Assembly (NCBI GenBank): GCA_016929495.1
Contig: JAFGIS010000515.1
Span: 1 to 64,000, forward strand
Direction of reading: 5' to 3'
DNA length: 64,000 nucleotides
Source: Polyangiaceae bacterium
GTDB taxonomy: Bacteria > Myxococcota_A > Polyangia > Polyangiales > Polyangiaceae
Shown here: positions 1-64,000 of the stretch, piece by piece
Layout of the letters: the number at the start of each line of letters is the position of its first letter
Position numbering within the stretch: the stretch's first letter is position 1
The notes under the pieces: model-generated
What the model was told of the DNA's origin: nothing
What the model saw: the letters and a program-made list of their open reading frames with translations, nothing else
The model's database searches: none
Made by a program: the position numbers and the translations under genes

Positions 1-39
1 CACTGGTCGGGATGCCGCGAGGGCGTTAGAGGCCAGCCG

Positions 40-162
40 TCAGGCCTTCACCGCCCACCGCAGCTTTGCCGCCGACGCTCGGGGATTGGAGTGGATCTCG
101 CCGGGAGTGGGCCGAATCACTTCCTGGGTGATCCGAGAATACTGCCCCTGACGGTAGCCCTG
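40..162 (-). pseudogene. C-terminal remainder of rsmH beyond an in-frame TAG
   Basis: After the TAG at 163-165 the same reading frame stays open for 40 codons to a TGA at 40-42. It encodes the conserved C-terminal end of RsmH: the VIRPTPGEI segment and the family-typical NPRASAAKLR motif. Nothing is shifted or deleted, so one nonsense codon separates it from the main gene. It could be the end of a decayed gene, a readthrough product, or the result of a base error in the assembly. Confidence 0.75.
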
Positions 163-954
163 CTAGAACGCCTTCTTGACGCGCCGATCCCCGCCGGAAT
201 GGAACGTTAGGATCGCGACACGTCCCCCCGGGCTCAGGCAACCGTGCACCACGCGCAGGAACGCCGCTACGGCCTTGAGCTCCTCATTGACCGCGATGCG
301 CAGAGCCTGGAACGTCCGGGTCGCGGGATCGATCCCGCCGACGCGGTGGGGCCCCACCGCTCGAACGACGGCGCGCCGCAAATCCAGTGTCGTCCTGAGC
401 TCGTTGTTCCGGAGCGCCTGCTTGACGCAACGAGCGACGCGTCGGGAACGACGCTCCTCGCCATACTGATAGATGACGGAGGCAAGCTCCTCTTGTGAGA
501 GCTGCTCGATGAGCTCGCGAGCCGTCCGGCCCTGCGAGAGGTCCATCCGCATATCGAGCGGTCCCTCCGCGCGGAAGCTCATGCCTCGCGTCGAATCGTC
601 GAGCTGGTGCGAGCTCACCCCGAGATCGGCAACGAGTCCATCGACCGCGGTGATCCCGAGATCGTCGAGATGCCGTTCGATGTCAGCGAACTCGCTCTGG
701 ATCACCTGCACGCGCTCGGCAAAAGCCGACAGCCGCTCGCGCGCGGCGGCCACCGCGTCCGTGTCTCGGTCGAACGCCACGACGCGCGCCCCGCGACACG
801 CCTCGAGCAGAGCGGCCGAGTGCCCGCCTCCACCGACGGTCGCATCGACGTAGATTCCGCCGACGCCCGGCTGCAAAGCGCCGACGACCTGTTCGACCAT
901 GACGGTCGTGTGTGCGTAGGTTGGGGGCTCGATCGTGAAGGCCGGCATCGTCAT
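163..954 (-). CDS. rsmH: RsmH, 16S rRNA m4C1402 methyltransferase, cut short by in-frame amber codon
   Basis: SAM-dependent N4-methyltransferase of 16S rRNA C1402 (MraW family), the second gene of the dcw cluster. The ATG at 954 overlaps the mraZ stop (ATGA), which fixes the start; a longer open frame upstream only shadows mraZ. Visible motifs are HTTVM (residues 15-19), the SAM loop DATVGGGGHS (37-46), FDRD, GLVADLGVSSHQLD and FHS near the end. Codon 264 is TAG, and with readthrough the product would be 304 codons, the usual family length. The normally conserved FHSLEDR motif reads FHSGGDR, which together with the stop suggests either genuine decay or low sequence quality here. Cell-division genes should follow beyond the left edge. 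Confidence 0.85.
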   Translation of the reverse strand: MTMPAFTIEPPTYAHTTVMVEQVVGALQPGVGGIYVDATVGGGGHSAALLEACRGARVVAFDRDTDAVAAARERLSAFAERVQVIQSEFADIERHLDDLGITAVDGLVADLGVSSHQLDDSTRGMSFRAEGPLDMRMDLSQGRTARELIEQLSQEELASVIYQYGEERRSRRVARCVKQALRNNELRTTLDLRRAVVRAVGPHRVGGIDPATRTFQALRIAVNEELKAVAAFLRVVHGCLSPGGRVAILTFHSGGDRRVKKAF

Positions 955-1400
955 ATGCTGATGTGCTCCGTGACCGCCACCTTGAACTCTGCTTCGGCGG
1001 CGGGTGTCATGACCAACGCATCGTCCCAGAGGGGCTTGGACCACACCTCGATGTACTGGCCCATGCCCGCCCAGAGAACGTCCTTGGTGAGCTCGGCCTT
1101 CTGACGCAGGTGCGGCGGGACCAGAACGCGCCCCGCCCGATCGAGCTCGCACTCGATCGCCGCGGAGATGAACATCCGTCGGAAGCGAACCGTGTTCGGG
1201 TCGAGCGACGACAGCGTCGAGACCTTCTCCTCGAGCGCCTCCCACGCCGCCATCGGGTACAGGCGCAGACAGGGCTCGAACAGCGCGGGGGTCAGGATGA
1301 ACGGTCCGGTTCCGTTGGGCGCGACGCCGTCACGCAGCCGCGCCGGCAGACTGACGCGCCCCTTGGCATCGATGCTGTGCAGGAACTGACCGCGGAACAT
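951..1400 (-). CDS. mraZ: MraZ, transcriptional regulator of the dcw cluster
   Basis: MraZ is a DNA-binding AbrB-fold repressor that controls its own division/cell-wall operon. The 149-residue protein begins MFRGQFLHSIDAKGRVSLPA, the first of the two AbrB-like halves, and carries the second half as LDRAGRVLVPPHLR. Length and architecture are normal. Its stop codon overlaps the rsmH start by four bases, so the two are translationally coupled. A promoter and tandem GTGGG boxes lie just upstream, consistent with autoregulation. Confidence 0.95.
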   Translation of the reverse strand: MFRGQFLHSIDAKGRVSLPARLRDGVAPNGTGPFILTPALFEPCLRLYPMAAWEALEEKVSTLSSLDPNTVRFRRMFISAAIECELDRAGRVLVPPHLRQKAELTKDVLWAGMGQYIEVWSKPLWDDALVMTPAAEAEFKVAVTEHISI

Positions 1401-1435
1401 TCGCTAACACCGGATGGGCGAGCTCGACACTCTGA

Positions 1436-1451
1436 CCCACTATTTCCCACT
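1436..1451 (-). promoter_or_regulatory. MraZ box: tandem AGTGGG repeats at 10-bp period
   Basis: On the minus strand AGTGGG occurs twice exactly 10 bp apart. A weaker copy (CGGGGC) lies one period upstream and another (AGTGTC) one period downstream. MraZ in other bacteria binds (G)TGGG repeats with this spacing in its own promoter. The boxes sit at or just downstream of the predicted start point, where binding would block transcription. Repeat and spacing are seen; binding is inferred. Confidence 0.75.
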
Positions 1452-1461
1452 TAACGCCCCG

Positions 1462-1490
1462 ACCCTACGGGCCGGCGCGTCCGGTGTCAA
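1462..1490 (-). promoter_or_regulatory. Predicted sigma70-type promoter of mraZ-rsmH
   Basis: Minus-strand TTGACA (1490-1485) is separated by 17 bp from TAGGGT (1467-1462). This puts the start point near 1455, right at the MraZ boxes and about 55 nt before the mraZ ATG. The -35 is perfect; the -10 matches three of six consensus bases. Confidence 0.6.
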
Positions 1491-1904
1491 CTACTCTGGG
1501 ATGTCCAGCCCACGATTCGTCGGGGTCTTGGCCCCATGCAGCTTACCTGATCACACGTTCAGATATTTGCGGTCTCTGAGCAGCATTTCTGCATTGGGGC
1601 GGCACGCCTGAGCGAGCCAGAGCCACCCAGGAGACCAGCCAGGACCACTTCTCTCACAGGACCCGCCGACCGGTCCAGAATCGTGCAGTTGGCTCGGACC
1701 ACATCCTGCGGGCTCGAGGCTTCGGGTCACGCCCCGCCAGCCCCAACCGGAAAAGAGCCGTGCCCTGCTTGACCAGCCGACACCGGAGGTCACGACTCGA
1801 GCACGCGGTCATCCGCAGGTCGGTGATGTCAGGGCAAGTGATCCTCATGCAACCGTTGGCGTCCCGAATCGGACCCCACGCCACCGAGCAGCCGTGACCG
1901 GGCA
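1491..1904. other. Intergenic region, no gene recognised
   Basis: This stretch lies between the divergently transcribed mraZ and vapB. Several short open frames exist on both strands, but none has a recognisable domain, ribosome-binding site or partner. I see no RNA gene or insertion-sequence end. It marks the change from the dcw cluster to the accessory segment. Confidence 0.5.
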
Positions 1905-1934
1905 TTGACAGCTATCCTACCGTAGGTAGGATAG
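1905..1934 (+). promoter_or_regulatory. vapB promoter with embedded 10-bp inverted-repeat operator
   Basis: TTGACA (1905-1910) and TAGGAT (1927-1932) with a 16-bp spacer form a likely promoter. The spacer and -10 are covered by a perfect inverted repeat, CTATCCTACC (1912-1921), gta, GGTAGGATAG (1925-1934), the size expected for a dimeric ribbon-helix-helix repressor. The predicted start point falls at about 1939, the A of the vapB ATG, so the mRNA may be leaderless. Repeat and promoter boxes are seen; autoregulation is the norm for VapBC and is inferred here. Confidence 0.75.
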
Positions 1935-1938
1935 TAGC

Positions 1939-2247
1939 ATGGCCAAGGCAGCGAACCGACGAACAGCAGCTCATGCCGCCGCGCGGGCCCGGCGACCCGT
2001 GACTCCTGCCGCGAGGACTCCGGGTCGTGCCAAGAAGATCTCGATCACGGTAGATGAGCACGTACTTCACGAGGTCAGGCAGGTGATCCATCGGACGGGC
2101 CACACTCTCAGTGCACACGTGACGGAAGCTCTGGCCGGTGACCTCCGGCGCCGGCACCTGCAACAGTTGATCGAGCAGTACGAATCGAAGCACGGAGTGA
2201 TCACGGAGGAGGAACTGGCTCGGGCACGCGACCAATGGCAGGGCTAA
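1939..2247 (+). CDS. vapB: VapB-like ribbon-helix-helix antitoxin
   Basis: Antitoxin of a type II toxin-antitoxin pair: it should bind the PIN toxin encoded next and repress the shared promoter. Of 102 residues, the first 33 or so form a basic Ala/Arg/Pro-rich tail. Next comes a ribbon-helix-helix module (strand KISITVDEHV, then helices to about residue 75) and an acidic C-terminal arm that would wrap the toxin. The ATG directly abuts the inverted-repeat operator and no Shine-Dalgarno is visible, in line with a leaderless transcript. It overlaps the toxin gene by 13 bp. The basic N-terminal extension is unusual for VapB. Confidence 0.8.
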   Translation: MAKAANRRTAAHAAARARRPVTPAARTPGRAKKISITVDEHVLHEVRQVIHRTGHTLSAHVTEALAGDLRRRHLQQLIEQYESKHGVITEEELARARDQWQG

Positions 2248-2615
2248 CACTCGACAGTGGAGCTCTGATCGCCCATGAGCGTGCCGACCGACGAGTGGTC
2301 GTGCACCTCAAGGAGGCTCTGCTTCGTGGCGTCGAGCTCACCGTACCGACGGCGGTGGTGGCCGAAGTCTGGCGGGGAGGGCCACGAGCCGCACGCTCCG
2401 CCATGCTTCTCGGCGCGTGCGTCGTCGAACCCCTGTCCGAACGGCTTGCACGTGCCGCTGGCGAAGCGCTCGGCGTCGTCGAAGGGAGCGGTGTCATCGA
2501 CGCTATCGTAATGGCGTCTGCCGCAACGCGTGGCGATCGGGTGCTGACATCAGATTCGGCAGACCTCAGACGACTGCGTACCGCATTCCCGAATGTCAAT
2601 GTGGTAGGCATCTGA
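2235..2615 (+). CDS. vapC: VapC-like PIN-domain toxin ribonuclease
   Basis: PIN-domain endoribonuclease, the toxin partner of the preceding antitoxin. The 126-residue protein keeps the acidic metal-binding set: Asp7 (LTLDSGALI), Glu44 (VVAEVWR), Asp89 (VIDAIVMA) and Asp107 (LTSDSADL). The start overlaps the antitoxin end by 13 bp, implying coupled translation. Length is typical for VapC. The target RNA cannot be told from sequence. Confidence 0.85.
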   Translation: MAGLTLDSGALIAHERADRRVVVHLKEALLRGVELTVPTAVVAEVWRGGPRAARSAMLLGACVVEPLSERLARAAGEALGVVEGSGVIDAIVMASAATRGDRVLTSDSADLRRLRTAFPNVNVVGI

Positions 2616-2858
2616 CAATGAGTTGGCTGGGACCAGAGAGCACGGGCGCCTGCGCCCAAGCGTCGAACCCAGCACTGCTCGGCCGCACAATGTGGCGACA
2701 CTCCTCGCGTTCCGCATGAGTCGGCGCGTTGCAGGTCTGCCATCGGCTGCATCGTGTTCGCACGATGGTTCCGCCGGACTCGTTCCGTTCGGCTGGCCGT
2801 CGTCGACCGAGGAATCGGGATCCCGGCTGCACTGCTACTGCCGCGCTATGCACGGCGT

Positions 2859-3929
2859 TCACCGAACACAGCGAAAACCAAGGCCGGGGCCTCGCTGTTG
2901 CGGAATGATCCCGAATCGAAAGGGCACGTAAGTGATCGGGCTAGCCGTGTTGTCGAGGCAGCATCCGCGAACCACCCGGGCATCCACGCACGGCGTACTT
3001 GCGCCTCGGGTCTCACAGGTTTTCGTCTCGGTCCACTCCCATACGCTGGCCGCCATGTCGAGCACACCCGACGGGCTCGGACGTTCGGGCACAGAGCCCA
3101 CCGACGTCTCGGCGCCATCACCGTTGCCGGAGTTCATCGCCAACCACTTCCTTGGATGTTTCCACGCCTCTTTCTTCGTCAGATCGAACCATTCCGACGA
3201 ACAGCACCCGTGACATCCGGGCCCGGTGAACGGTACTCGCGTGGAGTGATTCCAGAGATAGGCCCGTGCATCTCTGCCACGCGCCGCGTATTCCCACTCC
3301 TCGTCGGTTGGCAGTCGCTTGTACGCCCATCTGCAATACGCCCGTGCCTGACTCCAGTCCACGCAGTTGATCGGATGCTGCCCTCGACCTTCACGTCCGG
3401 CGTTGCAGAAGGCCCTCAGCAGCACCTCTGCCTCCTGCGTGATGTCGGGCCAGAAGGCCGTTGCGTGCGCCGGTAGGCAGGCTTTCGCTTCCACACAGGC
3501 TTGATACGAGGCAACCGTCACCTCCGTCACGTCCATTTCGAAGCTCGGGATCGGGCGCATCCCACTTCCACCCGTTACGAGCTGCCCAGCCGGGATCCTT
3601 ACCATTCGAGCCGGGTTTCGCTCCCTCGCTGACACCATCGAAGCGGCAGTCGACGCGCCGTCGAGCGGCATGGACCGGGCCGCTGGACGACCCGAGGTAG
3701 CCGTAGCGCGAGTCGGAGCGGGGCCACCAGCACTTGCACTTCGAGCCTCGGTCGCGTGTTTTGCCGCGAGCGCAACTCCGAACGCGGCGGCGAGCGCACC
3801 GCCCACGACGAACGGGACCCACCGGCCGTTTCGACCCCGGCAGAGACACGATGGTCCGTTCGTTCGACTTCGCTCACTGGGTGTCACGGTCGTCCTCGGC
3901 AGTATCGCGACCGACTCCGACGATACCAC
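2859..3929 (-). CDS. Membrane-anchored FGE/SUMF1-fold protein (C-type-lectin-like)
   Basis: The 356-residue protein has a basic N-terminus, one membrane segment at about residues 37-56 (WVPFVVGGALAAAFGVALAA), an Ala/Ser/Thr-rich linker, and a formylglycine-generating-enzyme-type domain from about residue 108 to the end. Family signatures are ARMVRIPAGQ, VTVASYQACVEA, INCVDWSQARAYCRW, RLPTDEEWEYAARG, SVWEWTE, RVVRG and the terminal GLGFRCVR. In this fold the C-terminal part is also the variable region of many DGR targets. The active-site cysteine pattern of true FGE is not evident; instead there is a Cys cluster, PGCHGCCSSEW. A structural or ligand-binding role on the periplasmic side is more likely than enzyme activity. 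It lies on the same strand as the DGR-like template repeat and ends about 1.25 kb downstream of it. Confidence 0.85.
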   Translation of the reverse strand: MVSSESVAILPRTTVTPSERSRTNGPSCLCRGRNGRWVPFVVGGALAAAFGVALAAKHATEARSASAGGPAPTRATATSGRPAARSMPLDGASTAASMVSARERNPARMVRIPAGQLVTGGSGMRPIPSFEMDVTEVTVASYQACVEAKACLPAHATAFWPDITQEAEVLLRAFCNAGREGRGQHPINCVDWSQARAYCRWAYKRLPTDEEWEYAARGRDARAYLWNHSTRVPFTGPGCHGCCSSEWFDLTKKEAWKHPRKWLAMNSGNGDGAETSVGSVPERPSPSGVLDMAASVWEWTETKTCETRGASTPCVDARVVRGCCLDNTASPITYVPFRFGIIPQQRGPGLGFRCVR

Positions 3930-4108
3930 CTATCCATCGGCGTATCCTCAGCGCGTAGCCCCCGCCGCGGCCGCATGATCGGGTGACGCGGCGGGGGTCA
4001 GCGCCCATCGCCGAGGCGCGACCGGGTGGTCAGCGCGCGGCCCCGGGCAGCGGAGCGGCGAGGCACGGGCGCCACGGCCGTGACCGTGGAGCAGGCGGGC
4101 GTCGCCGT

Positions 4109-4225
4109 ACGGGCACAGCGAAAACCGAGGTTGTTGTTGCGGTTCGCAGGGTCATTCCTGTTGCGGTTCGCCGCGCGAACGTTGGAAGGGTCGTTGTTGT
4201 TCCAGCTGCCGCCACGATTCACGCG
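4109..4225 (-). repeat. DGR template-repeat-like segment, Asn-codon rich
   Basis: Read on the minus strand this 117-nt segment encodes the C-terminal signature of an FGE/C-type-lectin DGR target: RVNRGGSWNNN, then NVRAANRNRN, PANRNNN and LGFRCAR. Twelve of 39 codons are AAC or AAT, the hallmark of a template whose adenines are randomised during copying. No FGE domain precedes it in frame, so it is not the end of a gene; that isolation is what a template repeat looks like. The neighbour on the other strand is Avd-like. No reverse transcriptase exists in this window, so function is unproven. Confidence 0.7.
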
Positions 4226-4270
4226 GGCTGCCTGCCCGGGCTCGGCCAGCATACTGCTCTGGAGGCACCC

Positions 4271-4798
4271 GTGAACAGAGCACAAGGCGAGGCACCCGCG
4301 GCCGACCGGAGCAGGCCTCCGATAGCGCCGGCTGCGGTCATCGAAGAAGGATACCAGGCGTGGCTTTGGCTGGATGCACGCGTGGAAGGCTTTGCGGCGA
4401 GCGCACGCCGCCACATCGGACACCGAACCCTCGACGCGGTCCTCGACGCACTCGCTGCCACGGCCGAGGCCGCATATCTGCCGCGCGGCGAGCGCCGCGT
4501 GCTGGAGCTCGAGGCGGCCAACCGCCGTCTGACGATCGTGAGGCTCCTGCTGCGCGGGGCGCGCGAGCGCCGGTACCTTTCGGTGGGCCAGCATGAACAC
4601 GCCATGAGGCTGCTCGAGAGCTGGGGCCGCCAGCTCGGCGGGTGGCTGCGGGCCGAGCGCCGGCGTACTGCGACACCCGAGCGGGCGCACTCCCGTCGCT
4701 GGCCCCCGCGTGCGCGGTGCGCCGCAACGCGGGGCGAGCACACGCTGGTTCCCCCCGAATGGTGGACACGACGGGCTCAGTCCAGCGCGACTCGCTGA
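4271..4798 (+). CDS. avd: Avd-type four-helix-bundle DGR accessory protein
   Basis: Avd proteins form pentameric four-helix bundles that bind the DGR reverse transcriptase and template RNA. The core (about residues 27-130) shows the family pattern: YQAWLWLDARVEGF, ARRHIGHRTLDAVLDAL, LELEAANRRLTIVRLLL, RYLSVGQHEHAMRLLESWGR, QLGGWLRAERRR. The GTG at 4271 has GGAGG six bases upstream; the open frame continues to 3983 but would then run antisense through the template repeat. The Arg-rich C-terminal tail (about 45 residues) is beyond the usual length and overlaps the end of the convergent vapC by 22 bp. The related 23S rRNA intervening-sequence protein family has the same fold, so the DGR assignment rests partly on the neighbouring template repeat. 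Confidence 0.75.
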   Translation: MNRAQGEAPAADRSRPPIAPAAVIEEGYQAWLWLDARVEGFAASARRHIGHRTLDAVLDALAATAEAAYLPRGERRVLELEAANRRLTIVRLLLRGARERRYLSVGQHEHAMRLLESWGRQLGGWLRAERRRTATPERAHSRRWPPRARCAATRGEHTLVPPEWWTRRAQSSATR

Positions 4799-5181
4799 AG
4801 CCCGGGCACGCGCTCGAACCCGCGATCGAAAGTCGCGATATCGTGGACATCGTTGTTCAGCATGACAGCTGCGTGCACCGCATCGCGAGCGGACACGCCA
4901 GACACGGTGCAGAGAATGCTCTTGGCGCGATCGGTGTCGGCCAGTGTCACCGGGAACACGGCCGGACAGAGCTCCACGAACAGGTCGTAGACCCGCGCCA
5001 TCAAATCGGTTCGGCCCAGTCCGCAATAGCGAAACAGGATCTCCTGCAACACCTCGGCGCTGGTACACGCTGGAAAGCGTCCGGCGCGGACTGCTTCCAG
5101 GAAGCGCAGCGCCGGGGCTCGATTCGGGTGGTCGCGTCCGGCGACGTACATCGGAATGTTGGAGTCGATGAACACGCTCAC
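4777..5181 (-). CDS. vapC: VapC-like PIN-domain toxin (second TA pair)
   Basis: PIN-domain ribonuclease toxin of 134 residues starting at GTG 5181, which overlaps the antitoxin stop (GTGA). Acidic residues are complete: Asp6 (VFIDSNIPMY), Glu43 (CTSAEVLQEIL), Asp100 (SARDAVHAAV) and Asp119 (ATFDRGF). An open frame extends further upstream but there it only shadows the antitoxin gene. It converges on the Avd-like gene, and the two overlap by 22 bp. Confidence 0.9.
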   Translation of the reverse strand: MSVFIDSNIPMYVAGRDHPNRAPALRFLEAVRAGRFPACTSAEVLQEILFRYCGLGRTDLMARVYDLFVELCPAVFPVTLADTDRAKSILCTVSGVSARDAVHAAVMLNNDVHDIATFDRGFERVPGLQRVALD

Positions 5182-5405
5182 CGGCGACCTGCCTCGATCT
5201 CGGCGAGCATCTGGTCGATGTCGGCCGTGGGAGCGCCCAACGAGGCAAGATCCCGCAGGGGCTCGGGCGCTGACAGGCCGGCGTCCAGGGTTTGCTCGAG
5301 CGCGCGCCGCACCCATTCGCCTTTGGAGACGCGCGCGCGCTGAGCGGCCTTCGCGACCCTGGCATCCAACCCATCCGGAATCAGTACCTGTAAGCGGTGA
5401 CTCAT
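5178..5405 (-). CDS. vapB: VapB-like ribbon-helix-helix antitoxin (second TA pair)
   Basis: The 75-residue protein begins MSHRLQVLIPDGLDARVAKA with the strand-helix start of a ribbon-helix-helix fold, continues with RVSKGEWVRRALEQTLD, and ends in an acidic arm (ADIDQMLAEIEAGRR) of the kind that binds PIN toxins. It is the first gene of the pair and overlaps vapC by four bases. It shares no obvious similarity with the VapB at 1939 apart from the fold. Confidence 0.85.
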   Translation of the reverse strand: MSHRLQVLIPDGLDARVAKAAQRARVSKGEWVRRALEQTLDAGLSAPEPLRDLASLGAPTADIDQMLAEIEAGRR

Positions 5406-5577
5406 ATGCTCATGCTAATAGGAGATGGCTTCTCCGCAATCGGGTGTGTTAGGTCCCGCGGCCTGCACGCCTGCTCCCGAGGGCGTTTCGTCCTCTGAGG
5501 TCCGTCCTCGGCGGTCGACAGCACGGCCGACAGTCCAGGGCCGTCGAGGCGGCCCGGCGCACCGGAAGGAGTCGGCC

Positions 5578-6333
5578 TCAGGGCCCGCGACAAGCTGGCA
5601 ACCAGGCACAGATCGCCCCCAGAGCAGCGGTGGCGGCTGTTTCGGTGCGCAGGACGAAATCGCCCAGCGAAACGGCAGTGAAGCCGGATCCGGCCATCAG
5701 GTCAAGCTCGACAGAAGACCAGCCGCCCTCCGGGCCAATGGCCGCAACGAGTGGCCCTTGGCCCACCCAGTCGGCAAGCGCCTCGCCGAGACCAACCTGC
5801 GAGGCGGCATGCAGGCACAGGGCCCGGCACACCGGCAGGGCTCGGAGTGCCGCTGAGAGCGGTCCGACCTCGTCGAGAACCGGAATATCGCCGCGCCCGC
5901 ACTGTCGCGCAGCCTGCACCGCGATGGCGCGCCAGCGCTGTCTGCGGGCCGAGGCCCGCTCGCCGTAGCTCGGGACGCTGCGCTCGGCCTGGACCGGTAT
6001 GATTCGCGTGACCCCAAGGGCCGTGGCGTCCCTGACAATCCGGTCGAGCTTGTCCCCCTTGGCCACGGCCTGGAGCAGGGTGACACGGGCCGTCGACACG
6101 GCACTCGCCGCGCGCACGGTTGACAGCTCGACCTGTACCCCATGCTCGTCCACGGACAGGACCCTGCCCTCGGCCTCGGTTGCCTGCTCGGGATCGAAGG
6201 CCAGGATGCGATCACCCGCCCGCAGCCGATGGACCCGGGCGATGTACAGGCTGCTGTCCCGGGGAAGCACGCGGGCGCCCTTGGCGAGGGCCGCGACCGG
6301 AACGCGAAGGGCACGGCTCGCCGCGTCTTGCAC
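5578..6333 (-). CDS. rsmE: RsmE, 16S rRNA m3U1498 methyltransferase
   Basis: SPOUT-class methyltransferase that methylates U1498 of 16S rRNA. The N-terminal PUA-like part includes YIARVHRLRAGDRILAFD. The SPOUT part shows QAVAKGDKLDRIVRDATALG, IIPVQAERSV, the SAM-binding IGPEGGWSSVELDLM and the C-terminal SLGDFVLRTETAATAAL. I chose the GTG at 6333, giving 251 residues, the normal size; the frame is open to 6555 but the extra 74 residues have no family similarity. It is transcribed alone, away from the lipoprotein at 6638. Confidence 0.9.
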   Translation of the reverse strand: MQDAASRALRVPVAALAKGARVLPRDSSLYIARVHRLRAGDRILAFDPEQATEAEGRVLSVDEHGVQVELSTVRAASAVSTARVTLLQAVAKGDKLDRIVRDATALGVTRIIPVQAERSVPSYGERASARRQRWRAIAVQAARQCGRGDIPVLDEVGPLSAALRALPVCRALCLHAASQVGLGEALADWVGQGPLVAAIGPEGGWSSVELDLMAGSGFTAVSLGDFVLRTETAATAALGAICAWLPACRGP

Positions 6334-6621
6334 GGCCCCATGCGTACCACATGCGGGCGGCCGCCGAGGATGCGGCCGAGCTGTGGGAGCCTGCGCCGGC
6401 GTCTCAAGCCCCGGGCGAAGCAGCCCTGGATTTCGGCCCGTGCACCGGATCTGCGAAAGCAACCTGATCACCCCTGAAGACCCTGTCGCCCCCTGGGCAG
6501 GGGCCCGGACCGGCTTCGAACCGGGGGCCTCCAGGATGATACAGTGCGGTGCCAAATTTCCCCGGTGTGTCTGGAGCTTGAGACTTCGGTCGCGCCCGTG
6601 ATACTGGTGGCACCCTATCGG
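6334..6621. other. Divergent intergenic region with GC-rich hairpins
   Basis: About 300 bp separate rsmE from the lipoprotein gene and should hold both promoters. I see a near-palindrome, CCGG-CTTCGAA-CCGG (6510-6524), that imitates a tRNA T-arm but has no matching acceptor or D-arm, and a GCCCC/CAGGGGC hairpin just before it. No gene is supported. Confidence 0.4.
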
Positions 6622-6637
6622 TTAGGAGGAGTCCCGA

Positions 6638-7354
6638 ATGTCGCTGAGCGCTCGCTCCATTAGTTTTTCGCTCCTGGCTGCCACTTCGATTTCAGCAATC
6701 GGAGGCTGTGGCAAACAGGACGTTCCCTACCAGCCGCAGCCTGCTCCGTCGGTCAAAGCCACCTTGCCGGCGGTGCCGAACGTACCGACGACGCCCGTCA
6801 AGATAGGCGATGCGTATTCGGTGTGGGGCGCCAGTTACTATCTGCGTAGCCGTGTGCACCGCGCCTCCATCGCTGGTCAGACGATCACGGTCGAGGGCTA
6901 CATCAACAAGACCAATCTCCCCGACGCACCGGAGTGCGCCGTGCACAAGGGCGGCAAGGCCGATCCCGAGGACTGCAAGCCTGCGATCCCCACCTTCTGG
7001 GTCGCCGATACCCGGGAAGCCCAGGAGAAGGACGCCATCCCGGTCCTGGGCTGGGCCTCCAACTACGCTCAGATCTTCGACGCCATCAAAGAGATCGACG
7101 AGAAGGGCGATGAGGACGCTAAGCCTCAAGACACGTTCTGGGGTGTACAGATCCCGGTTCCGCTGCCATCACCCGGAGCGAAAGTGCGCGTCACCGGTCG
7201 CTATGCGACGACCTTCATCGGCTCGTCCACGGGTACCGAGGCCAATCCGATCATGGGTATCTTGACCTACCAGAAGATCGACTACCTCGAGCAGGCCCCG
7301 GAGCTCGTCACGTTGCCCGGCGTCAAGCGCAAGCCCAAGGACGAGGACAAGTAG
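6638..7354 (+). CDS. Predicted lipoprotein of unknown function
   Basis: The 238-residue protein has a lipoprotein signal peptide ending AIGGC (Cys24), a Pro-rich linker (about 28-50) and a globular domain with VWGASYYLRSR, GQTITVEGYINKTNL, FWVADT and ARVTGRY-like beta-strand stretches. The pattern suggests an OB- or beta-rich fold, but I do not recognise a family. The strong ribosome-binding site TAGGAGGA (6624-6631) supports the start. It precedes tamA by 165 bp with a terminator-like hairpin between, so it is probably its own unit. Confidence 0.8.
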   Translation: MSLSARSISFSLLAATSISAIGGCGKQDVPYQPQPAPSVKATLPAVPNVPTTPVKIGDAYSVWGASYYLRSRVHRASIAGQTITVEGYINKTNLPDAPECAVHKGGKADPEDCKPAIPTFWVADTREAQEKDAIPVLGWASNYAQIFDAIKEIDEKGDEDAKPQDTFWGVQIPVPLPSPGAKVRVTGRYATTFIGSSTGTEANPIMGILTYQKIDYLEQAPELVTLPGVKRKPKDEDK

Positions 7355-7375
7355 TAGTCCCCAGCTCGGACCACC

Positions 7376-7419
7376 GAACGACGGCGCCATCCGGCCAGAT
7401 TGGCAGGGTGGCGTCGTTC
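7376..7419 (+). terminator. Terminator-like hairpin after the 6638 lipoprotein gene
   Basis: GAACGACG (7376-7383) pairs with CGTCGTTC (7412-7419). After a small bulge, CCATCC pairs with GGGTGG (one T-G wobble), leaving a 13-nt loop. It starts 21 bases after the lipoprotein stop. Only a weak T-rich tail (ggtttgt) follows, so rho-independent function is plausible but not certain. Confidence 0.5.
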
Positions 7420-7519
7420 TGGTTTGTACCCGGCCGAGCAGATGCCGGCGCCAGGCCGATCGCACCGGAATGGCAGAGCAATTGGCTCGTCGGCGCGCAG
7501 GGCCTAAGTTACCGGCAGC

Positions 7520-9742
7520 GTGCGACGTCTCGAGTGCAGCCGATCCAGAGCGCCGCTCCGAATCGCGGAACGGTTCCTGCCGCCGCTGACCCGAGCGGCT
7601 TCAGGACTGATACTCGTCTGTGGGCTAAGCAGCTGCGTACGCCAACCCTATCCCGCCGGTCGGGACATCGTGTCGGACGTCGAGCTCGAGCACTCGGAGC
7701 CCGTGGACGAGGACGTTCTGCTCGACGGGCTTTCGACGACGGCGAGCAAGCGCTTCCTCGGGATTTGGGACGGCGTCGCGTACGACTACGAGACCCTCGA
7801 CAAGAACGTCCTGGCACGCGACCTCGAGCGAGTCGAGCGCTACTACAGGGCACGAGGCTACTACCAGGCGAAGGTCACGGCAGCGCGAGTGATAGAGCTC
7901 GACAAGCGACACGTACGGGTCGTGATTCGAGTCGACGAGGGACTGCCGGTCTACACCCGCGAAGTCACGATCACGGGCATCGAGAGACTGCCGTTCGATG
8001 ACGCGTTCGCCGCGCAACGCGCCATCACGTTGATGCCCTGCGGCACGTCGTGCGCGAGTGCTGCCCCGTTCGACGAAGAACAGTTCGAACAGACCAAGGC
8101 GGAAATCGTGCGGGTCCTGGCGAACCGCGGCTATGCCTTCGCCCGCGTCACCGCACAGGCGACGGTCAACGTCACCTCGCGCGAAGCCACCGCGGCCTTC
8201 GACGTCGAACCCGGCGTTCGTGCGGTCTACGGGCCCATCCGGATCGTCGGGCTCAGGGAAATCCCGGAAGGCCCCGTTCGCGACAGCCTGCTCCTGCTCG
8301 AGGGCAGGCCGTACTCGCTCGAGGACATCGAGGATGCGCATGCCCAGCTGGTCAACTTGGGCGTGTTCTCGACGGTCTCGATCGAGCAGGACAAGAGCGA
8401 CGCTGCGCGCGCGCGAGTTCCGTTGACCGTGCGCGTAGAGGAAGCGTCTCTGCGCACCGTGCGAGCAGGTCTCGGAGCCCGAGTCGATCAGCTCGAGGTA
8501 ACGAGTACCATGCGCGCCGGCTGGGAGGATCGCAATTTCCTGGGCGGCATGCGGCGCCTCCAGGTCGACACGCGTCCCGGACTCACCTACTTCCCGACTC
8601 GCTTCGGGAACTTCGTCGCGCCCACGCAGCTGCTGCCGCACAACCGCTTTCGCAGCGAGCTGCGACAGCCCTCTTTCCTCGAAGGGCGCACCAGCGGCTC
8701 ACTGTCGACAGAGTACAATGTCTATCCACTGTTGTTCCCGTTGCCCGAGGGCATCAATCCAGACAAAGAGCTGGTCATCGGCTACCACGAACTCCGTGCC
8801 GCGGCGGGCGTACAGCGTCCGTTCTTCAGCCATCATTTGTTCGTTGGCACCTCGTACAACTGGCAAGCCAACTTCCCGTTCCTCTACAAGGAGTCTCCGG
8901 ATCAGAGCCGTTTGCCCGCTGGGCTCGGTCCTGTCAGGGTATCCTACCCCGAGCTCATCACGACCTTGGATTTCCGCGACGACCCACTGCACGTGCACAA
9001 GGGCGTTTTGTTCAGCAACTCGCTTCAAGTGGCGGGCCACATCTTCGGCGGACTCGTATCGGATGTCCGTGTTCGACCCGAGCTGCGCGCCTACCTGCCG
9101 CTCTCGCGCACGGTCACGCTCGCACTGCGCAGCGGCTTTGGGTTCCTGTTCCCGTCCGACTACGGCCAGACCCTGACCGCCAGAGCACCGACGGGCATCC
9201 CGGTCGTCATCGATGACCCCCGCAGCGCGGCCGTCGTCCGGGATCAACACAAGCTCCTGTTCCGCGCCTTCTACTCGGGCGGCCCCATCTCCAATCGCGG
9301 CTACGGGTTCCGGGAAGTCGGCCCCCAAGGCCCCGTCGGTTTCCTGCTTCAGAGTGGGACCGTCGACTGCTTCCGGCCGCGTTCCGAGTCCGAGCGCGCC
9401 CAATGTGTCCGACCGCTCGGGGGGGTGGCACTGTGGGAGGCTTCCCTGGAGGTTCGTTTCCCCATCGTGGGGCCGCTCGGGGGGGTGGTGTTCGCCGATG
9501 CGAGCGACGTGACACGCACGCTGAGGCTGCGCCTGACTGCTCCCCACCTCTCCCCGGGCTTCGGGCTACGCTATGACTCACCCATCGGTCCCATCCGAGC
9601 CGACGCGGGGTATCGTCTCCTCGAACACATCGGCCCGAGTCCGCCCTCCACTGAGCTGCAGGACGAAGCTCGAACACGCCCTCTGTTCGGCGTGGACTGG
9701 CTGCCCATCGCGGTGCACATCGCCCTGGGGGAGGCGTTTTAG
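7520..9742 (+). CDS. tamA: TamA-like Omp85 outer-membrane protein
   Basis: BamA/TamA-superfamily beta-barrel of 740 residues with POTRA repeats, expected to work with TamB in moving lipid or autotransporters across the envelope. POTRA-type stretches include YDYETLDKNVLARDLERV with YYRARGYYQAKV, FEQTKAEIVRVLANRGYAFARV and PYSLEDIEDAHAQLVNLGVF. The barrel follows from about residue 320, and the last strand ends in Phe (IALGEAF) as in exported barrels. The N-terminus (basic, then hydrophobic, then LSSC) resembles a lipoprotein signal, unusual for TamA. The start is GTG 7520. The stop overlaps the tamB GTG by one base (TAGTG). Confidence 0.9.
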   Translation: MRRLECSRSRAPLRIAERFLPPLTRAASGLILVCGLSSCVRQPYPAGRDIVSDVELEHSEPVDEDVLLDGLSTTASKRFLGIWDGVAYDYETLDKNVLARDLERVERYYRARGYYQAKVTAARVIELDKRHVRVVIRVDEGLPVYTREVTITGIERLPFDDAFAAQRAITLMPCGTSCASAAPFDEEQFEQTKAEIVRVLANRGYAFARVTAQATVNVTSREATAAFDVEPGVRAVYGPIRIVGLREIPEGPVRDSLLLLEGRPYSLEDIEDAHAQLVNLGVFSTVSIEQDKSDAARARVPLTVRVEEASLRTVRAGLGARVDQLEVTSTMRAGWEDRNFLGGMRRLQVDTRPGLTYFPTRFGNFVAPTQLLPHNRFRSELRQPSFLEGRTSGSLSTEYNVYPLLFPLPEGINPDKELVIGYHELRAAAGVQRPFFSHHLFVGTSYNWQANFPFLYKESPDQSRLPAGLGPVRVSYPELITTLDFRDDPLHVHKGVLFSNSLQVAGHIFGGLVSDVRVRPELRAYLPLSRTVTLALRSGFGFLFPSDYGQTLTARAPTGIPVVIDDPRSAAVVRDQHKLLFRAFYSGGPISNRGYGFREVGPQGPVGFLLQSGTVDCFRPRSESERAQCVRPLGGVALWEASLEVRFPIVGPLGGVVFADASDVTRTLRLRLTAPHLSPGFGLRYDSPIGPIRADAGYRLLEHIGPSPPSTELQDEARTRPLFGVDWLPIAVHIALGEAF

Positions 9743-12700
9743 TGGCCGTGCGCCGCAGAAGACTCCGTCTGAAGCCGAGGAGCCTGTGGACAGGGCTGCT
9801 CCACTTGATCGTGTTGCCCGTCGTGTTCGTCTCTGCCGCCGGGATCGGGCTGGTCGTGCACGTTGACCTGCCCGCGGGACGCCGGTTCGCGGCCCGCGCG
9901 CTCACGCACGTGTTGTCCCGAGCCCTGCAAGGCGATATCACCATCGGACGGTTCGACCAGCTCAGGCTCGGCTCGGTGCACGCCAGCGACATTCGGGTCG
10001 TCGACCCGGAGGGCCGACGGGTGCTGCGCGTAAGCGAGCTCCGAGCAAGGGCGAACCTGCCAGCCATCGGCTATGACGCCCTGTTCGGCCGGGGGGACTT
10101 GACCATCCGCATCGAACACGCGCGAGTCGAACGGGCGGAGGGGCGTATCGTGCCGGACGAGGCTACGGGTGTGCCCACGATCGCGCGTGCGTTCACGCCG
10201 GTTTCCGCCGACCGTACCGGCGCCACAGCCCGGCGCGTCAGAGTGCTGCTGCCGGCCATCGAGCTCGGCCGCGCGTGGGTGCGGGGACGTGTGGCCGGTC
10301 TGCCCACGATGGAGGGCTCGGCTTCGAACGCACACGGCTCGGTCGTCGTCACACCGGAAGCAGTCAGCGTCGACGTGCAGCGCTTCGCCGTCGTCCTGAG
10401 CGGACTCGGCGGGACGGATGCCAGAGGAACGGCGGAATTGCACGTGCGCACCCCCTCGACCGTGTGGACGTCCTTCGACGGCCGGATCGGTGATCTGCAG
10501 ATGGGTGCACGGGTGCGCTATGCTCAGAACCAGCTGAATGTGACGCTGGAGACGCCGCTCGCGGAGCCCGATTCGATGAGGGCGCTCTGGCCCGCGTGGC
10601 CGCTGCGCGTTCCGGTGAGCGGCCAGATCGAAGCGACAGGCCCGTACCCGCGGCTCGTCGCCAGTGGGCGACTCTCGATCGGCGGCGGGCAACTGACTGC
10701 GAGCGGTCCGCTCGACGTGTCACAGGACTACCGAGCCGAGCTGAACGCCGAGCTACGGGATTTCGACCTTCGCTCGATCGTGCCGGAGGCTCCAGAGACA
10801 CGCATCGAGGCCTCCGCGGGCATATCCGTCTGGAGGCGCCAGGGTTCCCCGGTGGTCGACATGAGCGCGAGGACCGAACCCATGTTCGTCGCCGGAGAGC
10901 TGGTCCCGGCCATCGACGCAGCCATGACGTACGATGATAGCGGCCTGCGGGCCACTGCTCACGCGCAGGAACCCGGATTGCCGACGGCCGTCGAAATGCG
11001 CGTCCATCCCGAGGGGGCAGTCGACCTGGCGCTCAGCGCCGGACCCTTCTTGCTGGATCGTGCACCGCGTATCCGTCGCTACGTGAAGGCCCACGGCGAG
11101 GTGAAGGCGCGGGCGCAGGTGCACATCGAGAACCGCGAGCTTCGTGCGGCCATCCAAGCCGATGTCGCCGGCTTCGAACTGGGCGGCCTACGGCTCGTGC
11201 GCGGCAAAATCGCAGGCACGCTCACAGGCCCGCTCGAGCGTCCGCGCGAACTCGCTGTAGCTGCAACGCTCGAGGGTGAAGGCGCCAGCAGTAGCGGAGC
11301 GCAGTTCGAGCACGTGCGGGCCGAGCTGCGAGGGCCCGTCCTCAGGCCCGAGGTACAGGCAACGCTCGAGAACACCAAGGGCGCGAGCGTTCAGGCGAAG
11401 GCGGCAATCCGGCTCGGCGCGCAGCCGAGCGTCTCCAATCTGGCGTTGCAGATCAAACGCCGCAAGGCGTCCATGAAGGGGACCGTGGGAACGATCCAGA
11501 TCGCACGCGGCACAGTCAGCGTGCAGGGCTTGGATCTGCAGGACGGGCCCGGTCATCTGCGCGGCTCCGTGCGTCTCGCTCGGGACTCCGCGAGCATCCA
11601 CCTGGAGGGTGACGGTGTGGATCTCGAGCGCGTGGCGCGGATGCTCGGGATCCGCGGGGGGGCTCTGCGAGGAACGGTTCGCGTCAAAGCCGACGTCGAG
11701 GCAGACCGCAAGCAGCAGTCCGGCCACGTGGATCTGGCCGTGGGAGAGGGATCCGTCGCCGGGCTCACCGGGATTGCCCTGAAGCTCGCCGCGGACCTTG
11801 ATGGGCAGACGACCCAGGGTACGCTCACTGCCCAGGTCCCGGACTACGGAGCCGTCAATGCAAGCTGGAATGGCAGCCTCGCGGGTTCCGCGACGAACGT
11901 GAGCTCCTGGACGTCCATGACGGGCTCCGCCCAGCTCAACTTGGCCAGCATCCAGCTCGCGCGGCTCGCGAAGCTGCTGCCCATGGACACCGCTGTGCGC
12001 CGCATCGACGGTCAGGGATTCGCGCAGGTGCGGCTCGACCGTTCGAGCAGCGCCGCCCTGCCCAACGCGCTCCTGGTAGGCGGCACCGAGGGGCTCCAGG
12101 TCGTGCTCCGGCCGGGCAAGAGCCCGGGCTCCGAACGCGGCTCGGCCGAAGGTCCCGAGACCGTCATCCGGGGGCTCGATCTGCAGCTCGGAGCCGGCAT
12201 GAGCGGCGAGACGGGCCACGTCAGCGGCACCGCGCGTCTGATCGATGCGGAGGCTGCCTTGGCGACTGCCAGCGGGACGATGCAGGTAGACACCCACCGC
12301 CTGCTCGAAGGGCCGGAGCCACTCGGCCAGCAGCTTTCCGAGACCCCGCTCGGCGCAGTCCTTTCGATTCCGGAGCGTTCGCTCGCGAGCCTACCCGAGC
12401 CGCTCCGCATCGCGGGCCTCGCTGGGCAGGTCAGCGGAGAGCTGGCCATTTCGGGAACTTGGGAAAGGCCGGAGCTCAGCGCGCGTGCCACGATCCGCCG
12501 AGCGACCGTCTCGGAACCGACCGTCACGTCGCCGTTCGACGTCGATGCCCGAGTTGGCTACACCGTCCATTCCGGAGCGCTGGTCACGCATGTGGAGACC
12601 TTCGCCGGCGGCCGACGCGTCGCAGTACTCGACGCAAACGGGACCACCCCGTGGAGGGTCGGCGAAACCGAACCATCGCGCGAACAACAGCTTCCCTGGT

Positions 12701-14358
12701 CGGGTCGGGCACAGCTCGCACTCGAGGGCCTGCCGCTGTCCATCTTCGCCGCGCTCTCGGAAGCACAGGTTGGCGGACAGCTTCGAGGACGGCTCGTTCT
12801 CGAGCGCACCCAGCCGTTGCCCCAGGTATCGGCGAGCATCGCTCTGGAAAACGCTTCACTCGAACTCACACCGCTCGGCAACGGCCTCTTCACGCTCCGT
12901 TCCGATGGCCGCATCCTCAATTCGCGTGTGCGTCTGGCACAGGGCGAGCAGTCACTCGATGCGAGGATCATCGCCGCGCTGAGCGGGGAGCAAGGCGAGT
13001 TGCTGAGGGCGGACACACCGATTCGCGTGCAGGTCGACGCCGAGTCCTACAATGCCGTCGTGCTGCGCCCGCTGCTCGAGCAGTTCTTCGCCGAACTCAC
13101 GGGAAGCATCAACGCGGACATCTCGCTCGTCTTGGATCCCAAGGTGAGCGCCGCGGACCCGGAACGGACGCAATGGACCGGAAGCGTGCGTGGGACGGCC
13201 TCGGTGCGCGACGGCACACTGCTGGTTCGCGAGCTGGGCCTCGAGCTCGACGGTGTCGGATTCGACGCCAGGGCCGAGGGTAGCGGCAACTCGACGACCG
13301 TCGTCGTCCAGAACCTTCGAGCCCGGGCGCGGGCCGACAAGGACAACGTATCGGCCGATGCCCGACTCTCTTTCGACGGCTTCGAGCTAGACCAGGGTCA
13401 GGCCAGCGTACGAATGACCCAGGTGCCGCTCGTGCTCGAGGGAGTCTCCCAAGCCAGTGCGACGGGCGCTGCCACGGTCAACGTGGTGCGCGAGCCGCGG
13501 CAGCTGAGCGCCGTAGTCAAGATCCCGAGACTGACCGCCACACTCCCGCGCTCGACGGGGCGCTCCGTCATCTCGCTCGCAGAAAACGAGGACATCCACG
13601 TGCTGGAGCCGCTCGCGAAGCCAGGCAACGAGGCGGGATCCGAGGCACTGCCCTGGGAGGTGGCCTTCGAGCTCGGAGACGACGTCAAGGTCACGCGCAA
13701 CGATCTGACTCTTCCTCTAACAGGGAGGCCCGTGCTCTATCTCGACAAGACGGCGAGCCTGCGCGGCAACATCGAGCTTCAACCCGGCGGCCGCGTGGTG
13801 CTCTTGGGCAGGGTGTTCCACATCGACCGAGGCGTCGTTCGCTTCGATACGGCCGACAACCAGAACCCGTCCATCGATGTTACCGCGCTGTGGCTGGGCC
13901 CATCGCACCAGGTCACCGTGAGCATACAAGGAACGCTGAAGCAGGCGCAGGTCAGTCTGACGAGCGACCCGCCGCTCCCGGAGCCGGAGGTCGTGGCACT
14001 GCTGCTCGGGAGCGGCACGGGCGAGGGCGGCGACGCCACAGCCACCGGCGTCGGCGTCGGTGCCACCTTGCTGAACGAGCTGTTTTCGGAGACACCGCTC
14101 GGACGAGTCGAGCTCCGGACGTCGTCGGAACAGGAGCACTCGAACTACACGGCGGCCGTCGAGGTGAGCGACAAAGTATGGTTCGAAGCGACCTACCAGG
14201 CTCCGGACAACGCCGATCGCGTCGAGCCCGGCGCCTCTCGCAACGACTCCGGTGTGAGCGGGACCGTCGACTGGCGCTTCAGCCGCAGCTGGTCGCTTCG
14301 CAGTCAGCTCGGCACGCTCGGCGCTGGGTTCGACCTGTTGTGGCAGTATCGCTACTAG
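9742..14358 (+). CDS. tamB: TamB-like translocation/assembly module protein (DUF490)
   Basis: The very long, beta-helical envelope protein (1538 residues) is anchored by one N-terminal membrane segment at about residues 14-40. Most of it consists of repetitive beta-strand sequence typical of AsmA/TamB bridge proteins. The C-terminal DUF490 region is recognisable from PGGRVVLLGRVFHIDRGVV, LTSDPPLPEPEVVALLLG and the end VDWRFSRSWSLRSQLGT. It shares one base with the tamA stop, so the two are coupled. In related systems TamB spans the periplasm and docks to TamA. The end overlaps the convergent methyltransferase gene by four bases. Confidence 0.92.
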   Translation: MAVRRRRLRLKPRSLWTGLLHLIVLPVVFVSAAGIGLVVHVDLPAGRRFAARALTHVLSRALQGDITIGRFDQLRLGSVHASDIRVVDPEGRRVLRVSELRARANLPAIGYDALFGRGDLTIRIEHARVERAEGRIVPDEATGVPTIARAFTPVSADRTGATARRVRVLLPAIELGRAWVRGRVAGLPTMEGSASNAHGSVVVTPEAVSVDVQRFAVVLSGLGGTDARGTAELHVRTPSTVWTSFDGRIGDLQMGARVRYAQNQLNVTLETPLAEPDSMRALWPAWPLRVPVSGQIEATGPYPRLVASGRLSIGGGQLTASGPLDVSQDYRAELNAELRDFDLRSIVPEAPETRIEASAGISVWRRQGSPVVDMSARTEPMFVAGELVPAIDAAMTYDDSGLRATAHAQEPGLPTAVEMRVHPEGAVDLALSAGPFLLDRAPRIRRYVKAHGEVKARAQVHIENRELRAAIQADVAGFELGGLRLVRGKIAGTLTGPLERPRELAVAATLEGEGASSSGAQFEHVRAELRGPVLRPEVQATLENTKGASVQAKAAIRLGAQPSVSNLALQIKRRKASMKGTVGTIQIARGTVSVQGLDLQDGPGHLRGSVRLARDSASIHLEGDGVDLERVARMLGIRGGALRGTVRVKADVEADRKQQSGHVDLAVGEGSVAGLTGIALKLAADLDGQTTQGTLTAQVPDYGAVNASWNGSLAGSATNVSSWTSMTGSAQLNLASIQLARLAKLLPMDTAVRRIDGQGFAQVRLDRSSSAALPNALLVGGTEGLQVVLRPGKSPGSERGSAEGPETVIRGLDLQLGAGMSGETGHVSGTARLIDAEAALATASGTMQVDTHRLLEGPEPLGQQLSETPLGAVLSIPERSLASLPEPLRIAGLAGQVSGELAISGTWERPELSARATIRRATVSEPTVTSPFDVDARVGYTVHSGALVTHVETFAGGRRVAVLDANGTTPWRVGETEPSREQQLPWSGRAQLALEGLPLSIFAALSEAQVGGQLRGRLVLERTQPLPQVSASIALENASLELTPLGNGLFTLRSDGRILNSRVRLAQGEQSLDARIIAALSGEQGELLRADTPIRVQVDAESYNAVVLRPLLEQFFAELTGSINADISLVLDPKVSAADPERTQWTGSVRGTASVRDGTLLVRELGLELDGVGFDARAEGSGNSTTVVVQNLRARARADKDNVSADARLSFDGFELDQGQASVRMTQVPLVLEGVSQASATGAATVNVVREPRQLSAVVKIPRLTATLPRSTGRSVISLAENEDIHVLEPLAKPGNEAGSEALPWEVAFELGDDVKVTRNDLTLPLTGRPVLYLDKTASLRGNIELQPGGRVVLLGRVFHIDRGVVRFDTADNQNPSIDVTALWLGPSHQVTVSIQGTLKQAQVSLTSDPPLPEPEVVALLLGSGTGEGGDATATGVGVGATLLNELFSETPLGRVELRTSSEQEHSNYTAAVEVSDKVWFEATYQAPDNADRVEPGASRNDSGVSGTVDWRFSRSWSLRSQLGTLGAGFDLLWQYRY

Positions 14359-15182
14359 CACGGCTGACGGGCGCTGGCGCAGCCGACGTGGATCGTCAGT
14401 TCGAACTCGCCGTCAGACCAGTACTTGTCGATGGCGTCCCGCACGTACGCGAGCGGTTTGTCGACGGCATAGCCGCGGCCTTGGGTCTGGAGCTCGGGCA
14501 CGATGAGCAGGCGGCTCGCCGGGTCCTCCACGAACGCTCGGCCGTTCGGGAAGCCGAGCGTGGCGTGCCGGATCTCGACGTCGACATCATCGAGTCCGGC
14601 TTCCTCGAGCTCGTTCGCCAGAGACTCTATGCTGGGTCGCTCCAACATCGACTCCTCGACCGCCCGATCGAACTCGCGATCGTCCACCTTCAGCGCGTAC
14701 TCGCGGAAGAGGTCCCCGATCTCCTGGAAGGATCCGCGCAGGGGCAACGCCACCAGCGCTTGTCCTCCGGGGTACATGAGCCGGGTCATTTCCCGGAACA
14801 GATCCGCACGGCCGCTGGTGTCCGCGATCGGATGCAGGCAGAGAACGTGTGAGAAGGCCTGTGAGTTGAGCCCCGTCGGAAAGACGCTCCCCGCCACGTA
14901 CTCGACGGCGGAACCGGAATGCAGCGAGTTCTTGTTGCGCGCGAGCTCGACCGCGGGCGCCGAGGGATCGACTCCCGTCACGGTCGCGCCTGGGATGCGT
15001 TCGACAATTTGGCGGTCCGGGTAGCCTACTCGGCACCCGAGGTGCGCGATGCGCGCTCCCCCGCCGCTCTTGAGCAGCATGTCCAGCGCGAGTTCGCCAA
15101 ACAACGACAGATAGCGAGGCACGACGAAAGTCTCGAGAACCGCGGCATCTTCTGGGCTCAACGGAAGGCTATCGAACACCAC
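14355..15182 (-). CDS. Class I SAM-dependent methyltransferase
   Basis: The 275-residue Rossmann-fold methyltransferase has motif I as IAHLGCRVGY (about residues 45-54), where E/D-x-G-x-G is degenerate to HLGCRVG. Then come TGVDPSAPAVELAR (binding the SAM ribose), FSHVLCLHPI (motif II region) and LMYPGGQALVALPLRGS (motif III). The substrate is unknown; ubiquinone/small-molecule and lipid methyltransferases share this pattern. It is divergent from the LytM-like gene across a perfect palindrome and converges on tamB with a 4-bp overlap. Confidence 0.8.
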   Translation of the reverse strand: MVFDSLPLSPEDAAVLETFVVPRYLSLFGELALDMLLKSGGGARIAHLGCRVGYPDRQIVERIPGATVTGVDPSAPAVELARNKNSLHSGSAVEYVAGSVFPTGLNSQAFSHVLCLHPIADTSGRADLFREMTRLMYPGGQALVALPLRGSFQEIGDLFREYALKVDDREFDRAVEESMLERPSIESLANELEEAGLDDVDVEIRHATLGFPNGRAFVEDPASRLLIVPELQTQGRGYAVDKPLAYVRDAIDKYWSDGEFELTIHVGCASARQPC

Positions 15183-15273
15183 CTGTCAGCTAACAGCGCG
15201 CGTAGGCCAAGGCAATTGCGGACCACCACAGTCCGCCAGCGAGCCCGGGATTTGCCCGCGGCACCCACGGAGA

Positions 15274-15305
15274 CGCGCGATACGGCCCCGGGGCCGTATC
15301 GCGCG
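15274..15305. repeat. Perfect 32-bp palindrome in a divergent promoter region
   Basis: CGCGCGATACGGCCCC (15274-15289) is followed with no spacer by its exact reverse complement. It sits between the divergent methyltransferase (start 15182) and peptidase (start 15346) genes, about 40 bp before the latter. With no loop and no T-tract it looks more like a dimeric regulator's operator than a terminator. No regulator gene is adjacent. Confidence 0.7.
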
Positions 15306-15345
15306 CTGGAATCGACCGCGCGAGCCGAGGCGTTAAGGTTGCGCC

Positions 15346-16173
15346 ATGCGCGCCCTGCTCTACGCGGCTCTCGCCGTCCTCGTACTGTCCGCAGCAGGTC
15401 GACTCGCGGGGGGAGCGCCAGCTGGCCTCCGTGTGCAGTATCGGAAGGTGTCATCTGCGCCTGCGCCGTCGCCCGACCTGCAGAGCCTGTGCCCTGCCCG
15501 GACGCTGCCCGACGGGCGCGTCTGCATTCCAGTCCCAGCCTTCCCGACGGACTTGGCCGCGCTCGACTCCGAGCGCAGCGCCCACCGCGAACGCAACGGC
15601 CAGTGGCGCAACTACGACCAGATACCGCGTCGGCCTGATCGCCCTACAGAGTACGAGCGCTACGCGCTTCCCCTGCAAGTTGCCTCTCGGGAGCAAATCG
15701 TGAGCGGCTACGATCTCGACTTGCCGGACGCTCTGCAACGACGAGGCGATGAGCTTTCGGCGGTCGGCCACGGCGGCGTCGATATCGTGGAACAGCGTGG
15801 CGCCGAGGTACGGCTGATCGCTCTCGAACGGCAGCAGGCGGACGCCGTGGTTCTGTACGTAGGTCCGCTGTTCGGCAACACGGTGGTGACCCATCACATC
15901 TTGCGAGAGGGCGGCGAGCAACGCGACTACCTCATGCTGTTCGGTCATCTCGAGCGACCGGCGCCCGGACTGCACGTCGGCCAGGCCCTGCCGGCTGGCA
16001 GTCTCGTCGGCCTGGTCGGCGATTCCGGCAGCGCCGGCATCGTACACCTGCATCTGGAGATCCGACGCGTGCGAACGGGCGTCTCACCCACGGCATTGGG
16101 TTCCGGCGAATACGTCCACAACGCCCGGACGGTCGCCTGCGATCCGCGCAACGTCCTCTTGCTGCGGCCGTAG
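15346..16173 (+). CDS. Secreted M23 (LytM-type) peptidase
   Basis: The 275-residue protein has an N-terminal signal or anchor segment (about 4-22) and a C-terminal LytM fold. Zinc-ligand motifs are present: GHGGVD (His142, Asp146) and HLHLE (His234, His236), with FGHLE in between as expected. The family hydrolyses peptidoglycan cross-links or, when degenerate, activates amidases; here the ligand set looks complete. A basic linker with RNYDQIPRRPDRPTEYERY separates signal and fold. It converges on the membrane-protein gene at 16191 with 17 bp between stops. Confidence 0.85.
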   Translation: MRALLYAALAVLVLSAAGRLAGGAPAGLRVQYRKVSSAPAPSPDLQSLCPARTLPDGRVCIPVPAFPTDLAALDSERSAHRERNGQWRNYDQIPRRPDRPTEYERYALPLQVASREQIVSGYDLDLPDALQRRGDELSAVGHGGVDIVEQRGAEVRLIALERQQADAVVLYVGPLFGNTVVTHHILREGGEQRDYLMLFGHLERPAPGLHVGQALPAGSLVGLVGDSGSAGIVHLHLEIRRVRTGVSPTALGSGEYVHNARTVACDPRNVLLLRP

Positions 16174-16190
16174 CGTCGTTTCTCCGTGAT

Positions 16191-16877
16191 TCACTCGGTT
16201 GCGATCACCGGCGGCGGCTGTCTCCCAGACGACTTGACCGCACGGGCCCTCGCCGCTCGCAGAGTCATGATCCCACCGACGATGAGTGCGATCCCGGCCG
16301 GTATCGCCAGGTAGCTCTCCACCTTGGAACCGACCGCGAGGATATTCAGCACCGATGTGAGGGGAACCACCGAGGGTCTGACCCGCGCGGTGGCCTGGAG
16401 CAAAAGCACACCGTCGACGAGGCAGGCCAGTCCAGCAACGAGCGCCATCACGCCCGCCAACCGATAGGTCCGGATCAATGCGCACAGGCCAGTCACGAAC
16501 GCGGGAACGGTCATCGTGATGACCATGAGCAGAACATTCGCCGTGGTCTGGTTGTAGCGGCCGCGAGGCCAGCCTTGCTCGGCGATGCCGTCGACGATGG
16601 TGAGCAGCAGCGGGGTCAACAACATCGCCCACAGCACGAACACGACCCGCCAGGCGCGCAGCGTCGGATGCTTCTCGCGGCCGAGAAGCCACAAGGCTGC
16701 CACGGCAGTCGCGCACAACAGCCCGCTGCCGATCAGGCTGCGATGGAGCGGGGGTCCCTGCAGCTGCGAGCGGAACGCCGCAAAGAGGGGCACGAACCCG
16801 ATAGCCCAAACCAAGAACGCGATCTTCCGCAGGCCAAGGGGTCGTTCGTCTCTGAGTGACGGTGCTTCTTGAACCAT
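16191..16877 (-). CDS. Multi-pass inner-membrane protein, unknown function
   Basis: The 228-residue protein shows about six hydrophobic segments, including IAFLVWAIGFVPLFAAF, LLCATAVAALWLL, VVFVLWAMLLTPLLLTI, VLLMVITMTVPAFVTGL, VMALVAGLACLVDGVLL and YLAIPAGIALIVGGIMTL. Both ends are polar. No family is recognised. It lies just downstream of the OmpA-like gene on the same strand (43 bp apart in transcription order) and may share its transcript. Confidence 0.75.
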   Translation of the reverse strand: MVQEAPSLRDERPLGLRKIAFLVWAIGFVPLFAAFRSQLQGPPLHRSLIGSGLLCATAVAALWLLGREKHPTLRAWRVVFVLWAMLLTPLLLTIVDGIAEQGWPRGRYNQTTANVLLMVITMTVPAFVTGLCALIRTYRLAGVMALVAGLACLVDGVLLLQATARVRPSVVPLTSVLNILAVGSKVESYLAIPAGIALIVGGIMTLRAARARAVKSSGRQPPPVIATE

Positions 16878-16919
16878 GTCGGTGCCCGGACTCGCCTCGG
16901 GCGCTGGCTCCCGGAGCCG

Positions 16920-18605
16920 CTACTCGACGACCTTGAACTCGACGCGGCGGTTCTTGGCGCGGCCAGCCGGCGTGTCGTTCGTGTCGATCGGCTTCGATTC
17001 GCCGAAACCCTCGGACTGCAGACGCCTGGCCGATACGCCGTGGCCGATGAGGTAGTCCATGCAGGACTTGGCCCGGGCCTTGCTGAGCGCGAGGTTGGCT
17101 TCATCGGAGCCGACCGCATCGGTGTGACCGTGCACCGCGATCTTCACGTCGGTACGCGCTTTCATCAGCGCGACGACCTCGTCGAGGATCGGATAGCTGA
17201 CCTTCTTGATGGTGGCCTTGGCGAAGTCGAACTGGATCGGTTCGAGCAGCTGGATCTCGTTGCCCTCGTCGAATCGGGTCAGTGACGGACACCCGTTCTT
17301 CTCGGCGATATCGCTGCGCGGCCCCGGCTGCGTCGGACACCTGTCCTGGGCGTCGGGAATGCCATCCTTGTCCGGATCGTCTTCGGGGCAGCCATCCTGG
17401 TCGAGGACACCGTCCTTGTCCTCGGGATCGTCCGGACAGGCATCTTCCACGTCCGGGATCCCATCGTGATCACGGTCGGCTCCTGCCGGACAACCATCCG
17501 TCGGTTCGGGCTTCTGGCCATCCTCTCGGACGGTCGGGCACTTGTCGGCGCTGTCCGGATAGCCGTCGCCGTCCGTGTCCTTCTCGTAGTCTGCCCTGTC
17601 AGGGACGATTTCGTAATGAGCCGGTGCGGCCGGCTTCTCATCCTTGAACTGCCACCAGTAGCCGAGCGAACCCAGGATACGGAAATCAGGTGCGCCGTAG
17701 CCTTCGGTGAAGCGCGTGCCGGCACCGACGTTCGTGTACCAGCGCTTCGATTCACCCATCAGGAAACGTGCCTGTGCGAGCCACTCGAGCGAGGTATTTC
17801 GCTTCCTGAGGAGGGTACTGTCGCCCAGGGCGTCTCGCGTCAGGCCGGTCGTGCCCCACAGCTCGAGCCCGAGTCGCACTGTGCGGTCACGAAGGGGTAC
17901 GTAGGCGCCCGCCCCTGCCCGCAGCTCGCTAGAGATGTACAGGGCGCCGTTCTGCCCACCGATGCTCAGATAGGGCTTGAAGTGCGGTCCGGCCATCACA
18001 GCTAGCAGGAACGAACCCGTGTCGACATCGGCGCTGGCGTACAGCAAGCCGGTGGTCTTGCCGTCGCTCGTGAAAGAGGCTCGATTGCCCGTCGCGGTCC
18101 AGACAGCGGCTCCGAGGCCGAAATGGGCGGTGCGCTTGCTGTTCTCGAGCAGGACCGCGCGCGCGTCGAAGCGAAGGTCGTGGATGGCCGAGTGCGCGTA
18201 GTCCAGCCCGATACCGACGCCCCTCGCGGTCGGATCGTCACCACCCCACTGGTACAAAGCCACGGGAAAGGCAATCCCCAGGGCGAACCAGTTCCAGACC
18301 TGAGCCCCGGCCATCATGTACGTGACGAACTGCCCCTGCACCGGGTCGTCGATGTCCTCTGCGACCGACGAGACGGCGATAGTGTCCGCGCGCAACGGAG
18401 CCTGCGCGTAGCCCAGCGCGAGATCGGCATAGAAGCGAGTCTCAGGGTACAGAGAAGGACGCCAAACCATGAAACCGTCGTCAGGCGCACCCGACAGCTG
18501 TGCGCGATCCAAGTAGAACGTGCGAGACTGGGCATGGGCCGGCAGCGCTGCGCCCATTGCAGCCAGAGCGACCATGACAGCTGGGATTGTGCGAATGACG
18601 GACAT
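16920..18605 (-). CDS. OmpA-family outer-membrane protein with thrombospondin type 3 repeats
   Basis: The 561-residue protein has a signal peptide (cleavage after AHAQ at about 26) and an N-terminal beta-barrel (about 30-335). A Ca2+-binding TSP3 region follows (about 340-445), with repeats such as DTDGDGYPDSADKCP, DRDHDGIPDVEDACP and DPDKDGIPDAQDRCP. The C-terminal OmpA peptidoglycan-binding domain shows IQFDFAKATIK, HGHTDAVGSDEANLALSKAR and GFGESKPIDTNDTPAGRAKN. It should tether the outer membrane to the wall. The architecture is common in Myxococcota. Confidence 0.93.
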   Translation of the reverse strand: MSVIRTIPAVMVALAAMGAALPAHAQSRTFYLDRAQLSGAPDDGFMVWRPSLYPETRFYADLALGYAQAPLRADTIAVSSVAEDIDDPVQGQFVTYMMAGAQVWNWFALGIAFPVALYQWGGDDPTARGVGIGLDYAHSAIHDLRFDARAVLLENSKRTAHFGLGAAVWTATGNRASFTSDGKTTGLLYASADVDTGSFLLAVMAGPHFKPYLSIGGQNGALYISSELRAGAGAYVPLRDRTVRLGLELWGTTGLTRDALGDSTLLRKRNTSLEWLAQARFLMGESKRWYTNVGAGTRFTEGYGAPDFRILGSLGYWWQFKDEKPAAPAHYEIVPDRADYEKDTDGDGYPDSADKCPTVREDGQKPEPTDGCPAGADRDHDGIPDVEDACPDDPEDKDGVLDQDGCPEDDPDKDGIPDAQDRCPTQPGPRSDIAEKNGCPSLTRFDEGNEIQLLEPIQFDFAKATIKKVSYPILDEVVALMKARTDVKIAVHGHTDAVGSDEANLALSKARAKSCMDYLIGHGVSARRLQSEGFGESKPIDTNDTPAGRAKNRRVEFKVVE

Positions 18606-18825
18606 TAGGCCTCCACGGACCGAGCTTGCCTCTCCGACCGAGACGACGGCTTCGAAGCGGCCCCGAAGCTAGCGCGACCGCTGCGTGCTTGGAAGACCAT
18701 GCAGAGCCACCGCGCGAAATCCGGCCAGATCCGCCCGCTGTCGCCGCCCCGTGCCTGGCCCCGCCCCTCGAACCCAAGCTGCGCTCGGGCCCCAACCCAG
18801 GTGGATCCGGCCCTTCCGACCGAAA

Positions 18826-20100
18826 TCACGGGCCGGAAGCGTCGGAGAAGACCTCGCAGACCCACAGAAGGCCTTGATCGTCGGCAGCAACACCGACCCC
18901 GAGCAAGTCGAAGCGTCCCTGTAAAATGTTGGCGCGGTGGGACGGGCTGGCCCACATGGCCCGCTGGGCCCCGACCAGCGTGGCTGCCCGCGCCACGTTC
19001 TCGCCCTCGAACCTGCTCTCCGGCACGGCTGCCCGAACACGCGTCCCCGGGTCCCCGTCCCCGGCCTCGTGCCCGAGTCGGCCGCTCTTGAGCATGGCCC
19101 ACGCATGACGCTCGGCAATCGCGTTGAGCCGCGGATCGAGCAGGAGCAGCTCAAGCCCCCACGCCTGACGGGCTGCATTGATCCATGCTCGCACCTGGTC
19201 GGCGGCCGTTGGATGGCGAGTCCCGTGGCTCGGCCAGGAGTCGTCTTCGCACCGGGTCGACGTCGGAGGCGGGCAGTCCGCGTAGATCTCGGCCTCGAGC
19301 GCGGGTCGCGCGCCGTCTTGCACGGCAACCACCAGCTGGGCAGTCCATTCACCCGGCCGATCCGCGCGGAAACCAGCACGTGCGTGCCCGTCGCTGATCT
19401 CGGTCGGAACCGCGTGCGCAGCGACGCCCGGGCCCATGACCATCAACCGCGCGTCGGACGCTGGGACCAGCAGATCGGCATCGACCGTCAGCCACTGTCC
19501 TGAACGAACTCGAACGGGCAGCTTGGCGGACAGGTCAGCGAGGGCGCTGACGGCCACGGCAACAACGATCGTCGTTCCGGCAGCGGTCACGGCTGTGCCG
19601 ATCCCGCAACGCGACTGTCCATGCTCGCGTTCGAGCCCCAACCAGCGCCGCAGCCGACCCGCGGCGAGCTCCGAATCGATACTCTGCGCCTCGAGCGACC
19701 AGAGCCGCGGCCACACGTACGCGCTGCCTGCCGCGCGAAGCCACAGCCGCAGCTCCAACGCATCCGGCAGGCCCGCGCCGTCGGCCTTCATCGCCACAGC
19801 ACGCTCGGCGACCTCTGCGAGGCGCTGGTCATGCGCACTGCATTCTCCGGCGAGTCGGCGCGCGAGTTGGCCCGACGGCCAGCTCAGACGAGCGGGTCCC
19901 ACGTGGTCTCGCCAATGCACCTGAGCACCACGCTCGCACCCCGACGCGTCGCGCAGCTGCGTTGTCGCGGCGCGCGGAATTTCGAGCAGCGGGCGGCTCG
20001 GTGCAGCCGGCGGGCTGGCGCACGCAGCTGGTGCCGCCAACACCCAAATGGCTGCGCGACGCATGAAGCGATTGAATAGGCGCTCGAAACGAATCGCCAA
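18826..20100 (-). CDS. CAP/SCP-domain secreted protein, probable lipoprotein
   Basis: The 424-residue protein carries a C-terminal CAP (cysteine-rich secretory/PR-1) domain from about residue 290: VRAWINAARQAWGLELL, LNAIAERHAWAM, GENVARAATLVGAQRAMWASPSHRANIL and LLWVCEVFSD. The signal runs MRRAAIWVLAAPAAC (a second possible start, residue 14), giving a lipobox-like APAAC; the listed ATG adds 13 residues. The middle region is unassigned beta-rich sequence. It is divergent from the MCE-family gene. Confidence 0.8.
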   Translation of the reverse strand: MAIRFERLFNRFMRRAAIWVLAAPAACASPPAAPSRPLLEIPRAATTQLRDASGCERGAQVHWRDHVGPARLSWPSGQLARRLAGECSAHDQRLAEVAERAVAMKADGAGLPDALELRLWLRAAGSAYVWPRLWSLEAQSIDSELAAGRLRRWLGLEREHGQSRCGIGTAVTAAGTTIVVAVAVSALADLSAKLPVRVRSGQWLTVDADLLVPASDARLMVMGPGVAAHAVPTEISDGHARAGFRADRPGEWTAQLVVAVQDGARPALEAEIYADCPPPTSTRCEDDSWPSHGTRHPTAADQVRAWINAARQAWGLELLLLDPRLNAIAERHAWAMLKSGRLGHEAGDGDPGTRVRAAVPESRFEGENVARAATLVGAQRAMWASPSHRANILQGRFDLLGVGVAADDQGLLWVCEVFSDASGP

Positions 20101-20201
20101 TCATCCTATGATGCCTTCCCTTGCTTCGGGCAAATCGGTGCGCCCTCGGGCGGCGCTAAGTTCGACCGTCTCGGCGGTGGCTGGTACCCTGGCGTTGGTT
20201 A

Positions 20202-21722
20202 ATGAGCCGGTTCACGACAGCAGCGAAAGTTGGCGTTTTCGCCGTCGTCACCGCCGGGGCCGGGTACGGCATCTACTACTTCATCTCGCAGTCCCACGGG
20301 CCGGGTCAGGGATACACCGTCTGGGCACTCATGGACGACGCTTCGGGCATCGCGAAGCTGTCGCAGGTCAGGGTTGCCGGGATCCCGGTCGGAAGCGTGC
20401 GCAGTGTGAGGCTACAGGACGGCAAGGCCCGAGTCGACATGACGATCCAGCCGGATGTCGCACTGTACGACGACGCCGCCGCCGCAAAAGTCATGTCGAG
20501 CCTTCTCGGTGAGTACTACCTCACGCTGGCACCGGGCACCGACGGTCTCCGGCAGCTCAAGGACGGTGACCAGGTCAAGCATGTGATCGAGGCAGCGACG
20601 ACGGACGAGATCCTCAAGGAGGTCGGGAGCATTGCGCGGGACGTGAAGCGCGTTTCCGAGTCGCTCGCGGAAGCAGTGGGTACGGAGGAAGGCAAGGAGT
20701 ATCTCAAAGGCACGCTCAGGAATCTGGCCCAGGTCACCGACGCCCTCAACAGGACCGTCCAGGAGAACCGCCAGGCGATCCACGACATCCTCAGCCACGT
20801 CGAGAACATCACCGCCCGCGGTGAACCCGAGGTCCAGCAGATACTGGAGAACGTGCGGGAGACGACGCGCGAGGTACGCGAGCTGGTGGCCAAAGCTCCA
20901 GAAGCCGGCACCGCGGCAGAAGGACAGCGGAGTATCGAGCAGCAGGGGGCCGTAGCGCAGGCTTCCGGTGCGCCGGGCGAGGTCCGGCAGATCGTCGATC
21001 GCGTCAATCGAGCCAGCCAGAGCCTCGAGACATCCATGCGGAGCATCGAGGAGGTCACCGGTCGGCTCGAGCGAGGAGAGGGCACCCTGGGCAGGCTGAG
21101 CAAGGACGAGGAGCTGATCGACGAAGTGCAGGGCGTCACGCAGACGGTCGGCGAGTTCGTGGGCGGCCTCAATCGTCTGCAGACCATCCTGAACATCCGC
21201 GCGGACTACCAGTTCCTCGCGGGAACGGTGAAGGACTACATCGAGCTCAGGCTTCAGCCACGCGAGGACAAGTACTACGCGATCGAGATCGTCAGCGACC
21301 CGCGCGGCCTGACCCGGCTCGAGCAGACTACGGTAGAGACCACGAACACCAACGACCCTCCCGTCTACTATGAACGTCGTGAGACCACGACGAACTCGTT
21401 CCGCTTCTCGCTTCAGTTCGCTCAGCGCCTCGGGCCGATAGTGGGTCGAGCCGGGCTCAAGGAGTCGACGGGCGGCATAGGACTCGACTTGCTGCTGTTC
21501 CAGGACCGCTTCGAGCTCACCCAGGACCTGTTCGGTTTCGGCGAGCGCGTGCGCCCCCGGTGGCGGGTCTCTCTCGGGTACGAATTCATCACGCGGCTTT
21601 GGCTGCTCGGCGGAGCAGACGATATCCTCAGCGCCGGCCAGCGTGACTACTTCGTCGGCTTACAGCTACGCTTCAACGACCATGATCTGAAAGGGATCCT
21701 CCCCTTCGCCCCGTCCCCGTAG
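20202..21722 (+). CDS. MCE/MlaD-family lipid-transport protein
   Basis: The 506-residue protein has one N-terminal membrane segment (about 7-28, VGVFAVVTAGAGYGIYYFI) followed by an MCE domain (about 38-115: YTVWALMDDASGIAKLSQVRVAGIPVGSV, split here as YTVWALMDD and AGIPVGSVRSV; SSLLGEYYLTLAPG). A long helical region rich in Glu/Gln (about 125-330) follows, as in MCE proteins that form periplasm-spanning tubes. The C-terminal 150 residues look beta-rich and end in hydrophobic strands, perhaps touching the outer membrane. No MlaE/MlaF permease or ATPase is adjacent. The ATG at 20202 is preceded by only a weak Shine-Dalgarno. Confidence 0.85.
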   Translation: MSRFTTAAKVGVFAVVTAGAGYGIYYFISQSHGPGQGYTVWALMDDASGIAKLSQVRVAGIPVGSVRSVRLQDGKARVDMTIQPDVALYDDAAAAKVMSSLLGEYYLTLAPGTDGLRQLKDGDQVKHVIEAATTDEILKEVGSIARDVKRVSESLAEAVGTEEGKEYLKGTLRNLAQVTDALNRTVQENRQAIHDILSHVENITARGEPEVQQILENVRETTREVRELVAKAPEAGTAAEGQRSIEQQGAVAQASGAPGEVRQIVDRVNRASQSLETSMRSIEEVTGRLERGEGTLGRLSKDEELIDEVQGVTQTVGEFVGGLNRLQTILNIRADYQFLAGTVKDYIELRLQPREDKYYAIEIVSDPRGLTRLEQTTVETTNTNDPPVYYERRETTTNSFRFSLQFAQRLGPIVGRAGLKESTGGIGLDLLLFQDRFELTQDLFGFGERVRPRWRVSLGYEFITRLWLLGGADDILSAGQRDYFVGLQLRFNDHDLKGILPFAPSP

Positions 21723-21883
21723 GCGAGGCCAATCCAACCACCCCACGCGATGGGCCCGTTGGCCGACTCGCGTTCCACCGTCCCAACCCCTCAATCCCAC
21801 GCGCAGACGCCAAACACTGGACCGTACGTACCACTTACGGAAGCATCACCACCCAGGGCGACCTCGAACCGGTTCTCGAGCCC

Positions 21884-22642
21884 ATGCCGAACGTTTTCCA
21901 CGCCAAGAAAGAGATCCTACTCAAGATCGTCTACTACGGTCCTGGCCTGGGCGGAAAGACGACCAACCTGGAGGCACTGCACGCGAACAGCCGTCCTGAC
22001 AAGCGCGGGAAGCTCTTGAGCCTTGCGACCGAGACGGAGCGGACCATCTTCTTCGATCTGCTCCCCGTCGCGCTGGGCACCTTCCGCGGCTATACGATTC
22101 GTTTGCATCTGTGCACGGTGCCGGGACAGATTGCACTCGAGCAGACACGACGACTGGTGTTGCGCAACGTCGACGGCGTCGTCTTCGTGGTGGATAGCCA
22201 ACCCGAGACGCTCGACGCCAATCGGGAGAGCCTGGCGGATCTGGCCTACAACCTCCGCACGATAGGACTCGAGCCGGATCGGGTACCCGTCGTGGTCCAG
22301 TACAACAAGCAGGATCTCGTCTATGCTTGGCCTCCGGAAAAAATGGAGCGAGAGCTGGGGATCCCTCCGGACGTGCCCAGTGTGCCTGCAGCGGCCAAGT
22401 GGGGCCATGGCGTCTTCGAGACGTTGCGGACCATTGTGCGCGAGTGTGTGCGGCTGCTCGGAAACCCGGCGCTCGCACCGGATGGAAGGACTCCGTCCAT
22501 ACTGCCGGGCCGCAGAGCCTCGATGTATCCAGGAACCCGCGCCAGCGACCAAGCCCCAGCCGTACCCAAATCGCCGCGTTCGCCGAACTTCGAGCAGCGT
22601 GAGCTAAAGGACGACGAGCCACCGGGCGGCCCACCCGCGTAG
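21884..22642 (+). CDS. MglA-like small Ras-family GTPase
   Basis: The 252-residue GTPase of the bacterial MglA type begins FHAKKEILLKIVYYGPGLGGKTTNLEAL (P-loop GPGLGGKTTN at about 20-29). It has the G3-like TVPGQ in place of DxxG, VVFVVDSQPET, and NKQD for guanine specificity. The last 57 residues or so form a Pro/Arg-rich, probably disordered tail absent from classical MglA. MglA switches cell polarity and motility in myxobacteria; paralogues such as this are often paired with kinases, and a Ser/Thr kinase gene starts 64 bp downstream. No MglB-type partner is adjacent. Confidence 0.9.
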   Translation: MPNVFHAKKEILLKIVYYGPGLGGKTTNLEALHANSRPDKRGKLLSLATETERTIFFDLLPVALGTFRGYTIRLHLCTVPGQIALEQTRRLVLRNVDGVVFVVDSQPETLDANRESLADLAYNLRTIGLEPDRVPVVVQYNKQDLVYAWPPEKMERELGIPPDVPSVPAAAKWGHGVFETLRTIVRECVRLLGNPALAPDGRTPSILPGRRASMYPGTRASDQAPAVPKSPRSPNFEQRELKDDEPPGGPPA

Positions 22643-22706
22643 CCGACGGCCCGGACGACGCGACAGCGTGTGCTGTCCGTACCCAAGCCATGTAACATGT
22701 CGCGCT

Positions 22707-24767
22707 GTGGCACCGAGCAAGACCGGCAGCGCAGGACGCCCCGTCCCGTTCGGCCCGTTTCTGCTCGAGCGGCGCATCGCCGTCGGGGGCAGCGCCGAAG
22801 TGTTCATCGCGCGGCCGAGGGAAGGGAACCTGCCGGCCCCGAGGCTCGTCGTCAAGAAGCTCCTTGCCTCTGGTCGCGATCCCGAGCGCCTGAATACGCT
22901 GCAGCAGGAGGCGGAGCTTCACCGCGCCGTGCGCCACCCGAACGTGGTCGAGGTGTTCGGGGCCGGCGTGGTCGGCAGCGAACCCTACCTCGCGATGGAG
23001 TACGTCGAGGGGGTCGACCTGTACCGTCTGCTACGGCGCGCTGAGGCAGAGCAACGCCATTTCCCTCGGGAGACGGCGATCTACGTGGCCCGACGGGTCG
23101 CGCTAGCGCTCTCTGCCGTGCACACAGCGAGCGGCAAAGACCGTACGCCGCTCGGCATCGTTCATCGGGACGTTACGCCATCGAACGTGTATCTCTCGGT
23201 CGACGGGGCCGTGAGGCTCGGGGATTTCGGCATTGCGCGACTGACGTCGCGCGAGGACGAGTCGACTCGGCCGGGCGCCACGCTGAAGGGGAAGTTCGGC
23301 TACCTTTCGCCGGAGCAGGTCGCCGGCGAGGCGTTCGACCATCGGGCGGACCTGTTCGCCCTCGCCGTGATGCTCGGTGAAATGCTGATCGGCGAGCGTG
23401 TCTTTCCCGGCAGTGGCCAACTCGCCGTGCTGCTCGCCATCCGTGACGGAAACGTGGAGCCGCTGGTGCGCTATCAAGCCAAGCTCGGCCCCGAGCTGTA
23501 TCGTGTGTGTCTGCGTGGGCTTGCGCGCGACCCTTCGGCGCGCTTCCAGACCGGAGAGGAGATGGCGGAGGCGCTCGCGCCGTTCGAAGCGGCGGACCCG
23601 GAAGCCGTACGCACGACCTTGAGCCGGTGGGTGCGCTGGGCCGCCGATTCCGAGCATCTCGCACGCCGCCTTGAAGGCCAGATCCGCAGTTCGGTCGAAC
23701 GAATGCGCGCGGCGCGAAACGTCAGCGACCGGGCCCGGGCCCCCGCCAGCGCGGGTAGCCCCGTCCCGGCGCCTGTTCAGACGGATGTGCCGCATCCGAT
23801 GCTGGCACGCGTGCGACGCGCCGACGGAGAGACGCTGGAAGACGTGACGTTCCCCCGGCTCATGGAGCTGATCGCCACCGGCGAGCTCCAGGCCGGTGAC
23901 GAGGTGGAGCTCGGAGGCTTCGGGTTTCGCCACATCCGCGACATCGACTCGCTGGCGCGCCACCTGCTGCCGTCCACGACCGCGACGACCAGCCGCCTAT
24001 TCCAGCCAGGGGTCCCCGACTACCAGGCCCCGCTGAGCGAGACCCCCATGCTCTCCGTCCTGGCCTGGCTGCGGCAGCGCTTCGAGACCGGCGCCGTCTT
24101 CGTCGAAGCGCTGCGCTCGGACTCGACGCGCCAACGCAAAGAGATCTATCTACGCGATGGCCGACTGTTGCACGTCGCCTCCTCCGAGAAGGCAGAACTT
24201 CTCGGCGAATACCTGGTGCGACGTGGTTGTATCACTCGCTCGCAGCTCGAAGTAGCCCTGACGCTGCTCTCGCACCAGGGGGGTCGGCTAGGCGATACCT
24301 TGGTCGGCATGGGTGTGGTCGAGGCCATGGACGTTTTTCGGGCCATCCGCGACCAGGGTCGCGATCGGGTCGCTGCGTTGTGCGCGTGGAAGCGCGGCTC
24401 GGTCTTGTTCTACCGAGGGACGGCCCCCTCGCACGTCGAGTTCCCCCTCGATCTCGATCTTGCCAGCCCCATGATGGCCGGTGTCATCGTGGCTGCGCGT
24501 GACGACCCCTGCGCCGCGCTGCCAGACCTATCTGCGAAGCTCGAGTGCGGCGAGCGTGCCGGCACGACGACCGAACGGCGTGAACGCGGCACGGCCCCCA
24601 TCTCTCTACAGCTCGTTCCGGCTCTAGCCGCTCAGGGCATCAGCCTCGGCGTCGCCATCGAGCGGATGACCCAAGACGGTCCCCGCAACGGCGGTCGTGC
24701 CATCAGCCGCAAGGAGGCCTGCGCCGCCCTGGTCACTGCGAAGATCCTGGGCTGGGTGGAGTTCTAG
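22707..24767 (+). CDS. Ser/Thr protein kinase with C-terminal DUF4388/PATAN-like region
   Basis: The Hanks-type kinase domain lies at about residues 14-300: glycine loop IAVGGSAEVF, Lys50-Lys51 in VVKKLL, catalytic HRDVTPSN (Asp155), DFGIAR (about 173) and GYLSPEQ. After a linker there is a GYF-like stretch (ELQAGDEVELGGFGF), then a region (about 440-600) resembling the DUF4388/PATAN plus GspE N-terminal modules of myxobacterial regulators: QRKEIYLRDGRLLHVASSEK, split by LLGEYLVRRGCITRSQLEVAL and LGDTLVGMGVV. The GTG at 22707 is preferred to an open frame from 22668 because the kinase begins soon after it. It is likely cotranscribed with the MglA-like GTPase. Confidence 0.88.
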   Translation: MAPSKTGSAGRPVPFGPFLLERRIAVGGSAEVFIARPREGNLPAPRLVVKKLLASGRDPERLNTLQQEAELHRAVRHPNVVEVFGAGVVGSEPYLAMEYVEGVDLYRLLRRAEAEQRHFPRETAIYVARRVALALSAVHTASGKDRTPLGIVHRDVTPSNVYLSVDGAVRLGDFGIARLTSREDESTRPGATLKGKFGYLSPEQVAGEAFDHRADLFALAVMLGEMLIGERVFPGSGQLAVLLAIRDGNVEPLVRYQAKLGPELYRVCLRGLARDPSARFQTGEEMAEALAPFEAADPEAVRTTLSRWVRWAADSEHLARRLEGQIRSSVERMRAARNVSDRARAPASAGSPVPAPVQTDVPHPMLARVRRADGETLEDVTFPRLMELIATGELQAGDEVELGGFGFRHIRDIDSLARHLLPSTTATTSRLFQPGVPDYQAPLSETPMLSVLAWLRQRFETGAVFVEALRSDSTRQRKEIYLRDGRLLHVASSEKAELLGEYLVRRGCITRSQLEVALTLLSHQGGRLGDTLVGMGVVEAMDVFRAIRDQGRDRVAALCAWKRGSVLFYRGTAPSHVEFPLDLDLASPMMAGVIVAARDDPCAALPDLSAKLECGERAGTTTERRERGTAPISLQLVPALAAQGISLGVAIERMTQDGPRNGGRAISRKEACAALVTAKILGWVEF

Positions 24768-24852
24768 CGCCGGCCGCATCCGCGCGAAAGTCCCCGCCCG
24801 GGGCGAACTCGCCCCGACAATGACCGCTCCACGACTTGCCGGGTGTGCATCC

Positions 24853-24891
24853 ACGACGACGCCGGCGAGCAGGCTCGCCCGGCGTCGTCGT
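24853..24891. terminator. Strong bidirectional hairpin between convergent genes
   Basis: ACGACGACGCCGGCGAG (24853-24869) pairs with CTCGCCCGGCGTCGTCGT (24874-24891) except for one bulged base, leaving a 4-nt loop. It lies midway between the stops of the kinase and the Cys-rich lipoprotein, the usual place for a shared terminator. No T-run follows on either strand, as is common in high-GC genomes. Confidence 0.7.
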
Positions 24892-24917
24892 CGCAACGCA
24901 GAGGCCAGGCCCTGGGG

Positions 24918-27632
24918 CTAGGTGCTGATTTCTTGCATGCAATTCTCGTTGCAGCCGTCGCCCGGCTTGTTGTTGCCGTCGTCGCACATCTCGAGCGGGA
25001 AGTCATCAATGTGACCGTCGCCGCAGTACGGGCCCCACTTGCACTCGGTCGTGCAGCCACCGTACGAGACCGACTCCGGCGGCTCGTTCTGGTCGCCGTA
25101 GTCGCACTGCTCACCCGCGGCCTCGTTTACGATGTAGTCGCCGCACTTGGGGTTGAGCAGGCACACCGACGAGCAGCCGCCGTTGTTGCCGTCGACGTTG
25201 TTGCCGTCGCCGTCGTCGCACTCCTCGACCTCGTCGATGTTGCCATCACCGCAGCGCGGGGGCGGTACACAGCCGGGCGCGCACTGCGGCAACACGGCTC
25301 CATAGTCGATCGTGGTGTTGGTGCCGTCGTCGCACACCTCGGGGCCATTGATGACGGCGTCGCCACAGAACGGGCCGAAAGTGCAGTCGGTCTTGCAGCC
25401 GCCGTACGCGGTGTCGTTGTTGTTCGGCCCGTCGTCGCACTCTTCCATCAAGGTCTTGACGCCGTCGCCGCACGTCGGACCGCACTGGGAGCGCTCGGTC
25501 TTGAAGCCGCCCATGGTCAGCTTGTAGTTCGAATCGCGGGGATGCCGATCAGCGTGGAACACGGCGATCTCGTAGGCATTGTTGGCCTTGAGCCTGAAGT
25601 TGCGATCCTCGACCGGATCGCCTTGGTTGCTCAGGGTCACGCTGCCGTCGAGCTGCATGTGCGTGCCGCCCAGGTCAACGGCCAGAATGCCGTTCACGAA
25701 CACCCAGACATCGTCATCGCCGAAGAAGCTCAGCTTCTCGCCGCCCTGATAGACGAAGATGTACCGGGCCTCGGTCGTGAAGTAGAAGTTGTGATCGGTA
25801 CCCTCGGCGTCCACCCGCTCGCCGTTGCCCTGATTCGCCAGAGGATCCCACTGGCTGCCTTCGCAGCCAGGCCAATCCTGCCAGTAGCCCCAGAGGTTGC
25901 ACATCTTCTCGGAGCTTGCCAGGTCGTCGACCGGGAAGAAACCCGCGGTGATGGGCACCCCGTCATCGATGTCATCGATCACAGTCCGCCCGTCGCTGCT
26001 CTCGAACACGTAGACCGAGCCGTTGCGCGTGAGCTCCAGCGTCGTCCTGACCGTTGCGTCTTCCGGGTGGGTGTTGCTGTACCACTCGGCGAACTTCTGC
26101 GGGCTCTCCATCATCTGCACGGAGCCTGAGATGACGTCGTGGCCGTCGGCGCCACCACCAAGATCCGCGTCCGAGCAGCTCTTGAGGATCCCGGTGTCAT
26201 CCCAGTCGGTGAACTGGCAGTCGCACGTCGTCTTGGTGCTGAGCAGCGGCTTGCCGAAGGGATCGAGCTCGGTTTGCACGAGCCCCGTGCACCACGGCGT
26301 GATGTCTTGCGCATAGTCCGGGCACTCGGCATCCTCCGGATCGCAGCTCGCGTTGGGTACGCAGCAGGTCTGCTCGCCGCCGATGCCGTTGGCGCCGTAG
26401 TAGAAGAAGTCCGGATGCCCGCCGGACTCGTTCTGCCCCTTGAAGTCGCGCGCGATGATCGGAACGATGAGGCAATCACCGCTGCTCTCCGTGCAGGGCT
26501 TGGTGTCCTCCTGAATGACCGGCGTGCAGCTGTTGCCTGGCTCGATCTTGCACTGGTCCGAGCAGCCGTCGGCGTTGGCGCGATTGCCGTCGTCGCACTC
26601 CTCGTCACCGAGCCTCATGCCGTCGCCGCAATACGAGGTGCACTCGTGCGTCGGGCCGCCCGTCGGGGGCGGTTCGCGGCACAACGGCTCGGGCGTGCAA
26701 GCGTTGGAGCAGCCCGTGCCATCGCCGTAGAATAGCCCATTCTTCTCGCCCAGGTCGCACATCTCGGTGCCTTCCTGCACGCCGTCGCCGCACACCGTGC
26801 TGGTGCAGGTGCTCGGCTCGCCCGTGCAGGTGTAGCCGACTTCCTTCATGCACGTCTTGGAGCAGCCATCGCCGTCGTTTTTGTTGTTGTCATCGCATTC
26901 TTCGATGCCCTGGAGGATCATGCCATCACCGCACTGCGGCGTGCAGGCGATGCCCGGCTTGCGGCAGATCCAGCCCACGTCGACGCTCATGCAGTTGCCC
27001 GCGCAGCCGTCGCCGTCGGTCGCGTTGCCGTCGTCGCAGATCTCGCCGCCTTCCACCTTGCCGTCGCCGCAGGTCACGGTCGACTTGCACGGTCCGCCGG
27101 TCTCCGGACAGTCCCAGTACGTGGCCTCGATTCGACACTTGAGCGAGCAGCCGTCACCTGCCGTCTGATTGCCGTCGTCACAGACCTCGACACCTTCGCG
27201 CACGCCATTGCCGCAGATGGGGACCGTGCAGGGCCCTCCCGCCGGAGGGCACACGGCGAACGGCTCGGCTTTGCAGCCGCCGGTACAGCCATCGCGGGGC
27301 GCACGGTTGCCGTCGTCGCATTGCTCGTCGGCTTGGTCGACGACGCCGTTGCCGCACGTGGGTCCCGCGTCCACCGTCGCTGGACACGGACCGTCGCACT
27401 CGGTCGGCGTATCGTCAGGCCCAGCGTCGGCCAGAACATTTCCGCCGCCGCCGCTGTGGCGCGCGCCGCCTCCGGTCATGCCGCCTGCACCGGTACCTCC
27501 GCCCGGGGTGGGCGACCCCGTGGCAGTTCCGTGAGGTGGTGCGCCTGACGAACAGTTGAGCACAACTGCCGAGAGGGCCACCACCGGTAGAAAAACCAAT
27601 ACACTAAGAACACTCGTTCGCTCGTGCGCCAT
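24918..27632 (-). CDS. Large Cys-rich lipoprotein: DUF4215-type repeats flanking a fibro-slime/PA14-like domain
   Basis: The 904-residue surface protein has an N-terminal signal (about 1-27, ending VVLNC, an imperfect lipobox) and a Gly/Ser/Thr-rich linker. About seven Cys repeats of the CGDGxxxxxExCDDGNxxxxDGCxxxC type follow (about 90-365; examples EQCDDGNRAPRDGC and EICDDGNATDGDGC). A globular domain then carries fibro-slime signatures: HPDFFYYGANGIGGEQ, ARYIFVYQGGEKLSFFGDDD, VWVFVNGILAVDLGGTHMQ, YEIAVFHADRH. Five more repeats end at MCDDGNNKPGDGCNENC. The fibro-slime domain was named in Dictyostelium and fibrobacter proteins; repeats of this type are very frequent in Myxococcota. An extracellular adhesion or matrix role is inferred. 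Two direct repeats lie in its promoter region. Confidence 0.9.
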   Translation of the reverse strand: MAHERTSVLSVLVFLPVVALSAVVLNCSSGAPPHGTATGSPTPGGGTGAGGMTGGGARHSGGGGNVLADAGPDDTPTECDGPCPATVDAGPTCGNGVVDQADEQCDDGNRAPRDGCTGGCKAEPFAVCPPAGGPCTVPICGNGVREGVEVCDDGNQTAGDGCSLKCRIEATYWDCPETGGPCKSTVTCGDGKVEGGEICDDGNATDGDGCAGNCMSVDVGWICRKPGIACTPQCGDGMILQGIEECDDNNKNDGDGCSKTCMKEVGYTCTGEPSTCTSTVCGDGVQEGTEMCDLGEKNGLFYGDGTGCSNACTPEPLCREPPPTGGPTHECTSYCGDGMRLGDEECDDGNRANADGCSDQCKIEPGNSCTPVIQEDTKPCTESSGDCLIVPIIARDFKGQNESGGHPDFFYYGANGIGGEQTCCVPNASCDPEDAECPDYAQDITPWCTGLVQTELDPFGKPLLSTKTTCDCQFTDWDDTGILKSCSDADLGGGADGHDVISGSVQMMESPQKFAEWYSNTHPEDATVRTTLELTRNGSVYVFESSDGRTVIDDIDDGVPITAGFFPVDDLASSEKMCNLWGYWQDWPGCEGSQWDPLANQGNGERVDAEGTDHNFYFTTEARYIFVYQGGEKLSFFGDDDVWVFVNGILAVDLGGTHMQLDGSVTLSNQGDPVEDRNFRLKANNAYEIAVFHADRHPRDSNYKLTMGGFKTERSQCGPTCGDGVKTLMEECDDGPNNNDTAYGGCKTDCTFGPFCGDAVINGPEVCDDGTNTTIDYGAVLPQCAPGCVPPPRCGDGNIDEVEECDDGDGNNVDGNNGGCSSVCLLNPKCGDYIVNEAAGEQCDYGDQNEPPESVSYGGCTTECKWGPYCGDGHIDDFPLEMCDDGNNKPGDGCNENCMQEIST

Positions 27633-27682
27633 CGCTCGCTCTCCAGGCTCCGATCCGCCGGTTCGTACGCGTACAGTCCTAC

Positions 27683-27713
27683 AATGGTAGCTTCAGGACA
27701 ACAAATGGTAGCT
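27683..27713. promoter_or_regulatory. Tandem 10-bp direct repeat upstream of the Cys-rich lipoprotein gene
   Basis: AATGGTAGCT occurs at 27683-27692 and again at 27704-27713, exactly 21 bp (two helical turns) apart. It lies about 50-80 bp before the start of the gene at 27632 (AGCTACCATT on its strand). This spacing is typical of a regulator binding two successive sites on one DNA face. No cognate regulator is visible. Confidence 0.55.
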
Positions 27714-28696
27714 CACAATGCTCCGCTTTGCAGCAGCCGTTTTGGGCCAAGCGACGCTCGGCGGTGCAGGTCGCCGCAGCCGCGACTCGCCTCCTGGGCA
27801 GCCGGGGTGGACAGCACGGGCTCGGAGGGCGGCCTGTGTCTGCAGACGAACAGGCAAGGCAGCATCCTCCGCTGAGAACAGACGAGCCCGCGGCCGCTGG
27901 CGAGGCCTCGGCAAACTGGAGCCTGCCCGAGTCGAGCTCGAAACCTGACCCGAGCGTCCAAGAGGCGTCATGCCCGACCGACTCCTTCGAAGCCCCCTGC
28001 GAGCGCGAAGACCGTAGAGGCGCTGACGCCGGAGCCCGGACAGCCGTGGCCATAGTCGCATCCGCAATTCAGAGTGGCTCCGAGGGTTCAATCTGGCTCA
28101 CGGTCGTCAGCACTCGCTGTCGAGACCAGGTCGCTGGGGGACTTCAACGCGACTTGCTTGCCAATTGACCTCGAGCGCGCGCTTGTGACCGCGCACAATG
28201 CCGAGCACTTGGCGGACGAGGCTCCCCGAAAGACTCTTGCCTACTCCGACGTGGCCGGCGACGGGCGCGCTTGTGACCGCGCACAATGCCCGGTACCGTC
28301 GGTAGGCCGAAGCCGCCACCCATGTACTTGATCGTGACGAGCGGGTGCAGGATCTTCCGCGGCTCGTCTCGATGCCAGGCCCCAAGTCAGCCGCGTGCCG
28401 GCCGGGTGCGAGTGACTCCTGATTCGACCCTTGAGACCAACACAGCCTCATCGCACACCCCCAACCGATCCGATACTCGTATTGCCCGCTCTTGTTCGAG
28501 TATTGCTGCGGAGGCGTGGTCGTGGGTGATTCCGCCAGGAAGGATTCCAAGGCCAGTGTCTCCAGGGAATGGCACTGAACGACCAACCCACTTGCCGCCT
28601 CAGACCAGGGGCCCTGGCCGCAGAATGCCGCTGCTCCGCCCGCGTCGAGGCCGCCGGGTATCGTGGCGAGCCGCCGAGACACAACCCCTACGCCCA
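27714..28696. other. Gene-poor kilobase, no gene supported
   Basis: Open frames exist on both strands (for example minus 28387-28575, starting MPFPGDTGLGILPGGI) but none has a family signature, good codon bias or a ribosome-binding site. The base composition is less GC-biased than in flanking genes. A 26-nt direct repeat is present inside. The region may be the remains of a lost or mobile gene, but no transposase or terminal repeat is recognisable. Confidence 0.45.
28177..28290. repeat. Two copies of a 26-nt direct repeat, 88 bp apart
   Basis: The identical 26 bases starting GCGCGCTTGTGACC and ending GCGCACAATGCC are found at 28177-28202 and 28265-28290. With only two copies and a 62-nt gap they are not a CRISPR array. 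They may be a duplicated binding site or a scar of a recombination event. Confidence 0.65.
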
Positions 28697-29356
28697 TCAC
28701 CACGCTTCGACTCGCCAACCGCGTCGGCTGGCCAAGCGGCGAAGCCGGGCGTCGGGATTGACCGCTACGGGCACTCCGACGCGCTCGAGGAGCGGCAGAT
28801 CCGTGACGCTGTCCGTGTAGAGCGTGGCCTCTTCGAGTCGAAAACCACATCGATGTGCGAGCCTCCCCACTCGCTCGACCTTGCCCATTCCGAAGCAGAT
28901 CGGCCTGACGAGCTGCCCCGTGAGCCTCCCGGATGCGTCGATCTCCAGCTCGGTGCACACCACATGTTCAATCTCGAGCTCACGGGCGAGCGGCTGTGCC
29001 GCGTAGGCCGTGGTTCCGGTCACCAGGGCCACCAGATCACCCTGCTCGCGGTGCCGACGAACGGCTTCGCGTCCGCCTCGCGTCACCAGTGGCAACACGT
29101 ACTCGGCAAACCATGGTTCGCACAACTCGCGCAGCCCCGCGTCACTCTCACCGTGGAACACCCGAAGGGCTAGCTCGGCCGTGCGCGGCGCGTCGATCAC
29201 ACCCAGGGTGTACTGTAGCATCCACCATGCGACTCGCAGCGTCTCGTGCCATGGCGCACGGCCGGTGTCTCGACGATAGCGCGCAAAGAGCGTGGCGGTG
29301 TCTTTCTTGACCAGAGTCCGATCCATGTCGAACAGCGCGGCCTTCACAGCGGACAT
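28697..29356 (-). CDS. HAD-superfamily phosphatase (subfamily IB, SerB-like)
   Basis: The 219-residue enzyme has the HAD motifs in order: FDMDRTL (nucleophile Asp10, acid/base Asp12), LVTGTTAYAAQPLA (motif II Thr), and YTDSVTDLPLL (motif IV). The IB subfamily includes phosphoserine and related small-molecule phosphatases; WHETLRVAWWMLQYTLG forms the cap. Its start region is divergent from hrpB. The exact substrate is unknown. Confidence 0.88.
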   Translation of the reverse strand: MSAVKAALFDMDRTLVKKDTATLFARYRRDTGRAPWHETLRVAWWMLQYTLGVIDAPRTAELALRVFHGESDAGLRELCEPWFAEYVLPLVTRGGREAVRRHREQGDLVALVTGTTAYAAQPLARELEIEHVVCTELEIDASGRLTGQLVRPICFGMGKVERVGRLAHRCGFRLEEATLYTDSVTDLPLLERVGVPVAVNPDARLRRLASRRGWRVEAW

Positions 29357-29470
29357 ACCCTGAGTGGATCAGCGACGGTGGCCTCGGCATTGTGCCCGAA
29401 TTCTTCGAAGTCCGCGAGGCCGGAAGCGAGGGCACCCGGGAGAACCCTGGACGGCGCGCCTGCTGGGTGC

Positions 29471-32053
29471 ATGCTTGTCCGCCCGGTGTCCCGCGAACCA
29501 TTGCCCATCGACGCGCTGCTCGAACAGATCGTCCAAACCCTGCGTGACTCGCGGGCGCTGGTGCTCCGAGCCGATCCAGGCGCCGGCAAGACGACGCGGG
29601 TTCCCCCTGCGCTGCTCGAGGCCAGGCTTGCCGGCAATGGTGAGATACTCGTTGCCGAGCCACGCCGGCTAGCCGCGCGACTCGCAGCCGACCGCGTGGC
29701 CTCCGAGCTCGGACAGACCGTGGGCGAAACGGTCGGCTACAGCGTGCGGTTCGAAGAGGTCGCATCGGCGCGAACCCGGCTGCGCTATGTGACGGACGGG
29801 GTGCTGCTGCGGCGTCTGATCGCTGATCCACTGCTCCGTGGGGTCGGGCTCGTCGTGCTCGACGAGCTGCACGAGCGGCAACTCGGCATCGACGTCGCGC
29901 TGGCTCTGCTGCACAGGGCGTGCCGCCACGGCAGACCCGACCTGCGGCTGGTCGCCATGAGCGCAACGCTCGAGGCCCAGGGCGTGGCTCGATTCTTGGG
30001 TGATTGCCCGGTGCTCTCGAGCCCCGGCCGACGCTTCCCGCTGCAAGTGGAGCATCTGTCCAAGCCCGACGACCGTCCGCTCGAGCGTCAGGTGGCCGGC
30101 GCGATCCGCAGGCTGGTGCAGCGCAACAGCCACGGCGACATTCTGGCCTTTCTGCCCGGCGCCTCCGAGATCCGGCGCACCGCGGCCGCACTCGAACCAT
30201 GGGCCCAGGAGCAGCAGCTGCTCGTGGTCGCGCTGCATGGGGCGCTGCCCGTGGCGGAGCAGGCCACCGCGATACGCCCGTCCAGCCAGCGCAAGGTCGT
30301 TCTTTCGACGAACGTAGCGGAATCCTCGGTGACCGTGCCGGGGATCGTCGCCGTGGTCGATTCCGGCCTGGCGCGCGTCTCCCGCCATCGTCCGTACAGT
30401 GGCCTGCCGACGCTGCTGGTCGAGCCCATCAGTCGGGCTTCGGCGGAGCAGCGTGCCGGGCGTGCCGGACGCACGGGCCCGGGCCACGTGCTGCGGCTGT
30501 ACACGTCCGCCGATCTGGCGCGGCGCCCTGAATACGACCAGCCGGAGCTGTTGCGGGCGGATCTATCGGAGATGCTGCTTGTCTTGCACGGGGCAGGCGT
30601 CCGAAACACCCGTGAGCTCGACTGGCTCGATCGTCCCCCGGAAGGCGCCGTCGCTGCAGCGGAGCAACTGCTCTCGGTCCTGGGAGCCGTCGGGCCCGGC
30701 GGTGAGCTCACGCAGGTCGGCCGGCGCATGCTCAGGTTTCCACTGCACCCGCGGCTCGCCCGGATCGTGGTGGAGGGCGAGCGCCGGGGCGACGGGCCGA
30801 CGGCCTGCCGCGTTGCCGCGCTGCTCGGTGAACGTGACATACGACGCTCCGCGCGGGTCGCGTTCGGAGCCGAGCGCGCCCAGCGCGCAGTGCATACGAG
30901 CCGTTCGGACGTCGTCGACCTCGTCGAGGCCTATGAGCTGGCAGAGCTCGAGGGCTTCCGGCCGCAAGCAGTGCACGCGCTCGAACTCGACCGGGCCGCA
31001 GTCCACTCTGTGCGCCGAAGCGTCCGTCAGCTCGAGCGGCTGACGAGCCCTCCGTCTTCTGCGCGCCCGGACCTCGACGAGCTGGTGGGACTCGCCGTTC
31101 TCGCTGGTTTCCCGGACCGACTCACCAAGCGTCGTCAGCGGGGCCAGAGCGATCTCGTGCTCTCGAGCGGCGAACTCGCGCGCCTGGCGGACTCGAGCGC
31201 GGTTCGCGACGCCATGTTCATGGTCGCCATCGACGCAGAGCAGCACGCGCCAGCGGGGCGCCGCGGCTTTCCTTGGGTCCGCCTCGCCAGTCAAGTCGAG
31301 CCAGAGTGGCTCGTCGAAGTCTGCCCCGATCTGCTCGAGGAATACGATGAGCTCGTGCTCGATCGAAATAGCGGACGAGTCGAGCGCTCGCGCCGCCTGC
31401 AGGTTGGCTCGGTGCTGCTCGAAGAGACCCGCGCCGCGGCCGAGCCTTCCGACGAGGTTTCGGCAGTGCTCGTGCGCGCAGCCTCGGCGGCCGGCGCGCG
31501 AAGCGCAGCTCAACAAGGGCTGCTCGTCTCGCTGTTCGCGCGTGCGGACCTGCTGCGCCGGAGCATGCCCGAGCTCGACGTACCCGAGCTCGACGAGAGC
31601 GCCGTCGACCGGATCCTGCCCACCGTAGCAGCAGGCCTCGCGGATCTGGAGCAGCTCCGGCGCGTCGACCTGGCGTCGGCTTTGGTCGCGACGCTCGCAC
31701 CCGAGCAGCAGGCGGCGCTCTGCCGCCACGCTCCCGATCACCTGCGTCTGCCCGGTGGTCGGCAGCTCACGATCCACTACGAGCTCGGCGCCACGCCCTG
31801 GGTGGCGTCGCGTATCCAGGACTTCTTCGGCATGACCGAGACGCCCCGGCTTTGCGACGGACGCGTCGCGCTGGTCCTGCACCTGTTGGCTCCGAGCCAG
31901 CGGCCGGTCCAGGTGACCGCCGAGCTCGGCGGTTTCTGGCAGCGACACTACCCCACCCTGCGACGCCAGTTGATGCGTCGCTACCCCAAACACGCTTGGC
32001 CCGAAGATCCCGCACATGCGCTGCCGCCAGCCCCACGGCAGCGGAGACGTTGA
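29471..32053 (+). CDS. hrpB: HrpB-type ATP-dependent DEAH-box helicase
   Basis: The 860-residue DExH helicase has P-loop DPGAGKTTR (about 35-43), DELH in VVLDELHERQLG, SAT in VAMSATLEAQGV, motif V LSTNVAESSVTVPGI and motif VI QRAGRAGRTGPG. The HrpB-specific C-terminal domain ends with LGATPWVASRIQDFFGM and FWQRHYPTLRRQLMRRYPKH-type sequence. I use the ATG at 29471; the frame is open 225 bp further but that part is non-homologous and overlaps the HAD gene's start. The role of HrpB (RNA metabolism) is not firmly known. It converges on trpA. Confidence 0.93.
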   Translation: MLVRPVSREPLPIDALLEQIVQTLRDSRALVLRADPGAGKTTRVPPALLEARLAGNGEILVAEPRRLAARLAADRVASELGQTVGETVGYSVRFEEVASARTRLRYVTDGVLLRRLIADPLLRGVGLVVLDELHERQLGIDVALALLHRACRHGRPDLRLVAMSATLEAQGVARFLGDCPVLSSPGRRFPLQVEHLSKPDDRPLERQVAGAIRRLVQRNSHGDILAFLPGASEIRRTAAALEPWAQEQQLLVVALHGALPVAEQATAIRPSSQRKVVLSTNVAESSVTVPGIVAVVDSGLARVSRHRPYSGLPTLLVEPISRASAEQRAGRAGRTGPGHVLRLYTSADLARRPEYDQPELLRADLSEMLLVLHGAGVRNTRELDWLDRPPEGAVAAAEQLLSVLGAVGPGGELTQVGRRMLRFPLHPRLARIVVEGERRGDGPTACRVAALLGERDIRRSARVAFGAERAQRAVHTSRSDVVDLVEAYELAELEGFRPQAVHALELDRAAVHSVRRSVRQLERLTSPPSSARPDLDELVGLAVLAGFPDRLTKRRQRGQSDLVLSSGELARLADSSAVRDAMFMVAIDAEQHAPAGRRGFPWVRLASQVEPEWLVEVCPDLLEEYDELVLDRNSGRVERSRRLQVGSVLLEETRAAAEPSDEVSAVLVRAASAAGARSAAQQGLLVSLFARADLLRRSMPELDVPELDESAVDRILPTVAAGLADLEQLRRVDLASALVATLAPEQQAALCRHAPDHLRLPGGRQLTIHYELGATPWVASRIQDFFGMTETPRLCDGRVALVLHLLAPSQRPVQVTAELGGFWQRHYPTLRRQLMRRYPKHAWPEDPAHALPPAPRQRRR

Positions 32054-32106
32054 CGGGCTACGGTCCCCCCGGGTTGCCTGGACGAACCCCCGGTACGCAA
32101 GAAGGG

Positions 32107-32868
32107 TCAGCGCAGAGAGCGCAGAAACGGCCCGACGCTCCGAGCGCCCGACTGCTCCACGCGGCGCAGCGTCTCGGTGCCGATCACCGCGATGTCCGCC
32201 TTGCCCCGGAGAAAGTCCACATCCTCGCGCTGCCGGACCCCGAACCCCACGGCGAGCGGCAGTGAGGTGGCGCGACGGCAGCGCTCGAGATACTCCGACA
32301 GGGACCGTGAGAACGTCGTCGCGTCGCCGGTTACTCCTTTGCGCGCCACACAGTAGATGAACCCTCGCGCACGCTGAGCGATGAGATCCAGTCGACGCTC
32401 GCTGCTTCTCGGCGAGTAGATGAAAATGGGCGCGAGCGCCTGGCGGTCCATAGCGTCGAGGTACTCGGAGCCCTCCTCGGGAGGAAGGTCAGGGACGATC
32501 GCCCCCACAAAACCCGTGTCGCGCAGTTTCGCGACGAAGCCCTCGACCCCGTACTTGAAGAGGATGTTGTAGTAGCTCATGACCAGTAGGGGCACCGGAA
32601 AGCGGCGCGCGACCTGGGCCCCAAACTCGAGGCAGCGCGCAACGGTCGCGCCGCTCTCGAGCGCTTTCTGGTTCGCGTGCACAATCACCGGGCCGTCCGC
32701 GATGGGCTCGGAAAAGGGTATCTGCATTTCGATGAGATCCACACCCGCCTCGACCATGGCCTCAACGACACGCAGGCCCTCGTCGAAGCTCGGGTAGCCT
32801 GCGACGATGTGCGTCATCAGCAGGATCTCTCTTTGTCGCCGAAGCGCCCGGATCGTTTGCTCAAGCAC
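32107..32868 (-). CDS. trpA: Tryptophan synthase alpha chain
   Basis: TIM-barrel subunit that splits indole-3-glycerol phosphate to indole. The catalytic pair is present: Glu47 (LIEMQIPFSEP) and Asp58 (IADGP). FSEP replaces the more usual FSDP. VMSYYNILFKYGVEGF and FIYCVARKGVTG cover the phosphate-side loops. The GTG at 32868 overlaps the trpB stop by eight bases and gives 253 residues; an ORF start at 32916 would intrude into trpB. It forms a gntR-trpB-trpA operon. Confidence 0.93.
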   Translation of the reverse strand: MLEQTIRALRRQREILLMTHIVAGYPSFDEGLRVVEAMVEAGVDLIEMQIPFSEPIADGPVIVHANQKALESGATVARCLEFGAQVARRFPVPLLVMSYYNILFKYGVEGFVAKLRDTGFVGAIVPDLPPEEGSEYLDAMDRQALAPIFIYSPRSSERRLDLIAQRARGFIYCVARKGVTGDATTFSRSLSEYLERCRRATSLPLAVGFGVRQREDVDFLRGKADIAVIGTETLRRVEQSGARSVGPFLRSLR

Positions 32869-34087
32869 CGTAGTCCTCCGCCTTGTTTCGAATGAACGTC
32901 TTCCATTCGGGGTCATCGAACGCCTCGGCGACGGTGAAGATGTCCTTGTCGCCGCGTCCCGACTGGTTGATGAGGATCACCTGGTCGCCCGACAGAGTGG
33001 GTGCCTCCTTGAACGCCCGCGCGAACGCGTGCGCAGACTCCAAGGCCGGAATGAGTCCCTCCTTGCGGGCGGTGAGCGCGAGGGCCTGCACCACTTCCCG
33101 GTCCGTTGCGGCCTCGAACCGGACTCTTTTGGTTCTGTGGTAGTGGGCGAGAATGGGCGATACTCCAACGTAGTCGAGGCCCGCAGCGACGCTGTGCGTC
33201 GGCCGCATTTGGCCGTCCGCGTTCTGCAGGAAATAGGTCTTGTAGCCCTGGGCCACTCCGACGCTCGCGTCACGGCTGGCGAGCCTCGCCGCATGCTGGC
33301 CTGTTTCCAACCCGTGACCTGCGGCCTCGACGCCCACGAGCTCGACGGGATCCTCCAGGAAGCCGGAGAAGACGCCGAGCGCGTTCGAGCCCCCACCCAC
33401 GCACGCGTAGACGCGTGCCGGCAAACGCGCGGTTGCCTCGAGCAGCTGCCGGCGCGCCTCCAGGCCCACGATCGACTGGAAATAGCTGACCATCTCCGGA
33501 AACGGATGCGGGCCACACGCGGTACCGAGCACATAGTGCGTCTGGTCCATGCTCGAGACCCAGTCCCGAAACGCCTCGTTGATCGCATCCTTCAAGGTGC
33601 GGGACCCCTCGTTCACGGGAACGACCTGTGCGCCGAGGCGCTCCATCCAGAACACGTTCGGCCGCTGCCGCTCGACGTCGACCGCTCCCATGTAGACGCT
33701 GCATTCGAGGCCGAACTTGGCAGCCATCGTCGCCGTCGCCACGCCGTGTTGTCCAGCCCCGGTCTCGGCGATCACCCGCGACTTGCCCATGCGGCGAACC
33801 AACAACCCCTGCCCCATCACGTTGTTCAGCTTGTGGGCGCCCGTGTGGTTCAGATCCTCTCGCTTGATGTATATCCGTGCACCTCCGAAATGGCGGGTCA
33901 GGTTCTCCGCGTACGTCAGAGGCGTGGGGCGGCAGGAGTAGCTCGACATGAGCGCCTCGTATTGGGCCCAGAAGCTCGGGTCGCTGCGCGCCGCGTCGAA
34001 GGCACGAGTGAGCTCGTCGAAGGTGGCAACGAGCACCTCGGGCACGAAGGCCCCACCGAAGTCCGAGTAGTATCCGCGTCGCGTCAT
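32861..34087 (-). CDS. trpB: Tryptophan synthase beta chain
   Basis: PLP enzyme that condenses indole with serine. The 408-residue protein has the PLP lysine in HTGAHKLNN (Lys86), ETGAGQHGVATA, and the phosphate loop CVGGGSNALG. The ATG at 34087 overlaps the gntR stop (ATGA), giving MTRRGYYSDFGGAFVPEVL, the normal TrpB start. The frame stays open to 34141 only inside gntR. Coupled translation with gntR upstream and trpA downstream suggests one regulated unit, separate from other trp genes, none of which is in the window. Confidence 0.95.
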   Translation of the reverse strand: MTRRGYYSDFGGAFVPEVLVATFDELTRAFDAARSDPSFWAQYEALMSSYSCRPTPLTYAENLTRHFGGARIYIKREDLNHTGAHKLNNVMGQGLLVRRMGKSRVIAETGAGQHGVATATMAAKFGLECSVYMGAVDVERQRPNVFWMERLGAQVVPVNEGSRTLKDAINEAFRDWVSSMDQTHYVLGTACGPHPFPEMVSYFQSIVGLEARRQLLEATARLPARVYACVGGGSNALGVFSGFLEDPVELVGVEAAGHGLETGQHAARLASRDASVGVAQGYKTYFLQNADGQMRPTHSVAAGLDYVGVSPILAHYHRTKRVRFEAATDREVVQALALTARKEGLIPALESAHAFARAFKEAPTLSGDQVILINQSGRGDKDIFTVAEAFDDPEWKTFIRNKAEDYGA

Positions 34088-34812
34088 GGTGTACTCACTC
34101 CGAGTGTCTGCGAATAGACGACCTGGTCGGTCAAGCAGCACAGCTCCGCGTAGACCGCCCCATGGGCTCGAGGGAAGTCGAGGGTTCGCCTGACGAGCAG
34201 AGCGGGTTCGCCTTCCTGGACCGCCAGCGTGCGCGCATCTTGTGGACCCAGACGCACGATTCGGAACACCTGTCGCCCCGATGACGGCACCAGCGCGTAC
34301 TCGTCACGCACGATCTCGGAGAGGCTGCGGCCCTCGAGCTCGATCCGCTCGAGCTTCGGGAAGACCTCGGGGTCGAGGAACATGGTCTCGAGCAGAGCAG
34401 GCCGATCCTCTATCGAGCTCAGTCGGGACAGACGATACACGCTGCGTCCCGCGAAGGGATGGTCGACGTCGGCAGCCACGGCACTGAGCGCAGGATGCTC
34501 GAGCCAGTGTGCCCTGGGCTCGATGCCCTGGCTGCGGAATGCAGCAATCGTTCCGCCGAGCGAGAACAGATCGACTTCGCGGGGCCGCTCGGTGACGAAA
34601 GTGCCAGAGCCTCGGCGTCGCTCGAGCTGCCCGCGGCGCACCAACAGCTCCGTCGCCTGGCGCACGGTGGGACGCCCGATCCGATAGGTCCGCGCCAGAT
34701 CGGGCTCTGACGGGATCCGGGTCCCCGGCTCGTAGTGGCCCGTAGCGATCCTCTCGCCGAGCAGGTGCGCCAGCTGCTGGTACAGGGGCAAGGGCGACGC
34801 TGGATTGAGCAC
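34084..34812 (-). CDS. GntR/HutC-family regulator with UTRA ligand domain
   Basis: The 242-residue repressor has a winged helix at residues 1-75 (LYQQLAHLLGERIATGHYEPGTRIPSEPDLARTY split as PLYQQLAHLLGERI and RIPSEPDLARTYRIGRPTVR; RRGSGTFVTERP) and a UTRA effector domain to the end (FRSQGIEPRAHWLEH, RLSSIEDRPALLETMFLDPE, EGEPALLVRRTL). It is the first gene of the operon with trpB and trpA, with ATGA overlap. Control of trpBA by this family would be unusual. A HutC-type palindrome sits just upstream. Confidence 0.88.
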   Translation of the reverse strand: MLNPASPLPLYQQLAHLLGERIATGHYEPGTRIPSEPDLARTYRIGRPTVRQATELLVRRGQLERRRGSGTFVTERPREVDLFSLGGTIAAFRSQGIEPRAHWLEHPALSAVAADVDHPFAGRSVYRLSRLSSIEDRPALLETMFLDPEVFPKLERIELEGRSLSEIVRDEYALVPSSGRQVFRIVRLGPQDARTLAVQEGEPALLVRRTLDFPRAHGAVYAELCCLTDQVVYSQTLGVSTP

Positions 34813-34838
34813 GGACGAAAGGTGGCCTGAAATGTAAA

Positions 34839-34852
34839 GTTGTCAATACAAG
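34839..34852 (-). promoter_or_regulatory. Putative GntR/HutC operator upstream of gntR-trpB-trpA
   Basis: The minus strand reads CTTGTATTGACAAC, a near-perfect TTGT-4-ACAA palindrome close to the known HutC-subfamily pattern (TTGTATAGACAA-like). It lies 27 bp upstream of the gntR start and overlaps a TTGACA-like -35, so binding would block the promoter. Sequence is seen; binding is inferred. Confidence 0.55.
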
Positions 34853-34937
34853 CATTCCCCGAGAGAAGAAACCGGCCACGTGGCCCATGTCACGCCGCTT
34901 GCGTCCAAACGGTACCGAGCGTAGAAACCGCGCCGCC

Positions 34938-35051
34938 ATGTACCTGGCCATCAAGACCCGACGACCGAAGGACCGCCGCCGCTGCGTTCGCAAGAACGCC
35001 AAACACCGCGCGAAGAATCGGCGGCGTCACCAGCGCCTAGCGTCCGCATAG
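34938..35051 (+). CDS. Possible small, highly basic protein (37 aa)
   Basis: The short open frame MYLAIKTRRPKDRRRCVRKN continues as further Arg/Lys-rich sequence to a TAG at 35049-35051. About four in ten residues are basic, as in small ribosomal or RNA-binding proteins, and the third-position GC is high as in neighbouring genes. An in-frame ATG at 34887 would give 54 residues. No strong ribosome-binding site is seen and I do not recognise the family, so this is tentative. Confidence 0.35.
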   Translation: MYLAIKTRRPKDRRRCVRKNAKHRAKNRRRHQRLASA

Positions 35052-35078
35052 CTCCTGCCTCGGCCAGGCTCGGGGGCC

Positions 35079-37709
35079 CTACAGCCGCTGCTTGAGCTGC
35101 GCCAACAGCTGCAGCGCCTCGAGCGGGGCAAGGCGGTCGACGTCCACGTTCCTGAGCGTCTCGAGTAGCTCGCGTTCGGAGTTGGAGGTCGCTGCCGGGG
35201 CGAAGAGCTCGAGCTGACTGCCCCGTCCCTTGTCGGCCGAGCTCGGGGAAGCCTTCGTGCGAGGGCCCTGAGCCGAGCCCTCTCCGGTCTCCAGTGTGGA
35301 GAGGACGGCGCGCGCCCGCGCCAGCACCGACTCGGGCAACCCGGCCAACTTGGCCACCGCGACGCCATAGCTCCGGCTCGTTGCGCCGGGGAGCACTCGA
35401 TGCAGAAACACGATGCCCCCGTCGTGCTCTCGCGCGCTCACGCTGTAGTTGGCCGCGTGCGCACTCGCGTCGGCCAATGCCACGAGCTCATGGTAGTGCG
35501 TCGCGAACAGCGCTCTGCAACCGATCACCTCATCCAGGTACTCCGCCACGGCCCAAGCGATGGCCAAACCGTCGAAGGTGCTCGTGCCACGCCCTATCTC
35601 GTCGAGTATGACGAGCGAACGGCTCGTGGCCGAGCGCAGGATCTCGCTCGTTTCCTTCATCTCCACCATGAAGGTGCTCTCGCCACGAGCCAGATTGTCG
35701 CTCGCGCCAACGCGCGACAAGACGCGATCGACGACACCGATGCGGGCGGACCGGGCCGGTACGTAGCTGCCCAGTTGTGCCAGGATCACGATGAGCGCAA
35801 CCTGTCGCAAGAAGGTGCTCTTGCCGGCCATGTTCGGGCCCGTGATCAGCCACAGACGTTTCGCCGACAGATCGAGCTCGACGTCATTGGGGACGAACTG
35901 CCCGGCCTCGGCGAGCCGCTCGACCACAGGGTGGCGCCCATCGACGATGGTCAGACACTCGGAATCGTCGACCTCCGGACGGCAGTAGTCGTTTCGGTCG
36001 GCCAGTTCTGCGAGCCCCGCTGCGACGTCCCATCGGGCGAGCCGGGCGGCAAACGCTCGCACACGATCGCTACACGCTGCTGCCCGATCGCCGAGTTGCC
36101 TCAGCAGCTCGAGCTCGCGCTCGCGGTAGCGCTCCTCGGCCGAGCCGATCCTGTCGGCCAGATCGTCGAGCTCGCGATTGGTGTAGCGCTCGCCGGTCGC
36201 GACCGTCTGCTTGCGTCTCCAATCCGCCGGTACCCGCGACTGCTGGCTGCGCGTCACCTCGATATACCACCCGAAGACGCGAGTGAACCTGAGCTTCAGT
36301 GTCGGGATGTCCGTATCTCTTCGCAGACGCGCTTCGAGCTCGACCATCCGCTCGGTGCCGCTCGCCCTCAAGGCATTGAGCTCCTCCAGCTCCGTATCGA
36401 CTCCATTCTGGAAAATCGCCCCATCCTTGGGCTGCGCCGGGGGCCGCTCGACCAGCACGCGCGCAAGCTCGTCGCAGAGCTCGGCTACCGTGTCGATGGG
36501 GTCCTCCGCAATTCCGAGCGTCTCACGGCTCGCGGGTTCGAGCACCGCGGCGAGGAGCTCAGCGACGCGGCGCGCGGCGAGCAGACCGTCACGCAGTGCC
36601 CCCAGATCGCGTGGCGTCGCTTCACCGAGCGACGCCCGAGTCGCCAAGCGTTCCAGGTCGCCCACGTCGGCCAACGCCTCCCGCAGTCCGCTCCGCAGTC
36701 GTGCGTGAACGACGAACAACTCGACGAGGTCGAGCCGACGCCGGATCCGTTCGACGTGTCTCAGGGGTGCGAGCAGCCTGCGCCGGAGCAGCCGGGCACC
36801 CGGCGGGGTCCGCGTGAGGTCGACAACGCCGAGCAGTGTTGCGGCCCTGGGCCCAGCCACCGACGTCACCAGCTCCAAGTGTGCTTGCGCCGTCGGATCG
36901 ATGACGAGTGTCTCCGCGGCATCCCAGCGGCCCACGCGCACGATGGGTAGGTCGGAGCGTGGCGTGCACTTGCGGACGAACCTCAGCGACCGAGCCGTGG
37001 CGCGCTGAGCCGAACGGCCGAGCGCGCCGACCTCGCGCTCGAGCGCGCCGAGCCACTCACGCTGTTCGGTGTCGTCGCAGGGGACGTCCTCGCGCACGGC
37101 GGCCTGCGCGACCACCGCGCGGATGCTGCGCACGATCGGCTGCAGCTGTTCCGGACTGCCGCGCGGGCCGAGTCCGACGAGCACCTCACGCGGCGCCGCT
37201 CGCCCCAGTTCCGCCAAGAGCATCGAGACGTCGCCGAGCTCGGCAGCGCGGAGCTCTGCCGTGGACAGGTCGATCAAGGCAAGGCCTACCGAACCGGCCT
37301 CCACGTCGACGGCCGCCAGCCAGTTGTTCGTCGTGGCGTCGAGCTGCTGCCCGTCCGTGACGAGTCCGGGCGTGATGACTCGGACGACCTCCCGCGGAAC
37401 GATCCCCTTGACCTTGGCGGGGTCGGCCATCTGCTCGCAGATCGCCACCTTGTGACCGAGCTCGAGGAGCCGAGCGACGTAGCCGTGCGCAGAATGATGA
37501 GGCACGCCGGCCATGGGGATCTCGTCCGGCTTGCCCTTGTTGCGGCTGGTGAGCGTCAGGTCCAACTGGCGCGCGCAGAGCACGGCATCCTCCCCGAACA
37601 TCTCGTAGAAGTCACCGAGCCGAAAGAACACGATCGCGTCCGGATAGGCACGCTTGCACGCTGCGTGCTGGTGCATCACGGGCGTGTCGCGCGCCGCCAT
37701 CCGGGTCAC
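35079..37709 (-). CDS. mutS: DNA mismatch repair protein MutS
   Basis: The 876-residue MutS1-type protein has the mismatch-recognition motif FFRLGDFYEMFGEDA near the N-terminus (Phe-x-Glu), a connector and core/clamp (RDTDIPTLKLRFTRVFGWYIEV), and the ABC-type ATPase with Walker A TGPNMAGKSTFLRQ (about 620-634) and Walker B SLVILDEIGRGTSTFDG. A C-terminal helix-turn-helix part ends LEALQLLAQLKQRL. The GTG at 37709 (second choice ATG 37700) begins only four bases after the stop of the upstream lipoprotein gene, so the three minus-strand genes from 42325 to 35079 may be one transcript. Confidence 0.95.
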   Translation of the reverse strand: MTRMAARDTPVMHQHAACKRAYPDAIVFFRLGDFYEMFGEDAVLCARQLDLTLTSRNKGKPDEIPMAGVPHHSAHGYVARLLELGHKVAICEQMADPAKVKGIVPREVVRVITPGLVTDGQQLDATTNNWLAAVDVEAGSVGLALIDLSTAELRAAELGDVSMLLAELGRAAPREVLVGLGPRGSPEQLQPIVRSIRAVVAQAAVREDVPCDDTEQREWLGALEREVGALGRSAQRATARSLRFVRKCTPRSDLPIVRVGRWDAAETLVIDPTAQAHLELVTSVAGPRAATLLGVVDLTRTPPGARLLRRRLLAPLRHVERIRRRLDLVELFVVHARLRSGLREALADVGDLERLATRASLGEATPRDLGALRDGLLAARRVAELLAAVLEPASRETLGIAEDPIDTVAELCDELARVLVERPPAQPKDGAIFQNGVDTELEELNALRASGTERMVELEARLRRDTDIPTLKLRFTRVFGWYIEVTRSQQSRVPADWRRKQTVATGERYTNRELDDLADRIGSAEERYRERELELLRQLGDRAAACSDRVRAFAARLARWDVAAGLAELADRNDYCRPEVDDSECLTIVDGRHPVVERLAEAGQFVPNDVELDLSAKRLWLITGPNMAGKSTFLRQVALIVILAQLGSYVPARSARIGVVDRVLSRVGASDNLARGESTFMVEMKETSEILRSATSRSLVILDEIGRGTSTFDGLAIAWAVAEYLDEVIGCRALFATHYHELVALADASAHAANYSVSAREHDGGIVFLHRVLPGATSRSYGVAVAKLAGLPESVLARARAVLSTLETGEGSAQGPRTKASPSSADKGRGSQLELFAPAATSNSERELLETLRNVDVDRLAPLEALQLLAQLKQRL

Positions 37710-37712
37710 GCC

Positions 37713-40700
37713 TCACAAGTACGGATTGCCGACGCTCTGCAACTGGTCCATGTCGAACAGAGTGACGCCGGCCGAGATCCCGTCCACTACGACCAGCCTG
37801 TCGCTGCGCGACAGGTACCTGATGCTTTGCGGCAGCACCGACGACCCGGTGCTCGCGGTAGCGACGCTCATCGAGAGCGGGACGAAGCCGCCCGAGACGT
37901 CCCAATTGAACTGCATGTCGCGCCTGCTCGGTTGTTGGCCGCGATAGATGGCAAAGCGAGCGTTCAGGTTCTCGAAGACGCACGCGTCGGCCACGTGGTC
38001 GCTCGCCGGGTTCACGGCTCCCTCGTTCTTGTCCACGATGCAGGCGAAATCTGTCTCCTCGGCCGAGCCGATGCCGCACGTCGTCGCATCCGTTGCCTCG
38101 CAGGGCACGCGGCTCGAGATCTCGAGCGCCCGACCACGGAACAGGGCCTTCCTGCCATTGCACTCACGCACGCAGGCGCCGCTCCAGTCCTTGGTGATCG
38201 TGTGCCGGAAACCGGACACGGTCCCCTTGAAGATCCATTGCCGGCCACCACGCACGACGTACGAAGTGAGCGTGGGGAAGCAGCACCGGATCTGTTCGAG
38301 ACGGGTTGCCTTTTCTGCCTCGCTGAGGGGGTCGCGCGGCACGACCGACAGGCGGTCGTCGAACGCCGTGACGATGGCCAGGTCGCGCGCGGTGGTCGGT
38401 TCGTCCGCCGTGCCGAATTTCGCTTGACACCCCTCGAGCCCGCGGCCGCCGCGGCAAGCCTTGCCTGCCTTGCTGTCCCAGTAGGGATCGTCCTCGTCGA
38501 AGTCCGCCGTAAGCTGCACGTAGTCCGCGTACACCTTGGCGAACTGTGCGCGCTCGTCCTCCGCCTCCGGAACACCGAAGTCGGCCCCCATTTCGGCCGC
38601 AAGCTGCTCGTCCTGGACGCCTTGCGAGCAGAAAAACGCGTCCACGTCGATAAATACGCCCTGGTCGACCTGCAGGCGCCCGGTCGTGCGCTCCGCAGAC
38701 AGGGGCCCCTCGAAGGTTGCTGCGAAGGTCTCGCTCGACACATACGCTCTGGGCTGCCGTGTCGGCAGCAGCAGCGAGGGCAGCTCCGCGAGCTTCGGGT
38801 CGGTAACGAGCGTCTCGCCCACACCCGTCTCCGTGCTGTACATCGTCGTCCCCACGTTCAGGACCGACGGCTCTGACCCGTCGAACGGGACCGCGAGCAT
38901 CGCCGGATGCTTCACACCGTCTTCGGTCCGACCGGTGGCCAGTACGCCGTCTGGGGTGACGAGCCTGGGCAGGGCTCGAAGAGCAGGGGCATGCACGCCC
39001 ACCTTGGAACTGCTGACCAGCAGGTTCGCGCTGCGAGCCGTGTGCGGCATGATAGCCTCGCAGGTCACTTCCCCGGTCACCGTAGGCTTTCCGCCCGACG
39101 TCGCGAACTGTTCGACGTCGGCGGGGTCAGCGAAGCATCCGTGCTGGTCCGGCACGTCGTCCGGGTTGGCCTCGATCGGGCGGCGACAGGGGGCGTCGTC
39201 GTCTTCGATGTCTATGACGGAGATCTGGCCGTTGGCTAGCGCAGCCATGGCAAACACGCCACGCAATCTGCGTGGCCGCGCTCCGCGCGAGAAGTCGGCC
39301 GAGGGACGGTAGAGCGTTCCGGGCGAGTGCGAGCCCGGCAGCGGGTCGCACTGTTGCCCGATGACGGCAACGCCCGTCGTCTCATCCAGAAGGGGCATGT
39401 CTCTCGAGACGAACTCGATGCCGCGAACGGGCGCGGCGAAGGCAATGCGATCCGGTGGATCGTACGGTAGGCGCGCGGCTTGCGGATGAATGAGCGGAGT
39501 TCGCTCGGCGCCCGCAGTGAGCTCGAAGGTCATCAGGCTGCCGTGCCGATCGTCGATGGCGTAGAGGAACCTTTGCCCCTGGCTGGTGGTCGGGCTCACC
39601 GCCACGTCTCGCGTCGTGACGGTCTCTGTCGGGGACTCGAACGACACGGCCAACAGCGGAGGCTCCTCCCGCGGGACGCAGGGGTCCGTCACGTCCACGA
39701 CGTGGACCACGGGCGCGGAGCGGTCCGCCACGTACAGACGGCCCATACTCTGGGCCATGCCAGCCGGCTGCGCCTCGGGCACGGTCGTACCGGTAGCGTA
39801 GTGCGCGACGGACGGTTGCCCGCAACGGGTCGCGATCAGCTCGGACGGCAGGGGTTGGTCGATGCCGGCCGGCGGCAGCGACACAGCGAGCTTCACCCGT
39901 CGCTCGATGCGACACGGTTCGAAGCTACCTGGATCCCGGTCGAGCAACCATTGGGCATCGATGAACGCAAGCTCGCCGAGGCCAGGTAGGGCCACCGCGA
40001 GTACCCGTCGGCCCTGCGGCTCGACGGCAGCTTCGAGGCGCAGGTCAGCCGCGCACGCGCGCCCCGCTGCAGCCGGCTCGGCCACGAGCTCGCCCGAGCA
40101 GCTGGCTCTGAGCGTCCCGTCCGTGTTCGGTGGATCGGCGACCACCTGCAGTCTGCCGGGCGCGGCGGGAAGTGAGCACGCGCTCCACGACGTGAGCTCG
40201 CGCCGCACGTCACCCTTCTTCGGCGACCCAATGCAGTGAGTGGGCAGGGCGAACAGAGCCTCGCGACCTGCTTCGGCCACGGACACGAAACTGGCTATGC
40301 CGCCCGGAGTAGCGACCACATCCGTCGGGCTGCCACCGACCGGCAGGAAGCCAGGACCGGGCGTGGCAGGGTCGGCGTCCAGCATCTGGCCCCGGCTCAA
40401 GTCGAGGACCGCGATTTCGCCGGTGAGCGTCTGGGTGACCAGCGCCAAGAGCGAGTGCGCAACCCCGTCGTCTGCACGGTCCGGGCATTCATCGAGCTCG
40501 GCGCCGTCACCCGTATCGGCATTGCGGCACACGAAGGCTATCCGATCGCTTGCGGTCAGCGAAGTCAGGAGCTGCGACGCCGACGTCTCGGAGCACCCGA
40601 GCAGTCCGAAGGCCATGCCGACGAAGACGGCCGCACAGGATGCGGGATGACGGACCGACGGGCCTGCAACCGCTTGGCCTTCCGCGTAGAGAAGTGAGAG

Positions 40701-40718
40701 GAGCGGATGTTCGCTCAT
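37713..40718 (-). CDS. Large predicted lipoprotein with beta-propeller-like repeats
   Basis: The 1001-residue protein starts at the ATG at 40718, which overlaps the upstream gene's stop (ATGA). A long N-terminal stretch leads to a lipobox, AFGLLGC, at about residue 41, so the signal has an extended n-region. The body contains repeated beta-strand blocks with GEIAVLDLSRGQMLD, GRLYVADRSAPVVHVVDV, RFLYAIDDRHGSLMTFEL, GQISVIDIEDDDAPC and a late SDRLVVVDGISAGVTLFDMDQL, resembling a YncE/surface-layer type propeller. Many Cys residues suggest disulfides. It forms a tandem pair with the 40715 gene of the same character. Function is unknown. Confidence 0.8.
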   Translation of the reverse strand: MSEHPLLSLLYAEGQAVAGPSVRHPASCAAVFVGMAFGLLGCSETSASQLLTSLTASDRIAFVCRNADTGDGAELDECPDRADDGVAHSLLALVTQTLTGEIAVLDLSRGQMLDADPATPGPGFLPVGGSPTDVVATPGGIASFVSVAEAGREALFALPTHCIGSPKKGDVRRELTSWSACSLPAAPGRLQVVADPPNTDGTLRASCSGELVAEPAAAGRACAADLRLEAAVEPQGRRVLAVALPGLGELAFIDAQWLLDRDPGSFEPCRIERRVKLAVSLPPAGIDQPLPSELIATRCGQPSVAHYATGTTVPEAQPAGMAQSMGRLYVADRSAPVVHVVDVTDPCVPREEPPLLAVSFESPTETVTTRDVAVSPTTSQGQRFLYAIDDRHGSLMTFELTAGAERTPLIHPQAARLPYDPPDRIAFAAPVRGIEFVSRDMPLLDETTGVAVIGQQCDPLPGSHSPGTLYRPSADFSRGARPRRLRGVFAMAALANGQISVIDIEDDDAPCRRPIEANPDDVPDQHGCFADPADVEQFATSGGKPTVTGEVTCEAIMPHTARSANLLVSSSKVGVHAPALRALPRLVTPDGVLATGRTEDGVKHPAMLAVPFDGSEPSVLNVGTTMYSTETGVGETLVTDPKLAELPSLLLPTRQPRAYVSSETFAATFEGPLSAERTTGRLQVDQGVFIDVDAFFCSQGVQDEQLAAEMGADFGVPEAEDERAQFAKVYADYVQLTADFDEDDPYWDSKAGKACRGGRGLEGCQAKFGTADEPTTARDLAIVTAFDDRLSVVPRDPLSEAEKATRLEQIRCCFPTLTSYVVRGGRQWIFKGTVSGFRHTITKDWSGACVRECNGRKALFRGRALEISSRVPCEATDATTCGIGSAEETDFACIVDKNEGAVNPASDHVADACVFENLNARFAIYRGQQPSRRDMQFNWDVSGGFVPLSMSVATASTGSSVLPQSIRYLSRSDRLVVVDGISAGVTLFDMDQLQSVGNPYL

Positions 40719-42325
40719 TTCGACGACCTTGGGGGACTGCTCTTGCCGAGCGTGACTACCATCTGTCCGTACGTACGCGGCTGCCGCTGGTCGAGCTGGA
40801 CCACACCGAGATACGAGTCGGTGAAATGGGCGACGTACGCAAGCGCGTAGTCGGGCGAGCTGCTCTTGCGCGGACCGACGTCGACGACGAGCGCATGCGG
40901 ACCCCGTCCGGTGATGACCCATGTTTCGATGAGCTTGAGCCCGGGGTTGTAGATGCCTATCCGGCGAGACTCGAAGCAGACCACGAAGACCCGCGTGACG
41001 GGCTGCCCCGTCTCGTCGAGCACTTGGCCCACGACCACCCGTGACGGCCCGTACGGCAGGGGGATGCTGTCGGCGAGCTGCGGTGGCTGCGCAACGTTTT
41101 GGATGAACTCGATCTCACCGACGAGCAGGCTCGCCGGGCTGCGGTTTGCAACGAAGAGTCGCGCGGACACGTCCTGACAACGAAGGTCACAATCGGCCTC
41201 ACCTGCGCATGCGCTCTCGCACGCTTCGCGCTCGGAGGAGTCGATGGCGACACCTCGCGAGTCGGTTCCGTTCGCCAGAGCCGTGATGGCCACGGCGCGG
41301 GTCTGCTGGAGGAAGGGCCGCGCAGGCGTGGCTCCCTCGTCTCCGAAGAAGCGGAACAGGCGGAGCTCGGCCGCATTGCGAAAATCGACCAGAAACTCTG
41401 GGTTGGCGCGGGGGTCGCCCGAGGAGGACTCGCCGATAGGCCCGGGGACGAGCGCCACTCCCGAGGGGCTCGAGGGCAGCCCCCCGAGGACGAACTGTAG
41501 ACGCGGCTCGGACGCGGCGCGCCAGTCGTTCTCGAACAGTGAGAGCGCCCCTTGCGTCGGATGGGTCATGACGATGACCGCGCCGTCCTCGCTCGACGCA
41601 ATGCCGAAGGGTTCCGTGGGGAGGCGCAATCGGCGCGTATTCTCCTCCGCCGGGCGATCGCCGACTTTGTGTCGGTCGTCGCACTCGCCGCCGGCGGGCT
41701 GCCCGCAGTCGAGCGTTCCGTCGGACTTCATGTCGATCCAGTGCAGGGTGGCGTCGCCGCGCACCGGGATGAACAGCCGTCCCGCGATCTGGCCATCCGA
41801 GCCGTCCGCGCCAGCGGGGCGCTCCCGAAAGACGGCGTCCGTGGCAAGAGCGCTGATCTTGACCGCGTCCACGAGCAGACTCGAGCCGCCGTCCTGAGGT
41901 TGGGAGGGCTCCACTGCGCCGCAGCGTCCCGGTTGCAGCAGCTCCTCGGCCGCGGTTTTCTCTCCGAAGGGACCGCACGGCTCGCCTGCGTGCGCACCGG
42001 ACTTCGCCACGCACCAGTAGCTCGGAGTCTGCCCTTTGGTCCCCTCGGTATCGCAGCGCTCCTGGGTCGGGCAGTCTGCGTCTGTACTGCATTCCCTGGG
42101 CACCAGCGCGCGCACCCGGCTGAGATCGACGGACTGCGCGCTCCCGCCCGTGAACTGCAGGTCGAAGTCGCTGTTGACGACGTACAGATAGCGAAGGTCC
42201 GCACTCTGTTCCAGCCCCGTGGGGAAGTAGAAGCGCTCGAGCGCAGGTTCCTTGCCCTCACCGGCCACACAGGCTGGGATCGCGACAGCGGCTGCCAGAA
42301 GAGCGAGGCTCGGACGGTGGTGCAT
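40715..42325 (-). CDS. Predicted lipoprotein with beta-propeller-like repeats
   Basis: The 536-residue protein has a lipoprotein signal ending AIPAC (about residue 19) and repeated strand blocks: FYFPTGLEQSADLRYLYVVN, GRLFIPVRGDATLHWIDM, PFGIASSEDGAVIVMTH, ARLFVANRSPASLLVGEI, and a last block DYALAYVAHFTDSYLGVVQL. Such YVTN/YncE-like repeats fold as propellers. A Cys-rich insert (CSTDADCPTQERCD) resembles those in myxobacterial surface proteins. It is translationally coupled to the larger lipoprotein downstream. No ligand can be inferred. Confidence 0.8.
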   Translation of the reverse strand: MHHRPSLALLAAAVAIPACVAGEGKEPALERFYFPTGLEQSADLRYLYVVNSDFDLQFTGGSAQSVDLSRVRALVPRECSTDADCPTQERCDTEGTKGQTPSYWCVAKSGAHAGEPCGPFGEKTAAEELLQPGRCGAVEPSQPQDGGSSLLVDAVKISALATDAVFRERPAGADGSDGQIAGRLFIPVRGDATLHWIDMKSDGTLDCGQPAGGECDDRHKVGDRPAEENTRRLRLPTEPFGIASSEDGAVIVMTHPTQGALSLFENDWRAASEPRLQFVLGGLPSSPSGVALVPGPIGESSSGDPRANPEFLVDFRNAAELRLFRFFGDEGATPARPFLQQTRAVAITALANGTDSRGVAIDSSEREACESACAGEADCDLRCQDVSARLFVANRSPASLLVGEIEFIQNVAQPPQLADSIPLPYGPSRVVVGQVLDETGQPVTRVFVVCFESRRIGIYNPGLKLIETWVITGRGPHALVVDVGPRKSSSPDYALAYVAHFTDSYLGVVQLDQRQPRTYGQMVVTLGKSSPPRSSK

Positions 42326-42507
42326 GTGGGACGGGCGGAGACTAGTACATCCGCCGCGAGATCCCAGCCCTGTCGCAAACGGACGGGTGCCCGCAACGAA
42401 ACGGCACAGTCCGGCCCTCAGCCCTCACCGTTGCCTCCCTCCAGGAGAGCCGGAAGCCAAGAGTCACGAACGTATCACTCGGTTGCGGTACCCGAAGGAC
42501 CAAAGGC

Positions 42508-42684
42508 CTACAGGTCCAGGATCACGACCCCCCGCTCGGGCCGCTCTTCGTCGGCATCGTCCACGCCTGGTTGTGGTGACCAAGGTGGGAACGCATCGAC
42601 CGGGAGCTCGAGCCGAGGTTGATCGCGCCGGCGTTCCTCCTCCTCGCGCCGTCGGATCTGCTCGATGATGAAGGGGGGTAGCAC
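42508..42684 (-). CDS. Small conserved-looking protein, 58 aa, unknown function
   Basis: The gene begins GTG CTA CCC and encodes MLPPFIIEQIRRREEEERRR, an acidic/Pro-rich middle, and a C-terminus ERGVVILDL. This layout, a short hydrophobic MLPPFII start, a charged helix and a terminal beta-like VVILDL, matches small uncharacterised proteins I recall from delta-proteobacterial genomes (unverified). GTGAGG lies about six bases before the start, and a good promoter is found 36-70 bp upstream. It is upstream of and on the same strand as the lipoprotein pair. Confidence 0.65.
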   Translation of the reverse strand: MLPPFIIEQIRRREEEERRRDQPRLELPVDAFPPWSPQPGVDDADEERPERGVVILDL

Positions 42685-42726
42685 GGTGGCCTCACTTTCC
42701 TACTCTGAAGTCAACCCACGATTTTC

Positions 42727-42754
42727 AATGTAGCCTCGGTCGTGGATCGGTCAA
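42727..42754 (-). promoter_or_regulatory. Predicted promoter of the 58-aa gene
   Basis: Minus-strand TTGACC (42754-42749) and TACATT (42732-42727) are separated by 16 bp. The predicted start near 42720 leaves a leader of about 36 nt to the GTG at 42684. Five of six bases match the -35 consensus and four of six the -10. Confidence 0.6.
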
Positions 42755-43384
42755 GCACGGGCGAGTCGTTCACGTTCGCCTACAACAAACGGTCCAGGAA
42801 GACCCGGGTCTGTCAAAGACGGGGTCCCGGGCAAGGGCTCGAACGCGGGTCTGCATTCTCCTACTGGGTAAACGTCAGCCGTGCCGGGATCTGAAGCCAC
42901 GCGCTCCCGGCAAGCGCGCGCGATGCCCTGGGCGAGGTCATGTCGGGCCCTTTGGCCAAACTGGAACCAACCCCAGATCGCGACGGACATGGTAAATGCG
43001 TGAGCTCCCATGATGCGCCGCGGAGGCCAGTACGGCCCGCTTGGTCGAGTCGGTCATGCTCGTGGGCCTGTTGGCTCAGGCGAGCGCACTGGCAACCGCG
43101 CGTGTGGACCCACTCTGGCATGCGCTAGATCAGAGTGGACAGCGCTGCTCGGGCGACGAGCGGCACCGCTGTCAGCAAGTGCGTTCCGCTCACCTGCGGC
43201 AGGTGCCCGCTGCCCCTGCGCGCGATCACACCGGTTGGCGGCAGCCAAGGGGGGGCACCAGACCCCATCTATCACACACACGACGGAGCAGCAGTGCGCG
43301 CCACGTCGGCCCGGGCGCCAGCTGCGAAGGTCTAGTCGCTCGTGGACGCGGACGCGACGGAGCGCCAGAGGCTGTCTGTGCTTG
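42755..43384. other. Intergenic region, no gene supported
   Basis: The plus-strand frame of the DUF4350-like gene is open from 43010, but that portion is compositionally unlike protein and has no signal before the ATG at 43385. Other short frames on both strands look spurious. No RNA gene is recognised. Confidence 0.4.
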
Positions 43385-44713
43385 ATGCTGGCGGCCCTCG
43401 CGTGCGCTGTTGCGACAGTGAGCAGAAACGCGCGCGCAGCGTTCAGGTTCAACGATGACGGCTGGGAGGGAACGAGCGAGATGCTCGACCTGGCGAAACA
43501 GGCCGCCGGACCGTCGCGGATCCGAATTGCCGCCGCCATCGAATACGACCAGCTGCGCCCGGAGGACCGTCTGCTCATCCTGCACCCGACCGTGCGACTC
43601 GATCGAGTCCAGCTGAGTCGCTTCCTGCTCGCGGGCGGCCGCGCGGCGCTGCTCGACGACTACGGCGAGGGAGCGAGCCTGCTGGAGCATTTCCAGATGC
43701 GCCGCGTACCCGCTCCGTTGCGCCCGGCAATGATGCTGCGCGACAATTCCCAGCTGGCCGTGGCAGTGCCGGCAGAATCCGCCACCTCGGCCACGCAGCG
43801 CTCGCGTCACCCTCTGGTAGCCTCGGTCGATCAGCTCGTAACGAACCATCCAACCGGTGTGGCCCACAAAGGGCTGACTCCCCTGCTGATCATCCCTGCC
43901 AACGGGGAGCCCGACGTGACGCTGGCGGTAACCGGCGTCATCGCCAGCGGGAACGCACCGGCGGCAGGCGCAGGTGGCCGCCTCCTGGTGATGGGTGACC
44001 CCTCGGCGGTGATCAATCTCATGCTGCGGTACCCGGGGAACCGGCGGTTCGCGTCGGGGCTGGTCGAGTACTTGATGGAGCGAACGCCGCCAGGACCTCC
44101 CGGGACGCTATTCCTGTTGTCCAACGACTTCGCCCAGCGCGGGGTATTCGGGGGCCGCGGCAGCGTCGACGGGTGGGTCGAGAGCGAGGTGAACTCCGTG
44201 CGCCAGCTCACGAGCGATTGGCATCGCCACGGGATCCCGTCGTGGCTGGCGGGCGCGCTCGCCGGCGCCCTCGCATTGGCGGTCGCCCTCTGGGCGATGG
44301 CGTCTCTGACCCAGCCGTTTGGACGGACGCCGCCCCGATACGCGGGCAGTCTCCCCCTGGTCGCGCAGGGTGGGCCAGCGGGCAGGGCGGCGGTGCTGGC
44401 GGCGCCCACCACCCACAAGGGACTCGCCGCTCTCGAACTGAAAAGCGCCGTACAGGAGGGCATGGCCCATGCCAGCGACATGCAGCCCGGAGCCGCGTCT
44501 GAAGCGCTGCTCCGCGAGCTCGGACTTCGGGGTGCGCTTCAGCCCGGATCCTATGCCATGCTCCGTCGCCTGACCTCGGAGCTCAAACGCGTCGAAAGCC
44601 GAGTTCTCAGCGCCCGGCCCACACGGGTCACCCAGGCTCGGCTCAGGAAATGGCACCGCGCCGCGATGCAGCTGCTACAAGAGATGAGCGAACGTACCGG
44701 GAGACACTGGTGA
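43385..44713 (+). CDS. DUF4350-like membrane protein of a MoxR/DUF58 cluster
   Basis: The 442-residue protein has an N-terminal hydrophobic segment (MLAALACAVATVS) and a periplasmic GATase-like domain with LLILHPTVRLDRVQLSRFL and LLAGGRAALLDDYGEG (about 62-97) and LLVMGDPSAVINLMLRYPGN. A membrane helix follows at about 286-308 (WLAGALAGALALAVALWAM), then a cytoplasmic helical tail. This is the layout of DUF4350 proteins that accompany MoxR ATPases and DUF58 proteins. The stop overlaps the moxR GTG by four bases. The true start could lie slightly upstream, since the chosen ATG leaves a short n-region. Confidence 0.7.
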   Translation: MLAALACAVATVSRNARAAFRFNDDGWEGTSEMLDLAKQAAGPSRIRIAAAIEYDQLRPEDRLLILHPTVRLDRVQLSRFLLAGGRAALLDDYGEGASLLEHFQMRRVPAPLRPAMMLRDNSQLAVAVPAESATSATQRSRHPLVASVDQLVTNHPTGVAHKGLTPLLIIPANGEPDVTLAVTGVIASGNAPAAGAGGRLLVMGDPSAVINLMLRYPGNRRFASGLVEYLMERTPPGPPGTLFLLSNDFAQRGVFGGRGSVDGWVESEVNSVRQLTSDWHRHGIPSWLAGALAGALALAVALWAMASLTQPFGRTPPRYAGSLPLVAQGGPAGRAAVLAAPTTHKGLAALELKSAVQEGMAHASDMQPGAASEALLRELGLRGALQPGSYAMLRRLTSELKRVESRVLSARPTRVTQARLRKWHRAAMQLLQEMSERTGRHW

Positions 44714-45681
44714 CTCAAGCCCTGGCCCTGACCGAGGTAGAGCAAGCGCAAGAACGTTTGGGAGCGGTGCGACGCGAGGTCGGCCACGTCTACGTGGGCG
44801 ACTCCGGCCCCGTCGACAACCTGCTCGTGGCGCTGCTGTCGCGCGGACACGTCCTGCTCGAGGGCGTACCTGGCGTCGCCAAAACGACGCTGGCCAAAGC
44901 GTTCGCCGCCTCCCTCGGATGCGCCATGCGTCGCGTACAGTTCACGCCCGATCTGCTTCCCGCCGACGTGACCGGAACGTACGTACTCAACCCACGGGAC
45001 GGTTCGTTCACCCTGCGTTCCGGGCCGATCTTCAGCAACGTGGTGCTGGCCGACGAAATAAACCGCGCCCCCGCGAAGACTCAGTCCGCCTTGCTCGAAG
45101 CGATGCAGGAACGCCAGGTTACGATCGAGGGGGACCGCTACGAGCTCCCCAATCCATTCGTCGTACTGGCAACGCAGAACCCCGTCGATCTCGAAGGCAC
45201 CTACCCACTGCCCGAGGCACAGATTGACCGCTTTCTCGTCCGCGTGCGCATGGGCTATCCGACTCGCTCCGATGAAGTCATGATGCTCGAATCGCACGGA
45301 GTCGCGACGCCCGCAGCGCAGTCGGTGCTCTCGGCAAGTGACGTGCTCGCCTTGCAGACGGTCGCCGCGCGGATCCACGCCGAGCGCGACGTCTGCGAAT
45401 ACGCCGTGAGCCTGGCCGCATTCACGCGAGAACACTCGCGCGTGGTGCTCGGCGCTTCACCACGTGCGTCGCTGTCGCTGCTGCGGGCTGCCCGGAGCCG
45501 GGCGGTGCTCGAGGGCCGGACGTACGTGATGCCCGACGATATTCGGGCCATGGCAGCGCCCGTCCTGGCCCATCGGCTGATTCTGGCTCCGGAACTCGAA
45601 GGCAACGACGAGGCGCAGAACGGCGTCGTCGAGGAGGCTCTGAGCAGAGTCAGCTATCGACGCGCGGTGCGACCGGTGTGA
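44710..45681 (+). CDS. MoxR-family AAA+ ATPase
   Basis: The 323-residue AAA+ ATPase has Walker A EGVPGVAKTT (Lys58), Walker B VVLADEINRAP (Asp115-Glu116), sensor 1 in VVLATQNPVDLEGTYPLPEAQ and the family arginine-finger region IDRFLVRV. MoxR proteins act as chaperone-like activators, usually next to DUF58 and von Willebrand-type genes. GTG 44710 overlaps the DUF4350 stop, so translation is coupled. The DUF58 gene it would normally adjoin is 4 kb away at 49759. Confidence 0.93.
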   Translation: MTQALALTEVEQAQERLGAVRREVGHVYVGDSGPVDNLLVALLSRGHVLLEGVPGVAKTTLAKAFAASLGCAMRRVQFTPDLLPADVTGTYVLNPRDGSFTLRSGPIFSNVVLADEINRAPAKTQSALLEAMQERQVTIEGDRYELPNPFVVLATQNPVDLEGTYPLPEAQIDRFLVRVRMGYPTRSDEVMMLESHGVATPAAQSVLSASDVLALQTVAARIHAERDVCEYAVSLAAFTREHSRVVLGASPRASLSLLRAARSRAVLEGRTYVMPDDIRAMAAPVLAHRLILAPELEGNDEAQNGVVEEALSRVSYRRAVRPV

Positions 45682-45840
45682 AGCACCGTTCTCGGTCCAC
45701 TCCGTCCTGCGCCAAGGTGCGCTCGTGAGCGCTGCGCACGCAGATGCGTCCCGTGCAGCTGCGCGCCTCGTGGCCGGGTCGACGGCCGAGCGCGGGCGCA
45801 CCGGTTGACCTGACCGCGCGGCGGCGTTTCCATCGTCGGC

Positions 45841-46776
45841 ATGTCCAAAGTGCATCACTGGCTTGCTGTGACGGGTTTCGCCGTGACTCTGGCGGGCGGC
45901 TGCGCCAAGCAAAAACCTCCGCCCCTGTACGCTTCCTCGGCCGATCAGGGGGGATACGCAACAGGCTACCCTGTCGCGCTCGGCACAGTGAGGGGCAACA
46001 TCAGCGAACAGGAATCGCGTGCGCGCAGGCTCATGGCCGAGTTCGAGAGCTATCCGAACGCGCTGAACAAGCCGGACTGGAGCCATGTCAGACGCGTGAT
46101 CGAACTCGCCGACCAGGCCGGCCGAAGCGGACAGTACGCTCAGCGCTACGAGCAGTCGCAGCAGGTAAGCGGCTTCTTCGCCGATGAGGGCGACAGCGTG
46201 CGGCGCAAGGTCGCTGGAAGCGTTCAGTGGGCTGCCAAGAACGACGAATGCAAAGAGCCGGCCAAGCTCGGCGGAGCCGCGACGCACGCGCTCGACACCG
46301 CCGTCGAGCAAGGGCAGAAGGACCGCCTGCGCGCCCACAACGAGGCGCAGCGCTATATCGAGCTCTACAAGGAGTCACTCGGCCCGAAGAATGCCGAGGT
46401 GCTTTCCGAGCAAGCGGACAAGATAGCCGAAACCAGCTACGCGGTGTACGTCGGGCTCGAGCGCAATCGGCGACAGATGGAGGAGATGGTGTCGGAGTCG
46501 TCGAACGTTCGTTCGACGCTCGAGGACCAAATCAGAGATCTCAACGCACGCGCCGCTGATCAGGCTGCTCCAGCCAAGGACCGCCAAACGGCTCAGAAAC
46601 GTGCCGAAGCGGCCCAGACAGCGCTCGACCGGCTGCAAACCGAACAGCAGCAAGCAGAGTACGTGCTCAAGGACATGGAAAAGAGGCAGGAGCAGCTGCA
46701 GAAGGACTACAAGGCAGCCCTGGACAAGCTACTCGAGCGCGTCGAGCAGATACCCAAGACGGCCGGAGCAACGTAG
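45841..46776 (+). CDS. Coiled-coil lipoprotein, unknown function
   Basis: The 311-residue protein has a lipoprotein signal ending LAGGC (about residue 21), then mostly helical, Gln/Glu/Ala-rich sequence. The region from about residue 205 to 305 is a strong coiled coil (QIRDLNARAADQAAPAKDRQ, EQQQAEYVLKDMEKRQEQLQ). The mid region holds one isolated Cys (NDECKEP). It follows moxR at 160 bp and converges on the Omp85 gene. A periplasmic spacer or partner role is possible but not shown. Confidence 0.8.
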   Translation: MSKVHHWLAVTGFAVTLAGGCAKQKPPPLYASSADQGGYATGYPVALGTVRGNISEQESRARRLMAEFESYPNALNKPDWSHVRRVIELADQAGRSGQYAQRYEQSQQVSGFFADEGDSVRRKVAGSVQWAAKNDECKEPAKLGGAATHALDTAVEQGQKDRLRAHNEAQRYIELYKESLGPKNAEVLSEQADKIAETSYAVYVGLERNRRQMEEMVSESSNVRSTLEDQIRDLNARAADQAAPAKDRQTAQKRAEAAQTALDRLQTEQQQAEYVLKDMEKRQEQLQKDYKAALDKLLERVEQIPKTAGAT

Positions 46777-46828
46777 GGCCCCGTCGCTGTGTGCTGGTGC
46801 CAGTCAGTCAGCCGAACTCCGACGCGGC

Positions 46829-46878
46829 GTTCGCCGCGGCATTCGGCGGCTTCGCCCGGTTCGAGTTCTGCGGCGAAC
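46829..46878. terminator. Inverted repeats between convergent genes
   Basis: GTTCGCCGC (46829-46837) and GCGGCGAAC (46870-46878) form a 9-bp stem. Outside them TAGGGCCC (46774-46781) and GGGCCCTA (46889-46896) mirror each other, each containing the TAG stop of one of the two convergent genes. The nested symmetry suits a bidirectional terminator, though the loops are long and there is no T-run. Confidence 0.45.
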
Positions 46879-46893
46879 CACCGAGACAGGGCC

Positions 46894-48792
46894 CTATCGA
46901 ATCGTCGTCTCCTGCGGACGCCCGGGCGCTGGAAACGCCTGACCGAAGGTCATGAACAGGCTTCCGGGAAAGGTACGGAACCCCTGCTCGGCCGCGGTGA
47001 GCGAGGAGATCGGCGGCTCGAGAGGAAGCCCCCAGTCGACGCGAAAGACGACCCGATCGAGCTGCGGAAAGAGAACTCGCACGCCCGCCCCGACGGAATC
47101 CTTCAGGTGCATTCTGGAGAAGCCGTCAGAAGCGTCCCCGATGTCGTAGAAGAGCACGCCGCCAAGCTGGGCGGTGACCACCCGAACCGGCCGCGAACGC
47201 AACTCGAGGTTGTAGGCCACCAGATCCTTGCCGATGAACTCGGTCGACGGATAGCCGCGCAGGCGACTCTCTCCGCCGAGCTCGTAGTTGATCTTCAGAT
47301 AATCGCGATAGCGATGCGCCACGATGCCGTCGCCGATCAAGCGACCCAGGGCGGTCGACGGCGTCACGACGCGGAATCCGGCCTCGATCAGCGCGTCTGT
47401 TCGAGGCCCGGCGTGTTCTACGGTCGAACCGACCAGCACCTTGGCGAGGCCGTCGCCCACGGGCAGCACGTACGAAGCCAATGAGCGGCTTCCGAGCATG
47501 TCTCGAGACGACCCGACGTGACGCGATGCGGGATAGACGCGCAGCACCACTTCGTGTCCCAGCTGAACGTCCTCCTGCAGCCCGAGCGTGTTGTAGTTGA
47601 GCACGTGCATGAAACGAGTGTCGAAGGAGCGGAGCTGTAGGAACGGGCTCAGGCGCGTGTCACTGACGGGAACCTGCTCCTCGTCGAATGCCGCCACCGC
47701 GGACGGTGCGAAACGGCGCAGGCGATCCGTCGAGTAGCGGCGGCGATCGGCCTCCACGCCCCCGGACAGGTTCGTCTTGATCGCGTGGCCGTAAGAACGC
47801 AAGACCTCGTAGGCGCCGTTGATCCGCTCCGCGTCGAACTCGTGAGGCAGGCACCCGGACATTCCCAGGTGACACCGATCCGAGCGGGCGCCCACGGGAC
47901 GGCCATCGAACAGGCGCTGCTCAAGGCCCGTGAACAGGCGCGTAACTTCCGTGCGCCACGAGGCCGTGACCATCCAACCCCAGCGCGTGTCCAGAGAGTA
48001 CAGCGGCTGCCCGAATCGGAACGAGCCAAACGAACCTTCACGCCGGGAGGTCTCGCGGTTCATGATGGCGTGCACGGAAGCGTATCCGGTGAGCCGCGTG
48101 CCAGCGATCCGCGGATCCTCGTAGAAGCCACCCAGTGAGTAGACATCCGGTTCGAGCGTGAACAGGCCGCCGGCGATCTTCTGCAGGCCGAAGAGATTGA
48201 GCTCAACGGGTTGTAGCAGCAGTTTCCTCAGGCTCGCGTTCTCGGTCTGAACGTCCCAGCTGAGCCTCAGGCTCCAGACGTCCTTGGTGATCACGACGAT
48301 ACGCACGTTCCGGGCCGAGCGTCCCTTCGCCGGAAGAATCAGGACCACCGATAGCTGCGGACGCTGGCGCAGGTTGCGGGCTGACTCGTCGACCCGATCC
48401 TGATCGTAGACATCGCCGATTCGCAGGAGCAGTTCGCGACGCAGGACGTGCGGGTGCGTCCTGATGTGCAACCCGTTGACCCAGGTTGGGACTCTGTCGC
48501 GAGGCTCGAACACGGGGAGAGGCACGACCTCTACGGCCTCGATGATCTTCCCGTCCGGGTTCGGATCGAAGACCAGTCGGCGCTCGGCGAGGGCCTGTTG
48601 GAGCGTTTCCTGTTCGTACTCCGAGTACGCCGCCCTCGGCGTCTCCGATGCGACCGCGGCGCCCGGCGTACCGACCAAGACACCGATCGACAAGGCCAGA
48701 GCAAGCAGGCTCGGTGCCGTGGGGCTCCACGTCCCATCGCGGCGTTCCGCGAAACGGAGCGCAGCCAGCAGACGACGCGAAGCGCTGGCCAT
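46894..48792 (-). CDS. Omp85 (BamA/TamA superfamily) outer-membrane protein, one POTRA
   Basis: The 632-residue protein starts at the ATG at 48792 with a signal peptide (LLALALSIGVLVGTPGAAVA, cut near residue 43). One POTRA-like domain follows (about 80-160: LRRELLLRIGDVYDQDRVDE, RNVRIVVITKDVWSLRLSWD), then a 16-strand type barrel with LGGESRLRGYPSTEFIGKDL, the Omp85 loop-6 region (RGYP), and GVLFYDIGDASDGFSRMHLK. It differs from the 740-aa TamA at 7520 in having one POTRA and no TamB partner, and it ends QETTIR rather than in Phe. A longer frame to 49389 exists but is not coding-like. A strong hairpin lies in its leader. Confidence 0.85.
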   Translation of the reverse strand: MASASRRLLAALRFAERRDGTWSPTAPSLLALALSIGVLVGTPGAAVASETPRAAYSEYEQETLQQALAERRLVFDPNPDGKIIEAVEVVPLPVFEPRDRVPTWVNGLHIRTHPHVLRRELLLRIGDVYDQDRVDESARNLRQRPQLSVVLILPAKGRSARNVRIVVITKDVWSLRLSWDVQTENASLRKLLLQPVELNLFGLQKIAGGLFTLEPDVYSLGGFYEDPRIAGTRLTGYASVHAIMNRETSRREGSFGSFRFGQPLYSLDTRWGWMVTASWRTEVTRLFTGLEQRLFDGRPVGARSDRCHLGMSGCLPHEFDAERINGAYEVLRSYGHAIKTNLSGGVEADRRRYSTDRLRRFAPSAVAAFDEEQVPVSDTRLSPFLQLRSFDTRFMHVLNYNTLGLQEDVQLGHEVVLRVYPASRHVGSSRDMLGSRSLASYVLPVGDGLAKVLVGSTVEHAGPRTDALIEAGFRVVTPSTALGRLIGDGIVAHRYRDYLKINYELGGESRLRGYPSTEFIGKDLVAYNLELRSRPVRVVTAQLGGVLFYDIGDASDGFSRMHLKDSVGAGVRVLFPQLDRVVFRVDWGLPLEPPISSLTAAEQGFRTFPGSLFMTFGQAFPAPGRPQETTIR

Positions 48793-48810
48793 GCTGGACC
48801 GGAGATCCTC

Positions 48811-48850
48811 GCTGGTACGAGCCCTCACCGCGTTTGGGGCTCGTACCAGC
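48811..48850 (-). repeat. Perfect 14-bp inverted repeat in leader of the Omp85 gene
   Basis: GCTGGTACGAGCCC (48811-48824) and its exact complement GGGCTCGTACCAGC (48837-48850) flank a 12-nt loop. In the minus-strand transcript the hairpin would end 18 nt before the ATG at 48792, with a GAGGA element directly after it. It could be an operator or an mRNA structure that controls access to the ribosome-binding site. No T-run is present, so a terminator is less likely. Confidence 0.7.
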
Positions 48851-49042
48851 CCAAACCGTTCCGCGAATCGGAGCCGGGCCCTAGGCAAGCGGACCGTCAT
48901 CCGGGTGGCGGCCGCGAGGGCCCGAGCATGGCGCCCGGAAACACCCGGCATGCGGCCGAGGATACGACAGAGCTCGACGGGACTCGGTTGGCGCTCTGAA
49001 CTGTGCAATGATGTGTGCCTCGACAGAGGTGGCCCCGAGAGT

Positions 49043-49744
49043 ATGCTTTCGCCCCGAGTAGCTGCGTCAATCGCGATCCTCTTCGGCGGGGGTCTCGGAG
49101 TGCTCGGTGCCGTTCTGGCGAGGCCGTCGAAGCAGCCGGGAGCCCGGCCGACTCCGAGTTTCTCCGCGGAGCCGGCCCGACCGCAGGGCATCGGCCCGCG
49201 GGGCGCTCCCGTCGGCGCGCGGGCCAGCGCCTCGGTGGCGGCCGTCGCGAGCCCAGCCCAGACCGCCGCCGCTGGGGCCGCGGGCCCGGACACGCAGGCG
49301 CCAGACGCGGGCGCCAGAAGCCCCTCGACGAGGGCCGCTCGTCGTGCCGGCGCGCCGGACCTGGTCGCCCTTCTATTCACGCCGATCACCGACCCCGAGC
49401 AGCGCAGCCGGGCCGAAGTGAACTGTGCGAACGGAGCAGGCGGCGCATGCCAGCGTCTGGCGACGACCTACGAGGCAGCAGGACATGACGAGGGCAACAG
49501 AGCCAGTGCCATGCGCTATCAGCGTCTGGCGATCGGCATGTTCGTCCGCGCGTGTCGTGGCTTGGATGCACTCGCATGCTATGCCCTCGGCGAGATGCAC
49601 GCCACCGGACGAGGCATGAAGCAGAGCACGGCCAACGCGCAGGTTCTCATCGAGCGCGCCCAGATGCTCTGCAGGATCAACGCGCAGCAGCCGGTCTGTG
49701 CGAGCCTCCTTCCCAAGGCCGCTGCTGAGGACCGTGAGCACTGA
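49043..49744 (+). CDS. Cys-rich Sel1/TPR-like repeat protein with N-terminal membrane anchor
   Basis: The 233-residue protein has a membrane segment at about 7-26 (AASIAILFGGGLGVLGAVLA), then a Pro/Ala-rich linker and two or three Sel1-like (HcpA-type) helical repeats in its C-terminal half: CANGAGGACQRLATTYEAAG, AIGMFVRACRGLDALACYAL, GEMHATGRGMKQSTANAQ. Paired cysteines at the repeat ends suggest disulfides in the periplasm. The ATG at 49043 has GAGAG close upstream. It is likely cotranscribed with the DUF58 gene, which starts 15 bp after its stop. Confidence 0.7.
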   Translation: MLSPRVAASIAILFGGGLGVLGAVLARPSKQPGARPTPSFSAEPARPQGIGPRGAPVGARASASVAAVASPAQTAAAGAAGPDTQAPDAGARSPSTRAARRAGAPDLVALLFTPITDPEQRSRAEVNCANGAGGACQRLATTYEAAGHDEGNRASAMRYQRLAIGMFVRACRGLDALACYALGEMHATGRGMKQSTANAQVLIERAQMLCRINAQQPVCASLLPKAAAEDREH

Positions 49745-49758
49745 GATGGAGGCGGCGC

Positions 49759-51396
49759 GTGCGGGTCTATCCTAGCCGCGAAGCCGCGTACCTGGCGGCC
49801 GCAGGACTCATCGCGTTCGGAATCGGCTTCATCGCCCAGGAGCCGGCGATCTTGGGGTGGGCGGGATGCCTGCTCATCGGACTCACTCTCGCGCGGGTGG
49901 CCACCCTCATTGCCGTGACACGAATCCGCGCGGCCGGATTCGAGATGCTGTGGCGCTCGCGCTCCAAGGCGGTGCGCCTCGGCCGCGGTGAGAGCGTGAC
50001 CCTGTTCGCCGAGCTGCGCAATCGCGACAAGCGGGCGGCACGTTTCGAACGGCTGCGCCCATTGGCGTCCTCTGCGCTCGCCGTGCGCGTAGTCCCCGAG
50101 AGCGGCCAGGTGCCGGGCAGAGGACGAGTCCGGATCGCGGTGCACGTGGAGGCGCTCCGGATCGGCACGCACGGACTGCACGGTCTGTCGCTCGAGGTGC
50201 AGGGAGGCCCGGGGCTGTTCGAGGTTCCGCTCACCTTTGCCAATCCCAGCGGTTTTGAAGTGCTGCCCAAACCGTACGCCGCACTCGCACGGTCGCCGCG
50301 CGGCGGCCGCAGCCGCGCAAGCACGCCGGCGACTCGCGCCAGTCGCCTGTCAGGCGACAGTGTGGAACTCCGGGAGATCCGCGAGCATCGTCCGGGCGAT
50401 CCGTTCAAGCGCATTGCCTGGAAGGCCTCTGCACGCCGCGGCGTTCTGCTCGTGCGCGACTACGAGCGCGACGAGCAAAACGTGGTTTGGCTCCTGCTCG
50501 ACGCCTCGGTCGAGCTCTGGGCGGGTCCGCCCGGTCGGGCTGGCCTGGACTTGGCCATCGATGAGGTCGCTGGCGTCGCTCAGCGCCACCTCGGGCGCGG
50601 CGACCAGGTCGGCCTGATGGTGATCGCCGGACGTGTGCTCGAGTCGCTGGCTCCCGGTCGCGGTATCAAGCACTCGCTGGAAATCCTGCTTGCTCTGACG
50701 CGCGGAGCGGCCACGCGCGACCACGACCGCAGCGCTCTCGACGAGTCGGATGTCGCACTGCGCGTGCTGGAGCACATGCGGCCGTTCGATCCGAAGGCGG
50801 CGGATGGGGTTCGACCTGGCGACCTCGATCGGCTCGCGCGCAGGGCAGCTCGCGTCGTCCGGCGAGGACCGCTCAGCGTCGCACCGCCCTCGGCACCGAC
50901 GAACCGCGAGCAGGCGCTTCGCGGCTACCTCGCCGTGTTCGGCATCGACTCGCCGCCCAGGCTCGAGACCGACCGCGCGCGCACCGACGCGTGCCTGCTC
51001 GAGGTCCTCGCCCGTGTCTGCGGGACGCCCCGTCCGGAGGCCCTGGTCTACCTCTGGTCGCCACCTCCGACCCCCGGAACGCGTTCGGGACTCGAAGCTT
51101 TTCTCAGACAGCTGCCCAGGGGGGGCCGATCGGCTCTGCGCTGGGTGCCGATGTGGCAAGAACAGAGTATCGTGCCCATGGCGGGCGACGTGGGCTCGGT
51201 GGTTGCGGACATGGTGCGCGTCCGCACCCGCATTGCCGAACACCGCGGCATTGCGGCTTTGCGGCAGCTGGGCGTTCGCGTCGACCGGGTGGCCCCCTCG
51301 AGGCGGCGGACACAGAGTCCTACTCTAGGTACGGACGATCCCGACCAGCCCGATCGACACCCCCTTGGCGGGCGGCGAACGAAAGTGGCAGTCTGA
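49759..51396 (+). CDS. DUF58 family protein
   Basis: The 545-residue protein has two N-terminal membrane segments (about 9-50) and a DUF58 core: LSGDSVELREIREHRPGDPF, KRIAWKASARRGVLLVRDYE, and a von Willebrand-like domain from VVWLLLDASVELWAGPPG. DUF58 proteins pair with MoxR ATPases; here the moxR gene is 4 kb upstream with a coiled-coil lipoprotein and a divergent Omp85 gene between. The start is GTG 49759. The long C-terminal part ends in a basic tail. Confidence 0.9.
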   Translation: MRVYPSREAAYLAAAGLIAFGIGFIAQEPAILGWAGCLLIGLTLARVATLIAVTRIRAAGFEMLWRSRSKAVRLGRGESVTLFAELRNRDKRAARFERLRPLASSALAVRVVPESGQVPGRGRVRIAVHVEALRIGTHGLHGLSLEVQGGPGLFEVPLTFANPSGFEVLPKPYAALARSPRGGRSRASTPATRASRLSGDSVELREIREHRPGDPFKRIAWKASARRGVLLVRDYERDEQNVVWLLLDASVELWAGPPGRAGLDLAIDEVAGVAQRHLGRGDQVGLMVIAGRVLESLAPGRGIKHSLEILLALTRGAATRDHDRSALDESDVALRVLEHMRPFDPKAADGVRPGDLDRLARRAARVVRRGPLSVAPPSAPTNREQALRGYLAVFGIDSPPRLETDRARTDACLLEVLARVCGTPRPEALVYLWSPPPTPGTRSGLEAFLRQLPRGGRSALRWVPMWQEQSIVPMAGDVGSVVADMVRVRTRIAEHRGIAALRQLGVRVDRVAPSRRRTQSPTLGTDDPDQPDRHPLGGRRTKVAV

Positions 51397-51403
51397 GCGC
51401 CCG

Positions 51404-52243
51404 GTGCCCGGCGTCCATCCGAAGAGCCTGCTCCTGTCACATGGGCTTCGCCCCAAACGGAGCTTCGGTCAGAACTTCTTGGCCGATGATCACCTGGCAG
51501 CCCGCATCGCCGAGCTGGCGGTACCCACTCCAGCCGGTACGGCCATAGAGATCGGCGCTGGGCTGGGTGCGTTCACACGACCCCTGCTCGAGCGGGCTCA
51601 GTGCGTCATCGCGATCGAGCGCGACCGAGACATGTGTCGCGTGCTGCGCAACGACCTCGAGCAACAGCTGCTTTCCAGGCGGCTCGTACTGCTCGAGGCC
51701 GATGCCAAGAGCATCAGCGTTTCCGAGCTCGCGGCGGGGAGACCCGCGCCACACGTGCTAACCGGGAACCTGCCCTATCAGATCTCGGGGCCGATCCTGA
51801 GGCTCGCCGTCGCCGCGGCCGACGCGGTGGTGCGCGTGGTGTTCCTCGTCCAGCTCGAGGTAGCCGAACGCGTGGTCGCCCTGCCGGCGACAAAGGAGTA
51901 CGGAGCTCTCAGCGTCTTCCTACAGGCACGCTTCGAGGCGCATCGCCTGTTGCGGGTCCGCCGAGGCGCCTTCTTTCCTCAGCCCTCGGTGGACTCCGCG
52001 GTGATCAGCCTCGAGCCTCGGGCCACGCCCCTCGCTCGCGAGACGCGCGCCTTCCGTGAGCTGGTCACCGCCGCCTTCGCTCAACGGCGCAAGAAGCTCA
52101 GGAACGCTTGGCAGGGTCTGCTCGGACTCGACGCGGACGCCCTGGCGCATGCAGCACGCGAGGCAGGCGTCGATCTCGATGCGCGTGGCGAGACGCTGTC
52201 TCCGCAACAGTTTGCAGGAATGGAGCGCGAGGTGTCGCGATGA
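51404..52243 (+). CDS. rsmA: RsmA/KsgA, 16S rRNA dimethyladenosine transferase
   Basis: Methylates A1518/A1519 of 16S rRNA. The 279-residue protein shows KRSFGQNFLADDHLAARI at the N-terminus, SAM motif EIGAGLGAFT (about 49-58), IERDRDM, the catalytic NLPYQISGPI (Asn122) and FFPQPSVDSAVI near the C-terminus. GTG 51404 is chosen over the TTG at 51365 because similarity begins just after it. It lies 7 bp after the DUF58 stop and overlaps the following lipoprotein gene (ATGA). Confidence 0.94.
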   Translation: MPGVHPKSLLLSHGLRPKRSFGQNFLADDHLAARIAELAVPTPAGTAIEIGAGLGAFTRPLLERAQCVIAIERDRDMCRVLRNDLEQQLLSRRLVLLEADAKSISVSELAAGRPAPHVLTGNLPYQISGPILRLAVAAADAVVRVVFLVQLEVAERVVALPATKEYGALSVFLQARFEAHRLLRVRRGAFFPQPSVDSAVISLEPRATPLARETRAFRELVTAAFAQRRKKLRNAWQGLLGLDADALAHAAREAGVDLDARGETLSPQQFAGMEREVSR

Positions 52244-52731
52244 GGCGTCTCGCGTCGCATCTACGACTGCTGGGCGCCGTGCTGCTTCTCGGAGCTTGTC
52301 GCAGTCGCGAGTCGGAGCCGCTGGTCACGTGTGCCGAGTTCGGCGTCCTCTTCGGCGGTCAAGTACAGACACTCGACCAGATCCCGTTCGAGCTCGACCG
52401 CGCGCGACAGACGGTTGGTTTCCGACTCGAGTTCACCAGCGTGCTCGGTTCCTCCCTGCCGATTGCATGGGAGCTCGACATGCCATGTCGCGCGAGACGG
52501 CCCGACGCGGGTACCAGCGCGAGACCGGGGCGAGCCGTTCGCCGGGGCAGTGCAGAGGCCAAGATCGGACGCCGCAACTTCGAACAGGTGCTGGTCTTCG
52601 AGCCGAGCGACATGTTGGGTACCTGGAACATCCGCGTGCGCGCCGGCCCCGTCTGGGTCATCGACCGGCCGTTCCTCGTCTACGACGCCGAAGCGCGGCG
52701 TCAGGCGAACCGCGCGGACGCAGGCATGTAG
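52240..52731 (+). CDS. Small predicted lipoprotein, unknown function
   Basis: The 163-residue protein starts at the ATG overlapping the rsmA stop. The signal MRRLASHLRLLGAVLLLGAC has a good lipobox (LGAC, Cys20). The remaining 143 residues seem to form one beta-rich domain (VGFRLEFTSVLGSSLPIAWE, FEQVLVFEPSDMLGTWNIRV) with no recognisable family. It is the last gene of the run starting at 49043. Confidence 0.75.
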   Translation: MRRLASHLRLLGAVLLLGACRSRESEPLVTCAEFGVLFGGQVQTLDQIPFELDRARQTVGFRLEFTSVLGSSLPIAWELDMPCRARRPDAGTSARPGRAVRRGSAEAKIGRRNFEQVLVFEPSDMLGTWNIRVRAGPVWVIDRPFLVYDAEARRQANRADAGM

Positions 52732-52790
52732 AGCGCCGGTCTTGTTGCTGCAACGCCCTCTGCCGCGGCAGGACTACGCTGCCATGCGAC

Positions 52791-52805
52791 CTCGGCGCAG
52801 CCGAG
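52791..52805. terminator. Short hairpin between convergent genes
   Basis: CTCGGC (52791-52796), gca, GCCGAG (52800-52805) lies between the stops of the small lipoprotein and hisC. A 12-bp palindrome CTGCCGCGGCAG (52760-52771) is just upstream. Both fit weak termination structures. Confidence 0.4.
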
Positions 52806-52875
52806 ACCTTCATCGGTGCATGAGCAGAGCCATCTTGTGGTGTCTGGCGATGATCCGCCGACAGAACGTTGCAGA

Positions 52876-53937
52876 CTACTTCGGGACCAGCAGGCGCAGG
52901 GCGCCGAGCAGGGCCACGGCGTCGTAGTCGGTACCGATGCTGATGCGAAGGAACTGTTCGATGCGCGGCGCGGAGAAGTGGCGAACGAGGATGCGTGCCT
53001 CTCGAAGGCCCCGAAGTAGCGCCCGCGCGTCGTGCTGGGGGTGGCGCGCAAACACGAAGTTGGCGCACGACGGCAGAACCTCGAACCCGAGCTCGCGCAG
53101 GCCCTCGGTCACCACGGTGCGGGTGATCATGATCGACTGGCGCGTTCTCTCGAAATGGTCCTGATCCTCCAGGGCGGCTACCGCACCGACGATCGCCAGT
53201 CGATCCAACGGATACGAATTGAAGCTGTTCTTGACACGCTCCAGCCCCTCGACGAGCTCCGGATGCCCCATGGCGAACCCTACCCTGAGCCCTGCCAGTG
53301 AGCGCGCCTTGGAGAGCGTGTGGACGACAAGCAGGTTGTCATAGCGTCCCACGAGTGGTACCGCCGACTCTGCTCCGAAGTCCACGTAGGCCTCGTCGAC
53401 CACGACGACCGAATCTCGATTTCTCTGGAGCAACCGTTCGATCTGCGCGATCGGGAGCGCCAAGCCGGTAGGCGCGTTCGGATTGGCGAGCACGATGCCG
53501 CCATTTGGGCGAACGTAGTCGTCGACGCGGACATTGAAATGCGCGTCGAGCGCAACGGTCTCGTAGGCGATCCCGTAGAGCCGCGCAAAGACCGGATAGA
53601 AGGTGTAGGTGACGTCCGGGAAGAGGATGGGCGCTTCGTGCTGGAGCAGAGCCCGGAAAACGTGAGCAAGCACCTCGTCCGAGCCGTTGCCCACGAAGAC
53701 CTGTTCGGGGCTCACCCCGTGGTGTCGGCACACCGCGCGTCGAACGGAATCCGACTCCGGCTCTGGATAGAGGCGCAGGCGCTGCGCCGCCTCTTGTGCA
53801 ATGGCCTCGACGACTCGCGGCGATGGATCGTACGGATTCTCGTTGGTGTTGAGCTTGACCAGATCGTCGACTCTGGGCTGCTCGCCAGGCACGTACGGGC
53901 TGAGGCCGCAGATTGTCTTGCTCCAGAAACGACTCAC
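52876..53937 (-). CDS. hisC: Histidinol-phosphate aminotransferase
   Basis: Fold-type I PLP aminotransferase that makes histidinol phosphate. The 353-residue protein shows [16 protein letters not shown], the PLP-binding [27 protein letters not shown] (Asp181), the Schiff-base lysine Lys210 in [16 protein letters not shown], and [13 protein letters not shown] near the end. GTG 53937 is preceded by AAGGAGA. The frame is open to 54249 but lacks similarity there. No other his genes are adjacent; relatives that accept aromatic substrates cannot be fully excluded. Confidence 0.92.
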
Positions 53938-54417
53938 GACACGTCTTCTCCTTGCGCGATCAGCCTTCGACTGACCGCGTGGCCCGACAAGATCGACAGG
54001 CGGCCGGGCACTGTCCATCGAATGGCCAGCCGGACGTGGGTCGAAGGATCCCGCGCCCGTGACGGTCGCTACCACCCCGCGCGCTAGTTCACCAGCACGA
54101 CACGGACGTGGCAACCAAGCACGGGTCGGCACGTCGAGGGACCCCCCCAACCCCAAGAAACGAGCGCCGAGCCGATCCCTCTGTGGCAGGACGCCGAAAG
54201 CCCCAAGAAGAGCACGCGTACTGGATGACCGCCGGGGCTGGCAGCGCAAGCCCAGCTTGCGCTCTCCTGGGAGTGCGCTACCCGTTCATGGTCCTGTTCT
54301 CTCGGCATGGCATCGGTTCAGCCGGCGTCCTTGTGAGCTCCCCCCGGTGAGTTCTTGGCATGAGGCCAGCGACAGCCGAACCCACCCGAGCCGGCTCGTT
54401 CCGCGTTTCGCAGCTGC
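53938..54417. other. Divergent intergenic region, no gene supported
   Basis: About 480 bp lie between hisC and the protease-like gene. Open frames here are extensions of hisC or Arg/Pro-rich shadows. A T-box or attenuator could be expected before hisC but I do not see one. Confidence 0.4.
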
Positions 54418-55560
54418 ATGCACGCTCCCGGATACACGCTACCAACGCTGCCTCCTCCTCCGCGGGCGCCCTCTGCCGCTCGGCGGTGGGTCGCGCTCGG
54501 CTCGTCGGCAGCGCTCGTCGGAGCGAGCATCGGTTTGGTGTACCTTGGAGCCGCGATCGATCCCTCCCCGCCCGTCGCCAGGGTCCTCGGGCGCCGCGTT
54601 GCCGATCCGGGCTCTCGCGCCGTGCGGGTCTCGCCGATGAGCTGGCTGTCACGTAGCCATGTGAGCGTACGGATGCGCGCACGGATCGACAACGGCGAAG
54701 AGACCACGCAGAGCGCGCCGTCCCATGCCGTTCGCGTGGCGCTGGACACCGGGACCTCGGACCCCGTGCTGACGGACCAAGGCTTGGCGCGGCTCGGCAT
54801 CGGGCATGCGGCTGAATCGCCTCGCACCATTGCGAGCTTCACCGGTGCATCGGTGCCTGCGTTCCCGCTCTCCTTCGCGGTGATCCTCGATCCGGACAGG
54901 TCGACCGGCGGCGTTGCGCTGCCGGTCTGGCACCACATCAAAGGCGAGCTGTTCGGGGTCCATGTGGTCGCGTCGCCGCTCGATCTCGCGCCGCAGGGCG
55001 GAGCGGTCCGACTCGATCTCGAGCACGACGAGCTCGTGCGCTGCGAGTCTCTGCAGAGCTGCGTGCCCGCTGGCAGCCTCTCAGCGCTCGACACGGTCGC
55101 CTGTCCGGACAGCGGTGGGTTGTTCGGTATTCGCGTGGTGCTGGCAGGAGCCGAACACACGCTCATGCTGGACACGGGCGGTCCCACTGTTCTCGGTCGA
55201 ACGCTGGCGGCAGCTCGAACCGCGGGGCAGCCACAGGCAGTCGAGGCGCGCGGCAGCCTGGTCGGCGCCTCGGGAGACGCACCCGCGCTGCGGGCGATGG
55301 GACGCTGGTCTGTGTCGCTCGGTCGCCCGGCGATCCACCGCTTTCTCTCACGGGTCTGGGTGCTCGAGGCCAAACGCACCGGGGCACTGGAACGGTGTTT
55401 CCCCGATGGCTCGCTGGGGTTCGACGCATTCGTCGGTTGCACGTTGGTGCTCGAGGACGCGCCCAGCCCGAAAGCCTTCGTGCGCTGCAATCCCGCCAGC
55501 CCTGTAATCCGATCCGAATCGGGGAACGGTGCCCACTGGGACGAGCCCGGCGCACGGTAA
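54418..55560 (+). CDS. Membrane-anchored retropepsin-like protein with two DTG motifs
   Basis: The 380-residue protein has an N-terminal membrane segment at about 24-46 (VALGSSAALVGASIGLVYLG). Two aspartic-protease-type motifs follow: VALDTGTSDPV (Asp110) and LMLDTGGPTVLG (Asp252), each followed by a hydrophobic strand as in pepsin/retropepsin folds, and a late LGFDAFVGCTLVLED. One chain therefore holds both halves, like pepsins but with little other similarity. Four Cys residues sit between the motifs. It is expected in the periplasm; the substrate is unknown. Confidence 0.65.
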   Translation: MHAPGYTLPTLPPPPRAPSAARRWVALGSSAALVGASIGLVYLGAAIDPSPPVARVLGRRVADPGSRAVRVSPMSWLSRSHVSVRMRARIDNGEETTQSAPSHAVRVALDTGTSDPVLTDQGLARLGIGHAAESPRTIASFTGASVPAFPLSFAVILDPDRSTGGVALPVWHHIKGELFGVHVVASPLDLAPQGGAVRLDLEHDELVRCESLQSCVPAGSLSALDTVACPDSGGLFGIRVVLAGAEHTLMLDTGGPTVLGRTLAAARTAGQPQAVEARGSLVGASGDAPALRAMGRWSVSLGRPAIHRFLSRVWVLEAKRTGALERCFPDGSLGFDAFVGCTLVLEDAPSPKAFVRCNPASPVIRSESGNGAHWDEPGAR

Positions 55561-55580
55561 GCGCTCGCCCGTGCGCGGTG

Positions 55581-56087
55581 CTACGGGCTCCTGGGGTCGT
55601 CGTCCGAGACCGAGAAGCTCTCGCGCGGCTCGGCCTCCATCTCGGCAAAGACACGAAACGTCGGCGGCGGCGGATCGCCGTAGAGCTCGAGCTGCGCAGC
55701 CGCCCAGAGCTGTCGCGACACGAGCTCGCCGTGTTCGGCGCTGGCCGTCTCACCGGAGAATGCGTCCAGCGCGTCCGTCGACTCCTTGAACTCCAGACGA
55801 ACCCGCACGGGATCGATCCGGTCCTTGACGATGTAGCGCTCTACGAGCAGCACCACGCGATCGTTCGCGACCTCGGCGAAGCCCGCGCCGGTCGCGCAGC
55901 GACACGGCTGGTTGCCCTTGACGTAGGTCACGATGCCGGTCCGCACGGCCGCCATGAGCGGCCTATGGCCGGGCAGCACCCCGAACTCGCCGGCGACACC
56001 GGGGAGTGTGAGCTCCTGGACGGACTCACGGACGGCAACCCCTTCGGGGGTAATGATCTCGAGCGCGATGAGTTGGATGTCGGCCAT
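55581..56087 (-). CDS. atpC: ATP synthase F1 epsilon subunit
   Basis: The N-terminal beta-sandwich is clear: IQLIALEIITPEGVAVRESV, LTLPGVAGEFGVLPGHRPLM and VRTGIVTYV, followed by the helical tail. At 168 residues it is longer than the usual 130-140, with an acidic C-terminal tail (FSVSDDDPRSP). It follows atpD by 30 bp on the same strand. No other ATP synthase genes are in the window. Confidence 0.9.
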   Translation of the reverse strand: MADIQLIALEIITPEGVAVRESVQELTLPGVAGEFGVLPGHRPLMAAVRTGIVTYVKGNQPCRCATGAGFAEVANDRVVLLVERYIVKDRIDPVRVRLEFKESTDALDAFSGETASAEHGELVSRQLWAAAQLELYGDPPPPTFRVFAEMEAEPRESFSVSDDDPRSP

Positions 56088-56117
56088 GTGAAGCAGCCCG
56101 GAAACGACAGACGCGTC

Positions 56118-59880
<3,763 letters not shown>

Positions 59881-59903
59881 CCCCATGACAACGCGAGGTA
59901 GCG

Positions 59904-61898
<1,995 letters not shown>

Positions 61899-62241
61899 GG
61901 GCGGCGGCGCCTGGCGCCGGAGCCGCACGGCTCGTCTTGCGCCAATCTCGAGAGGCGATTTCAGGGTGATGCCCCCACCACCATCCGTCCTCGCGCTGCG
62001 CGCTGCGGGCGGGCCCCAAGCTCTGGCCGCCGCAGGCGGACAGCAAGCTTGGGGTATGGCCTCCCCCCAATCGCCCGCCGAGGTGGGCTCAGGGGGAGGT
62101 GAGATCACGCGGCGCTGGCTACGTAGTCCACGAGAAACCGTAAGACTTCTCGCAAGTCACTCGGCGAAGACGCCGGACGAAGAAGTCGCTCTCCCTCTCG
62201 CGCACGTGGCCGAGCGGGGTCCCGGCTGCCGAGCCCTGTGA
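61899..62241. other. Downstream region of rpoD with GC-rich inverted repeats
   Basis: Right after the rpoD stop lies CGGCGCC-t-GGCGCCG (61905-61919), which may help termination. Further on, CCCCAAGCT (62014-62022)/AGCTTGGGG (62046-62054) and CCTCCCCC (62060-62067)/GGGGGAGG (62092-62099) form two successive stems. No gene is supported; short frames look spurious. Confidence 0.5.
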
Positions 62242-62538
62242 CCTGCTGTCGTCTACGCTGACGCACTCTTCACCGCGCGGCCGCATCGGTTCCTGCTCGT
62301 GCAGCCGACATCGGCAGCGGTCGGAGCGGTGGCGCACAGTGCAGCAGAAGCGGTGCGGCTCGCCAAGCGGCGGGGCGGACGGATCACCCCGCTCCTGGTG
62401 GTGCCGTACACGAGTGAACTCGGCCGGCACGCATGCGATGCCGCGGGCGTGTCGTGGTTCGATAGTCGCTCCGTGACACTCACGGACAATCCGTACCGTT
62501 ACACCACGTGCCTTTGTGAGAACTGCTTGTGCACATGA
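62242..62538 (+). pseudogene. Fragment resembling an AbiEi/RE-like antitoxin-type protein
   Basis: The plus-strand frame open from 62242 contains FLLVQPTSAAVGAVAHSAAE, then ITPLLVVPYTSELGRHACDA and AGVSWFD. This resembles the strand-helix segment (PLLVVPY...GVSWLDLSGN) of restriction-endonuclease-like proteins of the AbiEi/type IV toxin-antitoxin group, from memory. The usual continuation DLSGNA is replaced by DSRSVTLTDN and the frame ends soon after. No start codon or upstream HTH part is present. It is probably a leftover 5'- and 3'-truncated gene. Its end overlaps the Cys-rich gene on the other strand. Confidence 0.5.
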
Positions 62539-62914
62539 GACTAGCTACCTTCAGGCAGTCCGAAGGCGTACCGCCGTAGTAGTACTCCGTAATGGTTCCG
62601 CCGGCGCGTCCATATCGGCACGTGGCCACAACCTCGCCGGAGCAGGTTCCGTTCTCCTTCCACTTCCCATTTGAATCGTTCTGCTCCTCGCACGTCGTCT
62701 GCAGCTCCTCTGCCTCGTACTCGACGTCTTCGTATTGACAGCAGAACTCGTTGCAGTTGCTGATGGTCTCATCCACTCGAGTGTCACAGCTTCCACTGAC
62801 TCGACTCGAACACGCCAGGTGAATCAAGCCGAAGACCCAAGTCACCGCAGCACCACAATCCAACCTCGTGGCAATGCCCAACCGTGACGAACGCACCACT
62901 TGACGAAAACGCAT
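62480..62914 (-). CDS. Small Cys-rich secreted protein
   Basis: The 144-residue protein has a hydrophobic N-terminal segment ending GLIHLACSS (about 26-35). The mature part has 12 cysteines when the one at the signal end is counted, for example SNCNEFCCQYEDVEYEAEEL, CSGEVVATCRYG and DCLKVASLMC. Its base composition is clearly less GC-rich than in the core genes around it. Even Cys number and secretion signal imply a disulfide-rich extracellular or lipid-anchored protein; no family is recognised. A transferred origin is possible. Confidence 0.6.
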   Translation of the reverse strand: MRFRQVVRSSRLGIATRLDCGAAVTWVFGLIHLACSSRVSGSCDTRVDETISNCNEFCCQYEDVEYEAEELQTTCEEQNDSNGKWKENGTCSGEVVATCRYGRAGGTITEYYYGGTPSDCLKVASLMCTSSSHKGTWCNGTDCP

Positions 62915-63302
62915 CTGCGTACACTACCACGGCCTTTGGTAGTCACACGAACGTCTTGGATGAGGCTCAGATTCGGAGTACGTTTCTTCGAACAGAGACT
63001 GAGGATGAGCTGCCCACCCCGGCCGCCGTTGGCCCGCGGGGACAGCCGGCGGCCCGCCGCCTCCCAAGGGCCTGCTCGGCCTTCGGCCTGCGCGTGGCCC
63101 GGGAGGGGCGAGCGCGACGAGTCAGGTCGCTTTGGGTCGTGGCTCCTGGATCTCCGCACCCCTATGGTCCGAATCCTGGCTACCGACCGCGCGAATGTGG
63201 AATGTGGGAGTTCCGCAGCCCGTCTTCGCCGAGACGATGCGCATCGTGCCCCGTGGAGGGGCCGATATCGGCTGCGTGCCTCGCCAACCGTCCCGCAAAC
63301 CT
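62915..63302. other. Intergenic region rich in GC stems, no gene supported
   Basis: GGCCGCCG (63021-63028) pairs with CGGCGGCC (63047-63054). CCTCC plus GGGCC (63060-63072) pairs with GGCCC plus GGAGG (63096-63106) around a small bulge. These may terminate the transcript of the gene at 63303-63920, which runs toward them. Long open frames on both strands are Arg/Pro/Ser-rich shadows. Confidence 0.4.
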
Positions 63303-63920
63303 TCACCCCGGAAACCACCGCCGAAGCGTGGCCCGGAGCTTCCCGAAAGCCGGGTCGACGCAGCTCTCGAGCGGCAGAACGCGCGCAAGCTCCGCGAACA
63401 GCCCCGCCGACACCGGCTGCCTCACCTCGCCCAGCGCGCGCCGCATCGCCGATTTCGGGTCCCTCGGCTTCTGGGTAGCAGTCGCGGCGAGAGAGGACGC
63501 GACGAGCCACTCGCGGAGCGTTGGCCGCCTTCCCTCCCACCCCAGAATGCGGGCCACTGCCGCCGATTCCGCCCAGACCCACGCCTCGAGCTCCGGATCG
63601 ATGACCACCGCCGCCGATCGGCCTTCCCAGCCGTTGGCTGCCAATGCGGCCTCGACGTCCTCTTCGATGAGAGCTCGTGCGCGTTCGTCGCCGCAGCCGT
63701 GCCGGTCGAAGATTACGAGCGCGCGCTCGTACTGCCGCAAGTACGGACGCAAGAAATCGTGAGACCGCCTCCGGCAGCCTGGGTCCCGCCCCGAATGTCG
63801 GAGAACCCGAGCACGCACCGGGCGAGTTCCCAGGGCAACATGGCGCTCGAGCAGGGCCTCTAGGCCCTTCTGCGTGTCGGCATCGGCCGTGAGCACCAAC
63901 AAGTCTGCCTGCAGCGTCAC
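63303..63920 (-). CDS. TOPRIM/DUF4276-like protein, possible defence-system component (MAD4-like)
   Basis: The 205-residue protein starts at GTG 63920, overlapping the upstream stop (GTGA). Visible elements are DLLVLTADADTQKGLEALLE, RHSGRDPGC, YERALVIFDRHGCGDERA, VVIDPELEAWVWAES and the end FGKLRATLRRWFPG. The alternating hydrophobic/acidic pattern (TADAD, FDRHGCG, IDPELEAWVW) fits a TOPRIM-like fold as in DUF4276. From memory, similar sequences are named MAD4 in methylation-associated defence systems; this is unverified. Such genes usually follow an AAA ATPase, which the truncated upstream gene could be. Confidence 0.6.
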   Translation of the reverse strand: MTLQADLLVLTADADTQKGLEALLERHVALGTRPVRARVLRHSGRDPGCRRRSHDFLRPYLRQYERALVIFDRHGCGDERARALIEEDVEAALAANGWEGRSAAVVIDPELEAWVWAESAAVARILGWEGRRPTLREWLVASSLAATATQKPRDPKSAMRRALGEVRQPVSAGLFAELARVLPLESCVDPAFGKLRATLRRWFPG

Positions 63921-64000
63921 CCGAGCACTCCGCTCGCGAACAACGTCCCCAGGTCAGGATCCTGTTTCCAGTCTCGCAACGCCGGGTGCTCACTTCCGCG
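63917..64000 (-). CDS. C-terminal end of an unidentified gene, cut by window edge
   Basis: An open frame entering from the right edge encodes 27 residues including HPALRDWKQDPDLGTLFASG and ends with TGA at 63917-63919, overlapping the next gene's GTG by four bases. The tight coupling shows it is a real gene in the same operon. Too little is present to assign a family. Confidence 0.6.
   Translation of the reverse strand, partial: RGSEHPALRDWKQDPDLGTLFASGVLG

Follow-up and report, generated by a model that had tools for sequence, protein, structure and literature searches.

An FGE-fold protein beside an incomplete DGR in a Polyangiaceae bacterium is probably a former DGR target, now retired, or a close copy of such a target

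The window analyzed here (64,000 nucleotides, positions 1 to 64,000 of contig JAFGIS010000515.1 in assembly GCA_016929495.1 of a Polyangiaceae bacterium; C41 below) encodes an FGE-fold protein next to a DGR template (Table 1). With a probability of about 0.68, this protein, whose C-terminus drifts unrefreshed beside an incomplete DGR, is either a retired DGR target or closely copied from one. The locus looks like ordinary decay and not like a working diversity system. The differences between the C-terminus and the template are not restricted to adenines, an RT is absent, the protein groups with proven targets in a tree, and its divergence is accelerated.

Table 1. Features of the FGE gene and the adjoining DGR remnant in the window
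Feature	Positions	Strand	Details
FGE-fold (C-type lectin superfamily) protein, 356 aa	2859..3929	-	Pfam PF03781
Template-register region of FGE, last 39 codons before stop; not a cognate variable repeat	2862..2978	-	21/28 A and 36/89 non-A mismatches
DGR template RNA	3953..4243	-	5' arm about 4232-4241, TR, 3' arm about 4041-4050, terminal hairpin about 3959-3997
Template repeat (TR), 117 nt compared, 12 Asn codons	4109..4225	-	88% identical DNA at G000:C467:1-128
bAvd-like accessory gene	4271..4798	+	PF22296, 36.8 bits (cutoff 40); homology ends near 4672, unrelated tail after
vapBC-like toxin-antitoxin pair	4777..5405	-	PIN 4777-5316 (PF01850), RHH 5178-5405 (PF01402)

The template reads RVNRGGSWNNNDPSNVRAANRNRNDPANRNNNLGFRCAR, and the last 39 codons of the FGE gene align with it without gaps. 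On recount, the figures of the preliminary description proved exact: the two translations are identical at 1 of the 12 Asn positions and at 13 of the 27 other positions. The same codon is used at 6 of the 14 residues that they have in common. At the nucleotide level, mismatches are found at 21 of the 28 template adenines and at 36 of the 89 non-adenine positions, and template adenines account for 21 of the 57 mismatches (37%). In nearly all genuine DGRs, at least 75% of TR/VR mismatches are located at adenines (Roux et al. 2021, PMC8144416), and the FGE C-terminus falls short of this value. Eight cognate pairs from this genome (G000) and its relatives, with 0 to 4 non-adenine mismatches each, were used as an internal control. 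Their mismatches at adenine and non-adenine positions, respectively, are 20/29 and 1/88 (C255), 14/30 and 2/87 (C467), and 18/34 and 4/80 (C670) in this genome, and 12/29 and 1/88 (G018), 16/30 and 1/87 (G016), 19/30 and 1/87 (G039), 17/27 and 0/90 (G005b), and 17/29 and 0/91 (G026) in the relatives. This comparison strongly confirms the earlier statement that the C-terminus is not a recently copied variable repeat. Even the variable repeats of other DGRs, including those of other genomes, are closer to the window TR (13 to 25 of 89 non-adenine mismatches) than the window FGE is. Other templates were also considered as the source of the C-terminus and rejected, as the nine compared leave 35 to 42 non-adenine mismatches each. 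A cognate variable repeat for the window TR was not found, none of the nine BLAST matches in the 91%-complete assembly being adenine-restricted, nor was an intermediate with a partly adenine-restricted pattern.

The preliminary description had drawn its interest from an excess of differences at the Asn positions, which turned out to be generic to FGE C-termini. DGR templates are rich in Asn because AAC and AAT are highly mutable under adenine mutagenesis, whereas ordinary FGE C-termini are not Asn-rich, and any FGE homolog will therefore differ from a template mostly at Asn positions. When 30 homologs from other Myxococcota genomes were compared with the same template, they matched it at 0 to 4 of the 12 Asn positions and at 8 to 24 of the 27 others. 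Paralogs of this genome in template register also match at 0 to 4 of the 12 Asn positions (non-Asn, about 8 to 24 of 27), and the contrast between Asn and other positions is therefore real but not diagnostic. At the 27 non-Asn positions the window FGE is at the low end among homologs; unrelated FGE paralogs of this genome match at 1 to 5. The likeness of the C-terminus to the template is far above chance, but no greater than homology would produce. The count of non-adenine mismatches decides between a true variable repeat and an ordinary FGE C-terminus, and the Asn contrast is of no use for this purpose.

At the very end of the gene, 17 of the last 21 nucleotides are identical to the template, including an exact run of 13 nucleotides, GGTTTTCGCTGTG, at the 3' end. 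The four codons GGT TTT CGC TGT found there are also present in an unrelated paralog (C304), which weakens them as proof of a common IMH. The window FGE ends like the targets of its clade, with GFRC[A/V]R-stop and CGG as the last codon. A stem-loop past the stop codon was considered as a mark of targethood and rejected, as the targets showed no common element there. Nucleotide identity to the C467 gene before the variable region is 63%, and identity of the C-terminus to the TR at non-adenine sites is 60%; the C-terminus has therefore not been refreshed and has drifted with the gene. Most likely, the window FGE has not been overwritten since it split from its relatives.

The FGE-sulfatase domain (PF03781) is recognized with an E value of 1.6e-35 (123.4 bits, against a curated cutoff of 23.3), and a hydrophobic segment is present close to the N-terminus. 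In a domain search, the nearest homologs were paralogs from the same genome (53% identity to the FGE of C467 and 51% to that of C30), followed by a DGR target from another genome (45%); no true orthologue was found in this search, in which the genomes covered held no second member of the genus. We constructed a tree from 35 FGE domains after removing the variable region. The window FGE joins C30 (86/81) and then C467, a proven DGR target (82/76), and the clade of these three (88/96) also holds the proven targets G039 and G005b. The window FGE thus groups with proven DGR targets without any contribution of the variable region, with moderate supports. The preliminary description had left the choice between an old target and a shared fold only; the tree favors the old target, and the shared fold keeps a lesser standing.

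The window FGE has evolved faster than its relatives. Its end branch is 0.66, versus 0.21 and 0.11 for the others (3- to 6-fold longer), and relative-rate counts are 38 to 8 (p = 1e-5). It lacks 41 of 131 residues conserved among three relatives, while the sister proteins lack 5 of 95 and 6 of 96, and the scaffold motifs GGSW, AGNVWEW, and YPWG are changed to GCCL, AASVWEW, and YLWN. The predicted structure has a mean pLDDT of 53, with the template-register block largely under 50; that of the C30 paralog, from an alignment of equal depth, has a mean of 69. This poorly predicted fold would agree with decay, as a weak indication. The ORF is intact and dN/dS before the variable region is low (about 0.18 to 0.28), and a new fixed function is therefore possible; the long branch could reflect such a function rather than decay. 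The window FGE is a diverged paralog of DGR target proteins, and most likely a retired target on which constraint has weakened.

At the adjoining DGR, which is incomplete, the template RNA and bAvd are present and the RT and a cognate target are absent. There is no RVT_1 match on the contig and no RT fragment in the window. The window bAvd is 88% identical over 116 aa to the Avd of C467, and its homology stops about where the RT begins in relatives. The place of the RT and target of related DGRs is occupied by the vapBC-like pair (PF01850, 52.1 bits; PF01402, 20.4 bits, just under the cutoff). On the opposite flank of the FGE-DGR remnant, at 1939-2615, is a putative antitoxin with a PIN toxin gene, so that the remnant lies between the two. 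The usual cassette in related genomes is target(+) - RT(-) - Avd(-) - TR(+), in which the template is oriented divergently to Avd and RT, and target and RT are convergent; cassettes with an inverted RT have also been reported (PMC6642488). The window FGE gene is located on the TR side and runs in the same direction as the TR, while the target of most relatives is on the RT side. The only precedent for a TR-side target is the FGE target of G026, which runs towards the TR. At that locus (G026:C162, 3813-6806), the TR side holds the adenine-only target and the RT side an FGE remnant, and the target has apparently switched sides. As the assembly has a completeness of 91%, a contamination of 7%, and 675 contigs, the missing DGR parts may be elsewhere.

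The template RNA of the window is well preserved. In seven DGRs of this sub-family from related Myxococcota, a common RNA structure encloses the template, with a helix joining the 5' flank to the region 3' of the template, followed by stem-loops and a terminal hairpin. The consensus of the seven shows compensatory change in 26 of 78 pairs. None of 500 shuffled versions reached the consensus score and slid versions collapsed, a test inflated by relatedness among only seven sequences. The window copy forms 63 of the 67 scored pairs and matches model R1 with 117.5 bits at 3953-4120; no Rfam family matched in the window. Among 108 genomes of the family, a model of the 3' part of the RNA found matches in 12, and the covarying structure is a possible signature for finding templates. 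One template among these matches (G005:C267, 1905-2183), with the conserved 3' RNA, is another orphan, as its 6.7-kb contig has no recognizable RT or Avd. In this genome, the 3' half of an RNA of this kind opens contig C669 (positions 1-125), which may continue C467; no FGE gene follows.

Other loci also depart from the usual arrangement. The RT of the sister DGR on C467 (601-1399) has an internal deletion of about residues 40 to 112, with part of the catalytic core gone, despite which its TR/VR pair is fresh; the deletion is either a recent loss or an assembly error. On G107:C482 (4402-7516), a tandem pair of FGE genes with unlike variable regions lies beside one RT and one template. The template of C185 (at 3591) and the FGE C-terminus on C114 (at 1915), both in this genome, differ at 15/22 adenine and 20/92 non-adenine positions, and the C114 FGE is possibly a distant or old target of that template, on another contig.

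The alternatives can be weighed against these data. The window protein may share only the fold, as an FGE-domain protein with no history as a DGR target that came to lie beside a DGR remnant by chance, its register and shared residues reflecting the ancestry of FGE C-termini; we regard this as possible but doubtful. FGE homologs that are not targets of the window TR do keep the register and 8 to 24 of the 27 non-Asn residues, the FGE profile has 50 matches in the genome, including 4 template repeats, and the gene lies on the side opposite to the usual target position. However, its closest relatives in a tree without the variable region include proven targets of the same DGR sub-family, and its C-terminal ending is exactly that of proven targets. 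It is unlikely that the template RNA and bAvd have been kept under selection without an RT of their own, working in trans with another DGR RT of the genome to rewrite a target that the assembly lacks, the old neighboring target having been freed and now evolving a fixed new specificity.

Still less probable is that the C-terminus is a variable repeat diversified in trans from a different template, one that has been lost or that the 91%-complete assembly does not contain. Such action has been reported for the incomplete loci of Thiohalocapsa PB-PSB1 (PMC10907252), and none of the templates found in the assembly is cognate to the C30 paralog either. Against it, none of the nine templates is near the C-terminus, and scaffold residues of true targets (GGSW and others) are gone, a loss that mutagenesis of adenines in the usual template codons would not produce. 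That the C-terminus is a live or recent variable repeat of the window TR has practically no probability. The gap-free register and the differences at most template Asn positions would fit it, but the nucleotide comparison refutes it through the non-adenine mismatches, far above those of cognate pairs, and the low share of mismatches at TR adenines relative to genuine DGRs; the contig, moreover, has no RT.

For the retired target, we picture the course of events as follows. Several members of the FGE clade have variable repeats that are rewritten by DGRs of the sub-family to which the adjoining template belongs. The adjoining DGR has lost its RT and the usual RT-side target but keeps a well-folded template RNA and bAvd. 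Without retrohoming to refresh it, the FGE C-terminus has drifted about as fast as the remainder of the gene, and many conserved FGE residues have been lost from the protein. We infer the order of these losses, as well as the former rewriting of the window FGE itself by the adjoining or a sister DGR.

Known systems offer partial parallels. Thiohalocapsa PB-PSB1 has incomplete DGR loci without RT, several related DGRs, and FGE/CLec targets (Dore et al. 2024, PMC10907252), and this genome resembles it in all three respects. There, however, MITE-like arrays take the place of the RT and the targets are still diversified, whereas the window has a vapBC pair and an undiversified FGE. The window FGE has the same domain as DGR targets with FGE/sulfatase-modifying-factor domains, and the same C-terminal position of the variable region, but its differences from the TR are not adenine-restricted and it has lost several conserved FGE residues. 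In Bordetella phage BPP-1, a structured RNA 3' of the TR acts as a spacer that recruits bRT-Avd (PMC12875486). The window likewise has a template RNA with an Avd gene and a structured RNA 3' of the TR; unlike in BPP-1, its TR is divergent from the Avd/RT direction and the RT is absent from the locus. If the reading as a retired target is true, this locus shows the fate of a DGR target after the end of retrohoming, with a variable region that goes unrefreshed and drifts along with the remainder of the gene, and a scaffold that decays.

Follow-up and report, generated by a model that had tools for sequence, protein, structure and literature searches.

A free-standing MAD3-MAD4 pair behind rpoD of a Polyangiaceae bacterium, probably a two-gene OLD-like defence module, lies between two copies of an rpoD 3' end

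To what system does a candidate defence gene at the very edge of a sequenced stretch belong, and how did it come to sit behind rpoD? The window analysed here is a 64-kb stretch of DNA, bases 1-64000 of a 76,091-bp contig in a Polyangiaceae genome of 9.6 Mb and 675 contigs. Its initial annotation proposed a possible defence operon entering from the right, with the rest of the system outside the window. With the sequence extended to the right, we arrive at a reading to which we assign a probability of about 0.62: the locus would be a complete two-gene anti-phage module, composed of an OLD-like MAD3 for sensing and MAD4 as the effector, that arrived horizontally behind rpoD. Its features are listed below, in window coordinates unless stated otherwise.

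59904..61898, + strand: rpoD, intact (Pfam Sigma70 r1.1, r1.2, ner, r2, r3 and r4); the pair sits behind it
61766..61901, + strand: direct repeat, left copy: the 133 bp that end with the rpoD stop codon, and the next 3 bp (91% identity over 136 bp, E 3e-51)
61902..63302, no strand: left part of the bracketed unit, with two short orphan ORFs
62299-62538, + strand: short orphan ORF, no family match
62480-62914, - strand: short orphan ORF, Cys-rich, no family match
63303..63920, - strand: mad4, GTG start, MAD4-type protein of 205 aa, predicted effector (NF047734, 202.9 bits, cut-off 160)
63917..64000, - strand: mad3, 3' end (84 bp in the window), AAA_21/AAA_15 ATPase (NF047739); the whole gene spans contig 63917-65188 (L002:1917-3188)
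Contig 65763-65898, beyond the window: direct repeat, right copy, from the same search as the left copy

The 205-aa reading frame and its four-base overlap (GTGA) with the preceding gene, mad3, are present as annotated. The suggestion of a MAD4-type protein also holds, the score against the NCBIfam MAD4 equivalog (E 5.6e-60) passing the curated cut-off. Among PADLOC models, mad4 matches at E 2.4e-09 and HEC-01B more weakly (18.3 bits, E 3.6e-4), and AriB gives no match at E 1. A likeness to DUF4276 had been proposed as well; we dropped this identity because Pfam returned a single sub-threshold match, to an unrelated family. The annotation had further advised looking to the right for an AAA ATPase, and the gene found upstream is of that kind rather than a housekeeping gene: its product scores 491.4 bits against NF047739, the NCBIfam MAD3 equivalog (cut-off 420), and carries the Pfam AAA_21/AAA_15 ATPase domain (PF13304, 77.7 bits). 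In PADLOC it is best matched by HEC-01A (141.5 bits, E 9.8e-42), followed by mad3 (100.9 bits) and AriA (91.6 bits). Searched as a profile against solved structures, MAD3 finds the OLD-family protein 6p74 first (E 4.8e-18), then PtuA, GajA and AriA among others, and it appears from these matches to correspond to the ATPase half of OLD nucleases. The part of the system expected outside the window thus amounts to the rest of MAD3. Beyond it lie 0.57 kb without a recognised gene, the rpoD 3'-end copy, and four ORFs in which a Pfam scan recognised one ECF-type sigma factor and one MgtC/DUF4010 protein, with no match for the other two. The two orphan ORFs between rpoD and mad4 match nothing at E 0.01 in Pfam, PADLOC or NCBIfam.

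The position of the pair is marked by a long repeat of target sequence. The end of rpoD is copied beyond MAD3 with 124 of 136 positions identical, and these 136 bp bracket the unit on both sides. At five of the 12 sites where the copies differ, all 29 relatives carry the base of the functional copy, so the one beyond MAD3 has probably been decaying as a remnant. Because of its changes at conserved sites, every one of the 29 relatives resembles the functional copy more closely, and this comparison does not discriminate between directions of insertion. In the listed matches from 39 genomes, a short extra rpoD-end match above 85% occurs only in the genome of the window, and nothing comparable in the 38 others. 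The rpoD loci of the 29 relatives, which reach at most ~1.5 kb to each side and so less than the 3.9 kb involved here, contain one rpoD-end copy each. We also considered rpoD as a hotspot and rejected the idea, as no MAD3-like gene occurs within that reach in any of the 29. An empty site was not found in a close relative; the right-hand neighbour gene is present in only 4 of 108 family genomes, this one included.

Related pairs are bracketed in the same manner elsewhere. When 89 loci totalling 1.17 Mb were scanned for direct repeats (length 80 bp or more, identity 78% or more, spacing 0.5-6 kb), 10 were returned, and five of them bracket an ATPase-Toprim-like pair against 0.26 expected; none of 20,000 random shifts reached five, in a count that includes the cases that raised the idea. 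This statistic uses manually assigned pair positions for L084, L041 and the window; for 37 HEC-01 loci it takes the 1,350 bp preceding HEC-01B as the assumed ATPase gene. All HEC-01B matches weaker than E 9e-10 were left out, as was one stronger match, in G444 near 8.23 Mb; G468:C372 is L084. Within the HEC-01 loci, gathered after the idea arose, a repeat brackets 1 of 37. The five bracketed pairs, by target gene, are:

rpoD (window): MAD3-MAD4, both above their cut-offs
thyX (L034): MAD3-MAD4-like, with scores (357.6 and 72.3 bits) short of both MAD cut-offs
Protein kinase gene (L087): MAD3-MAD4-like, MAD4 below its cut-off (151 bits)
hsdS (L084:5709-8055): HEC-01A/HEC-01B, flanked by hsdS and by a copy of the hsdS 3' end
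DUF922 gene (L205:4062-6454, in G102): HEC-01 pair, with a repeat of 157 bp that is 99% identical

Target-gene names were confirmed with Pfam and the L205 pair with PADLOC. By eye, the stop of the DUF922 gene in L205 and the GTG start of an EAL-domain gene seem once to have overlapped. In L084 a MAD3-MAD4 pair comes immediately after the HEC-01 pair, so that two related modules adjoin. In a cyanobacterium (L041:2474-4035), a DUF29 gene and apparent HicA/HicB remnants, identified by eye, lie behind a homoserine dehydrogenase gene and are bracketed by a 119-bp copy (96%) of the end of that dehydrogenase gene. Upstream of MAD3 and in frame with it, L087:5830-6408 resembles a helix-turn-helix regulator, seemingly as in L029, L031 and L032, again by eye.

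Across cases the repeats measure 113-265 bp and, in five of six (L041 included), reach the stop codon or up to ~28 bp past it; the hsdS repeat ends 57 bp short. Most pairs have no such repeat: it is clear in only 3 of 49 assessable MAD-type pairs, and a crude count by locus gives no clear excess (4 of 49 MAD-type pairs versus 6 of 153 dummy intervals). A translated scan recovered the same three MAD-type cases, with weak low-complexity matches in L031, L035 and L101. Closely related MAD3-MAD4-like pairs (tree path ~0.24) occur in L034 and L033, which come from two genera of the same family, and their neighbouring genes differ, possibly through movement. A repeat footprint at five different target genes offers a handle on how small defence genes lacking a recombinase move between chromosomes, and would extend to ATPase-Toprim pairs a pattern described for restriction-modification (RM) genes.

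How, then, would such a unit enter? Insertion of RM systems with long target duplication was reportedly described by Nobusato (Gene, 2000), and the titles and abstracts listed for this process link it to no ATPase-Toprim pair, which is weak evidence of absence. An insertion of this type, or else a homology-assisted joining without a dedicated enzyme, in which a fragment with a gene end at its tip recombines with that gene, or the unit leaves and re-enters as a circle through its repeats, is the account of the repeat that we find most plausible, at a little under even odds. It fits the variety of target genes and the 99% identity of the 157-bp case, and the range of lengths agrees with the target duplications of the order of 100 bp that excerpts of the RM literature describe (PMC3874152; PMC3031569; PMC1643837). 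A plain target duplication, however, leaves the thyX locus unexplained. With the genus mates G071 and G102 as reference, 11 sites are informative, the mates sharing one base there and the two thyX-end copies having different ones: the mates' base is found in the stranded copy at 9, in the functional gene end at 1 and in neither at 1. By this count the functional thyX end looks foreign and brought in, and the stranded copy native, the reverse of what plain target duplication predicts. A drop in thyX identity at the repeat was also considered as a sign of gene-end replacement and set aside; the drop is partly natural, because the mates themselves differ more from each other there (90.3 to 76.6%), and we keep as evidence only the site count and the terminal part. 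The thyX genes of G071 and G102 (L121, L122) contain an insert within the open reading frame, probably an intein, and the thyX of G281, behind which the pair lies, has none.

The native-looking stranded copy at thyX, like the repeats that run to the stop codon or slightly past it, would suit an att-like scar of a tyrosine-recombinase island, an element that brings a substitute 3' end and whose integrase was lost or acts in trans. We consider this doubtful, since every case has its own target gene (rpoD, thyX, a kinase gene, hsdS or a DUF922 gene), which is unlike one integrase, and the thyX repeats enclose 2.15 kb in which nothing but the pair was recognised. A bolder synthesis would make split-OLD pairs (MAD3-MAD4-like and HEC-01) minimal mobile units of ~2 kb that lack integrase and transposase, settle behind the stop codons of unrelated genes and carry a substitute 3' end, perhaps with their own ATPase-nuclease making the entry break; we regard it as a long shot. 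For the window itself, we favour an order of events in which the pair arrived horizontally as a small unit and was joined just behind the rpoD stop codon, an event that would have kept rpoD whole and left 136 bp of an rpoD 3' end on both sides.

What the pair does is suggested by its relatives. A sequence search of solved structures with the MAD4 profile found nothing at E 1. An AlphaFold model built from six sequences (pLDDT 89.3, pTM 0.86) gave OLD C-terminal regions at ranks 1-3 in Foldseek, with probabilities of 0.98-0.89 and E values of 3e-3 to 1.6e-2, all above 0.001. A second structural aligner gives these regions Z 9.2-8.5 over 172-180 residues, level with a Piwi MID domain (Z 9.3, 111 residues) and with PH0156 (Z 9.1, 166 residues). 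Ranked first by Foldseek and tied in the second comparison, the C-terminal, Toprim half of OLD nucleases is probably the nearest match to the predicted fold of MAD4. OLD joins ATPase and Toprim in one protein and PARIS keeps them in two genes, as set out in PMC10568477; because MAD3 and MAD4 resemble the two halves, the most plausible reading of the pair is a split OLD laid out as in PARIS. Phage defence would follow by analogy, from family membership and from the embedding of related pairs among defence genes. MAD3, as an OLD-like ABC ATPase, would sense infection and hold MAD4; upon a trigger, the Toprim-like MAD4 would be activated or released and would cut nucleic acid, either phage DNA or, as in PARIS, host RNA, thereby stopping the infection. 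Such a module would work without the methyltransferase and kinase of MADS.

The catalytic part of this scheme depends on residues that are only partly in place. The Toprim glutamate should presumably fall at MAD4 residues 11-13, just after the first strand of the model, a placement of our own made without superposition; none of the 49 aligned MAD4s has E there, and residue 13 is Asp in 41 of them. In the same alignment D72 and P109 are invariant (49/49), residue 112 is always E or D and residue 156 always K or R. Residue 74 is D in 5 and E in 15 of the 49, so that as D72-x-D74 the DxD motif is mostly incomplete. An excerpt of PMC6755086 defines the Toprim domain by Glu, Gly and DxD, and reports that an OLD domain that had lost the Glu alone still cut in vitro. 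The TOPRIM-like acidic pattern of the initial annotation is therefore incomplete: D72 is in place, and the glutamate is missing from residues 11-13. From the missing Glu and the scarcity of D at residue 74, the Toprim site may be lost or different in MAD4, or MAD4 may be no nuclease. One MAD4, that of G331 (L028:1331-1926), is read in two frames, through a frameshift or a sequencing error.

If the site is dead, MAD4 could be a regulator or an antitoxin-like partner, with MAD3 alone as effector. We hold this to be rather unlikely. The absent glutamate speaks for it, as does E. coli YbjD, whose Toprim domain was dispensable for the phenotype according to the abstract of PMC13261556; D72, the acidic residue 112 and the basic residue 156 are nonetheless kept throughout, as an active site would be. 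We retain MAD4 as the predicted effector of the pair.

It remains to place the pair relative to full MADS. The sample comprised 52 MAD4 loci: the window, 46 loci found by searching its phylum and its class as well as the phyla to which a gammaproteobacterium and a planctomycete belong, and 5 from a species collection; seven weak or partial matches were left out (G212:C52, G221:C204 as MAD4 locus, G118, G663, G631, G850 and G1024). A MAD3-like gene adjoins MAD4 in 51 of the 52, weakly in L113 (48.9 bits), and in the remaining locus the contig begins at MAD4. Partners were sought with the genes of a plasmid MADS-like operon and of a DUF1156/DUF499 locus as queries; the labels MAD1-MAD8 on the plasmid, assumed from gene order, and the label Hma are our own. 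Within 8 kb of the window pair no partner matches at E 1e-10, and the same screen finds two to five in L091-L093. No methyltransferase, kinase or other MADS partner was thus recognised within these 8 kb, and the possible operon comes down to a probable two-gene defence pair. The window mad3-mad4 is a two-gene unit with no other MADS gene recognised beside it, and it is not a full MADS, which would have the MAD2 methyltransferase, the MAD6 kinase and MAD5/7/8 in the same operon. The MAD2 query was discarded as a test over 14 genomes, since it matched in all 14 control genomes and had no discriminating value.

Pairs that stand alone outnumber the rest in this sample. Three loci have two or more MADS partners and two have DUF1156/DUF499 partners. 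As other loci have short flanks, the context count was restricted to the 30 pairs with at least 2.5 kb on each side; 27 of these have no Hma-like partner and fewer than two MADS partners; four of the 27 (L029, L031, L084 and L086) show a single weak kinase or methyltransferase match (63-73 bits). A tree of 49 MAD3 rows sets the four MADS-borne MAD3s apart by a fully supported branch (100/100), and the window MAD3 lies outside this group, among the lone pairs, with G447 nearest (65%). A phage search gave no match at E 1e-10; viral contigs contain 15 MAD3 relatives, with best-segment identity of at most 33%, and two plasmid records have full-length relatives, one in a MADS-like operon and the other beside methyltransferase genes. 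That the pair is a stump of a MADS operon stripped of its other genes is very improbable: both genes bear MADS names in NCBIfam and full MADS-like operons exist elsewhere (the plasmid operon; L092, L093), but against this stand the 100/100 branch, the prevalence of lone pairs and a MAD7 query that, in a search without positive control, found nothing in the pair's own genome. Because MAD3-MAD4, named as parts of a larger system, are mostly a free-standing two-gene module in this sample, annotation as MADS can mislead.

Set beside known systems, the pair shares with MADS two genes that pass the NCBIfam MAD3 and MAD4 cut-offs, in the order of a MADS-like operon, and differs in having no recognised methyltransferase, kinase or MAD5/7/8 and in its place outside the MADS group of the tree. 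HEC-01 (PADLOC; 'Hma-embedded candidate') likewise joins an ATPase to a small second protein, and HEC-01A is the best-scoring model for MAD3; moreover, two MAD3-MAD4-type pairs lie beside relatives of DUF1156/DUF499 defence genes, relatives that are far below the family cut-offs where scanned. In contrast, MAD4 matches HEC-01B less well than mad4. HECs were found by guilt-by-embedding and several are antiviral in assays, in a passage of PMC12988326 that does not name HEC-01. PARIS also places an OLD-like ATPase (AriA) and a Toprim protein (AriB) in separate genes, whereas here AriA ranks below HEC-01A and mad3 for MAD3 and AriB gives no match at E 1, so the pair does not qualify as PARIS. OLD nucleases, GajA and PtuA are sequence relatives of MAD3, and the OLD C-terminal fold leads the Foldseek matches of MAD4; unlike them, the window system is split into two genes, and the Toprim Glu is not seen in MAD4. 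As in RM insertion with long target duplication, treated in part of PMC3874152, a small defence unit lies between direct repeats of the order of 100 bp, but here the units are ATPase-Toprim pairs at gene 3' ends, with repeats that mostly end at the stop codon. Both genes are members of known families; what this locus adds is their free-standing form and a gene-end footprint around ATPase-Toprim pairs.
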